From assembly GCA_903901045.1 (NCBI GenBank), contig CAIUPP010000140.1, positions 1-41,144 on the forward strand: a stretch of DNA of 41,144 bases. The letters are read 5' to 3'. The notes beneath the pieces are model-generated. The model did not search any database. It was given only the letters and a program-made list of their open reading frames with translations, and was not told the origin of the DNA. The stretch's first letter is position 1; every line of letters begins with the position of its first letter. This DNA is from an uncultured Planctomycetota bacterium (GTDB lineage Bacteria; Planctomycetota; Brocadiia; CAIUPP01). The translations under genes and the position numbers were made by a program. Below are positions 1-41,144 of the stretch, piece by piece.

Positions 1-171
1 GAGGTAATTGACTGGATAACGAGGGAGGCGCTGGATATACTCTCCCGTGAAGGGTTATCCGGCGCCGATGCCCAGGACGCCGCGTGGCGTCGGGCCGTGG
101 AATCCTGGTTACACCACAATGGAGTTATCACCGTCTCGGTGGACGGACAAGTGTTACCCAGTTTTCCGTAA
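1..171 (+). CDS. C-terminal fragment of an unidentified protein (cut by window edge)
   Basis: Frame 1 is open from the first base and ends at TAA 169-171, giving 56 residues of an acidic, tryptophan-containing helical stretch followed by a short strand-like end (VITVSVDGQVLPSF). No family is recognised. The first half is GC-rich like the bulk of the window, while the end becomes AT-richer. The next ORF continues in the same frame after the stop, so the two could be pieces of one gene split by a nonsense change, or two genes. Confidence is moderate that it is coding and nil for function. Confidence 0.45.
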   Translation, partial: EVIDWITREALDILSREGLSGADAQDAAWRRAVESWLHHNGVITVSVDGQVLPSFP

Positions 172-189
172 AATTGGTCTCATTATCTC

Positions 190-525
190 ATGGTGTGCAC
201 AGGCATGAACAACTACACTCAGCCGCCAGATCCTGGCTTCTATGGGTCGGAATTTGCAACGGTCATAGCGCCTGGTGCCTCAGTAATGGTCCATGCACAT
301 CCGATGGGGGTTCGTGCTAGTTCCAAAGTGGAATCCACATTGGAGAATATGTATCGGGACGTTTATGATTGGCGCAGTGGGAATATCTTCATGAAAACGG
401 TCGAAGTCACAGGTCCTGAGGGGCAGATAACAGTGAACCTGCAAGTTCCAGGTTTTGGTGGCAAAGCATGGTTCCCTAAAGTGCAGTTCTATCTCTTAAC
501 ATTTCTCAAAAATAATCAGCTCTAG
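190..525 (+). CDS. Hypothetical protein, 111 aa, possible detached C-terminal domain
   Basis: This ORF has no signal peptide and no recognised motif. Predicted character is mainly beta-strand with several aromatic and glycine residues (GFYGSEFATVIAPG, VTVNLQVPGFGG-like stretches), as in a small beta-sandwich or lectin-like domain. Codon use is clearly AT-richer than genes to the right. It lies in the same frame as the fragment ending at 171, with only five codons between the stop and this ATG and no convincing Shine-Dalgarno sequence. It may therefore be the detached C-terminal domain of the preceding protein. The gene for an exported helical protein follows at once. By position it matches the AT-rich tip of the 835-aa protein, which is followed by a paralogous gene. 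Function unknown. Confidence 0.45.
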   Translation: MVCTGMNNYTQPPDPGFYGSEFATVIAPGASVMVHAHPMGVRASSKVESTLENMYRDVYDWRSGNIFMKTVEVTGPEGQITVNLQVPGFGGKAWFPKVQFYLLTFLKNNQL

Positions 526-596
526 CCTAAATGCTGATTAATCGCAGTCAGAGAGTGTTGTCGAGGTCAGGCATTATTAATTATGGGTATTCTACA

Positions 597-1319
597 ATGA
601 AGTATCTAGTGTGGGCCCTAGTGGCGCTCGTTTTGTTAGTTGGCGTCCTTCTCATCTACAAGTGCCGCACAGGGGGAAGTGGACACGGTGAACCACTCCC
701 CTCTGCCCAACGAAGTGTGAAGGAACAAGTTGTGCGGGAGCGAGACGCGGGCATCAGGCGGATACCGGAGGTGCTTGAACAATCTGATCCCTTGCGATAC
801 TACGCTGAAGCAGACGCGGCGCTCGCTAGAAGTATTGACTCTTTGCCCGCAGAAAAGTTTGATGCTCTACTATGCGAGTTGGGAACGGAAGATGATGGAG
901 GCAGTTTGATTTCGGGGTATGTTACCAAGGTGCTGGCTCAAAGGGGAAAGCGTGCGGAACTGGTCGCGTTGCTCTCGCAGAATCCGCCGTTTGTCGTCAG
1001 CCGCACTGAGACGCTGGAAGTGTGGCTGGCCGAAATGCACTTTATTGATCCACCTCCGCTCGCTGCACCCATTCTCGTTTTGGTCGAAGCATACCAGCGT
1101 GCGACCAAGCCAACTGCCAAGGCCAGACTTCTGACGATGTTGGCTACGGGTTTTCCCTCTATACGAAAAGAATATCTTAAGAGTGATGACTCATTTGTCA
1201 ATGCTGTGGCGGAGTGGTATAGAAGTAATATGAAGAACATCGAGATGAATCCGAAGTATGGGCACTTCGAGCAGAATGTTGAGTTATTTGTCCCCAAGAT
1301 GGCGGGTGCCAAAATGTAA
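597..1319 (+). CDS. Membrane-anchored helical protein, paralogue of the 3869-4750 product
   Basis: The product is about 240 residues. The ATG at 597 is preferred over the one at 531 because it places a hydrophobic helix (YLVWALVALVLLVGVLLIY) right at the N-terminus, followed by a basic/cysteine-containing stretch. It is likely a signal anchor with the rest outside the cytoplasm. Residues from about 110 onward align with the gene at 3869: R-x-x-LV-x-LL, then PP, an EAYQRAT/ESYKKAT motif, GFPSIR/AFPAIR, DDSFV/DDAFV and a W-Y-R-x-N segment. No known family is recognised. Composition is AT-richer than the chromosome core. It ends 8 bases before the GTG of the 835-aa protein gene, so the two may be co-transcribed. 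A partner or immunity role is only inference from position. Confidence 0.65.
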   Translation: MKYLVWALVALVLLVGVLLIYKCRTGGSGHGEPLPSAQRSVKEQVVRERDAGIRRIPEVLEQSDPLRYYAEADAALARSIDSLPAEKFDALLCELGTEDDGGSLISGYVTKVLAQRGKRAELVALLSQNPPFVVSRTETLEVWLAEMHFIDPPPLAAPILVLVEAYQRATKPTAKARLLTMLATGFPSIRKEYLKSDDSFVNAVAEWYRSNMKNIEMNPKYGHFEQNVELFVPKMAGAKM

Positions 1320-1327
1320 GCGAGGGT

Positions 1328-3835
1328 GTGGATTGTACGTGCGGCCGCGAACTTTACAAAATTCCTCTCGCACCGAACATCGGCGACTCTGTGCGGAGAG
1401 TGAGCCGGCGACTCCCGGTTATGTCCAGCTCCGCAAGCGCGGCGTTCGGGCACCATGCGGACATCAGGGTGAACATCAACGAGCCGATCCCCGGAGTGGA
1501 ACTGAAGCTGCGCATAGCGCGGGGTGAATCAGGCTTGCCTCAGTGGATGGGTTTGGTGAAGCCGCCGATCATCGCAGATGGCGGGAAGACGGTCGTTCAG
1601 GACAAAGTCAGCCCCGATGGCTCGCTGTGGCATGACGTGTATGGTCACACCGCCCCGGAGGGGAGGTTCACGCTGTACGATGCGTACATTTCCAGCGACG
1701 CCGTCGAGAACGTGACCATCGAAGTCCGCGGCCCGGACCAGGCGGACACGGATGCGGCGATGGCGAGCCTGACGATTTACCAGAGACCCGGTGCGCCGAC
1801 GGCGACGAACGATGGGGACTCCTTCGTCTCTCCGGCGTATATCAAGGGGACGAAGGACCTCACCGATGCGGACGTGCTGTGGCGGTACGCTCCGACGGCG
1901 TGGGATGCGGACCCGCAATGGCAGAGCATCGCCAATGCCGGCGGCGACACGGTGATGGGCGACACGTGGTGGGCGATGCCGGTGCGCCTGGATGTCGTGC
2001 AGCATCTTGTCCCCAACTACTACATTACCGGAGACTACTACTGGGCGCCGAAGACGGCGTACCTGACGGCGGCGGACCGGACAGTGAACCTCGAATTCAA
2101 GAGCGTGGACTACGACGGCAACGTGACGAAGCTGCCGGACCGGTCGCTGGTGTGGAAGATGACGGTTTTCGGGGAGGGGGACCATCTGATTCAGGCGGGG
2201 GAGAGCATCATCGTCAGCGGGCCGCTGGTCCCGCCGTCGCTGCCTGCGGAGGAGATGCACCTGTGGACGGGTGCGCCGGGGGCGACGCCGGAATATGGTT
2301 ATGGTTGGGGGTACAGCGCGACCGCGCCGACGAACTTCATTCAGACGTTCGACGCCGAAGGGCACTACCCCATCAAGTCCGCCGTGACGGCGCAGAAGGT
2401 CGCCTATTACGGAGCCTCCGCGGAGACGATCGTCCTGAGCGACCCGGTCCAGTCCACCATCCACGTCATCAAGAAACGACAAATACAGGCGGTTTCCTAC
2501 TGGTACGGCGACAGCCCGCCGACGGCGGATGACGTGGACTCTTGGGGCATCATTGACAACGATGTGTTCTACGCGGACGTTTTGGGGTACACCACGCCAG
2601 TGCCCGCCGATGCGCGCTGGGTGCTGTACCTGAACCCGACGTATGATACATATACCGACTGGGCGGAGTACTCCATCGGGGGCGGAGAAAGAGCCGATCC
2701 GGCGATAGGCAGCTACTCCGAATGCGTCTGGCCGCTGCTGTGGTGGAGCAAGAAACTCGACAAGGACGGGGAGACGATGATCCCGTTCTACGCCAAGTAT
2801 TACGATGATGAAAAGGACGTCTGGCTCACGCTGGAGTGGGATGTCAAGGACCAAACGGCCAGTGCTACCCAAAGAGGCCCTTGGACAAGAGACACATGGT
2901 CGTATGATGCCGTAGCCGATACGTATCACGGCCACGCAAAATCAAATGATCCAAGTTGCACGCTGGCATCGCTTTCCAACATGATTACGTTCGCAGAAGG
3001 CTATGCCGCAACGCTTGTCGCCGTTGATGACAATGACATCCCTCTTGCGACCCAGCCGGCAACAATCAATACCTCCTTGCCTGTGGGGACGAAGGTGGAT
3101 GTTGGCATGCTTCTAGAGTGCTTTGAAGGGAGATGGAGGGACAATACAGCGGCTGCCGCCCGTAGCGGTCTGAAGTGTGGCTTCTCGACCCGTCTGACGC
3201 GTGCGGCCGGTTTTGCGGGGTCGCAGTATTCGGCGGCCGAAATAGATGAAGCCTTCACGGTTGGTACGCATGCTTCGATGGGCTGTGAAATTGGTTCGCG
3301 CTGGATTCGTATGAAGGGGCTAATTGATACGATATCGGCTACAAACTATAATGCCTATCTAGATGAGATATGCGGGGGGAACAGCCCGCCGTTTCCGGAG
3401 GAACGTTCAAGACCAGCTTTGCCTCTACCCTACGGTGTGCTGACAGTCGGCTACTCAGGTAAACTGATCTTGGTGGACGGCTACGACATCACACCGATGA
3501 AGGATGGGGAACGCGCACCGCTTGAGAACATTCCTCACTATGTGATCCTTGCTGGTTACAATAATAGGGACGCCGTATGGCATGAAGAATGGGTAACGAA
3601 GATTGACAGTGATCAGTATGTCGGGCACGGACGGGAAGGTCCACAGTCGTATGGGAAATGGCGTGCAATATTACTGAACGCATACGTGGTCGAATGGCAA
3701 TTGCTATCAAGACGACTTCACGTGCAAGCACCCCAGCCGCCCTTCCCTTACTGGGTCCCCGGCGTGGGTGCTAAGTTTCAATTTGCCGACGTAGCCAAGA
3801 TGTGCATGCGGTTATTCGACAAGCGCAATGAATAG
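1328..3835 (+). CDS. Large surface-like beta-sandwich protein with a compositionally distinct C-terminal third
   Basis: The ORF encodes 835 residues from GTG 1328; an ATG at 1421 (residue 32) is an alternative start. Neither has a strong Shine-Dalgarno sequence or a signal peptide, so the N-terminus may be truncated or recombined. Residues about 45-500 are rich in W, Y, G, D and T and read as consecutive Ig/PKD-like beta domains (FDAEGHYPIKSAVTA, VNLEFKSVDYDGNVTKLP). They are very GC-rich in codon use. From about base 2850 (residue ~507) codon use becomes much AT-richer to the end, with unrelated character including a CFEGRW stretch and a C-terminal region rich in Y, W and P. This looks like a swapped C-terminal module. 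A gene for an exported helical protein follows after 33 bases. Function unknown; adhesin or polymorphic-toxin carrier are possibilities, not demonstrated. Confidence 0.7.
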   Translation: MDCTCGRELYKIPLAPNIGDSVRRVSRRLPVMSSSASAAFGHHADIRVNINEPIPGVELKLRIARGESGLPQWMGLVKPPIIADGGKTVVQDKVSPDGSLWHDVYGHTAPEGRFTLYDAYISSDAVENVTIEVRGPDQADTDAAMASLTIYQRPGAPTATNDGDSFVSPAYIKGTKDLTDADVLWRYAPTAWDADPQWQSIANAGGDTVMGDTWWAMPVRLDVVQHLVPNYYITGDYYWAPKTAYLTAADRTVNLEFKSVDYDGNVTKLPDRSLVWKMTVFGEGDHLIQAGESIIVSGPLVPPSLPAEEMHLWTGAPGATPEYGYGWGYSATAPTNFIQTFDAEGHYPIKSAVTAQKVAYYGASAETIVLSDPVQSTIHVIKKRQIQAVSYWYGDSPPTADDVDSWGIIDNDVFYADVLGYTTPVPADARWVLYLNPTYDTYTDWAEYSIGGGERADPAIGSYSECVWPLLWWSKKLDKDGETMIPFYAKYYDDEKDVWLTLEWDVKDQTASATQRGPWTRDTWSYDAVADTYHGHAKSNDPSCTLASLSNMITFAEGYAATLVAVDDNDIPLATQPATINTSLPVGTKVDVGMLLECFEGRWRDNTAAAARSGLKCGFSTRLTRAAGFAGSQYSAAEIDEAFTVGTHASMGCEIGSRWIRMKGLIDTISATNYNAYLDEICGGNSPPFPEERSRPALPLPYGVLTVGYSGKLILVDGYDITPMKDGERAPLENIPHYVILAGYNNRDAVWHEEWVTKIDSDQYVGHGREGPQSYGKWRAILLNAYVVEWQLLSRRLHVQAPQPPFPYWVPGVGAKFQFADVAKMCMRLFDKRNE

Positions 3836-3868
3836 GCAGTACAACGCGTGCTATGGAGATTTCCCCAA

Positions 3869-4750
3869 ATGGTGAACATGCGACTGACCCTTGCAGCAAG
3901 CATCTTGTTGGTCTTCCTTGGCAATATGTCGCCAGCGGCTGATCCGGGTTCGGAACGGGCTGGCGTTGATTCAAGTAGAATGCGGGACTACAAGGAATTC
4001 GTTGCGTCATTAGAGCATGAATGGAATGCTGCGACAAAGGACGTGGACAGAAGAACAAAGGAAGGTTGGGTGAAACGAACGGGTGAGTTGCGTCAAGTGA
4101 TTGGCGCATGCTCCGCAGGGAAGAAGGACCTTCTGATCTATGGCTTGTGCAAGACAGCTACAATGTCGCAGTTCGAAGAGGAACTGCTGCCTGAAATGGT
4201 CATGGCCCTACTCGACGACGGCGACAGGACGCGTCTTGTCTCGCTTCTCGCGGGGCGGTCGCTGAAGACATTACGTGGCTTCTGCGGAATTGAATGGACG
4301 TTGGCTTTGACGATGACACCACCCGATGCCATCCTGATTATAGGCGAAAGCTATAAGAAGGCCACGAATGCTGAAGTGAAGAAGTCGCTTGTTGAAGTGT
4401 ATGCGGGAGCTTTTCCCGCCATCCGTGGCAGGTTTCCTGACGATGATGCTTTCGTTGACGAAGTCGGTCGTTGGTATAGGGAGAACAAGGACCGGCTGGC
4501 TGTAAATTATGACTACTTCATGCATGGTGGCCCGCCGAAGGAGGACGATGCTGTGTTGCACGTGGAGCGTGGTCCAATGGAACTATACATCTTGGATCAG
4601 TCGAAGTCTACGCCTTCAGGAAGGTCCATACCACAGTCTGGACCGCGCGGTATTCACGGACTGCCGAGATGGGGGACGTTGCTCGGCAGTATCATATGCG
4701 CGACGATTGTTGTTAGCGTGTTGGTGCTGTGCTTGCGACGGAGGAAATAG
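3869..4750 (+). CDS. Exported helical protein with C-terminal membrane anchor, paralogue of 597-1319
   Basis: The product is about 293 residues from ATG 3869; ATG 3878 and GTG 3848 are alternatives. The N-terminus (MRLTLAASILLVFLGNMSPA, then AADPG) is a signal peptide with a plausible AxA-type cleavage. The central 200 residues are helical and charged. Near the C-terminus a hydrophobic helix (LLGSIICATIVVSVLVLCL) is followed by RRRK, giving a type I topology with the body outside. Residues from about 120 share the LV-x-LL, ESYKKAT, AFPAIR, DDAFV and W-Y-R-x-N signatures with the protein at 597. The C-terminal linker and anchor are absent from that paralogue. It sits 33 bases after the 835-aa gene, probably in one transcript. 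Family unknown; a role guarding or presenting the large neighbour is inference. Confidence 0.65.
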   Translation: MVNMRLTLAASILLVFLGNMSPAADPGSERAGVDSSRMRDYKEFVASLEHEWNAATKDVDRRTKEGWVKRTGELRQVIGACSAGKKDLLIYGLCKTATMSQFEEELLPEMVMALLDDGDRTRLVSLLAGRSLKTLRGFCGIEWTLALTMTPPDAILIIGESYKKATNAEVKKSLVEVYAGAFPAIRGRFPDDDAFVDEVGRWYRENKDRLAVNYDYFMHGGPPKEDDAVLHVERGPMELYILDQSKSTPSGRSIPQSGPRGIHGLPRWGTLLGSIICATIVVSVLVLCLRRRK

Positions 4751-4932
4751 GAGTTCGGGGGTGTCTGTCCCTCTGTTGTCCCTCCCGTCTATGAAAGCGG
4801 GTGTCAAGTGAAATAGCAGCCATCAGGGGAGCATGGCGTTTTCTCCGTTTCGGATATTCTGGGGACATAAACCTATTTATCCCTGACCGTGGCGGTTGGA
4901 TATTGGGGGCCGCGCGCCCTATTCCCCTTCCC
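4751..4932. other. Convergent intergenic region at the accessory/core boundary
   Basis: This lies between the accessory region on the plus strand and the mevalonate operon on the minus strand. Nothing with coding character was found, and no strong terminator hairpin with a T-run. It marks the boundary at which composition returns to the GC-rich average of the window. Confidence 0.4.
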
Positions 4933-6303
4933 CTATCTGTCCTGGGGCGTGGGCGGCTTCGGTGAATCGTGGCTCATGCGCGTCTCAATCGTCCGCACCT
5001 TCTTCTCGGCGGCCATGAGGACGTGGCGCAATATCTGCTTCGCGCGGTCGAAGCGTATCTTCCCCTCGCGCACCATCTGGTTAGCCACGATCGTCGCCGT
5101 CTCCCCCACCGCTCCGGCTGAGATCGCGACGTTGCGCGCGTGAAGGATCATGTGCCCCTTCTGGATTCCCTCCGTCACGAGGCTCCGCATGGCGGCCAGA
5201 TTCTGCACGAGGCCAACCGCAGCCATCACTTCGCCGAGTTCGCGAGCCGACTTCACTCCCAGAATCTTCAGCGCCAGCCGCGCGGTGGGATGCACCTTCG
5301 TTGCGCCGCCGATGAGACCCACGGACATCGGCAACTCGATATTCCCCACCAGCCGCCCTTCCGGCCCGATCTCCCAGGTGGTCAGCGGACCGTACTTGCC
5401 CGAGCGCGCGGCATAGGCATGTGCCCCGGCCTCCACAGCGCGCCAGTCGTTGCCGGTGGCCAGCACCACGGCGTCGATGCCGTTCATCACTCCCTTGTTG
5501 TGCGTGGCGGCGCGGTACGGATCAGCCTGCGCGAAGGCGTACGCGTTGACGATCCCCTCCGCCACCACCTGCCCCTTCCAATTGTGCTCGTCGAAGGCGG
5601 CGGGGGCGATCTCCAGCCGCGCGCGCGCCAGGCGCCGGTCCGCCAGGTTACTCACAATGCGCAGCAGCACCTTGCCCCCCGAGAGCCCTTCCATGTACAG
5701 CGCCAGCGCCTCGCACATCGTATTGATGGCATTCGCCCCCATGGCGTCGCGCACGTCCACGAGCAGGTGCACCACGATCATCGCGCCGCGCGGGGTCTCC
5801 AGCACGCGCACCTCGACGTCCCTGGCCCCCCCGCCCATCTCGGTCAAAACGGGGTCCTGCTCGTTCGCAATCGCCAGGATTCGCGTGCGCGCGTCGAGGA
5901 TTCTCTGGCGGGCCGCCTGCGGGTCGGCGATGCCGACGATCTGAATCTGGCCGATCATGACCGCGTCGGTCGAGGAGGTTGTCAGCGCGCCATGCTCGCG
6001 CACGAGCTTGGCGACATGGCTCGCGGCGGCGATCACGGAAGCCTCTTCGACCACCATCGGCACGAGGACATCGCGGCCGTTGATGTGGAAATTCGCGGCG
6101 ATCCCCATCGGCATGCCGAACACGCCGATCACATTCTCGACCATCTGGTTGGCGATGGCCAGCGGAAGCGGCTCGCCGCGGAGGCTGTATCGCTCCTCCG
6201 GAGTGAGGTGGATGCGCGCCCCGAGCATGTCGAGGCGCTCGGCGATGGAGAGCTTGTAGAATCCCGGGAGGCGCGAGAGATTATCGTCGGTCGGCTTATC
6301 CAC
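4933..6303 (-). CDS. mvaA: Hydroxymethylglutaryl-CoA reductase, class II (degradative-type family)
   Basis: This enzyme interconverts HMG-CoA and mevalonate, the committed step of the mevalonate route to isoprenoids. The 456-residue length fits class II enzymes. All four catalytic residues are visible: Glu86 (VVEEASVIAAAS), Lys270 (THNKGVMNGIDA), Asp286 (ATGNDWRA) and His384 (KGHMILHARN). Each sits exactly three positions after the Pseudomonas mevalonii numbering (E83, K267, D283, H381). There are no membrane segments, so it is cytosolic. The start is GTG with an AAGGAG Shine-Dalgarno eight bases upstream. Its 5' end overlaps the stop of the IPP isomerase gene by 8 bases, so translation is probably coupled. 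In that context an anabolic role is more likely than mevalonate degradation. The nucleotide cofactor cannot be read with certainty. Confidence 0.95.
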   Translation of the reverse strand: MDKPTDDNLSRLPGFYKLSIAERLDMLGARIHLTPEERYSLRGEPLPLAIANQMVENVIGVFGMPMGIAANFHINGRDVLVPMVVEEASVIAAASHVAKLVREHGALTTSSTDAVMIGQIQIVGIADPQAARQRILDARTRILAIANEQDPVLTEMGGGARDVEVRVLETPRGAMIVVHLLVDVRDAMGANAINTMCEALALYMEGLSGGKVLLRIVSNLADRRLARARLEIAPAAFDEHNWKGQVVAEGIVNAYAFAQADPYRAATHNKGVMNGIDAVVLATGNDWRAVEAGAHAYAARSGKYGPLTTWEIGPEGRLVGNIELPMSVGLIGGATKVHPTARLALKILGVKSARELGEVMAAVGLVQNLAAMRSLVTEGIQKGHMILHARNVAISAGAVGETATIVANQMVREGKIRFDRAKQILRHVLMAAEKKVRTIETRMSHDSPKPPTPQDR

Positions 6304-7390
6304 GCGATCGACTCCTTACACGCCTCTGCTCCGCCCAATTCTGCAGAGGGCCCGACAGCACCACAGGGGCGCGGCGCAGGGCCGCCAGGTCGCGGCAGCC
6401 GCACAGCACCATCACGCAACGCAATTCGGCGAGCATCCCCGCGAGCCAGTTCCTCAGCCCCTTCTCTCCGGCGTGATGCAGCACGCGCAGGACGGGCAAC
6501 GCGGCGGAACCGAGTTGCGCGCCGAGCGCGATGGACTTGGCAAGATCCATGCCGCTTCGCAGGCCGCCCGAGGCGATGACGCGCAGCCGGGGCGCGCGCT
6601 CTGTTCCGAGCAGCGGCTGCAGTTCGATAAGCGAGGCGGCGGTGGGAATGCCCCATTCCTCCAGTTCGTCGCGCCCCGCCGGAACGCCGCCGCGCCGCAG
6701 GTTCTCCACGCGGACCCATGAGGTGCCGCCCGCGCCCGCGACATCGATCGTCTTCACTCCCAACCGCATCAGGCGTTCGGCGGTCTCGCGCGCCATGCCG
6801 CAGCCGGTTTCCTTCACAATCAACCGCTCGCCCAGCGCGGCGGCGAGGCGTCGGATCGCCCCCTCCGAGCGCCCGCGCGGCTCGTCCCCCTCCACCTGGG
6901 ACATCTCCATCGCAGCGTTCAAATGCAGGCAGATTCCATCCGCGCCGATGCTCTTCATCAATTCGACAATGCGCTTCAACGGCAGCGTCATGGCCTGTGA
7001 GAGCCCGATGTTGCCCAGAAGAAGAATATCGGGCGCGGCGGCGCGAACGTCGAAGGTCCCCTTCAGGCGCGGCTCTTCCAGCATCGGGCGCTGGCTGCCC
7101 AGCGCCAGGCCGATGCCCAGGTCCGAGGCGACTCGGGCGAGGGTGCGGTTGATGCGCCCCCCCTCCTGCGTGCCGCCGGTCATGGCGCCGATCAGGAACG
7201 GCGCTGCAAGGTCGCGGCCAAGAAAGCGAACGCGCAGCTCCACTTCGCTTGGGGAGAAAGAGGGCAGCGCCTGATGAATCAGCTCCACGTGTTCGAGCCA
7301 GCAGTTCTTGCTGTGGAACTCCACATCGCGCTCGCGGCAAATCGCGAGGTGGTCGCTCTTTCTCTGTTGTATGACCGCCTTATCTGCCAT
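6296..7390 (-). CDS. fni: Isopentenyl-diphosphate delta-isomerase, type 2 (FMN-dependent)
   Basis: The enzyme isomerises IPP and DMAPP using FMN and NAD(P)H, unrelated to the type 1 Idi. The 364 residues show the TIM-barrel signatures: KSDHL near the N-terminus, FLIGAMTGGT, GLALGSQRP, LLGNIG, HLNAAMEMSQVEGD (family HLNPLQE-x-x-QPEGD; the second glutamine and acidic residues are kept, the first Q is Met here), then VKETGCGM, DVAGAGGTSW and ASGGLRSG for phosphate binding. It is first gene of a two-gene operon with HMG-CoA reductase, whose start lies within its last codons. A sigma70-like promoter is at 7430-7458. The C-terminal tail is arginine-rich and slightly extended. It is a strong sign that this organism makes isoprenoids through mevalonate rather than, or besides, the MEP route. 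Confidence 0.93.
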   Translation of the reverse strand: MADKAVIQQRKSDHLAICRERDVEFHSKNCWLEHVELIHQALPSFSPSEVELRVRFLGRDLAAPFLIGAMTGGTQEGGRINRTLARVASDLGIGLALGSQRPMLEEPRLKGTFDVRAAAPDILLLGNIGLSQAMTLPLKRIVELMKSIGADGICLHLNAAMEMSQVEGDEPRGRSEGAIRRLAAALGERLIVKETGCGMARETAERLMRLGVKTIDVAGAGGTSWVRVENLRRGGVPAGRDELEEWGIPTAASLIELQPLLGTERAPRLRVIASGGLRSGMDLAKSIALGAQLGSAALPVLRVLHHAGEKGLRNWLAGMLAELRCVMVLCGCRDLAALRRAPVVLSGPLQNWAEQRRVRSRSRG

Positions 7391-7429
7391 GGTTCTCGCA
7401 CTTTGCGAAGCGGGAATGCCGAAAAATGG

Positions 7430-7458
7430 ACTTTAGCACGGAGGGGGCGCGAAGTCAA
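7430..7458 (-). promoter_or_regulatory. Sigma70-like promoter for fni-mvaA
   Basis: On the minus strand TTGACT (7458-7453) and TAAAGT (7435-7430) are separated by 17 bases, about 40 bases upstream of the fni ATG. Match to the housekeeping consensus is good; activity is inferred. Confidence 0.6.
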
Positions 7459-7503
7459 AATGATGGAAACCGAATGATGGGAAAAGCATGGAGAAGCCGT
7501 CAG

Positions 7504-7531
7504 GCCCCTTTTCCATCAATGGAAAAGGGGC
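7504..7531 (-). terminator. Strong 13-bp hairpin downstream of the B-box protein gene
   Basis: A perfect inverted repeat with arms GCCCCTTTTCCAT and ATGGAAAAGGGGC is separated by two bases. It lies 25 bases after the stop of the 7557-8006 gene and just before the promoter of the divergently placed fni operon, as expected for a transcriptional stop or insulator. The T-run after the stem is weak on the minus strand, so intrinsic termination is probable but not certain. Confidence 0.55.
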
Positions 7532-7556
7532 GCGACCTTCTTTCTCTCATACTCCC

Positions 7557-8006
7557 CTACAGAGTCACCCCGGATGAAGCGGGGGCATTGGGCGTCTTGG
7601 GGCCCGACCCGGGCGCGCTGGGCGCATTGCGCGCGGGTGCGCTGGGGGCGGTGGAGGTTTCGGCCGCGTTCGCGCCGAGGAACGGCAGCTTCTCCAGGTA
7701 GGGCTTGAGCACCGGGATCGGGGTGACGTACTTGTTGACGATTCCCAGGATGGCCACGATCACAACAACCCAAATGACGGCGCGCACGAGCCGCCCGAAG
7801 AGGCTGCTTGCCTGTTTGACCGGCCGGAAGCGCTTATGGAAATCCGCCGCCTTCTTAGCGCATTCATGGCTGCAGAATTTGCCGTCGGCGATGCTCACCA
7901 CGCACTCCGAGCAGATGGGTCTGTGGCAGGTTCCGCAGCGCGCGGCGGCGGGACGGTCGTGATGCACGATGCATTGGGCGTTTCGATTTACCCCGGTTAC
8001 AGCCAT
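7557..8006 (-). CDS. B-box-type zinc-finger protein with one transmembrane helix
   Basis: The product is 149 residues. Residues about 10-52 hold a dense Cys/His array (C-IVHHD, C-GTCHRPIC-SEC, FCSHEC) of the B-box/treble-clef type seen in small bacterial membrane proteins, likely binding two zinc ions. A hydrophobic helix (VIWVVVIVAILGIV) at about 78-92 follows, then a short periplasmic-side segment. A low-complexity Ala/Pro/Ser/Gly tail of about 40 residues ends the protein. A Shine-Dalgarno GGAGG seven bases before ATG supports the start. Such proteins are usually of unknown function; the fold suggests protein-protein contacts at the membrane. It appears to be a single-gene unit bounded by repeats on both sides. 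Confidence 0.75.
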   Translation of the reverse strand: MAVTGVNRNAQCIVHHDRPAAARCGTCHRPICSECVVSIADGKFCSHECAKKAADFHKRFRPVKQASSLFGRLVRAVIWVVVIVAILGIVNKYVTPIPVLKPYLEKLPFLGANAAETSTAPSAPARNAPSAPGSGPKTPNAPASSGVTL

Positions 8007-8106
8007 GATGCATCCTCCTGAAAGGAACCGCGCCGTCGGACATCGACTGCACTGGGCGTAGGATAGCGTGTCAGGTGAGGAGTTTCAAGGAAATTCGGGC
8101 AGGGAT

Positions 8107-8214
8107 TAATGGTCAATGGGCATCGGTCAATTGGCAATGAACGGCAGACGCCGCCATCAGAACCGTCTCGCCGCGATGCGCGGCTTTCCGTTGCCAATTG
8201 CCCATTGACCATTA
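8107..8214. repeat. Interrupted inverted repeat (CAATGGTCAAT-type)
   Basis: TAATGGTCAATGGGC at 8107-8121 is the exact reverse complement of 8200-8214. Nested inside, CAATTGGCAA at 8128-8137 pairs with 8191-8200. The right arm overlaps the stop codon of the MFS gene, so it may serve as its transcript end. Related words occur at 39217-39241 and 40975-40988, so it belongs to a small dispersed family. Confidence 0.7.
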
Positions 8215-9390
8215 CGTCCGCTTTCTCCGCGCGGCAACCATCAGCAGGATAATGACCGTGGCCTCCAGGAGCGCCACGCAGCCCCCCAGCACCATCGTAG
8301 CGCGGATCTGGCTCGCGGAGTGCTGGGCCACCCATCCGCCCAGCGGAGGCACGACAACCGCGCCGGCGGACCCGGCGGAGACGATCACGCCGAACACCGT
8401 GCCGGTGCGTCCCGGATTGAGGTGCGAGGCATACCCCAGGAGGGTCGGCCAGGAGCCGCCGAGGCAGAACCCCGCCAGCCCGCACGCCGTCGCCGCCATC
8501 GCCCCGCTGTGGGCCGAAGCGGCAAGGAACGCGCATGCCGCGGCAAGGAGACCGCTGACCAGGAGCGGCGGAAGGTAGCCAAAGCGCGCGACGGTGGGGA
8601 TATATAACGCGCGCCCCAGCGCCATGCCGAACCAGAAGCCCGAGACCGTCAGCGCCGCGCGCGCCGCGACCACCCCAAACGTGTCCTGCACGTACTTGGC
8701 GCTCCACTGCGCAATGGTCATCTCCGCGCCCACGTAGAGGAAAATCGCCAGAGACACCGCCATCACCACGCCCCACCGGATCGGCGCCGCTCCACCGGGA
8801 TGAAGCGCGTTGCCTTCGGTGATTCGATGCCTGGGCAATCCTCGGTAGCCGAGAATCACGCTGGCGACGGCCAGCACAATGCAGAGACCGAAGCCTGCCC
8901 GCCACCCCCAGCCGATTGCAAGCGCCCCCGCCAACACCGCCGGGCCCAGCACGGCCCCCACGTTATAGAATATCTGCGTCAGGTTCAGCATCTTCGCGCG
9001 GCATTCCGGAAAGCCGTCGGCAACGACGGCGCTGATCGGAGACTCCAGAAATCCGCCGCTGATCCCGATCAGAAAAAGACCCGCCACGAGCGTCGGGTAC
9101 GCCGCGGCGCACGCCGTCAATCCAAGTCCCACGGACATCAGCAATCCGCCGAGAAGGATGAAGGGGCGCTGCCCCCAGCGGTCGGAAAGATATCCGCTGA
9201 GCAAAGTGCTGAAGATGAACCCCACCGGGCTCAGCAGCAGCAGGATGCCGCTCTGGGTGAGGTCCCGATGGAACTCCTTCGAAATGGGCCCCAGCGCCGC
9301 GGGGAGAATCTGGCCGGCGCTGGCCATCAACAGCATGCCCAGGCATCCGAGCGCGAAAACATACCGCCGGCTGCTGTCAGTTTGGTCCAT
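8212..9390 (-). CDS. Major facilitator superfamily transporter
   Basis: The product is 392 residues with about 12 hydrophobic segments in two halves. The MFS motif after helix 2 is visible as GYLSDRWGQRP, and the matching motif in the second half is weak. The N-terminus (ALGCLGMLLMASAGQILPAAL) and the gly-rich helices 4-5 resemble the sugar/FucP-like or nitrate-type branches, but substrate cannot be assigned. It sits downstream of purO and the small membrane protein with a 72-base gap, so may share their transcript. Nothing supports a drug-efflux role specifically. The stop codon lies in the arm of an inverted repeat. Confidence 0.85.
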   Translation of the reverse strand: MDQTDSSRRYVFALGCLGMLLMASAGQILPAALGPISKEFHRDLTQSGILLLLSPVGFIFSTLLSGYLSDRWGQRPFILLGGLLMSVGLGLTACAAAYPTLVAGLFLIGISGGFLESPISAVVADGFPECRAKMLNLTQIFYNVGAVLGPAVLAGALAIGWGWRAGFGLCIVLAVASVILGYRGLPRHRITEGNALHPGGAAPIRWGVVMAVSLAIFLYVGAEMTIAQWSAKYVQDTFGVVAARAALTVSGFWFGMALGRALYIPTVARFGYLPPLLVSGLLAAACAFLAASAHSGAMAATACGLAGFCLGGSWPTLLGYASHLNPGRTGTVFGVIVSAGSAGAVVVPPLGGWVAQHSASQIRATMVLGGCVALLEATVIILLMVAARRKRT

Positions 9391-9462
9391 AGCGGGGGTT
9401 CGGCCTAAAGGATGACCATGAGGGGGATGAGGAACTCGCGAGGCGTCAGTGCGGCGGGATGT

Positions 9463-9663
9463 TCAGCCGCCTTGGGGGGAGCGCGGCTCGTCGGCCCCCT
9501 GCCCCTGCGGATGCGCTTCGGCCTGCTGCGCCAGACTCTGGGTTTCCCGCGCGATTCGGGCGATCCGGCGCCCCTGCCGCAGCACCGCGGTAAGCACCAG
9601 CAGCATCACGAGGATCAGCAGACTGTTGACGACCAGCAGAATGGCGATGATATGCTGGGACAT
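9463..9663 (-). CDS. Small single-pass membrane protein, 66 aa
   Basis: One N-terminal transmembrane helix (IIAILLVVNSLLILVMLLVL) is followed by a basic amphipathic helix (RQGRRIARIARETQSLAQQA) and a short Gln/Gly/Pro tail. An AGGAGG Shine-Dalgarno precedes the ATG by about 12 bases. The start is 27 bases after the purO stop, so it is very likely read from the purO transcript. No family recognised. The length, anchor and cytoplasmic amphipathic helix resemble small regulatory or scaffold membrane proteins, which is inference. Confidence 0.65.
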   Translation of the reverse strand: MSQHIIAILLVVNSLLILVMLLVLTAVLRQGRRIARIARETQSLAQQAEAHPQGQGADEPRSPQGG

Positions 9664-9689
9664 AGTTCCGCTTTACCTCCTGAAACAAA

Positions 9690-10322
9690 TCAAGCCATGG
9701 CGACGGCGATCTCGAAGCCGTCCTTCTGCTCCAGAGCGCAAACGCCGGTCACGGCGTTGGTCATATCGGCAAAGACTCCCTTGGACAGAATGAACTCCGC
9801 CCCCTGCCGGGCGCTGGAGGCGTCGAACTCGCCGCGCTGCGCGTCGGAAACGTGGTGTGTCTCGTAGGTGGAGACGAAATAGCACTCCCCCTTTTCGAGC
9901 TTCATCCGGCGCACTTCCAGGCCATCCTCGCGCACGACGCCCAGGAAACCGGAATCCCCGCCCCGCACGACGGCGGCGGCGATGCGCGGAGTGTTCAACT
10001 GGTCCTTCTCATAGTCGAGCGCCTCAAGGATGCCGATGAACGCGTCGCGCGCGGGCACGCCGGAGGCGATTTTCTCGGCGATGGGGTCGGTCTGCGATCC
10101 GTTCGTCGCCACAGCGGTCGCCCCCGCGATGCGCAGGCAATTGTAGGCGATGTAGGGATTCTTGAATACGTCCCCTTCGAATCCCTTCTTCGGGACGATG
10201 GAGACGGCGGCTGTCTTCATCTGCGCTTCGCGGTTCGGGAAACTGCGCGAGGAGACGCGGTAAAGCACCGCCAGACGGCCTTCCAGGTTGCGGGCGACAG
10301 CGACGATCCTGCCGGTGTACAT
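9690..10322 (-). CDS. purO: IMP cyclohydrolase, archaeal PurO type
   Basis: It catalyses the last step of purine synthesis, closing FAICAR to IMP, a reaction that most bacteria do with PurH. The 210 residues match the PurO family throughout: MYTGRIVAV start, YRVSSRSFPNR, VPKKGFEGDVFKNPYIAYNC, ATNGSQTDPI, ALDYEKDQLNTPRIA, a G-x-G(F)LG motif and a YETHH segment. It is a cytosolic four-layer alpha-beta-beta-alpha fold in relatives. It is first gene of a probable operon with a 66-aa membrane protein and an MFS transporter. PurO is chiefly archaeal, so either transfer or deep ancestry is likely. Whether purH also exists cannot be seen in this window. Confidence 0.88.
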   Translation of the reverse strand: MYTGRIVAVARNLEGRLAVLYRVSSRSFPNREAQMKTAAVSIVPKKGFEGDVFKNPYIAYNCLRIAGATAVATNGSQTDPIAEKIASGVPARDAFIGILEALDYEKDQLNTPRIAAAVVRGGDSGFLGVVREDGLEVRRMKLEKGECYFVSTYETHHVSDAQRGEFDASSARQGAEFILSKGVFADMTNAVTGVCALEQKDGFEIAVAMA

Positions 10323-10360
10323 ACTCGCCTCCGAACGGGTTGGGGTCTGGGACTGTCAAG

Positions 10361-10388
10361 CTAATATGTTACAGACTTTTCCGGTCAA
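10361..10388 (-). promoter_or_regulatory. Possible promoter of the purO operon
   Basis: On the minus strand TTGACC (10388-10383) and TATTAG (10366-10361) lie 16 bases apart, about 40 bases upstream of the purO ATG. The spacing is slightly short. The 260-base space between purO and sppA is divergent and holds this and the sppA promoter. Confidence 0.4.
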
Positions 10389-10502
10389 AATCCAACGCCC
10401 CTTCCGCCTGTCCGTGCTGTGTGACAGGATAACCGCACGAGATGTTTTCGACGAACGGACAGCCACACAATTGATTGGATAACCGGCGCGCCTAGAAGAA
10501 GT

Positions 10503-10532
10503 TTGACACCGCTCCCGCGGCGCAACTATAAT
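10503..10532 (+). promoter_or_regulatory. Consensus sigma70-type promoter of sppA-cysS
   Basis: TTGACA (10503-10508) and TATAAT (10527-10532), both exact consensus, are separated by 18 bases. This is the strongest promoter read in the window. The predicted leader is about 45 bases long. Confidence 0.8.
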
Positions 10533-10582
10533 CGCCCGGGCACGCAAGGTCGCCTTGTTCCGGTTTTGTCTAGGGAAATCTC

Positions 10583-11782
10583 ATGTCACCAGAAGAAACC
10601 CGGGAGAACCTGGGCAGTCCGGCTCCTTCGGCGTCTCAGCCTCCGCTCACTCCTCCCCCCCCTCCCCCGCTGCCCCCGCTGGGCGCGTCATTCCCCCAGG
10701 CGGTGCGCCTCCCCCCGGAGCGCAAGAAATGGGGTTGCGGCTGGTGGGTGCTGGGAATCGCCGCAATTGGAATCTTCGCGTGCCTGCTGCTCCTTCTGCT
10801 CTGGGGGTTGGGCGCCGTGGCGGAAGTGGAAGGAACCGGCTCCGTGGTCGGGACGCGCGGGGGCCGCTCCATGGTCGAGGAGACCGTGCAGGGCAGCGGC
10901 AGCCAGAAACTGTTGGTCATCCCGGTCACCGGCATCATCGGCGCAGTGCCCTCGCCGTTCGGCGAGGGGGGCGACTCGGTGGCGATGATCGAGGAAATGC
11001 TAAAGAACGCCGAAGCCGATAGCTCGATCAAGGCCATCCTGCTCTACGTGGACAGCCCCGGCGGCGGGATCACGGCCAGCGACGTCATCCGGCACGACCT
11101 CGTTGCATTCAGGGATCGCACGCACCTGCCGGTCGTGGCGCTCCTGGGGGATGTGGCGGCCTCGGGCGGCTACTACGTCGCCTCGTCAGCCGACTACATT
11201 GTCGCGCACCCGACCACCGTCACCGGCTCCATCGGGGTCATCATGCCCCTGTTCGGAATCGAAGGCCTCCTCGGAAAAATCGGCATCGAGCCGCGCACGA
11301 TCAAGTCCGGAGCGATGAAGGACCTCGGCTCCATGTCCGTGCCCCTCTCCTCCGAAGCCCGCAAGATCTTGCAGGACATGGTGGATGAATACCAGAACCG
11401 CTTTGTGGACATGGTGCTGGACGGGATGACGCATCGCGGCGTGAAAATCACGCGGACGCAGTTGCTGACGCACACGGACGGGCGCGTCTTCACCGGCGAG
11501 CAGGCGCGGCAGCTCGGGTTTGTGGACAGCATCGGCTACTTGGACGACGCGCTGATCGTCGCGCGCAAACGAGCGCATCTGCCGGCCAACTGCCGCGTGG
11601 TGACCTACCACAAGAAACCGGGGCTGATGGAATTGCTCTTCGCCAAAGCGGATGCGGCGAAATCCGGAACGGTGACCCTCAAGATCGACGGCATGCCCAA
11701 GATGGAATCGCGCTTCATGTACCTCTGGATGCCCGGGGAGTCTTTCGATGTCGGCAGCGCCGGCGCGGGAGCGGCCAAGTAA
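10583..11782 (+). CDS. sppA: Signal peptide peptidase SppA, membrane-anchored serine protease (S49)
   Basis: It degrades cleaved signal peptides in or at the membrane. The 399-residue short form resembles the Bacillus enzyme more than the tandem E. coli one. The cytoplasmic N-terminus (about 50 residues) is proline-rich, with a run of seven consecutive prolines near residue 30. A transmembrane helix (VLGIAAIGIFACLLLLLLWG) follows. The protease core shows YVDSPGGGI, the nucleophile Ser194 in ASGGYY, GSIGV, and the general base Lys246 in SGAMKDLGS. The Ser-Lys interval of 52 residues equals that of B. subtilis SppA (S147/K199). It is first gene of an operon with cysS, which starts one base after its stop. 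The proline-rich head is an unusual addition and might bind other proteins. Confidence 0.93.
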   Translation: MSPEETRENLGSPAPSASQPPLTPPPPPPLPPLGASFPQAVRLPPERKKWGCGWWVLGIAAIGIFACLLLLLLWGLGAVAEVEGTGSVVGTRGGRSMVEETVQGSGSQKLLVIPVTGIIGAVPSPFGEGGDSVAMIEEMLKNAEADSSIKAILLYVDSPGGGITASDVIRHDLVAFRDRTHLPVVALLGDVAASGGYYVASSADYIVAHPTTVTGSIGVIMPLFGIEGLLGKIGIEPRTIKSGAMKDLGSMSVPLSSEARKILQDMVDEYQNRFVDMVLDGMTHRGVKITRTQLLTHTDGRVFTGEQARQLGFVDSIGYLDDALIVARKRAHLPANCRVVTYHKKPGLMELLFAKADAAKSGTVTLKIDGMPKMESRFMYLWMPGESFDVGSAGAGAAK

Positions 11783-11783
11783 G

Positions 11784-13187
11784 ATGAGAGTCTACAACAC
11801 CTACACCCGCCTGCTGGAGGAGTTCAAACCGATCACCCCCGGCAAAGTGCGCATGTACAACTGCGGGCCCACGGTCTACAACTACGCCACGATCGGGAAC
11901 TTCCGCGCCTATATCTTCGCCGACGTGCTGCGCCGCTCGCTGGAATACTTCGGCAACGAAGTCACGCAGATCGTCAACATCACCGATGTCGGGCACATGA
12001 CCAGCGACGCCGACGAGGGCGAGGACAAGATGAGCAAGGCGGCGCGGGAGCAGAAGAAAGACCCGTGGCAGATCGCCGAGTTCTACATGAACGCCTTCTT
12101 CGACGACATCAAAACGCTCAATATCCAGCCGGCGCAGAAATATCCGCGCGCCACGGAGCACGTCGCGGAGATGATCGCCATCGTCGCCAAACTCATCGAG
12201 AACGGCCACGCGTATGTCACCAACGGGAACGTCTACTACGACGTGAGCAGCTTCCCCGGCTATGGCCGGCTCAGCGGCAACACGCTGGAGCAGCTCAACG
12301 CGGGGGCGCGCATCGAGGTGAACCCGGAGAAGCGCAACCCGCAGGACTTCGCCCTCTGGAAGCAGGACCCGAAGCACATCATGCAGTGGGACAGCCCCTG
12401 GGGGCGCGGCTTCCCGGGATGGCACATCGAATGCTCCGCCATGTCCTCCAAGTACCTCGGGGACCAGTTCGACATCCACACCGGCGGCGAGGACAACATC
12501 TTCCCCCACCACGAGTGCGAGATCGCCCAGTCCGAAGGGGCCACGGGCAAGAAGCCCTGGGTGCGCTACTGGATGCACACGCGGTTCCTGCTGGTCAACG
12601 GGCAGAAAATGTCCAAGTCGCTGGGAAATTTCTTCACACTGCGCGACCTGGTGGAGAAGGGATGCGACCCGATGGCGGTCCGCTACGTGCTGATGAGCAC
12701 GCACTATCGCCAGCCGCTGAACTTCACGCTGGAAAGCGTCGAGGGCGCGCGGGAATCCATCCGGCGCTTGACGGATTTCCGCCGCCGCCTGAACGACGCA
12801 AGCGCCCCAGCCGATTGCGCCGCGCTGCCGGAGATTCTGCGGAAGGGCAAGGAAGGGTTCGACGCAGCGCTCGCGGAAGACTTGAACACCTCCGCCGCGC
12901 TGGCGGCGCTGTTCGACCTCGTGCGCGAGGTGAACAAGCTGGCGCTGAGCCGGGCCGATGCCGCGCGCGTCCTGGCGCTGCTCCAGGCGTTCGATCACGT
13001 CATGGGAGTGCTGGGCGAGGTCAAAGAGGAGGGGCTCGCGGCGGAAGTGGAAGCGTTGATCCAGGAGCGTCTGGAATCGCGCAAGCGCCGGGACTTCAAG
13101 CGCGCGGATGAAATCCGCCAGCAGCTCAAAGCGCGCGGCATCGTCCTTGAAGATTTCGCCGGCGGCACCCGGTGGAAGAGAGAGTAA
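11784..13187 (+). CDS. cysS: Cysteinyl-tRNA synthetase
   Basis: It charges tRNA-Cys with cysteine (class I synthetase). The product is 467 residues from the ATG at 11784, one base after the sppA stop; an in-frame ATG at 11748 would overlap sppA and add 12 residues unlike the family. Visible features are MYNCGPTVYNY with the zinc-ligand cysteine, a HIGH-equivalent reading TIGN, NITDVGHM, GWHIECSAMS with the second zinc cysteine, HTGGEDNIFPHHECE with zinc His/Glu, and KMSKS at 275-279. The C-terminal DALR domain and the RRDF-x-x-AD-x-IR tail are complete. The first histidine of HIGH is Thr, a variation worth noting but surrounded by fully normal motifs. Confidence 0.96.
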   Translation: MRVYNTYTRLLEEFKPITPGKVRMYNCGPTVYNYATIGNFRAYIFADVLRRSLEYFGNEVTQIVNITDVGHMTSDADEGEDKMSKAAREQKKDPWQIAEFYMNAFFDDIKTLNIQPAQKYPRATEHVAEMIAIVAKLIENGHAYVTNGNVYYDVSSFPGYGRLSGNTLEQLNAGARIEVNPEKRNPQDFALWKQDPKHIMQWDSPWGRGFPGWHIECSAMSSKYLGDQFDIHTGGEDNIFPHHECEIAQSEGATGKKPWVRYWMHTRFLLVNGQKMSKSLGNFFTLRDLVEKGCDPMAVRYVLMSTHYRQPLNFTLESVEGARESIRRLTDFRRRLNDASAPADCAALPEILRKGKEGFDAALAEDLNTSAALAALFDLVREVNKLALSRADAARVLALLQAFDHVMGVLGEVKEEGLAAEVEALIQERLESRKRRDFKRADEIRQQLKARGIVLEDFAGGTRWKRE

Positions 13188-13208
13188 CGCCCCGCGGGCA
13201 ACGGGCCC

Positions 13209-14705
13209 TCACGCCCGGTGCGCTTCCCGTTCGGCGGTGATATCTCGGAAGACCAGCACCGCCCCCGCCACCAGGCCATCCTTGGTCCGAATGGGCGCGG
13301 CGCTGGTGGAGATAATGCGCTCCTTCCCCTGGCGTGAGAAGAGAACGTTCACCCCTGCGGGGACAACGACGCCATCGCGCAGGACGTCGCGCACCGGATT
13401 ATTCGCCGGGCGGCGGGTCTGCGCATCGGCGATGTGAAACACCTCGGAGAGCGGCTTGGCGCGCGCCAGCGCCAGAGGCCAGCCGGTCAAGCCTTCCGCC
13501 ACGGGATTCATCAGCACAATCCGCGCCTGCGGGTCGGTGCAGATCACCGCGTCGCCGATGGATAGCAGCGTGGCGTTGAGCTTCTCTTCCGCAGTGCGCA
13601 ATTCATCCTCCACCAGGTCGCGCTGACGCTCGCGCTGCGCCATCGCGTCGGTCATCTCGTCGAACGCCCGCGCCAACTGCCCGAATTCCCCGTGATCGTA
13701 CGGAATCTGGCTGCGGGTGTGAAGCTGCCCCTCCTCCACCTTCTCGGTCGCCGCGATCAATTGGTTCATCGGATGAAGAATGATGCGGCTGACGATGAAC
13801 TGCGTGAGCAGCAGGACCAGCAGCATGATGCTGAGAATGCCGATCAGGCTGCGCCGCAGGAATTGGTCCGCCTTCCGGTAGACCATCGCCTCCTCGACGC
13901 TGATGCGGACGAACAGGGTTTCATCCGGGGCACCCGCGCCCGCCCGCACGTAGGCAAACAGCCGGCGCTCCCCGGAGCCTCCGCGTCCCTCGTAGGTTCC
14001 TTCCGCCGGATTAGCCAGGCAGCGCTTCAAAGCATCGGAGGCGAGCGGCGTGCCGACCAAGTCCGGCGCCTCCGGAAAATGGTACAGAATCGTGCCGTCC
14101 GCGTCGAAAACCGTCACGACGGCCCCGGCAGGGATCTGCACTCGCGCGAGCACGTCACCGAGCTGCTCCACGGGAAACACGCCGATGAGCATAGCCCTCA
14201 TCACTCCCCGCTCGTCCAGAACCGGCGCCACCATCGGCCGCGCTGCCTTCCCGGTGCTTCGGCTGATGATGTAACCGCCGGTGATGAACTGGCGCGTCTG
14301 CAATATCTTCTGGAAGTAGGGTCGGTCAGTGACCGTGATCGGTCTGTCCAGGTCTATCCCGCTGGCGACGATGTCCCCATCGAGGGAGGCCATGAGAATG
14401 TTCGCAAATACCGCATTCTGCCGCGTCACCCGGCGAAACAACACCGAGCAGGCCTTCAGATCGAGTGAGACGACCTGGCTGCTGCTTGCCAGCGTCATCA
14501 GGGTGTTCTTCGCAAGGTCGAGGCGGCGTTCATGGTCGAGCGCGATGAAGCGTACGAGGCGGAGGTCCTCAGATCGGGCCTGGTCGGCCATGTTCTGGCG
14601 CATGCGGAAGCCCAGGTACAAGGCCAGCGCGATGGCCGGCAGGAGCGCAACCAGCACCACGCTCACCAGGTGCGTCCTCAGGCGAAGCGAACGCCATCTG
14701 TTCAT
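13209..14705 (-). CDS. Membrane sensor: Cache-HAMP-PAS protein without output domain
   Basis: The product is 498 residues from ATG 14705, which lies 4 bases after the stop of the M55 peptidase gene. It has a first transmembrane helix (VVLVALLPAIALALYLGF) and a large extracytoplasmic region of about 230 residues of double-Cache type (RPYFQKIL, VVTVFDADGTILYH). A second helix (LIGILSIMLLVLLLTQFIV) leads into HAMP (LHPMNQLIAATEKVEEGQL, then FGQLARAFDEM), a coiled coil, and one PAS domain (ATLLSIGDAVICTDPQARI; GAVLVFRDITAERE). The protein then stops: no kinase, GGDEF or chemoreceptor domain follows. It ends 21 bases from the convergent cysS gene. Either the output partner is separate or the protein has been truncated. 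Confidence 0.85.
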   Translation of the reverse strand: MNRWRSLRLRTHLVSVVLVALLPAIALALYLGFRMRQNMADQARSEDLRLVRFIALDHERRLDLAKNTLMTLASSSQVVSLDLKACSVLFRRVTRQNAVFANILMASLDGDIVASGIDLDRPITVTDRPYFQKILQTRQFITGGYIISRSTGKAARPMVAPVLDERGVMRAMLIGVFPVEQLGDVLARVQIPAGAVVTVFDADGTILYHFPEAPDLVGTPLASDALKRCLANPAEGTYEGRGGSGERRLFAYVRAGAGAPDETLFVRISVEEAMVYRKADQFLRRSLIGILSIMLLVLLLTQFIVSRIILHPMNQLIAATEKVEEGQLHTRSQIPYDHGEFGQLARAFDEMTDAMAQRERQRDLVEDELRTAEEKLNATLLSIGDAVICTDPQARIVLMNPVAEGLTGWPLALARAKPLSEVFHIADAQTRRPANNPVRDVLRDGVVVPAGVNVLFSRQGKERIISTSAAPIRTKDGLVAGAVLVFRDITAEREAHRA

Positions 14706-14709
14706 GGGG

Positions 14710-15690
14710 TCACTTTCGGCGCTTGCGCTGGGCAACCTTTCCGGCGGAGGGCCGGCGGATCGTAGCGGCGCGCTTGGGTTTCACAGGAGCGGCCTTGGCC
14801 GATGCGGCCGCGCGCGGCTTCGCCGCCGGCTGAGAGGCTGCCGCGGCCGGCTTTGCCGCCGCTTTCCCCTTCCGGCTCGGCGCGCCGCCTCGAAGCTGGC
14901 GCATGAGCTCCAGGTAATCCACTGCCTTGAACACGGCGCGTTCCGGCTTCGGCTTCTCCGCGCTGGGACGGTTCACGACGGCCAGCGTGTAGGGCGCTTC
15001 CAGGCGGTAGGGAGCGATCTCCGGAATGCGCCGCACCGCGCGGAAAGCGTGCTTGCGGATGCGGGCGCGCGCCTCGTCCGGGTGCAGGTGAATTGCCATG
15101 GCGTTGAAGCGGGAATTCTCTTCTCCCGTGAGCCCGTGCGAGGAGCCGCGTTTGATGCCGCACTTGATCTCGCAGGTTTCGATGTTCGGAACCAGGGCGC
15201 GCGCCTCGGCGCACGCGGCGTCGTCGCCGCTGACCATGATCAGAGGAACCGCGAAGTAGCCGGCCACGAGCATGTACAGCCCCAACTCCCCCATCGGGAT
15301 ATCGTTGAGTCGATACTCCTCGACGTCGAAGCTCATGGTATGGCAGAGGTGCCCGCCATCCGTGCCCGACATCGCATGCTGACCGATCATAAGCGCCGCG
15401 TTGAAGGAGCCGTCGCAGCCCCCCGCCACAAGCTCCTGCGGCCAGGGACGCCCGCCCAGCAGGCGCGCCTTGGGGTGGAGCAGGTTGCGCTTCATCGCCC
15501 CGGGGCCGTGCCCGTCCACCACCAGCACTTCGGTGGCTCCGGCTTCCAGCGCCCCTTCGACCGCCGCGCTGACTTCCAGCGTAGCCATCTCGCAGGCCGC
15601 TTCGTAATACACGCTGTTGGAATAGATATAGTCCTGCGCGTTCATGATCCCCGCGCAGCCTTCCATGTCGGTCATAATGCAGATTTTCAC
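14710..15690 (-). CDS. M55-family D-aminopeptidase (DppA-like) with basic Lys/Ala tail
   Basis: It is a zinc-dependent aminopeptidase related to Bacillus DppA, which acts on D-Ala peptides. The metal-site signature is at the start: Asp8 and Glu10 in TDMEG, as in DppA, then His61 in DGHGPG and IGQHAMSG. The catalytic domain covers about 265 residues. It is followed by a low-complexity tail of about 60 residues of Lys, Arg, Ala and Pro (AAAKPAAAAS, VKPKRAATIRRP) ending RKRRK, not part of the family. The start is GTG with AAGGAG upstream. No signal peptide, so it is cytoplasmic. The sensor gene follows 4 bases after its stop, so they probably form one operon. The tail may bind nucleic acid or envelope polymers; that is inference. 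Confidence 0.85.
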   Translation of the reverse strand: MKICIMTDMEGCAGIMNAQDYIYSNSVYYEAACEMATLEVSAAVEGALEAGATEVLVVDGHGPGAMKRNLLHPKARLLGGRPWPQELVAGGCDGSFNAALMIGQHAMSGTDGGHLCHTMSFDVEEYRLNDIPMGELGLYMLVAGYFAVPLIMVSGDDAACAEARALVPNIETCEIKCGIKRGSSHGLTGEENSRFNAMAIHLHPDEARARIRKHAFRAVRRIPEIAPYRLEAPYTLAVVNRPSAEKPKPERAVFKAVDYLELMRQLRGGAPSRKGKAAAKPAAAASQPAAKPRAAASAKAAPVKPKRAATIRRPSAGKVAQRKRRK

Positions 15691-15767
15691 GGCATTCTCC
15701 TTGAAGAGTCAGGGCGCTCCCGGCGACTTAAGCGAATATACCCGAATCCAGGCGAGATTCAAGTCAA

Positions 15768-16778
15768 TTATCCGGCGATGGTGATCACCCGGCTGACGAT
15801 GAAGTAAGCCAGGGCCGATATGGCCGCAGCGCAGGGAATGGTCAGGACCCAGGCCCATACGATGCGCCCCGCCACCCCCCAGTGCACCGCGCTCAATCGC
15901 TTCAGCGAGCCCACGCCCGTGATCGCCCCCGTAATCGTATGCGTGGTGCTGATGGGGATGCCGTTGGCTGAGGAGAAGAAGAGCGTAATGGCCGCCGCGG
16001 TCTCGGCGCAGAAGCCATCCACCGGCTTGAGCTTGGCCACCTTCTGCCCCATGGTCTTGACGATGCGCCAGCCGCCGGAGGCGATGCCCAGCGCAAGCGC
16101 TATCTGGCAGGAGATCATGACCCAGAACGGGACCACGAAATTGCCTTCCTTGGTCTGAAGGTAGCCCGCGCTGACCAGCAGCGCCGTGATCACCCCCATC
16201 GTCTTTTGCGCGTCATTTCCGCCATGCCCCATGCTGTACAGGCCCGCCGAGAGCAACTGCCCTTTGCGGAAAATATGGTCCACGCGGGCGGGCGTGGCCT
16301 TCTTGAAGGCGTTGTACACCAGCAGCCCGATGATGACGCCCAGGGCAAGGCCGATCACCGGAGCAAGGAAAATGAAGGCCACCGTCTTGATGATTCCGCT
16401 GAACTTCAGGGCGCTGATGCCGGCTTTCACCAGCCCCGCGCCGATCAGCCCGCCGATCAGCGCATGCGAGGAGCTTGTCGGCAGTCCGAAATACCACGTG
16501 ATGAGGTTCCAACTGCAGGCGGCGATGAGCGTCCCGAAGATGACGGCGTTATCCACGATGCGCGGGTCGATGATATCCTTGCCGATCGTCTTCGCCACCA
16601 GCGTGCCGAAGCAGAAGAAGGCCAGGAAGTTGAAGGAGGCCGCCCAGAGAACCGCCCAGCGCGGGCGGAGCACGCGCGTGGAAACGACGGTGGCAATGGC
16701 ATTCGCCGAGTCATGAAAGCCGTTGAGGAAGTCGAAAAAGAGCGCCAGGGCTATCAGCAATATGATCGTCAGGGTCAT
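15768..16778 (-). CDS. pit: Inorganic phosphate transporter, PiT family
   Basis: It is a low-affinity phosphate (metal-phosphate) symporter in the inner membrane. The 336 residues hold about ten hydrophobic helices and both inverted-repeat signatures: GFHDSANAIATVVSTRV near the N-terminus and GHGGNDAQKTMGVI in the second half, each with the conserved N-A/D pair. This is the short PiT form lacking the long central loop. It follows the DUF47 gene with a 3-base gap, a very common pairing. The upstream promoter and leader hairpin described separately probably serve both. No Pho-box was recognised. Confidence 0.93.
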   Translation of the reverse strand: MTLTIILLIALALFFDFLNGFHDSANAIATVVSTRVLRPRWAVLWAASFNFLAFFCFGTLVAKTIGKDIIDPRIVDNAVIFGTLIAACSWNLITWYFGLPTSSSHALIGGLIGAGLVKAGISALKFSGIIKTVAFIFLAPVIGLALGVIIGLLVYNAFKKATPARVDHIFRKGQLLSAGLYSMGHGGNDAQKTMGVITALLVSAGYLQTKEGNFVVPFWVMISCQIALALGIASGGWRIVKTMGQKVAKLKPVDGFCAETAAAITLFFSSANGIPISTTHTITGAITGVGSLKRLSAVHWGVAGRIVWAWVLTIPCAAAISALAYFIVSRVITIAG

Positions 16779-16781
16779 GGA

Positions 16782-17408
16782 TCAGGCCTGCTTGACCAGA
16801 ATGGATTCCACGATATTCGCCACGTCTTCACAGATGTCCAGCGTCGTTTCCGCGTGCTCGTAGATCTCTTTCCACTTAATGACGGCGATGGGGTCCTTCT
16901 CGGTCTCGAACAGCTTGGCGAGCACCGTATCGCGCATGGCGTCGCCGACATTCTCCAGGCGATGAACTTCAACGCAGGCGGCCATCACAGGCTCGGCATT
17001 CTTGAGCGTCCTCAGCCCGCAGATCGCCGTCGCCAACTGCTTTGCGGAGACCTCGATCACGGCGGCGAACTCGATGAGGTTCTTGTCCGTCGAAGTCAGA
17101 TGGTACACGTGCAACCGTCCCACGATGGTATTCAATATGTCAATGACGTCGTCCAGTTCCTTCGTGAGGGTGTAGATGTCCTCGCGGTCGAACGGGGTGA
17201 TGAAAGTGCGGTTGATCCGGTCGATGATCTTGTGCGCCACCTGGTCGCCGCTATGCTCCAGCTTGCGCATCTCCTCGACGGCCTCCGCCCCCACGTTCCC
17301 TTTGGTCACGAGTTCCTTGAAGAGCGTCGCCGCCTCCACGGTGTATTTGGCCTGTTCTTCGAACATGTCGAAAAAGCTGAATTCGTGCGGAAGGAATCTT
17401 GAAAACAT
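16782..17408 (-). CDS. DUF47/PhoU-like accessory protein of the phosphate transporter
   Basis: The 208-residue all-helical protein is of the DUF47 (TIGR00153) family, PhoU-like three-helix bundles that accompany PiT transporters. It shows the family start FF-x-MFEEQAKYTVEAA, the LEHSGDQVAHKI(I) motif, the TPFDREDIYTLTKELDDVID segment and the C-terminal W-K-E-I-YEHAETTLDICEDVAN. The acidic E-x-x-x-D pairs are those that bind metal in PhoU-like folds. A very good Shine-Dalgarno (AGGAGGT) precedes ATG by 4 bases. It probably regulates or stabilises the Pit protein encoded just downstream. Confidence 0.9.
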   Translation of the reverse strand: MFSRFLPHEFSFFDMFEEQAKYTVEAATLFKELVTKGNVGAEAVEEMRKLEHSGDQVAHKIIDRINRTFITPFDREDIYTLTKELDDVIDILNTIVGRLHVYHLTSTDKNLIEFAAVIEVSAKQLATAICGLRTLKNAEPVMAACVEVHRLENVGDAMRDTVLAKLFETEKDPIAVIKWKEIYEHAETTLDICEDVANIVESILVKQA

Positions 17409-17545
17409 CGGACCTCCTTTGGCTGTCGCCTATCCTCTGTAATCGGCGCAACTGTACCACATTCCGCGCTTGCCGAGAACAATTTCCGCGCGGCCGTGAA
17501 CGTCGTTTATGGTGTCCGTAAGGCGCCTGTGCGGCGCATGACCAG

Positions 17546-17570
17546 ACGCTTTCATTCAGAAAGAAAGCGT
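17546..17570 (-). promoter_or_regulatory. Leader hairpin or operator upstream of the DUF47-pit operon
   Basis: ACGCTTTC (17546-17553) and GAAAGCGT (17563-17570) form a perfect 8-bp inverted repeat around 9 bases. It lies just downstream of the predicted transcription start of the phosphate operon, so it could be a repressor site or the first stem of a roughly 170-base leader. Function is not demonstrated. Confidence 0.35.
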
Positions 17571-17585
17571 GGAATTATGAAGACC

Positions 17586-17615
17586 CTTTTAGCATCCCCG
17601 GCAGAGCTTTGTCAA
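17586..17615 (-). promoter_or_regulatory. Promoter of DUF47-pit
   Basis: On the minus strand TTGACA (17615-17610), an 18-base spacer ending in TGC, and TAAAAG (17591-17586) form an extended -10-type promoter. The implied leader before the ATG at 17408 is about 170 bases. The 321-base gap 17409-17729 holds this, the inverted repeat at 17546 and nothing else that I can identify. Confidence 0.5.
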
Positions 17616-17729
17616 CCGGAATGTCAGGAAGGCGTGAATTAACTTTTCAGCTACGCATGGGGCGCAATACAGCCCGTCGCCACAAGGGGTTGGGGGGCCG
17701 CGCACAGGGTCGGAAATGCCTTTAGCCCG

Positions 17730-18524
17730 CTAGGGCGCTTTGGCGGGGCCTTTGCGTATTTCAGCTATATTCGCCCGCAGTTGCGTCTCGCGAGCGGCCA
17801 GCAGCTTGCGGGTTTCCCCGGTATCCACCAGGACGCGGCCGAGGGAATCGGTCCGTTCCGGAGCCTTCACCCCCAACTGCGCCATCTCCTCTTTCATCTG
17901 GGCGGAGTGCTTTTCAAGCTCGGCCGATTTCTGCGTCAACGCCCCCCGCTCCTCCTCCTGAAGCGGCGTATCCAGCTTCCAATCCGGCGGGGCCGCCTGT
18001 TTCTCCATCTCCAACTTGCTGCGATAGGCGGTCTCTTCCTCTTTCACCGCCGCGCGCAGCGCATACTCGGCCGGGGATACGGATTCGTACGCCTTATCCT
18101 TCCGCAGCACCTCTCTGGCCTTGAGGCAGCGCTCCTCGCGCACCAGATCATCCAGAGCGTCGCAGTCGTCGTCGACCTGCTCAAATTTGTTCAGGTCCAT
18201 AGTGAGGCGTCTGACCTGGACGACGACCTCCGGGGCCAATTCCTGGTCCGGTCTGATCGAGGTCACTTCCGTGCCGCTGCGCAGCACGAGCGTGAGAATG
18301 CCCCCCGCCACGAGGGCCACCGCGGCCCCGATGAGGATCGTTGTTCGTCCGAAGTGCGACGCCGCGGGGGCTTGATACTGGATGTTGATAACCGACTCGA
18401 CGTGCTTCTCCGGCACCTTGATGACGCCCCAGCACTGCGGGCAGCGCCCTCGCTTGCCCGCCTTCTCCTCGGGGACGCGCCAGGTGCTTCCGCATCGCGT
18501 GCACTTGACTTCCATCGCGGGCAT
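17730..18524 (-). CDS. Zinc-ribbon, single-pass membrane, coiled-coil protein
   Basis: The product is about 264 residues from ATG 18524, chosen for the GAAGGAG Shine-Dalgarno five bases upstream. The N-terminus is a zinc ribbon of the MJ0042 type (C-TRC-GSTWRVPEE then C-PQC-WGVIKVPE). A transmembrane helix (ILIGAAVALVAGGILTLVL) lies near residue 60-80. The remaining 180 residues are highly charged with long Glu/Lys/Gln helices, probably coiled coil (KSAELEKHSAQMKEEMAQLG). No enzyme motif. The architecture is common in Planctomycetes-like and candidate-phylum genomes and is of unknown function. It is divergent from the Nfu-type gene. The stop TAG lies in a small GCCC/GGGC stem. Confidence 0.75.
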   Translation of the reverse strand: MPAMEVKCTRCGSTWRVPEEKAGKRGRCPQCWGVIKVPEKHVESVINIQYQAPAASHFGRTTILIGAAVALVAGGILTLVLRSGTEVTSIRPDQELAPEVVVQVRRLTMDLNKFEQVDDDCDALDDLVREERCLKAREVLRKDKAYESVSPAEYALRAAVKEEETAYRSKLEMEKQAAPPDWKLDTPLQEEERGALTQKSAELEKHSAQMKEEMAQLGVKAPERTDSLGRVLVDTGETRKLLAARETQLRANIAEIRKGPAKAP

Positions 18525-18634
18525 GCGTTCTCCTTCGAAGGTTGCCCCCGGCAAACAGGCGCAACTCTCCCCTCACACGCAAAACGAGCCGTATGGAATC
18601 TAACAAGTTGTCGCACCCGCCGCAAGTGGCGCCT

Positions 18635-18663
18635 TTGACGCGGCTCCCGGGCGCTGATAGAAT
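18635..18663 (+). promoter_or_regulatory. Promoter of the Nfu-mdh unit
   Basis: TTGACG (18635-18640) and TAGAAT (18658-18663) are separated by 17 bases, about 40 bases before the Nfu-type ATG. Good agreement with the housekeeping consensus. Confidence 0.65.
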
Positions 18664-18704
18664 GCCAGAATGTGATTTTAGCCTTTTCTGTCAGGAGAGC
18701 CCCT

Positions 18705-18935
18705 ATGGCGACGCGCGAACAGGTTGAGAAGATACTCACCGAGCAGATCGAGCCCCGGCTGGCCATGGACGGCGGCGGCATTCAGTTGGTGGAAGTGACG
18801 GCCGACAACGTCGTCAAAGTGAAGCTCCGCGGCGCCTGCCAGGGCTGCCCCGGCGCGCGCATGACACTCCAGATGGGCGTCGAGCGCATCCTCAAGCAGG
18901 CCCTGCCGGAAATCAAGTCGGTCGAGTCCGTCTGA
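18705..18935 (+). CDS. NifU C-terminal domain (Nfu-type) Fe-S cluster scaffold
   Basis: The product is a 76-residue stand-alone Nfu domain that carries and hands over 4Fe-4S clusters to apo-proteins. The signature DGGGIQLVEV leads to a VKVKLRGACQGCPGA motif with the C-x-x-C ligand pair, then MTLQMGVERILKQ-x-x-P. The ATG at 18705 is preceded by AGGAG at eight bases; an upstream in-frame ATG at 18672 would overlap the expected transcription start. The malate dehydrogenase gene follows after 47 bases on the same strand and is probably co-transcribed. No other Fe-S assembly gene is close. Confidence 0.9.
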   Translation: MATREQVEKILTEQIEPRLAMDGGGIQLVEVTADNVVKVKLRGACQGCPGARMTLQMGVERILKQALPEIKSVESV

Positions 18936-18982
18936 CGCACTGGTCATCCTGAATCGGCATCCACAGCAAGGGGATTCAACCG

Positions 18983-19924
18983 ATGTCAAGACCCAAGGTG
19001 ACGGTCGTGGGCGCGGGGAACGTGGGGGCGACCGTAGCGCAGCGCATCGGCGAGGCGGAACTGGCCGACGTGATGCTGATCGACATCATCGAGGGGATGC
19101 CTCAGGGCAAGGCGCTGGACCTGCAGGAGTCCGCGCCGGTCCTCGGCGTGGATGCCTGCTACGCCGGGAGCAACAACCTCGCGGACATGGCCGGCAGCCA
19201 CGTGGTGGTCGTCACCGCCGGGCTGGCGCGCAAGCCGGGAATGTCCCGCGAAGACCTGCTCCAGAAGAACTCTCAAATCGTCGGCGGCATCGCCGACGCC
19301 ATCCGCCGCCACGCCCCCCGCTCCTTCGTAGTCGTCGTAAGCAACCCCCTGGACGTCATGACCTGGCTCGTCTGGCGCAAGACCGGGTTCCCTCGCGCCC
19401 GCGTGATGGGCATGGCCGGCGTCCTCGACGCCGCCCGGTTTGCGGCCTTCATCGGAATGGAACTCGGCGTATCGGTCAAGGATATCCGCGCGGTGGTGCT
19501 GGGCGGGCACGGCGACCTGATGGTGCCGCTGCCGCGTTTCAGCACGGTGGCCGGCGTGCCGGTCACGGAGTTGATTCCCGCGAAGCGGCTCGCGGAGATC
19601 GTCCAGCGCACGCGCGACGGCGGCGCGGAAATCGTCGCGCTGCTCAAGACCGGCAGCGCCTTCTACGCCCCCTCCGCCGCGGCGGTGGCGATGGTAAAGG
19701 CGATCCTGCGCGACGAGAAACGGATCCTCCCGGTTTGCGCACTGCTCCAGGGGGAGTACGGATTGAGCGATCTCCTCGTCGGCGTCCCCGCCAGGCTGGG
19801 AGCGGACGGGGTTGAAGCGGTGATCGAGCTCACCCTGCTCGCAGAGGAGGCCGATGCGCTGCGCAAGTCGGCGCAAAGGGTGAAGAGCAACTGCGAGTGG
19901 GTGGAGAAGAACTGCCTGGCATAA
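18983..19924 (+). CDS. mdh: Malate dehydrogenase, LDH-like (type 3)
   Basis: It catalyses NAD-dependent interconversion of malate and oxaloacetate in the TCA cycle. The 313 residues fit the LDH-like bacterial/archaeal MDHs. The Rossmann motif VVGAGNVGATVAQ lies at 8-20, with the acidic NAD-selecting residue in LIDI. The mobile loop has Arg83 in AGLARKPGMSR, the arginine pattern that separates MDH from LDH. SNPLDVMTW, GMAGVLD and the catalytic His176 in GGHGDLMVPL are present. A purine-rich AAGGGGA precedes ATG. The gene is followed at once by the GGGCAAGGCATGCC palindrome. Confidence 0.94.
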   Translation: MSRPKVTVVGAGNVGATVAQRIGEAELADVMLIDIIEGMPQGKALDLQESAPVLGVDACYAGSNNLADMAGSHVVVVTAGLARKPGMSREDLLQKNSQIVGGIADAIRRHAPRSFVVVVSNPLDVMTWLVWRKTGFPRARVMGMAGVLDAARFAAFIGMELGVSVKDIRAVVLGGHGDLMVPLPRFSTVAGVPVTELIPAKRLAEIVQRTRDGGAEIVALLKTGSAFYAPSAAAVAMVKAILRDEKRILPVCALLQGEYGLSDLLVGVPARLGADGVEAVIELTLLAEEADALRKSAQRVKSNCEWVEKNCLA

Positions 19925-19958
19925 CAGCGATAGGCCCACTTGTCCCGGAATGTCGGAC

Positions 19959-19978
19959 GGGCAAGGCATGCCTTGCCC
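19959..19978. repeat. Perfect 20-bp palindrome, copy 1
   Basis: GGGCAAGGCATGCCTTGCCC is its own reverse complement. It lies 35 bases after the mdh stop and reaches to the stop of the convergent small gene, so it could end both transcripts. The right flank CCTAC extends the palindrome seen in the left flank of copy 2 (TGTAGG). Confidence 0.85.
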
Positions 19979-20335
19979 CTACGAACCTGCCTCAGACGCC
20001 CCCAAGCCCGTTGGCGCCTCCGGCGGCATGACCGTGTGCAGCCACCAGCGCTTGTGCTTTTCGCGCGCGGAGCGGGGCTGGCGCTCGAAGTAGAGTTTCA
20101 TCACGCAGCCATCCCCCGTGCGCAATTCGAACCAGTGCTTACGCACGTACCGCTCGCCGCTGCCGTGGTGGCATGGGCCCGTCTCCTTCCAGCGCCTGAG
20201 CACTTCCGCGACGGCGTATTCCTTCCCGCGCCAGGTGAAACGCATCGGGAGCCCGGGTTCGCCGCGCGCCATACCCCCGGTATCCATCGTGCCGGGCACA
20301 GGGGTAATGGCTTCGGCAATGAGTTGTTCCTGCAT
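19979..20335 (-). CDS. Small conserved basic protein (DUF6504-like)
   Basis: The product is about 118 residues from ATG 20335, with GGAG eight bases upstream; an in-frame start 30 bases further is possible. The central part (MRFTWRGKEYAVAEVL, WKETGPC, GSGERYVRKHWFEL, MKLYFERQPR, KRWWLHTV) is typical of a small family found across high-GC bacteria and annotated as a domain of unknown function. There are no membrane segments. It is predicted to be a compact beta-barrel rich in Arg, Trp and Lys that could bind nucleic acid, which is inference. The gene is bracketed by two copies of one 20-bp palindrome. Confidence 0.75.
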   Translation of the reverse strand: MQEQLIAEAITPVPGTMDTGGMARGEPGLPMRFTWRGKEYAVAEVLRRWKETGPCHHGSGERYVRKHWFELRTGDGCVMKLYFERQPRSAREKHKRWWLHTVMPPEAPTGLGASEAGS

Positions 20336-20409
20336 GCGGCGCTCCGGGAACGGACAAGGACACAAAGGTCTGCTCTTCTTCCTCTACGGCGCCTCACAAC
20401 GGGTTGTAG

Positions 20410-20429
20410 GGGCAAGGCATGCCTTGCCC
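20410..20429. repeat. Perfect 20-bp palindrome, copy 2
   Basis: The sequence is identical to 19959-19978, 451 bases away and upstream of the small gene on the minus strand. The left flank TGTAGG suggests the full unit is a longer palindrome reading GTAGG...CCTAC. Confidence 0.85.
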
Positions 20430-20532
20430 AGTGCCGCCTCAACGCAACAATCCCGCGCTCTGGGCCATGCTACCATAAAACGTCAACGGGCGTCGCTCAC
20501 GGACACCGCCCGTGCTCTGAAGACCGAGTGGC

Positions 20533-21030
20533 TCACTCGCCCTTGATCTCGATCTTCCTCTGATGGCGTTTCGCCTCTTCCGTCTTCGGCATCGAAACGG
20601 TCAGAATGCCGTTTTTGAACGTCGCCTCGGCCTTGTCGAAGTTCACCCCGGAAGGAAGCGGGATCATCCGCCAGAAAGAGCCATAACGCCTTTCCGTGCT
20701 GTAATATCCGGCGTCCTCTTTCGTCTGCTCGGACCGTTTCTCGCCGCTGAGCATCAGGTGGTCGCTTTCCACCCAGATCTCAATGTCCTTCTTGTTCAGG
20801 CCCGGCAACTCCGCCATCACGCGCACTTCGTTCTCAGTTTGCTGCACGTCCACGGCGGGCGTGTAGGTTTCGCTGAGAACGTCACGCTCCAAAATCGTTT
20901 GACCGGTGCGCAGGAACGGATGGCCCAGCATGTGGTCCACTTCCATCTCCAACTGAGTAAGCGTATTGCCCGGCCAGAGCGTGCTGCTCCCTCCTCTCCC
21001 ATGCCTCGGTACCAGATATCTGATAGACAT
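20533..21030 (-). CDS. Small heat-shock protein, Hsp20/alpha-crystallin family
   Basis: It is an ATP-independent holdase chaperone of 165 residues. The alpha-crystallin domain begins about residue 57 (YTPAVDVQQTENEVRVMAEL then PGLNKKDIEIWVES) and includes the LSGEKR strand. The family motif is read as FKNGILTVSMPK (usual A-x-x-x-NG-V/I-L), and the C-terminal tail carries a short I-x-I (KIEIKG). The N-terminal arm carries the typical LEMEVDHMLGHPFL. GAGGTGA lies 8 bases before the ATG. A sigma70-like promoter is placed upstream; no clear CIRCE or sigma32 site was found. Confidence 0.93.
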   Translation of the reverse strand: MSIRYLVPRHGRGGSSTLWPGNTLTQLEMEVDHMLGHPFLRTGQTILERDVLSETYTPAVDVQQTENEVRVMAELPGLNKKDIEIWVESDHLMLSGEKRSEQTKEDAGYYSTERRYGSFWRMIPLPSGVNFDKAEATFKNGILTVSMPKTEEAKRHQRKIEIKGE

Positions 21031-21085
21031 GACTGCTCACCTCTTTTCTCAATTCATCCCTGAACTCCAACCCCTTCTGATAAAC

Positions 21086-21113
21086 TTAATATCCCACGCC
21101 CGCCGAAAATCAA
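21086..21113 (-). promoter_or_regulatory. Possible Hsp20 promoter
   Basis: On the minus strand TTGATT (21113-21108) and TATTAA (21091-21086) are 16 bases apart, about 55 bases upstream of the ATG. Spacing is short and the assignment tentative. Confidence 0.4.
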
Positions 21114-21193
21114 GTCGCGTAACCCCTTGGCGTTCCGTGAGCTGGGAAAGCGCCGCTTGACGGAAACTTTTCCAGGCCCCGGCGGCTGCGTGG

Positions 21194-21222
21194 TTGACTT
21201 GCCCTGAGGGAGCAAGTAACAT
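21194..21222 (+). promoter_or_regulatory. Promoter of the UbiB-family kinase gene
   Basis: TTGACT (21194-21199) and TAACAT (21217-21222) are separated by 17 bases. It coincides with an in-frame TTG, so it argues that translation starts downstream, at ATG 21269. Confidence 0.6.
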
Positions 21223-21268
21223 TCATAGGCACGCGCAGGGGGCGTTTTCTTCTGGCATTGGGCCACTC

Positions 21269-22990
21269 ATGCTCTCACCGCTCGGCCATCTCATTCGTCG
21301 CAGGCAGCAGTTGAGCCGACTCGCGCCGATCGTCCGCGTCCTGGCGCGGTACGGGTTCGGCAGCCTGGCGTATCGGCTCAGCCTGGGGTCATTTGTGCCG
21401 GCGCGCTTCCGCAAAAAGAATCCGCCAGACGGGCTGAGCGCGCCGAAGCGGCTGCGAATGGCGCTGGAGGAATTGGGGCCCACCTTCATCAAGCTCGGCC
21501 AGGTGCTTTCGACTCGCGCGGACCTGCTGCCTGACGCGTATATCGATGAACTGCGCCAACTTACCGAGCATGTCCCCCCCTTCGACACGGCCGTTGCGCG
21601 GCGCATCGTCGAGGCGGAACTGAAGCGCCCCATCCCGGAGCTCTTCCTGGAATTCGGTGAGGAGCCGATCGCCAGCGGCTCCATCGGGCAGGTCTACAAC
21701 GCCGTGCTGCTGAGCGGCCGGCAGGTCGTGGTGAAGGTCAAACGCCCGCAGATCGAGAAGGTCATCCTCGCGGACCTCGACCTGTTTGAAGTGGCGGTTC
21801 CGCTGCTGGACCGGATCGAAGAGTTGAAGCCGCTGCGGTTGCCGGTGATCCTGGATGAGTTCCGCCGTTCCCTGCTGCGGGAGATGGACTTCGTCAGCGA
21901 AGGCTCCTTCACCAGCAAAATTCGCGAGGACCTTGCGGACAATCCGAATGTGCGCGTCCCGGAAGTCATCTGGGAATTGACCACCCCCGACGTCCTCGTG
22001 ATGGAGCGCCTGGCCGGAATCTCCCTGGGCCGGCGGCAGGAACTTGCGGCGATGGGGATCGACCGCGCCGCGGTCGCGCGGAACCTCGCGGAATGCTTCC
22101 TGCATCAGTTCTTCCGGACCGGTCTCTTCCACGCCGATCCGCACCCCGGGAATATCCTCATCACCTCCGACGGGCGAATCGGCCTCGTGGATTTCGGCAT
22201 GGCGGGCCGGCTCAGCACGGAGTTGCGCAGCTACCTGGCCACGAGTTTCATCGCCCTCACCCGGCGCGATTTGGACATGATCACCGATGTCTATATGGAA
22301 ATCGGCGCGCTGTCGGAGGACACGGATATCCCGCGCCTGAAAACCGACTTGCAGGAGGCGCTGGACAAGTACTACGGCATCCCCCTGCACTGCCTGGACA
22401 TGCAGAAGGCATTCAGCGACGCAATGCGCGTGGCGCGGATACACCACGTGCTGCTGCCGCGCGATTTCGTCCTGCTGGGAAAGTCCTTCGTCACGATGAT
22501 CTCGATGGCCCGCGAGTTGGACCCCGCGTTCGACCTGGCGGCCGTGGCCAAGCCATACGCGCTGACGATCCTGAAGGACAAGTTCTCCCCAGCGGCCATT
22601 GGCCACGACGCCCTCTCGCAACTCTGGAACGTCGGCCACTCCCTGCGCAAACTGCCGCGCGACCTGCGCTCGGTGATGCGCCGGCTGCTCGGGGGCTCGC
22701 TGCAATTCTCGTTGCGCTGGAACCAGTTCGACCGCTTCGTGCAGGAATTGGACAAAGCGACGAACCGGCTGGCCTTCAGCATCATCGTCAGCGCCATCGT
22801 CCTGGCATCGAGCATCCTGCTGCACGCCAAGATTCCGCCGCACATGGAGTCGGTGCTTCCGGGACGGCTGGGCCGCCTGTTCGCCGAGACCATGCCGGAT
22901 ATCTCCGTGCTTGGGCTGGCCGGCTTCCTCGTAGCGGGCATTTTCGGTCTCCTGCTGGCCATCGCCATCTGGCGCAGCGGCCGGCTCTGA
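21269..22990 (+). CDS. ubiB: UbiB/ABC1-family atypical protein kinase-like protein
   Basis: UbiB-family membrane-anchored ATPases support quinone biosynthesis and lipid handling. The product is 573 residues from ATG 21269, downstream of the promoter. Family signatures: KLGQVLSTRADLLP (the KxGQ motif that covers the active site), an alanine/serine nucleotide loop IASGSIGQVYNA, VVVKVKRPQ with the kinase lysine, ADPHPGNILI (catalytic segment) and LVDFGMAGR (DFG). Two C-terminal transmembrane helices end the protein (AFSIIVSAIVLASSILL and FLVAGIFGLLLAIAIW), as in UbiB. It lies upstream of pgpA with a MITE-like repeat between. The link to quinones in this organism is by family only. Confidence 0.9.
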   Translation: MLSPLGHLIRRRQQLSRLAPIVRVLARYGFGSLAYRLSLGSFVPARFRKKNPPDGLSAPKRLRMALEELGPTFIKLGQVLSTRADLLPDAYIDELRQLTEHVPPFDTAVARRIVEAELKRPIPELFLEFGEEPIASGSIGQVYNAVLLSGRQVVVKVKRPQIEKVILADLDLFEVAVPLLDRIEELKPLRLPVILDEFRRSLLREMDFVSEGSFTSKIREDLADNPNVRVPEVIWELTTPDVLVMERLAGISLGRRQELAAMGIDRAAVARNLAECFLHQFFRTGLFHADPHPGNILITSDGRIGLVDFGMAGRLSTELRSYLATSFIALTRRDLDMITDVYMEIGALSEDTDIPRLKTDLQEALDKYYGIPLHCLDMQKAFSDAMRVARIHHVLLPRDFVLLGKSFVTMISMARELDPAFDLAAVAKPYALTILKDKFSPAAIGHDALSQLWNVGHSLRKLPRDLRSVMRRLLGGSLQFSLRWNQFDRFVQELDKATNRLAFSIIVSAIVLASSILLHAKIPPHMESVLPGRLGRLFAETMPDISVLGLAGFLVAGIFGLLLAIAIWRSGRL

Positions 22991-22999
22991 TTCGGAGTG

Positions 23000-23088
23000 A
23001 AAAGTCGGGACACAATACTTTATGTCGCCGGGAAACTCCCGCAGCGCTTGAGTATTCCCCCTGAAGATAGTATTGTGTCCCAACTTTT
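23000..23088. mobile_element. MITE-like 89-bp inverted-repeat element
   Basis: AAAAGTCGGGACACAATACT at 23000-23019 matches the reverse complement of 23069-23088 with one mismatch. Between the arms is a small GGGAAACTCCC stem. It carries no gene and fills the space between the UbiB and pgpA genes, as expected of a non-autonomous element or a REP-like structured repeat. No transposase is in the window. Confidence 0.6.
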
Positions 23089-23103
23089 CCATGGCGGAGG
23101 AAT

Positions 23104-23583
23104 ATGTTCAAGAAACTGACAGTGACGTTCGGCGGGCTGGGCCTGATCCCGGCGCTGCCGGGGACGTACGCCTCGTTGGGCGCCGCGCTGATCTACTACG
23201 CCGTGTGGTGCGCAGCCGGCGAGCACACGTTGCCCATCATGGCGGCGGCGACGTTCCTCTGCGCCGTCCTCGTGGCGAAGACCTATCCATGGGCGCGCCA
23301 GATTTTCGCCACAGATGACCCCCGGCAGTTTGTGCTGGACGAAGTCGTCGGGCAGTGGCTCACCCTGCTGTTCATTCCGGCCTCGCCCCATACCGTGGCA
23401 TACATGGCCGTGGGGTTCTTCCTCTTCCGGGCCTTCGACGTAGCCAAGCCGTTCCCCATCGACCGCATCGAGCGTATCCGAGGATGGGCCGGAGTGCTGT
23501 TCGACGACGTGGCGGCGGCAATCTTCGCCGGTGTGGGACTGAGGATACTGGTGTGGCTGACCGGACTCGTCGTGGCGGGGTAA
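23104..23583 (+). CDS. pgpA: Phosphatidylglycerophosphatase A
   Basis: It removes the phosphate of phosphatidylglycerol phosphate to give phosphatidylglycerol in the inner membrane. The 159 residues fit the family. Diagnostic motifs are GLGLIPALPGTYASLGAAL at the N-terminus, DPRQFVLDEVVGQWLTL (the acidic catalytic segment), and FRAFDVAKPFPIDRIER then GWAGVLFDDVAAA. There are about four membrane helices. A GGCGGAGG Shine-Dalgarno precedes ATG. It follows the UbiB gene across the MITE-like element. Confidence 0.94.
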   Translation: MFKKLTVTFGGLGLIPALPGTYASLGAALIYYAVWCAAGEHTLPIMAAATFLCAVLVAKTYPWARQIFATDDPRQFVLDEVVGQWLTLLFIPASPHTVAYMAVGFFLFRAFDVAKPFPIDRIERIRGWAGVLFDDVAAAIFAGVGLRILVWLTGLVVAG

Positions 23584-23604
23584 CGAACGACCGATTTGCG
23601 ATTA

Positions 23605-23758
23605 GACGCTGTTTTTCTCTGTTGAAACCATTCTGCGAACCCCCGCAGGGGGTGATGGATAGTAGCCCACGGCGAGCGAAGCGAGTCGTGGGGGGCAAGC
23701 TGCTTTTCGGGTGTTAAGAGCCCCCGAGGGGGGCGACGGAATCTTGGCCGGAGGCAGG
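23605..23758 (+). repeat. Dispersed element, copy 1 (partial)
   Basis: The left end (GCTGTTTTTCTCTGTTGAAA) equals, in inverse orientation, the right terminal repeat of the 39.3-kb copy, and continues with CCCCCGCAGGGGG. From 23663 to 23755 it matches 39328-39422 with few changes, including CCCACGGCGAGCGAAGCGAG and the AGAGCCCCCG...GGGGGCGACGGAA stem. The right terminal repeat is absent. The 203-base gap between pgpA and the UbiA-like gene is essentially filled by it. Its GC stems could stop both convergent transcripts. Confidence 0.75.
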
Positions 23759-23786
23759 GGCTTGGGTACGACTTGCCCCCTTCAGC

Positions 23787-24596
23787 CTAGCGGAGGATCG
23801 CCGCAAACGCCACGGCGACGTCCGTGAGGAGCCAGGCGCCTGTCAGCGTCATCCAGCGTCCGCCGCGCTCGCGGTACTCCCGGTCGAACCGATCCAGCCC
23901 CGCCACGCACCAGACGCAAAGCGGAATGAGCAGCAGCGCCGCGCCCCACCGGTTCCCCATCATCACCCCCGCAACGGCCAGCGCGGCAAAACCGAGACCC
24001 ACCGCGGACCAGTATATCCAGGGGGTCGAGCGCGCCTGTTCGTCCGACGAAGCGATGCGCCCGGCGAGGTAGAGGAATATGAAAGCGAAAAGGTAGGTGG
24101 GGATGGCGGGATCGGCCGCCGGCGAGATGCGCCCGAGAGTGGCCAGACCGGCAAAGAACGTGAGCGCGCCCAGCCCCGCCGCCTCCACGAGCGCAGCGGC
24201 GACGGGCCGGATTCTCAGGCGGATCGGCGGAGCCGCATAGAGGGCCAGCAGAATGATCCCCACGCGGTAAGCGTCCCAGTAGTCCCACGAAACGAGCAGC
24301 CCCAGCGGCAGTCCGGCAAGGACCATCACTATCGCCACCCAGCCGACTCGTTCCTTCCCGGAGCTCTCCCCTTCCGCGCCGTCGCAGAAGACCAGCGCCA
24401 GAGCGGAGGCGGGCCCGGCCAGGAGAACCGTCCAGATCAGCCCCGCCATACCGGCCCGCAGCCACGCGCCCCAGCCCATATCGAGCAGCTCCGCCCGCTC
24501 CATCACGGCGAACCCGGCGAGGCAGTGGACGAACAGGACGGGCCACCAGCGGGGCTTGAAGAGGGAGGCGAAACGGCGCAGATCCATGTTGTTCAC
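23787..24596 (-). CDS. UbiA-like integral membrane protein with degenerate prenyltransferase motif
   Basis: The product is 269 residues from GTG 24596, with eight or nine hydrophobic helices. Topology and a YAAPPIRLRIRP segment recall UbiA-superfamily prenyltransferases. The first aspartate-rich motif reads FCDGAEGESS where NDxxDxxxD is expected, and the second is unclear (DRFDREYRERGG). It may thus be an inactive or diverged member, or another polytopic enzyme. The start overlaps the tsaB stop as GTGA, so it is translated from the trpE-tsaB transcript. If a true prenyltransferase it would fit with the mevalonate and UbiB genes nearby, but this is weak. Confidence 0.6.
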   Translation of the reverse strand: MNNMDLRRFASLFKPRWWPVLFVHCLAGFAVMERAELLDMGWGAWLRAGMAGLIWTVLLAGPASALALVFCDGAEGESSGKERVGWVAIVMVLAGLPLGLLVSWDYWDAYRVGIILLALYAAPPIRLRIRPVAAALVEAAGLGALTFFAGLATLGRISPAADPAIPTYLFAFIFLYLAGRIASSDEQARSTPWIYWSAVGLGFAALAVAGVMMGNRWGAALLLIPLCVWCVAGLDRFDREYRERGGRWMTLTGAWLLTDVAVAFAAILR

Positions 24597-25288
24597 GGTT
24601 GCTTTCGCTCCCGCGCAAGGCGTTTTTCCTCGGCCTCGGCCAGCCGGAGGTAGACGGGCTGAAAACTCACCGGCTCATCTGTGCGACCCGCACGGAAGGC
24701 TTCGAGTCCTAGCCGCGCGATCACGGAGGCGCGAATGCGCCACTGCTCTTCCGGAGCCGCGACGAACCCCGGCGGCTGGAACTCCCCGGGGTATTGCCTC
24801 AGCGCATCCCCCAGGACGTACACCGGCCAGGCCAGCGCGTCGCGCGCCTCGCGCGCGCACATAATGACCGGCCCCGCCTTGCGCTCCAACGCCTCGCCGT
24901 GGCGCTCATACGCCGCCGCATAGAGTTGATCGCGCTTGGCGTCCAGCGCGGTGAGGATGGAAACATACTCCGCGGGCGCATTCTCGGCCATCGCGTCGAG
25001 ACTGCAGATGCCCACCAGCGGCTTGTTCAGGAGGGTCGCCAGTGTCTTGGCGCAGCCCACGCCGACGCGCAGGCCGGTAAAGGAGCCCGGGCCCTGACTG
25101 ACGCAGATGAGGTCGATCTCCCGCCGCTTGTCCCACGCCGCCTCGCGAATCACCTGATCCACGAGCGGCAGAAGCATCCGGCCATGTTCCATGCCGACCT
25201 GAAGGGCGTGCTCGACGAGCAATTCATCGTCCCGGCAGGCGGCCACCGAGCCGATCGGGCCGCTGCTTTCGATTGCCAGCACGTTCAA
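24593..25288 (-). CDS. tsaB: tRNA threonylcarbamoyladenosine biosynthesis protein TsaB
   Basis: It is a partner of TsaD/TsaE for the t6A modification of tRNAs reading ANN codons. The product is 231 residues. The start is TTG 25288, which overlaps the trpE stop (TTGA) and has a strong AGGAGGG six bases upstream; longer in-frame extension into trpE has no family resemblance. Signatures are VLAIESSGPIGSVA and CVSQGPGSFTGLRVGVGCAKTLA of the ASKHA fold, with MEHGRMLLPL between. As in most TsaB proteins there is no metal site. The third gene of the operon overlaps its stop. Confidence 0.9.
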   Translation of the reverse strand: MNVLAIESSGPIGSVAACRDDELLVEHALQVGMEHGRMLLPLVDQVIREAAWDKRREIDLICVSQGPGSFTGLRVGVGCAKTLATLLNKPLVGICSLDAMAENAPAEYVSILTALDAKRDQLYAAAYERHGEALERKAGPVIMCAREARDALAWPVYVLGDALRQYPGEFQPPGFVAAPEEQWRIRASVIARLGLEAFRAGRTDEPVSFQPVYLRLAEAEEKRLARERKQP

Positions 25289-26796
25289 CGGAATCCCTCC
25301 TCGGCCACCTGGATGGCGCGCAGCAGCGCGCGCGCCTTGTTGAGGGTTTCCTCGTACTCGCGCTCCGGGACGGAGTCGGCCACGAGGCCCGCCCCGGCCT
25401 GAACGATCACCTCCTGCCCCTTCATCACGATGGTGCGGATGGCGATGCACGTGTCCAGGTTGCCCCGGAAATCGATATAGCCCACCGCGCCGGCATAGGC
25501 GCCGCGTTTGACCGGCTCCACCTCGTCGAGTATCTGCATGGCGCGGATCTTCGGCGCGCCGGAGACCGTCCCCGCCGGGAAGCAGGAGCGGAAAGCGTCG
25601 AAGCAGTCCTTCCCCTCCTCCAGCATCCCGCTGACCGTGCTGGTCATGTGCATGACGTGCGAGAAGCGCTCGACGATCATCTCCTCCTCGATCCGCACCG
25701 TCCCGTAGCGCGCCACGCGCCCGACGTCGTTGCGCCCGAGGTCCAGCAGCATGATGTGCTCGGCGCGTTCCTTCGGATCGGCCAGCATCTCGGCGGCCAG
25801 CGCGGCATCCTCCTCGTCGCTCGCGCCCCGCTTGCGCGTACCGGCGATCGGGCGGACGGTCACCTTGCCCGACTCGACTTTCACCATCACCTCCGGGGAG
25901 GAGCCGATCAGCCGCAGTTCATCCAGGTGGAGATAGAACATGTACGGGGAGGGATTGATCACGCGCAGCGTGCGGTAGACGTCGAACGGGGCGGCGCTGG
26001 TGCGCGCAGTGAGGCGCTGGCTCAGGACCACCTGGAAAATGTCCCCCGCGAGGATGTATTCCTTGCACTTCTCGACGGCCGCGCAGAACTCCTCCTTCTT
26101 GAAGTTGCTCTTGAACGGCAGGGTGATCTCTCCGCGCGGGGCGATATCGTCGGTGAGTTCCGTCACGGGAGTGCGCAGGCGCTCGACGGCCTCGTTGATG
26201 CGCTGCATCGCCTGCGCGTACGCGGCGCGCGGGTCGCGCCCCTCCAGACGGACGGAGTTGACCACCAGAATGGTCTTGTTGAGGTGGTCGAAAACGACCA
26301 TGAGGTCGAAGAAGGCGAAGAACATGTCGGGCGCGCCCAGCGCGTCCGGCGGGGTGTTGGGGAGATGCTCGATATAGCGGATCGCGTCATAGGCGGCATA
26401 GCCGACCGCCCCGCCGCAGAAGCGCGGGAGCCGCGGAAGCTGCACGGCGCGGAATTGGCCCACCAGCGAGCGCAATTCCGAGATCGGGTCGCGGCTCTCG
26501 AATTCCCGGCGCGCAGCAGCCCCCCCCTCTCTCTGCTCGGCGGTGATTCGCACGCGCGGGCCGCAGGCCTCGAAGGTCATGAACGGGTCGGTTCCCAGGA
26601 AGCTGTAGCGGGCCAGCTTCTCGCCCCCGGCGGCGCTTTCCAGAAGGAAGGAATGCTTGCCGCGCGCGAGCTTCTCATACGCGCTCACCGGCGTCAGAGT
26701 GTCGCCCAGCAACGTGCGGTAAACGGGGACAATGTTCCCCTGCGCGGCCAGTTGCGTAAATTGCTCGATCGACGGCTCGAATCGCGGCGCGGACAT
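25285..26796 (-). CDS. trpE: Anthranilate synthase component I
   Basis: It makes anthranilate from chorismate with glutamine-derived ammonia, the first step of tryptophan synthesis. The product is 503 residues. The feedback-site motif FLLES is near residue 50 and the TrpE/PabB core motifs are complete: IAGTRKRG, LLDLGRNDVGRVA, FPAGTVSGAPK(I)RAMQ and QAGAGLVADSVPE. The LLES motif favours TrpE over PabB. It is first gene of the overlapping trpE-tsaB-UbiA-like operon; no trpG or other trp gene is adjacent, which is unusual. A promoter lies 50 bases upstream, and no tryptophan-rich leader peptide was found. Confidence 0.93.
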   Translation of the reverse strand: MSAPRFEPSIEQFTQLAAQGNIVPVYRTLLGDTLTPVSAYEKLARGKHSFLLESAAGGEKLARYSFLGTDPFMTFEACGPRVRITAEQREGGAAARREFESRDPISELRSLVGQFRAVQLPRLPRFCGGAVGYAAYDAIRYIEHLPNTPPDALGAPDMFFAFFDLMVVFDHLNKTILVVNSVRLEGRDPRAAYAQAMQRINEAVERLRTPVTELTDDIAPRGEITLPFKSNFKKEEFCAAVEKCKEYILAGDIFQVVLSQRLTARTSAAPFDVYRTLRVINPSPYMFYLHLDELRLIGSSPEVMVKVESGKVTVRPIAGTRKRGASDEEDAALAAEMLADPKERAEHIMLLDLGRNDVGRVARYGTVRIEEEMIVERFSHVMHMTSTVSGMLEEGKDCFDAFRSCFPAGTVSGAPKIRAMQILDEVEPVKRGAYAGAVGYIDFRGNLDTCIAIRTIVMKGQEVIVQAGAGLVADSVPEREYEETLNKARALLRAIQVAEEGFR

Positions 26797-26844
26797 GGCA
26801 TGGAATCCTGAGAGACCTGGCGCATTGCATCCGGACTGTTTTGG

Positions 26845-26874
26845 ATTCTAGCAGCGCTTGCAAGAAGGTGTCAA
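26845..26874 (-). promoter_or_regulatory. Sigma70-like promoter of trpE operon
   Basis: On the minus strand TTGACA (26874-26869), an 18-base spacer and TAGAAT (26850-26845) lie about 50 bases upstream of the trpE ATG. A weaker plus-strand pair (TTGCAA, TTTACT) for the hemerythrin gene overlaps it. Confidence 0.7.
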
Positions 26875-27022
26875 GAAATGCTTTACTGTGCGGCAGGCAA
26901 ATCTGTGTCTTCCCTGAGCTTCTCATGTTAGTCTGGACTGCGGCGGCCGGTCGAGGGCCGAAATGACGAAGGAATGCGGAAGACACCGGCTCTGAAAAGG
27001 CCATTTCAACGGAGGGCTTCCA

Positions 27023-27559
27023 ATGAGCGCAACCGTCCTTCTGACGAACGAGCACCGCGTCATTGAGCGGATCATCCCCGTCCTCATCAAGGGGGCCGCC
27101 ACAATGGCCTCATCCGAGAAGGTGGACGTGGTGTTCATTGACCGCATCACCGACTTCTTCCGCAGCTACTCCGACCGCTGCCACCACGGCAAGGAGGAGG
27201 ATATCCTCTTCCGCGCGCTGGCGGAGAAGCAGCTTTCCCCCCGGCACCGGAAGAGCATGAACGATCTCGCGGAGGAGCACGTCTACATTCGCAAGCAGAT
27301 TGCGCAGTTGGCGCTGCAGAAGGAAGCGTTCCTGCACGGCAACAAGACGGGGGTGACGGGGGCCGTCGGCGTGCTGAACAGCCTGGCGGCCTTCTACCCC
27401 AAGCACATTGACAAAGAGGACAATCACTTCTTCACTCCGGCGATGGACTATCTCTCCGCCGCGGAGCAGGACGGGATCATCCGCCAGTTCGCGGAATTTG
27501 ACCGGAAGCTGTTCCAGGAAAAATACGCCGCCCTCGTCGAGGAGATGGAGAAGGCGTGA
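27023..27559 (+). CDS. Hemerythrin HHE-domain protein
   Basis: The product is a 178-residue four-helix bundle with a likely di-iron site. The ligands are visible in order: LTNEHRVIERI, DRCHHGKEEDIL (H-x-x-x-E), EEHVYIRKQI and FYPKHIDKEDNHFF (H-x-x-x-E). Relatives bind oxygen or take part in redox and nitric oxide responses, but the role here is unknown. GGAGGG lies before ATG. Its stop overlaps the GTG of lnt (GTGA), so the two are translationally coupled. No membrane segment. Confidence 0.9.
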   Translation: MSATVLLTNEHRVIERIIPVLIKGAATMASSEKVDVVFIDRITDFFRSYSDRCHHGKEEDILFRALAEKQLSPRHRKSMNDLAEEHVYIRKQIAQLALQKEAFLHGNKTGVTGAVGVLNSLAAFYPKHIDKEDNHFFTPAMDYLSAAEQDGIIRQFAEFDRKLFQEKYAALVEEMEKA

Positions 27560-29298
27560 CCCCCGCGGCAGAGATCGGATCGGCGCCGCGCAATGAGAGC
27601 AGGCTGCGCCGCCTGCTGCCGGGCGCGGCAATGTCGGGCGTCACGCTGCTTCTGGCCTGGGCCGCGTTTCCCCCCGCCGACCTCGCCCCCCTGGCATGGG
27701 TGGCGCTGGTTCCATGGCTCATTCTCATAGGGCGGCAGCGCCCCCTGCGAGCCGGGGCCTGGTCCCTCGCGCTGGGCTGGGCGTTCTTCCTCCTTTCCAT
27801 ACACTGGATTCGATTCGTCACCCCGCCGGGCTGGATCGCGCTGGCATTCTACTGCGGCCTGTATTGGGCGGTGGCGGGCGTGGGGATCGCCTGGCTGCGC
27901 ACGCGCCGCGTGCCGGTTCTGCTCTCCGCCCCTCTCCTCATCACGGCGCTCGAACTGCTCCGCTCGCGGCTGCTGACCGGCTTCCCCTTCATCTTCATGG
28001 GGCACACGCAATACCGCTTCCTGCCGATCATCCAGGTGGCGGACCTCGCGGGGGTTTACGGCGTCAGCTTCCTGGTCATCCTGGTCAACGCCGCCATCGC
28101 CGAGGGAGTCCTCTCCTGGCGACGGCGACGCGCCCTCGTGCTGGGCGGCGCGGCCGCGGCGCTGCTTCTGGTCGTCGGCGCTCTGACGTATGGAATGATG
28201 CGCCTCAACGCATATCAGCCGCGCGGGGAGGTCACCGCCCTGCTGGTGCAGGCCAATATCCCGCAGGACATCAAGCATTCCAATTCCTACGAAGACTCGG
28301 ACGCCCTGCTTCGGACGCACATCGACTTGACGCTCCAGTCCAGGGAGCGCCCGGAGATCATCCTCTGGCCGGAGACCATGTTCCCCGCGCCGATCAACCT
28401 CGTTCAGGACACGGATTTCATCTCGCGCCTGCTGACGTACAGCAATCCCGACCTTTCCCCGAAGGAGCGGGCGAAGCGCGAAAAGGATATCCACGAATAC
28501 GGGGCTTTCCTGCAGCGCTGCCGCGAGGCGCTTCTGGAGGTCGCGCAGCGCGGCGGGACGACCCTGCTCATCGGCTCCGAGACGAATGACCGGGAGACGG
28601 AGCGGCGCTACAACAGCGCATACTTGCTAACCCCGCAGGGGAACGTCCTGGGGCGATATGACAAAATTCACCTCGTCATCTTCGGCGAGTACACCCCCCT
28701 GCTCGACGCGCTCCCATTCCTAAAAACATTCCGGCCGCCGGAAATGGGAGAGGACCTGAGTCCGGGAATCCAGCGCACCCTCCTGGACCTGCCGCTGAAA
28801 TCGGGCGGCACGGCGCGGTTCGGCGTGACGATCTGTTACGAGGATGCCGACGCCGATCTCTTCCGGCGGTTCGTGCGGGATGGGGCGGAATTCATGGTGA
28901 CCCTGACCAACGACGGCTGGTTCAAGGACAGCTCGGAACTGGACCAGCACCTCGCGGTGAGCGTCTTCCGAGCGGTCGAGAACCGCGTCGGCCTGGCGCG
29001 CGACGCCAACACCGGCATCTCCGCAATCATCGACCCGCTGGGCCGGATGAAGACGCTGACCCTTCCCGATGGCCGGCGTCGCGAGGTCAAGGGAACGCTG
29101 CTCGGGCAGGTGGCATTGAGCAACATGCGCAGCTTCTACACCGCGCGAGGGGATCTCTTCGGCCTCGCGGTCCTGGCCGCGTCCGGACTGCTGCTCTTCG
29201 CGGCGGCGCTGCGCCGGCCCGAAGCCTCAGTGGATGAAGCGCGTGACGACCAGGTAGATGGGGATGACCAGGGGAAGCGTGGCAAGGGTCGTAAATAG
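27556..29298 (+). CDS. lnt: Apolipoprotein N-acyltransferase
   Basis: It adds the third acyl chain to the N-terminal cysteine of lipoproteins in the inner membrane. The product is 580 residues from GTG 27556. Several N-terminal membrane helices (MSGVTLLLAWAAFPPADLAP onward) precede a nitrilase-type domain with the catalytic triad Glu273 (ILWPET), Lys370 (RYDKIHL) and Cys427 (GVTICYEDAD). LTNDGWF and NTGISAIIDPLG are also present. A last helix and a hydrophilic Asp/Lys/Arg tail follow. The last 72 bases overlap, antisense, the end of the AEC permease gene. It confirms a lipoprotein-bearing, probably diderm, envelope. Confidence 0.93.
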   Translation: MTPAAEIGSAPRNESRLRRLLPGAAMSGVTLLLAWAAFPPADLAPLAWVALVPWLILIGRQRPLRAGAWSLALGWAFFLLSIHWIRFVTPPGWIALAFYCGLYWAVAGVGIAWLRTRRVPVLLSAPLLITALELLRSRLLTGFPFIFMGHTQYRFLPIIQVADLAGVYGVSFLVILVNAAIAEGVLSWRRRRALVLGGAAAALLLVVGALTYGMMRLNAYQPRGEVTALLVQANIPQDIKHSNSYEDSDALLRTHIDLTLQSRERPEIILWPETMFPAPINLVQDTDFISRLLTYSNPDLSPKERAKREKDIHEYGAFLQRCREALLEVAQRGGTTLLIGSETNDRETERRYNSAYLLTPQGNVLGRYDKIHLVIFGEYTPLLDALPFLKTFRPPEMGEDLSPGIQRTLLDLPLKSGGTARFGVTICYEDADADLFRRFVRDGAEFMVTLTNDGWFKDSSELDQHLAVSVFRAVENRVGLARDANTGISAIIDPLGRMKTLTLPDGRRREVKGTLLGQVALSNMRSFYTARGDLFGLAVLAASGLLLFAAALRRPEASVDEARDDQVDGDDQGKRGKGRK

Positions 29299-30177
29299 CC
29301 AGCAGGAATTGGCCAGATCGCGCGCGAGGTTGGTCAGCCCGGCGATCACCACGGCGAAGATCGCCATCGGCATCATCGACACGATGAACACCACCTGCCG
29401 CTGAAGCGGCGTCAGCTCGAAGAGGCTTGCCAGCGCCATCGCCAGCAGCGGCGTCACAATGAATTTCAGCGCGCCGAGGGCCAGGCAGGGGCGCACCTGC
29501 TCGCGCATCTTTCGGACGAAGACGGAGCCGCCGATGCCGAAGGAGTAGGCGGCGGTCGCCACGAGCACCCACACCGTCACGATGGCTTCCAGGCACGCCG
29601 GGGGCGGCGGGCCGTACAGGTTCATCAGCACTCCCGCAGCCATCCCCGCCACCGGCGCGGAGCGCACGGGGTCTTTGAAGAAGCCGAGTACCAGCCCGGA
29701 AGGCCGTACCTGCCCGGAGTACCACGCCGCCACCTGGAACAGGATCATGAACGCGAACGGGTTCAAGTAGAGCGTGTAGACCTGGCTCAACGTGGCCCCA
29801 TTCACCCCCAGGATCATCAGGCAGAGCAGACCGCCAAAGCTGAAGCCGATGTTGCTGATGGAGGCGCCGCAGGCGAACGCCCCCTCCTCGGCGCGCTTGA
29901 GCCGCATCATTCGCGCGACGGCAATCCCGATGAGAAGCAGCGCCGTCGACAGCGTGAAGCCGATCAACGGCAGCTTCCAGGCCCCCGTCCACTGCTCCCG
30001 CTTCATCAGCCAGAAGATGAGGGCCATCAGCGGAGTATCCAGAAAGAGCAGCGCGAAGCGCAGAATCTTCGGTGTGACGGCGGTCAGCCCCGGCCTCTGC
30101 CGGCGCGCCACATACCCTGCGGCAAGCGCGCCGTAGAGGATGGCCATCGAAATTATCACCCGCGTCGTCTGATCCAT
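29227..30177 (-). CDS. AEC-family permease (auxin efflux carrier-like)
   Basis: The product is 316 residues with about ten hydrophobic helices and the AEC hallmarks: an N-terminal half with LLFLDTPLMALIFW, the polar SNIGFSFGG helix break, NPFAFMILFQ, and a C-terminal half with P-MAIFAVVIA and a final hydrophobic helix. Bacterial members move malonate, malate or other acids; substrate unknown. It is a stand-alone gene, convergent with lnt and sharing 72 bases of 3' coding sequence with it. It is divergent from the class IV aminotransferase, only 97 bases away. Confidence 0.85.
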   Translation of the reverse strand: MDQTTRVIISMAILYGALAAGYVARRQRPGLTAVTPKILRFALLFLDTPLMALIFWLMKREQWTGAWKLPLIGFTLSTALLLIGIAVARMMRLKRAEEGAFACGASISNIGFSFGGLLCLMILGVNGATLSQVYTLYLNPFAFMILFQVAAWYSGQVRPSGLVLGFFKDPVRSAPVAGMAAGVLMNLYGPPPPACLEAIVTVWVLVATAAYSFGIGGSVFVRKMREQVRPCLALGALKFIVTPLLAMALASLFELTPLQRQVVFIVSMMPMAIFAVVIAGLTNLARDLANSCWLFTTLATLPLVIPIYLVVTRFIH

Positions 30178-30208
30178 GCCGATTTGCGTTCCGTTCCTTC
30201 AACCACAG

Positions 30209-30237
30209 TTGAATAGTCCGCCGGGATGGCGTAGAGT
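30209..30237 (+). promoter_or_regulatory. Promoter of class IV aminotransferase
   Basis: TTGAAT (30209-30214) and TAGAGT (30232-30237) are separated by 17 bases, about 38 bases before the ATG. Confidence 0.55.
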
Positions 30238-30274
30238 CTGTGCGTTCACGACCTTCTTATGAAAGCGACCTGTC

Positions 30275-31150
30275 ATGGCTCGACATGAAGAGCAGACTTT
30301 ATATTATGTTAACGGCTCCTACTGCAAATCATCCGAAGCGAAGATTTCGGTTCTCGACCGCGGCTTCCTCTTCGGAGACGCGATTTACGAGGTGCTGCGC
30401 GTCCACCGCGGACGCGCCTTCCGGCTCAAGGACCATTACGAACGGATGCTCAACGGCCTCACCTCCTTGCGAATATCCCCCCCCTTCTCGCGCGCGGAGT
30501 TCGACGCCCTCTGCGCGGAGTTGATCCTCCGAAACCGCGTGACGACGGGCTCGATCTACCTTCAAGTCAGCCGCGGCGCCGACGCCACGCGCCGCCACGC
30601 CCCGACGCCGGGGCTGAAGCCGACCGTGATGGGGGTCGCAACCCCCGCCGATTTCCCCGGCTGGAAGAAGTACGGCGAGGCCGTCAGCGTCATCACCCTC
30701 GCCGACACGCGCTGGGGCCGCTGCAACCTCAAGACCACGATGCTCCTGGCCAACACGCTCGCGAAGACGGAGGCCGAGGCGGCGCACGCGTTCGAGGCGA
30801 TCTTCGTCGCCGAGGATGGCGTCGTGCGCGAGGGAAGCAGCACGGGGCTGTTCGTCGTTCTGGATGGGACGCTGAGAACGCATCCCGCGGATTGCCGCAT
30901 TCTCCCCAGCGTAACGCGCAAGCTCGTCCTGGAACTGGCGCGCGCCGACGGCATCCCGCTTTCCGAGACCGCCGTGACCCTCACCGAGTTGCGGCGCGCG
31001 CAGGAGATGTTCCTCGCCAGCACGACGAACGACGTCTGCCCCATCGGAACGTTGGACGGGCGAATCGTCGGCTCCGGCAAGGCCGGGCCCGTAACGGCAC
31101 GCCTCATGCGGCTCGTGGCGGAAACGCTCGACCGTGAGTCCCTGGAATAA
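30275..31150 (+). CDS. Class IV aminotransferase, D-amino-acid/branched-chain type
   Basis: It is a PLP enzyme of fold type IV, 291 residues. ISVLDRGFLFGDAIYEV with the phosphate-site arginine is near residue 25. The PLP lysine is Lys153 in RCNLKTTMLL, within the TRWGRCNLKT context typical of D-alanine aminotransferase. EAIFVAEDG-x-VREGSST gives the glutamate that contacts the pyridine nitrogen, and FLASTTNDVCP ends the active site. D-amino-acid transamination is the best guess, with branched-chain aminotransferase or 4-amino-4-deoxychorismate lyase as alternatives. The stop codon lies in the first unit of a tandem repeat array. Confidence 0.88.
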   Translation: MARHEEQTLYYVNGSYCKSSEAKISVLDRGFLFGDAIYEVLRVHRGRAFRLKDHYERMLNGLTSLRISPPFSRAEFDALCAELILRNRVTTGSIYLQVSRGADATRRHAPTPGLKPTVMGVATPADFPGWKKYGEAVSVITLADTRWGRCNLKTTMLLANTLAKTEAEAAHAFEAIFVAEDGVVREGSSTGLFVVLDGTLRTHPADCRILPSVTRKLVLELARADGIPLSETAVTLTELRRAQEMFLASTTNDVCPIGTLDGRIVGSGKAGPVTARLMRLVAETLDRESLE

Positions 31151-31400
31151 CCCGCCCCATGTAGCGCGGGTTATCAAACCCGCGTAGCCATTACAGCCAA
31201 CTAACCGCTCTCGCATACTTCAGTTCTCGGGCGTCGCCGGGATAACCCGCCCCGTGTAGCGCGGGTTATCAAACCCGCGTAGCCGTCACATCCACCTATC
31301 CGCACTCGCAAATTTGAGTAATCGGGCGTCGCCGGAATACCCACCCCGTGTAGCGCGGGTTATCAAACCCGCGCAGCCGTAACACGCATCCGCCCGCCAC
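31147..31400. repeat. Three-copy 95-bp tandem repeat with alternative hairpins
   Basis: Units begin at 31147, 31242 and 31337, exactly 95 bases apart. Each core reads ATAACCCGCCCC, GTGTAGC, GCGGGTTATC, AAACCCGCG, AGCC, followed by about 50 less conserved bases (units 1 and 2 share TCGGGCGTCGCCGG; the third degrades after CATCCG). GCGGGTT can pair with either the upstream AACCCGC or the downstream AACCCGC. The array fills the 280-base space between two convergent genes; no ORF is expected there. Confidence 0.85.
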
Positions 31401-31430
31401 CGCGGACTTCATTCCCCGCGTCGCGCCCCC

Positions 31431-32015
31431 TCACTTGCAGGTCGTCTGCGCCATAACGCGGACCGTTGCACCCGCGCGGAAGAGCGGAATCCCCTCGCGC
31501 TCCAGCATCCTCGCCTTCAGAGCGATCCCCTCTTCGGCGGAGAACCCCGTCATCTCACCCCTTTCGCTGACCACGCGGTGGCACGGGATAATCAGGGGGA
31601 GCGGGTTTGCGCCCGCCGCGCCGCCGATGGCCCGCGCGGCGTCCGGGCGGCCCATCTCCAGCCCGATCCAGCGGTAGCTGCGCACATGGCCGTACGGAAT
31701 GCGGCCGATAATCCCCCAGACGCGCTGCTGAAACTCGCTACCGCGCGACAGGTCCAACTCGAAATCGTCGAAGCGCGTCGTCCAACCCTCGAAATAGCGC
31801 TCGACGGCGGCGATCAGCGACTTGAACGGGGCGCGCTCGCGCTGCGCTTTTGGCTGAGCCCGCGTGATCTCCCTCAGCGCGGACGCCTCGTCGCCAACGG
31901 GGAGCACGAACTGGCAGAGCCCCGCCGAACTCTTTGCCGCCGCGCACCAGCCCCAGGCGACGGGGAACGCGTCGAACAGAACGGGTGCTTCCGAGTTAAC
32001 TTTTCGTTTGGGCAT
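31431..32015 (-). CDS. ogt: Methylated-DNA-[protein]-cysteine S-methyltransferase
   Basis: It is a suicide repair protein removing alkyl groups from O6-alkylguanine. The product is 194 residues from ATG 32015. The active site is Cys145 in LIIPCHRVV, with the helix-turn-helix/arginine-finger region IPYGHVRSYRWIGLEMG and the ARAIGGAAGANP segment before it. The N-terminal domain is of the Ogt/MGMT type, lacking Ada's methylphosphotriester module. The start lies within the last 20 bases of the mscS gene, so it is translated from the same transcript. A longer in-frame extension into mscS has no family similarity. Confidence 0.93.
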   Translation of the reverse strand: MPKRKVNSEAPVLFDAFPVAWGWCAAAKSSAGLCQFVLPVGDEASALREITRAQPKAQRERAPFKSLIAAVERYFEGWTTRFDDFELDLSRGSEFQQRVWGIIGRIPYGHVRSYRWIGLEMGRPDAARAIGGAAGANPLPLIIPCHRVVSERGEMTGFSAEEGIALKARMLEREGIPLFRAGATVRVMAQTTCK

Positions 32016-33093
32016 TGGTTCTTTCTGCCATAGTGCGGACGTGAACGTCGCGCTGTGGAAACGGGATCTCGATCTTCTCCTCCCTGAAGCGGCGGTCAAT
32101 CTCCATGTTGACCCGGTCCAGAATCGCCAACTTCTGGCGAAAATCGCCGATCCAGAAGACGAACTGAATCTCAAGCGCGGAATCGCCGAAGCCCGTAAAG
32201 TAGATGACCGGCTCCGGCTCGCGGCAGACCGTCGGTTCCGCTGCCGCAATCTCCATCAGCACCTTCTTGACCCGGACCATATCCGAGCCGTAGGCGACGC
32301 CCAGCTTGTGCGTCACTTTCATCCGGGCGGTCGGGTAGGACTGGTTCACCACCCTGGCCTTGGCCAGCTCCGAATTGGGCACAATGAGCAACGTTTCGTC
32401 TCCCGTGAGAATGCGTGTCGTGCGCAGGCTGATATCCACCACGTCCCCCACCTCGCCGGTGGACAATTCGAGGCGGTCGCCCGGCCGGAAAGTGCGGTCC
32501 GCCATGAGCGCAAAGCCCGCGATGACGTTGGCGACGGTCTCCTGCGCGGCCAGGGCGACGGCCAACGAGGCGATGCCCGCCGTGGCCAGCAAGCCGCTGA
32601 CATTCACGTTGAAATAGCCCAGCAGCATGATCAGGCCGATGCCCAGAATGACGGCTTTCATCACGCGCTCGATGATCGGCGTGAACTGCGCCGGCATCTG
32701 GTGGTTCCCCCCTTTGCGGGAGAAATCGCGCATGTACCATTCGACGCCCGCGCGCGCCACCTCGTAAGCGACCGAGCATCCCAGCAGGACGGCGATCACG
32801 AAGAAGACGCCGTCGGTCCATCGGTCGTACTTGCCGGGGAGTATCTCAAGCAGTTCCAGGCTGCCGACGTAGGTGAGATACAGGGCGCAGACCACGACGC
32901 ACTTGGAAACGACCTTTTCCGTGCGTTCGAGGATCAGCACGTCGAGGGCCGTCGGCGTCCGGCGCGCGATGGGGAGGAAGATGAAACGCCAGATCAGCCG
33001 CACCACCAGCCCCGCCAGAAGCGACAGTGCGATCAGGCCGACGACGATCAGGTAGTTCTGGAGCGTCTTGCCGGGCGTCAGCAACTCCCACAT
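31996..33093 (-). CDS. mscS: MscS-family small-conductance mechanosensitive channel
   Basis: It is an osmotic safety valve of the inner membrane. The product is 365 residues: four membrane helices before the pore helix (TM1 LIVVGLIALSLLAGLVVRLI and further), the pore-lining helix GLLATAGIASLAVALAAQET, then the beta domain with FRPGDRLELSTGEVGDVVDI, the LIVPNSELAKARVVN signature and a C-terminal alpha/beta domain. Longer than E. coli MscS by about 80 residues at the N-terminus. The start has AGGAGGAGAAG upstream. Second gene of the operon MPE-PHP, mscS, ogt. Confidence 0.93.
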   Translation of the reverse strand: MWELLTPGKTLQNYLIVVGLIALSLLAGLVVRLIWRFIFLPIARRTPTALDVLILERTEKVVSKCVVVCALYLTYVGSLELLEILPGKYDRWTDGVFFVIAVLLGCSVAYEVARAGVEWYMRDFSRKGGNHQMPAQFTPIIERVMKAVILGIGLIMLLGYFNVNVSGLLATAGIASLAVALAAQETVANVIAGFALMADRTFRPGDRLELSTGEVGDVVDISLRTTRILTGDETLLIVPNSELAKARVVNQSYPTARMKVTHKLGVAYGSDMVRVKKVLMEIAAAEPTVCREPEPVIYFTGFGDSALEIQFVFWIGDFRQKLAILDRVNMEIDRRFREEKIEIPFPQRDVHVRTMAERTNAQTKS

Positions 33094-33126
33094 ACTCTTC
33101 TCCTCCTGCCGGTCATGCCGGCGGCA

Positions 33127-34602
33127 TCAGGCGGACCGAGGGGCAAAGGGGTCGGCGAGATGATCGAACGGAATGTGCAACGACTCAAGCAGCCGCACGT
33201 GCTGGGTGAAGTCGCTGACCTCCCGGAGCATGTGCGCGTCGCTCCCGAACAGCAACCCCACCCCTTCCTGCGCGCAGAGGCGGTAAAATTCCGGCGCGGG
33301 GGCGTTGTAATGGAAATTGACCTCCGCCAGCACATGGTGGCGCTTCAGCGCGGCGACCACCCGCCGGAAAGCCGCCTCGTCCAGTGGCAGGCGCTTCTGG
33401 TAGGCGTAGCGGAAAGGATGCGCCAGCACGTGAATCCCGCTGGCGATAACGCGCTCGGTCGCCAGCATGAACTCCTCGAGGCTCGGCGTAACCCCCGTGG
33501 GCAGCCAGTGCACAGCCCCCAGCAGCAGGTCCCAGCCCTCGCGGTCCTCCTCCAGGAGCGTCAGCTTCCCCTCCCGGTCCAACTCCGCTTCGAGGCCCAC
33601 GCGCAGGCGGTCGGAGCGGAACCGGGCCATCGCATCGCGGAATGCGCCGATGCGATCGCTCCCCGCCGAGCGCGCGCGCCGAAGGCTTTGCGGATCATCC
33701 ACGTGCCGCTTGTTCCAGAAATCCTCCTCCGACAGGTAGAGCTGGCCCGCATGCTCCACGCAGACGACGCTTTGCGCCCCGAGCAGCGTGGCGCGCTGCA
33801 GCACCGGCTCCGGATGCACATCCACGGCGCAGTAGCCGAAGTGGGTATGGATGTGGCCGTCCACCACGGGAGCGCCCTCGGGGAGGCGGAGTTGGCGGCG
33901 CTCGACGCGTACGCGCCCCTCCTCCACGTGGATGAGGTCGAACCGGTACGGCGCCTTGCACAATGCCCCGGCGGTCACGTAATTCACGCCGTCCTTTGCC
34001 GCCATCTCCAGCCCGTCGTGGTAATGGCCGCTCAGGGAGAGGAGCGCCTTCTTCCGGCGGTAGCTGTCGCGGATCGCCTCCACATTGCGCGGCATGTACG
34101 GGAACTCGTCGCTGGGAACATCCGGGAAGATGGGATTGTGCTGAAGGACGATCAGCGGCTCGGAGAAATCCATGGCGAGAAAGCGCTCGATCTCCTCGCG
34201 CGGGCGTTCCATGCCCTCGTCCGCGGTGAAGGGATCGGCGAAACTGTAGAGCGTATGCCCTTTGATCGAATGCGCCCCCGCGCTGTCGCCGAAAAACGCC
34301 AGCAGCCGCTCGGGGTAGGCGTCATGGTTGCCGGGAACGACGATGATCGGCAGGCTCGTCTCGCGCAGCAGCGCCACAATCGCCGAGAGGTCCGCCTCGG
34401 CCTCGGGGCTGCGGCCGTTCTCAAGCAGGTCGCCGAGAAGGACGATGACGTCCGGGTGGCAGAGCCGCCGCCCTTCTTCCACCGCGCGCCAGATCCACTC
34501 AAGTCCGAATGCCGTGGGAAAACCGAGGCGGGCGTTCGCCGCGTCATCCCGGCTTGCGTAGTGGGCGTCGCTGATCGCCAGGATCGTGAGAGACTCCGAC
34601 AA
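33127..34602 (-). CDS. Fusion of calcineurin-like metallophosphoesterase and PHP-domain phosphoesterase
   Basis: The product is 491 residues from TTG 34602, chosen for AAGGAG six bases upstream; upstream in-frame ATGs overlap the divergent gene's promoter. The N-terminal metallophosphoesterase half shows ISDAHY (Asp12, His14), LLGDLLENG (Asp58), VPGNHDAYPE, LQHNPIF and SGHYHDG. A C-terminal PHP half begins near residue 255: DGHIHTHFGY (H-x-H), GLEAELD, GAVHW, LAHPFRYAY, NFHYNAP and GSDAHMLREV. Both metal sites look intact. Substrates are unknown; PHP enzymes include polymerase-linked nucleases and phosphatases. First gene of the operon with mscS and ogt, possibly hinting at nucleotide or osmotic-stress signalling, which is speculative. 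Confidence 0.85.
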   Translation of the reverse strand: MSESLTILAISDAHYASRDDAANARLGFPTAFGLEWIWRAVEEGRRLCHPDVIVLLGDLLENGRSPEAEADLSAIVALLRETSLPIIVVPGNHDAYPERLLAFFGDSAGAHSIKGHTLYSFADPFTADEGMERPREEIERFLAMDFSEPLIVLQHNPIFPDVPSDEFPYMPRNVEAIRDSYRRKKALLSLSGHYHDGLEMAAKDGVNYVTAGALCKAPYRFDLIHVEEGRVRVERRQLRLPEGAPVVDGHIHTHFGYCAVDVHPEPVLQRATLLGAQSVVCVEHAGQLYLSEEDFWNKRHVDDPQSLRRARSAGSDRIGAFRDAMARFRSDRLRVGLEAELDREGKLTLLEEDREGWDLLLGAVHWLPTGVTPSLEEFMLATERVIASGIHVLAHPFRYAYQKRLPLDEAAFRRVVAALKRHHVLAEVNFHYNAPAPEFYRLCAQEGVGLLFGSDAHMLREVSDFTQHVRLLESLHIPFDHLADPFAPRSA

Positions 34603-34641
34603 CTCAGGCTCCTTCAACAATACGGTTTTCGTCGATGGGCC

Positions 34642-34671
34642 ATGATAGCCGACGATGCCGAGGCAATGCAA
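34642..34671 (-). promoter_or_regulatory. Possible promoter of MPE-PHP operon
   Basis: On the minus strand TTGCAT (34671-34666) and TATCAT (34647-34642) are separated by 18 bases, about 40 bases upstream of the TTG start. Confidence 0.45.
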
Positions 34672-34713
34672 CGCTGACGGCAAGGCCCGCCGCGCGGCCT
34701 CAAAGGGTCGACA

Positions 34714-34743
34714 TTGCGTTCCCGTTCCCGGTTCGATTACCAT
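34714..34743 (+). promoter_or_regulatory. Possible promoter of the HAD phosphatase gene
   Basis: TTGCGT (34714-34719) and TACCAT (34738-34743) are separated by 18 bases, about 45 bases before the ATG at 34790. Moderate consensus match. Confidence 0.4.
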
Positions 34744-34789
34744 ACCGACGCCGGGGGTCAACATGGTTCAGTCCTGGGAGAAGAGCGAA

Positions 34790-35446
34790 ATGTCCTTCCG
34801 CGGCGTGTTATTCGACATGGATGGCGTGCTATGCGACTCGGAGCCGTTCATATACGAGGCGTCGCGCAGGATGTTCGTTGAGAAATACGGGATCAACCCG
34901 ACGGAAGTGGATTTCCACCCGTTCGTCGGCTCGGGGGAAGACCGCTTCATCGGCGGCGTGGCGGAGAAATACGGCATCCGCCTCGACCCGGAACGCGACA
35001 AGGCGCGCACGTACGCGCTCTATCTGCAGGTGATTCGCGGCAAGCTGCGTCCGCTGCCGGGCGTGGTGGATTTCGTCCGCGGTTGCCGCCGGCGGGGACT
35101 GAGGATCGCCGTGGCATCGAGCGCCGACCTGATCAAAGTCACGGGAAACCTCGGGGAGATCGGAATCGCGCCGGAGACCTTCGACGCCGTTCTGACCGGC
35201 AACGATGTCCGGCACAAGAAGCCCGACCCGGAGATTTTTCTGGCCGCGGCGGCTCGGCTGGGTTTGCCTGCGACCGAGTGTCTGGTGATCGAGGATGCCC
35301 CCAACGGCATCCGCGCAGGCAAGACGGCGGGCGCGGCCTGCCTGGGGTTGATGACCAAGTTCGATGCGCCCACGCTGCGCGCCGCCGGCGCCGACTGGAC
35401 CGCGCCCGACCTCGCGCACGTGCCCGGGGATGTCCTGGGGGAGTAA
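34790..35446 (+). CDS. HAD-superfamily hydrolase, beta-phosphoglucomutase/phosphatase-like
   Basis: The product is 218 residues from ATG 34790, with GGGAGAAGAG upstream. The HAD motifs are intact: the nucleophile pair Asp9/Asp11 in VLFDMDGVLCDSEP, motif II Ser in AVASSAD, motif III lysine in RHKKPDPE, motif IV acidic VIEDAPNG. A helical C1 cap lies between motifs I and II (FVGSGEDRF). Substrate is probably a sugar or small phosphate ester; family members vary too much to say more. It is followed after 119 bases by the glycosyltransferase gene. Confidence 0.9.
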   Translation: MSFRGVLFDMDGVLCDSEPFIYEASRRMFVEKYGINPTEVDFHPFVGSGEDRFIGGVAEKYGIRLDPERDKARTYALYLQVIRGKLRPLPGVVDFVRGCRRRGLRIAVASSADLIKVTGNLGEIGIAPETFDAVLTGNDVRHKKPDPEIFLAAAARLGLPATECLVIEDAPNGIRAGKTAGAACLGLMTKFDAPTLRAAGADWTAPDLAHVPGDVLGE

Positions 35447-35507
35447 GCCGGACCGGCGCGGAGGACCTCCCCTGCAAAGAAACGCGGCTCCCTGCGCCGC
35501 AGCGGCT

Positions 35508-35536
35508 TTGCATTGGGAATCCCGGTGGATTACCAT
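35508..35536 (+). promoter_or_regulatory. Possible promoter of the GT2 gene
   Basis: TTGCAT (35508-35513) and TACCAT (35531-35536) are separated by 17 bases, about 30 bases before the ATG at 35566. Confidence 0.45.
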
Positions 35537-35565
35537 ACGGTCAACCATGATTTTGGGGGATTCCT

Positions 35566-36261
35566 ATGACGCCAGGCTTGACGGTCTTCATCCCCGTCTA
35601 CAACGAGGAGCCGATCCTCGCGCAGAACGCGGAGCGCGTGCTGGAGCACCTCGCGCGGCTCGGAGTGCCGCACGAGGTGATTCTGGGGAGCAACGGCTCG
35701 ACGGACCGGACGCCGGAGATCGGCGCGGAGTTGGCGCGGAAGCATGACAATGTGCAGTTCTTCCATGTGCCGGAGCGCGGGCCGGGGCGGGCCTTCGCGC
35801 GCGCGCTGAAGCTGGCGCGTTACGACAAGTTCGTCACGCTCGACGCCGACCTCTCGTTCGACATGGCCTTCGTTCCCGACGCGCTGGCGTCGCTGGAGCA
35901 GAACGACGCCGTGATCGGCTCGAAGGGGCTCGGCACCCAGAAGCGCCCGCTCTTCCGGATCATCGCAAGCGATTCCTTCATCTGGCTGACGAACCTCCTG
36001 CTGCACATGCCGTATCGCGATTACGCGATCGGCGCGAAGGGATACCGCACGGCGGCGATCCTCCCCCACGCGGACAAAGTGGACGTGCATACGTTCTACA
36101 CCCAGGAAATGGTCTACCAGATCCGCCGCGCGGGCGGCCGGATTGCCGAAATTCCCGTCAAGTGCGAGGACCGCAGGCCGAGCCGCTTCAACCTGCTTCA
36201 CGAGGGCTTCTACCGATACGGGAAACTGTTCGGGCTCTGGTTCAGGAGCCTGCGCGATTGA
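35566..36261 (+). CDS. Family 2 glycosyltransferase (dolichol/undecaprenyl-phosphate sugar type)
   Basis: The product is 231 residues, GT-A fold. It shows FIPVYNEEPILAQNAERV at the N-terminus, GSNGSTDRTPEIG, ERGPGRAFARAL and the nucleotide-metal motif LDADLSFD near residue 90, with IGAKGYRT and IPVKCEDRRPSRFN later. It lacks the C-terminal membrane helices of GtrB-type enzymes, so acts at the inner face of the membrane. It likely makes a polyprenyl-phosphate sugar for the membrane enzyme encoded next (15-base gap). GGGGA precedes ATG. Confidence 0.88.
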   Translation: MTPGLTVFIPVYNEEPILAQNAERVLEHLARLGVPHEVILGSNGSTDRTPEIGAELARKHDNVQFFHVPERGPGRAFARALKLARYDKFVTLDADLSFDMAFVPDALASLEQNDAVIGSKGLGTQKRPLFRIIASDSFIWLTNLLLHMPYRDYAIGAKGYRTAAILPHADKVDVHTFYTQEMVYQIRRAGGRIAEIPVKCEDRRPSRFNLLHEGFYRYGKLFGLWFRSLRD

Positions 36262-36275
36262 GTCCCCGCCGAGCC

Positions 36276-39209
36276 ATGCAGAAGTTTCGCCCCCGCCTCA
36301 TTTCCACCGCCCTTCTGCTCATCGCGTCGGGCACGGCGTCTCAGGCCGCTTCCGCCCCCCCGACGGCGCCCCAATTCACTGCCAACGCGTGGCATTGGGC
36401 TTTCTTCATCATGCTGGCCGCCCTGGCGGTCGCCGGGGGAATCGCCGCGCTGAAACAGCCCGCTCGGGCCTGGATGGGGCGGACGATTGCCCGCAAGGGA
36501 GTTCAACTCGCGCTGGAGTTGCTGGCCATCGCGCTGGCGGAATGGTTCATCCTCAGCCACGTCAGCGCCCGCTATCTGCTGACTGACACCGTCACAGCCG
36601 GCGGCGATACGGCGTCGCACTATTACACCGTGGACTACCTGCGCCACGTGCTGCTGCCGGAGTGGAAGATCAGTTCCTGGACACCCTCCAATTACGCCGG
36701 GTTCCCGATTCTGCAATTCTACTTCCCGCTGCCGTTCCTCACGATGTGCCTGCTGAACCTCCTCATTCCGCTCACGGTGGCCTTCAAGCTAGTGACGCTG
36801 CTGGGGACGGTGCTGCTTCCGGTGACGGCCTGGGCCTTCCTGCGGCTGGTGCGCTGCCCCTTCCCCGGGCCCGGGCTGGGCGCGGCGCTCACGATCCCCT
36901 TCCTGTTCAACACCGCGAACAGCATGTGGGGCGGGAATATCCTGAGCACCCTGGCGGGTGAGTTCTCGTACAGCCTGGGCATGTCCCTCGCGCTGCTGAT
37001 GCTCGGGGTGCTCTACCGCGGCTGCACGGAGAACAAGTGGCTGATCCTCAGCGCCCTGATGGTCTTCCTGGTGGGCTTCAGCCACGGCTACGCGCTGCTC
37101 TTCGCCGAGGCGATGTCAGCCTGGTTGCTGCTCACCCCCCGCCATTTCCTGCAGCGCGCGGCGTATCTGGCCAAAGTGTACCTGCTCGCGTTCTGCCTCC
37201 TCGCGTTCTGGCTTCTGCCGCTGCTGGCATACGGGCAGTGGACCACCCCCTACCACGCCCCGTGGCAGATTCAGAAGTTGGAGGAATTGGCGCCGAACGA
37301 GTTGATCCCCTGCATCATGTTCGGCGGAGTCGGCGCGCTCGGACTGGCCGCGCTCGCGTTCCACTGGCGCTCGGAACGGGCGGCCATTGTGCGCCCGCTG
37401 GGGTTCATGCTCTTCGGCCTCTTCGCCGCCGCCGTCCTCTTCGCCGCCGCGCCCGAATTGAAGGTGGTGGACATACGCTACGTCCCCTTCGCCCAGTTGA
37501 TCTTCTGCCTGCTGGCGGCGTTCACGCTGGGGTGGCTCGGGCGCTCACTGGAGCGCCCCGCGCTGGCGACCGCCCTGCTGCTGATCGGCGCAACGGCGGT
37601 CACCGCATGGTGCAGCAACCAGGTGGACCCCGTCCCGGCGTGGACGAAATGGAACTACGAAGGGTTCCAGGCCAAGCCCGCGTGGAAGCAGTTCGCACTC
37701 ATCAACAAATCGCTCAAGGGAACATTCCAGGATCCGCGCGTCGTGTTCGAGCATTCCGAGAGCCACGACGCATTCGGGAGTTCCCGCGCCTTCGAATCCC
37801 TGCCGCTGTTCGCCGGGCGCGCGACGCTGGAGGGGCTGTACATGCAGGCCTCCACGAGCGCCCCCTTCGTGTTCTACATCCAGTCGCAGATATCCGACCA
37901 GAAATCCGAGCCCTTCCCGCAATACTCCTACACCACGATGGACTACCCCAGGGCGCGCAAGCGGCTGGAGGTGTTCAACGTCGGCGAGATGATCCTGCGC
38001 AGCACCGCCGCCAAGACAGCCGCGCGCAACGCAGAGGGGTATCGCCTGATCCAGTCCTTCGGCGAGTACGAGACGTGGCGCGTGACAACCAACCCCGGCC
38101 GGTACGTGGTGCCGCTGGAGAATGAGCCCATCCTTTTCCGCACCGACAATTGGAAGTACACCTCCTATCAGTGGTTCATGGATGACGCGCTGCTCAACCG
38201 GTATCTGGTCTTCCTGAACGACCGCGCTGGGACTCCGCCGAGGAATGCGCACGCCGTTGTAGGGGCGCAGCACTTGTCCGCCGAAGCTCCAGCGAAGGCG
38301 GATGCTGCGCCCTGCCCCACCCCCTTCAAGCTCGCGGCGGATTCGCTTGAAAAACTCCCCACCCTCCCCATCGACACCACCGGCTGCCAGGTGGTCGAAA
38401 CGATTCACAACGAGGAAATCCTCATCCGCACGAACTGGATCGGCAAGCCGCTGCTGGTGAAAATGTCCTATCACCCGAACTGGCGGGTGGAGGGGGCGGA
38501 CGCGATCTACCTGGTCAGCCCCTCCTTCATGCTGATCTACCCCAACCAGGAGCGCGTGCGGCTCTATTACGCGCGCGGAGGCGCGGCGGAGGCGGGGACG
38601 GCGCTGACGGCGCTCGGCATTCTGCTGGTGCTGATCAACCTGCCGCTTCTCAAGGGACGCCGCAGCGCCTGGGGCGCGCTCGCCGGGCGGCTGGGGGTGC
38701 GCGCCGACCTGACGCCTGTCCTGCGATGGGACCCGCCGGACCGTCTGCGTTGGCGAATCCTCTGCGGCCTCGCCGGCGCGGGGGTGCTGGCCATCACGCT
38801 GTTGGCCGCCTATATCTACCTTCACGAGCCGAACCGCATTTTCGACCGCGCCATCGCGCTGAAGGATCAGAAACGCTACGCGGAGTCGCGCGCGAAGTTC
38901 TATCAGGTCCTAGCGCGGGCGCGCGACACGGATATCGGCCGGCAGTCCGCCTATTACATCGCGACGACCTACGACCTTCAGGAGAAAAATCAGGAGGCGA
39001 TAAGCGCCTTCGAGTACCTCCTGCTCCAGTACCCGCACAACCCCACCAGCGCCGAGGCGCAATACCACATCGCCTACTGCTACCTCCGCATGGGGGATGA
39101 AGCCAAAGGGATCGAGCGGATGCGCCTCGTGCGGAAGGATTTCGCCGGGACGGAATGGGCGCGCTATGCGGCGGAGCGGATGAAGGAACATGGGGCGATC
39201 TGGCAATAG
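36276..39209 (+). CDS. Large polytopic membrane protein (GT-C/PTPS-related) with C-terminal TPR repeats
   Basis: The product is about 977 residues from ATG 36276. A signal-like N-terminus is followed by some ten or more membrane helices, a TAGGDTASHYY loop and PSNYAGFPILQFYFPLPF. These resemble the 6-pyruvoyl-tetrahydropterin-synthase-related membrane domain, a GT-C-like arrangement. A periplasmic-type region follows, then another helix (VLAITLLAAYIYLH) and, from about residue 850, tetratricopeptide repeats (YAESRAKFYQVLARA; AISAFEYLLLQYPHNP; AQYHIAYCYLRMGDEAKG). Bases 38262-38312 are a translated REP-like inverted repeat. Just after the GT2 gene, a role in sugar transfer to surface polymers or proteins is probable but not proven. 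Confidence 0.8.
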   Translation: MQKFRPRLISTALLLIASGTASQAASAPPTAPQFTANAWHWAFFIMLAALAVAGGIAALKQPARAWMGRTIARKGVQLALELLAIALAEWFILSHVSARYLLTDTVTAGGDTASHYYTVDYLRHVLLPEWKISSWTPSNYAGFPILQFYFPLPFLTMCLLNLLIPLTVAFKLVTLLGTVLLPVTAWAFLRLVRCPFPGPGLGAALTIPFLFNTANSMWGGNILSTLAGEFSYSLGMSLALLMLGVLYRGCTENKWLILSALMVFLVGFSHGYALLFAEAMSAWLLLTPRHFLQRAAYLAKVYLLAFCLLAFWLLPLLAYGQWTTPYHAPWQIQKLEELAPNELIPCIMFGGVGALGLAALAFHWRSERAAIVRPLGFMLFGLFAAAVLFAAAPELKVVDIRYVPFAQLIFCLLAAFTLGWLGRSLERPALATALLLIGATAVTAWCSNQVDPVPAWTKWNYEGFQAKPAWKQFALINKSLKGTFQDPRVVFEHSESHDAFGSSRAFESLPLFAGRATLEGLYMQASTSAPFVFYIQSQISDQKSEPFPQYSYTTMDYPRARKRLEVFNVGEMILRSTAAKTAARNAEGYRLIQSFGEYETWRVTTNPGRYVVPLENEPILFRTDNWKYTSYQWFMDDALLNRYLVFLNDRAGTPPRNAHAVVGAQHLSAEAPAKADAAPCPTPFKLAADSLEKLPTLPIDTTGCQVVETIHNEEILIRTNWIGKPLLVKMSYHPNWRVEGADAIYLVSPSFMLIYPNQERVRLYYARGGAAEAGTALTALGILLVLINLPLLKGRRSAWGALAGRLGVRADLTPVLRWDPPDRLRWRILCGLAGAGVLAITLLAAYIYLHEPNRIFDRAIALKDQKRYAESRAKFYQVLARARDTDIGRQSAYYIATTYDLQEKNQEAISAFEYLLLQYPHNPTSAEAQYHIAYCYLRMGDEAKGIERMRLVRKDFAGTEWARYAAERMKEHGAIWQ
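38262..38312. repeat. REP-like palindromic repeat inside a coding sequence
   Basis: Outer arms GGGCGCAGCA (38263-38272) and TGCTGCGCCC (38303-38312) are perfect complements; inner arms TCCGCC (38277-38282) and GGCGGA (38297-38302) pair within. It is read in frame as a Val-Gly-Ala-Gln-...-Ala-Ala-Pro stretch of the 977-residue protein. The flank TGTAGG also precedes the 20-bp palindrome at 20410. Confidence 0.7.
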
Positions 39210-39261
39210 GCCGCGGGCAATTGCGAATTGCAAATGACCACCGGTTTGGGGCGAACGTTAG

Positions 39262-39475
39262 AAGCTGTCTTGCGCGGTTGAAATCGTCCTGTTCCGTCTG
39301 TCAGGCCGCGAAGCGGCCGTCGGACTTTAGCCCACGGCGAGCGAAGCGAGTCGTGGGGGATCAAGCTGTTTTTCGGGCGTTAAGAGCCCCCGCAGGGGGC
39401 GACGGAACCTTGGCGGGAGGCTCCATCGCCCCCTGCGGGGGCTCGCAGAGTGATTTCAACAGGGCAAAACAGCGC
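39262..39475. mobile_element. Dispersed element with terminal inverted repeats, complete-looking copy
   Basis: Left end AGCTGTCTTGCGCGGTTGAA (39263-39282) and right end (39452-39473) are inverted copies: 19 of 22 bases pair. Between them are strong stems: GGCCGCGAAGCGGCC, CCCACGGCGAGCGAAGCGAG and its partner, and GCCCCCGCAGGGGGC. No ORF. The right end reaches the stop codon of the SpoIIE-type gene. Most likely a non-autonomous (MITE-like) element or a structured RNA repeat. Confidence 0.75.
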
Positions 39476-40885
39476 CTACGCTTTCTGCGCCTCCCCCACC
39501 CCCAGGCACAGAATCACCATATCATCCGACTGCTTGCAGCCTTCGCGGAATTGGGCGATAGCGGCGTTCACTTCCGCCACGACCTCCTCGGCGGTCTGCG
39601 ACTTACTGTGCCTGAGCAGGTCGCGCAGGCGCTCCATGCCAAAAATATCATCTTTCGGGTTCAGCGCTTCAGTGACGCCGTCGGTGTACAAGAGGAGCAG
39701 ATCGCCGGGTTGGAGTTGAACGCTCGCCTCCTCGTATCGCTCCTCCAGCTCCACGGCGAGGGGGAGGCCGCCGACGTCCAGTTGGATCACTTCCCCCCGG
39801 CGCAGGAGCAGCGCCGGGCAGTGGCCGGCGTCGCAGTAGTCGAGCCGCGCATCGGCGGGGTGCAGTCTTGCCAGGAAGAGCGTCACGAAGCCCGGCGGCT
39901 CGGGGCCGGCGGCAAGCGCCCGGCTCACCACGCCGACGGCCGCCGAGGGGCTGAGCGCGCCATCCATCTGCCCCCGCAGGAGCGATTGCGTCCGCGCCAT
40001 GAGCAGCGCGCCGGGGATCCCCTTCCCCTCGTTGTCGGCCACCATGACCGCCAGGGAGCCATCCGCCAGCTCGAACAGGTCGTAGTAATCCCCGCCGATC
40101 TCGCGGCAGGATTGATGGAACACGGAGAGGGTGTACCCCGGAATCTCCGGCAGAGTCGCCGGCAGCAGGCGCTCCTGGATGGCGTGCGCCTCCTGCATCT
40201 CGAAATCCATCGCGGCGCGCTGGCGTTCCAGGTCGTGAAGCTGCCTCTGCTCCCTCAGGGCGTTGCGGAAAAGGCCGGAGAGGGAGAAGTAAAGCGCCAG
40301 CCCGCCGATGAACGCCGCGCCCCAGATGATCCGCAGCCAGAACCGCTTGCCGGCAAGGAACGCCTCGGGATGCTTGTATAACTCCAGCACGGCGTAAACG
40401 GCGCCGCCCCTCGGGCGGGCAAGAGGGACATACACTTCGAGGATTTCCCCTTCCGGCACGAGCGACTTCTCGTACTCATGCTCCGCCTTGAGCTTGCCCA
40501 GTTCCACAGCGACGCGCCCCCCCAGCGCCTCGCGCAGTTCCTCGTTGTCGGCGTAGAGGCGGCCGATCAGGCGCGGCTCGTCCGACCAGACGATGCGCCC
40601 GCTCTGGCCGTAGACCTTCATCCGGAAGACCGTGGGCATTTCCCGGAGGTGCTGCCAGACATGCTCGAACTTCTCATCATCCCCCTTCCGCACCGCCTCT
40701 TCGAATTCAGCCGGGGGCAAGTCGACGTTGGTGACCGCGCGCACGGCGTCGGCGGTGGTCTGGGCCTCGTCCGAAAGCAGATTGCTGTTCAGAACCGCCG
40801 AGACGAGCAGCCCCATCGCCGCCGCAATCCCAAGCGTGACGAGAACGCTGAACAACGTGAATTTGTGAAGGATGTTGAGCTGCAC
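39476..40885 (-). CDS. Membrane-anchored SpoIIE-family (PP2C) serine/threonine phosphatase
   Basis: The product is 469 residues from GTG 40885, preferred over TTG 40963 because GAGGA lies eight bases upstream and the promoter covers the longer start. It has a transmembrane helix (FSVLVTLGIAAAMGLLVSAV), an extracytoplasmic sensor of about 140 residues, a second helix (IIWGAAFIGGLALYFSLSGL), a short coiled coil (FEMQEAHAIQERLLP) and the phosphatase: REIGGDYYDLF, VMVADNEGKGIPGALLMA, CDAGHCPALLL, LLLYTDGVTEALNP and QSDDMVILCL. The metal aspartates are kept. The usual D-V-S-GKG reads DNEGKG. Such proteins control sigma or anti-sigma factors by dephosphorylating their antagonists; no partner is nearby. 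Confidence 0.92.
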   Translation of the reverse strand: MQLNILHKFTLFSVLVTLGIAAAMGLLVSAVLNSNLLSDEAQTTADAVRAVTNVDLPPAEFEEAVRKGDDEKFEHVWQHLREMPTVFRMKVYGQSGRIVWSDEPRLIGRLYADNEELREALGGRVAVELGKLKAEHEYEKSLVPEGEILEVYVPLARPRGGAVYAVLELYKHPEAFLAGKRFWLRIIWGAAFIGGLALYFSLSGLFRNALREQRQLHDLERQRAAMDFEMQEAHAIQERLLPATLPEIPGYTLSVFHQSCREIGGDYYDLFELADGSLAVMVADNEGKGIPGALLMARTQSLLRGQMDGALSPSAAVGVVSRALAAGPEPPGFVTLFLARLHPADARLDYCDAGHCPALLLRRGEVIQLDVGGLPLAVELEERYEEASVQLQPGDLLLLYTDGVTEALNPKDDIFGMERLRDLLRHSKSQTAEEVVAEVNAAIAQFREGCKQSDDMVILCLGVGEAQKA

Positions 40886-40934
40886 CGCTGCGATCCTCAG
40901 AGCGACTGTGTGGCGCGGTCCATTTCCAGCAACG

Positions 40935-40963
40935 ACTGTAGCACGGGGCCGGACGGTGGGCAA
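40935..40963 (-). promoter_or_regulatory. Promoter of SpoIIE-type phosphatase gene
   Basis: On the minus strand TTGCCC (40963-40958) and TACAGT (40940-40935) are separated by 17 bases, about 50 bases upstream of the GTG start. Confidence 0.5.
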
Positions 40964-40974
40964 GCATCAAAGAC

Positions 40975-40988
40975 CAATGGCCAATGGG
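40975..40988. repeat. CAATGGCCAATGGG repeat fragment
   Basis: It belongs to the same word family as 8107-8121 (AATGGTCAATGGG) and the degenerate version at 39217-39241. Non-coding. Confidence 0.45.
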
Positions 40989-41069
40989 TATTTATCAATC
41001 GGGCGCGCCGAAGAACAGGGCACGCAATCAGCTTGCCATCCGTTTTGCCGCTTTCGACCACAATGACCA

Positions 41070-41144
41070 GAAGCTGTTCTGCTCTATTGAAATCATCCTG
41101 TTCCGTTCGTCAGGCCGCGAAGCGGCCGTCGGACTTTAGCCCAC
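41070..41144. mobile_element. Dispersed element, third copy, cut by window end
   Basis: 75 bases matching 39261-39335 with few changes: terminal AGCTGTTCTGCTCTATTGAA, then GGCCGCGAAGCGGCC and TTTAGCCCAC at the very last bases. The sequence stops exactly within the repeat. Confidence 0.8.

Follow-up and report, generated by a model that had tools for sequence, protein, structure and literature searches.

The window analysed here, that is, the whole stretch of 41,144 nucleotides, is the entire contig C140 of an uncultured Planctomycetota bacterium, whose own genome assembly comprises 4.77 Mb in 154 contigs. A preliminary description of its left 4.75 kb had proposed two consecutive units, each consisting of an AT-rich tip followed by the gene of an exported helical partner, with a GC-rich core, presumed to be a beta-sandwich, between them. 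An ORF listing contains the reading frames where they had been placed. In the following we discuss the features from left to right.

In frame 1 the first stop after base 1 is a TAA at 169-171, past which the frame stays open up to 525. The first part (1-171, plus strand) is the in-frame end of a transposase-like ORF, which runs off the contig edge and found no match in a Pfam search. It is followed by a terminal repeat (171-201, plus strand; AAATTGGTCTCATTATCTCATGGTGTGCACA) present in four copies among the own-genome sequence examined. A DNA search with bases 1-400 against this genome showed that five more contig ends carry near-identical copies. Left parts of the element, equivalent to bases 1-101 or 1-86, terminate contigs C123, C125 and C133; right parts, equivalent to bases 57-203, open contigs C1 and C56; and the interior of contig C120 carries a 41-bp copy of the element end, corresponding to the terminal repeat. 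The right flanks of all copies differ directly past ...CATGGTGTGCACA(G), i.e., ...GTGCACA(G), and on C123 the shared frame extends upstream, by inspection, into a transposase-like reading frame. From the copies at other contig ends, the divergence of the flanks and the C123 frame we conclude that a multi-copy mobile element, whose end is formed by bases 1-201, disrupted the gene of which 202-525 is left. Over the set of copies (window 1-201; L034, L035, L036, L037, L038 and L039) the terminal repeat measures 31-41 bp, and copies interrupt the assembly at several contig ends.

The remnant of the broken gene (tip 1; 202-525, plus strand) is its 3′-end, about 106 codons with a GC3 of 0.49, to which no family could be assigned by a Pfam search. 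It had been taken for an intact ORF at 190-525; the ATG at 190, however, falls inside the element end, the gene remnant begins only at about 202, and what was described is the tail of a disrupted gene. The gene for partner 1 (597-1319, plus strand; GC3 0.55) lies directly 3′ of this tail, the gap extending from 525 to 597, and encodes a predicted exported or membrane-anchored alpha-helical protein of 240 amino acids, a candidate immunity protein or chaperone. Since base 1 is the edge of the contig and assembly, unit 1 is cut off and shows no core. The two-unit layout is real, but its first unit is truncated at the contig edge and has a tail broken by an element.

A mosaic ORF of 835 codons (1328-3835, plus strand) comes next. 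Its GC3 is 0.83 between 1421 and 2849, like the values of 0.82-0.87 in the HMG-CoA reductase, FMN-protein and MFS genes, and drops to 0.55 between 2852 and 3832. A change-point fit places the switch at base 2852 with an LLR of 37.2, against a best value of 8.6 among 1000 shuffles, and this adjoins the core/tip border that the preliminary description had drawn at 2850. As had been claimed, the core is richer in GC than the tips and partners. In a control set of 158 ORFs of at least 400 amino acids (496 kb of the own genome) the 835-aa ORF is the sole credible one with a high-to-low GC3 switch of this size. In most of the other strongly switching ORFs it is the 5′-end that has the low GC3, which is expected because mechanically called ORFs are over-long. 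A second high-to-low candidate (L050; LLR 23) was dismissed as a shadow ORF by inspection. We divide the ORF into a core fragment of host-like composition (1420-2851, plus strand; GC3 0.83) and tip 2, a 3′ part of foreign composition (2852-3835, plus strand; GC3 0.55) of about 327 amino acids, which is a candidate toxin domain.

The true start of the 835-aa ORF is doubtful, because neither a signal peptide nor a clear ribosome-binding site was detected. Its first approximately 30 codons, to 1419, are DNA common to another locus, on contig C56, where the frame is not conserved; the shared segment 1328-1419 is thus probably not the real N-terminus, and the first ATG past it is at 1421. Searches of 58 close relatives, 392 genomes of the phylum, 75 genomes of the class, viral contigs and plasmids returned no relative of the 835-aa protein and hence no homologue of the core fragment. 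Pfam, NCBIfam and PDB sequences held no match, and PHROGs gave a chance-level row only. A hit at E 0.0029 (L004), in a stretch without a matching gene, was rejected as chance. Pfam and NCBIfam recognise neither RHS/YD repeats nor an Rhs-associated core in the ORF, and by its sequence the 835-aa protein is not an Rhs protein; RHS_repeat is absent from the whole own genome, and no parent core gene is seen in the assembly. The same two libraries show none of the TPS/filamentous haemagglutinin domains of CdiA in the ORF as read, the N-terminal part of which may be missing.

Partner 2 (3848-4750, plus strand; GC3 0.59) begins at GTG 3848 or ATG 3869, tip 2 having ended at 3835. The protein has a signal-peptide-like N-terminus, a small predicted alpha-solenoid domain and a C-terminal transmembrane segment ending in RRRK. 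As first described, the two partners (597-1319 and 3848/3869-4750) are paralogous, with 31% identity over 123 amino acids (E 2.8e-9; 0 of 2000 shuffles as good). Export and a helical nature, likewise proposed at the outset, are predicted from their hydrophobic or signal-peptide-like N-termini and from an AlphaFold2 model, which is an alpha-solenoid with a mean pLDDT of 77, rising to 85-94 over much of the helical domain. Structural matches of this model are generic and weak, the best being Rrp1 (Z 5.9), Foldseek gave none at E < 0.001, and Pfam HEAT was not matched. The tips, core and partners belong to no known family in Pfam, NCBIfam, PHROGs or PDB sequences, in agreement with the original remark that no recognised family is present. 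PADLOC proposed JetB for partner 2 (E 7e-5; 63 of 234 positions), but this match overlaps the signal peptide and is absent from the paralogue, and we take it as chance. A repeat behind partner 2 (4848-4887) has further copies on C56 (twice) and C120. Beyond it, convergent with partner 2, lies the host-like HMG-CoA reductase gene (4933-6303, minus strand), followed by a likewise host-like gene for an FMN-dependent dehydrogenase-family protein (6296-7390, minus strand), by inspection a probable type 2 IPP isomerase; the two (4933-7390) make up a mevalonate-type gene pair. Elsewhere in the window, a short repeat family occurs in both orientations (23663-23752, 39270-39445 and 41080-41142), its members being 78-89% identical to sequence on C120 (L039:6227-6399).

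The two tips are not visibly alike, as had been noted: when the element bases are excluded, 42 of 1000 shuffles score as well. An apparent common motif, HYLMVCTGMNN in tip 1 against HYVILAGYNN in tip 2 (33 of 2000 shuffles), was rejected, because the tip 1 bases belong to the mobile-element end and the match is not significant without them. A Pfam search detected no toxin signature in any tip. Searched alone, tip 2 still had no match in Pfam, nor any in NCBIfam or PDB sequences, and its single-sequence structure model (pLDDT 31) is unusable. A papain/C39-like cysteine peptidase in tip 2, inhibited by an exported partner 2, is in our estimate improbable; the idea is a sub-case of the toxin-locus reading given below and overlaps it. 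The residues that we presume to be candidates for such a peptidase, C544 in DPSCTLASLSNM and H737 in PHYVILAGYNN, are motif-like only. A published survey lists papain-like and C39-like domains among those of polymorphic toxins (PMC3482391). Against this stand the searches and model just described, and the seeming second His motif, that of tip 1, is mobile-element DNA.

The DNA between 1300 and 1419, a junction to which we assign no strand, takes in the 3′-terminal codons of partner 1 as well as the opening 30 codons of the 835-aa ORF. It is 79% identical over 121 columns to bases 1573-1691 of C56 (E 1.4e-19) and matches nothing else in the own genome; with only two copies in total, an integron attC is not supported. 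On C56 (L035, bases 1-1700) the same element end is followed by a broken ORF tail (148-345), a gene for a WD40 protein (395-1675) and the junction. The two loci thus have element end, order and junction in common and differ in their contents: 446 of 1000 shuffles do as well as the match between their tails, and 279 of 300 as well as that between the WD40 protein and partner 2, so that neither pair is alike. The WD40 protein has a lipobox-like N-terminus and matches Pfam beta-propeller models, the best at E 5.8e-13, below the curated cut-offs. On C56 a beta-propeller occupies the partner slot; beta-propellers were not found among immunity proteins as of a 2012 survey (PMC3482391).

Past the C56 junction there is no ORF of 110 or more amino acids within the next 600 bases, and this, together with the cutting of tip 1 by the element and the missing start signals and signal peptide of the 835-aa ORF, would suit an explanation in which the region is dead debris, i.e., pseudogene fragments left by mobile-element activity with neither unit now functional. 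We regard this as unlikely, since both partners and the 2.5-kb mosaic ORF are open and have a coding-like codon-position composition, and in a published case orphan immunity genes are expressed even where the tip is not (PMC3150448).

A search with a two-row partner profile turned up relatives in three of the 392 genomes besides the present one; their gene content suggests that they are planctomycetes. A five-row profile recovered the same set with no clear additions. The earlier suggestion to search related genomes thus yielded relatives for the partners but none for the core. Both window partners are homologous to all three relatives, 0 of 1000 shuffles being as good in the pairwise comparisons. 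All members of the family have a hydrophobic N-terminus or a signal-peptide-like start, that from genome G113 with a lipobox-like LGC. Scans of genome contigs, viral sequences, plasmids and phages gave no match. Other candidates were not counted: L010, a weak match to the hydrophobic stretch of an unrelated gene; L009, weak and surrounded by unrelated genes; L022, a weak match; and L021, which is helical-repeat-like and has a similar C-terminal WYxxN motif.

The partner family lies in a recognised toxin locus in one case, on a 3.9-kb contig of G113 (L012). Here an Rhs protein with Rhs_assc_core (E 2.2e-20) and a 230-aa tip is followed by a 163-aa membrane protein and then by the partner homologue (2772-3632). 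The Rhs tip is weakly like DUF3238 (E 0.0037, below the cut-off). In G174 (L013) the partner adjoins small unknown genes and a TIGR04255 protein, and no toxin is seen; a 165-aa gene beside it (L013:8311-8808) looks by eye like SUKH-type immunity and has no Pfam or NCBIfam match. In G252 (L014) the homologue (8003-8824, minus strand) stands on the opposite strand amid genes that by inspection look like those for a prophage terminase, portal and capsid; lysogenic phages typically carry cargo genes at such positions. The preliminary description had set against itself a wide occurrence of the partners without the large protein. All three outside relatives do lack the 835-aa protein, but the family is rare, and one member lies behind an Rhs toxin.

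The G174 and G252 homologues, which have no toxin genes beside them, the generic solenoid fold with its weak structural matches and the lack of any toxin or immunity family match would all be consistent with a genomic island of exported proteins, unrelated and acquired horizontally, whose function is not one of conflict. The 835-aa ORF would then have arisen when a piece of a resident gene fused by chance to foreign DNA, and the partners would be duplicates of a generic helical-repeat protein. This explanation is possible but in our view doubtful, because C56 repeats order and junction with different contents, the G113 homologue lies behind a true Rhs tip, and the family is not only rare but patchy.

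The left 4.75 kb are best explained as what remains of a polymorphic-toxin-type locus, with an orphan tip and an exported candidate immunity protein, and we consider the case for this reading evenly balanced. The core and partner are outside known families; the layout and composition of the locus fit orphan modules, in that there is a sharp break in composition between core and tip, a partner gene lies directly behind each tip, and the same order recurs on C56. Counterpoints are the lack of a toxin signature in the tips, of a homologue for the 835-aa protein in the searches above and of RHS repeats or a parent core in the genome, as well as the partners without a visible toxin in G174 and G252 and the protein intervening in G113. 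The core/tip/immunity layout first suggested thus draws on the composition switch, the exported paralogous partners behind unlike tails, the C56 order and the Rhs link. The pairing of unlike tips with paralogous partners speaks against strict cognate immunity. The suggestion of a complete undescribed system fared less well: unit 1 is debris cut by an element, start signals and a signal peptide are missing from the 835-aa ORF, and no relative of the core was found in the genomes, viral contigs and plasmids searched.

For this proposed toxin-locus remnant we infer toxicity, immunity, delivery and an exchange mechanism as follows. A fragment of a resident gene for a surface or secreted core protein (1420-2851) would have received, at base 2852, a tip of horizontal origin (to 3835), which would have arrived together with the gene of its exported partner (3848-4750), while the mobile element cut an adjacent tip gene that had a paralogous partner of its own (202-1319). 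By analogy with CDI and Rhs orphans the tip would be a toxin domain that has to be carried by a full-length core in order to act. The partner, an alpha-solenoid in the periplasm or on the membrane, would protect the cell or escort the tip. A bolder proposal, which we think quite unlikely to hold, is that undescribed exported alpha-solenoid partners, placed behind unlike tips whose cores are of two or more unrelated kinds (Rhs and the unknown one here), are a general, not tip-specific, periplasmic immunity or loading factor, with a WD40 lipoprotein in the same slot at the sister locus.

At present this is a fragmentary locus with a plausible candidate role. If the interpretation is true, polymorphic-toxin modules exist in planctomycetes of this class on a core missed by current profile libraries, an exported partner family common to unlike tips questions the rule of one tip and one cytoplasmic immunity protein, and the partner profile and junction DNA offer a new handle for finding such loci.

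Published orphan cdiA-CT/cdiI modules usually lack translation initiation signals, have core remnants of varying length, stand in arrays, and are in some cases disrupted by IS elements (PMC3150448). The left end of the window resembles these and the rhs-CT/rhsI modules in its core fragment with a variable tip and an immunity-like gene directly behind, and in its units in a row, missing translation signals and disruption by a mobile element. Unlike them, it has a core that is neither CdiA nor Rhs and is without a visible parent gene in the assembly, and partners that are exported and paralogous between units. HEAT-type proteins are listed among immunity proteins, and planctomycetes among the hosts; immunity proteins are mostly cytoplasmic, secreted or transmembrane ones accompanying toxins that act at the cell surface (PMC3482391). 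The window partners would be similar to the HEAT type as modelled all-alpha repeat proteins in the immunity slot; they differ in having no Pfam HEAT match and in belonging to a family with signal peptides, transmembrane anchors or a lipobox-like site, whereas immunity proteins known so far are mostly cytoplasmic. The Rhs locus of G113, although it has a true Rhs core and an extra membrane protein between tip and partner, is like the window in carrying a partner homologue downstream of a core and tip.
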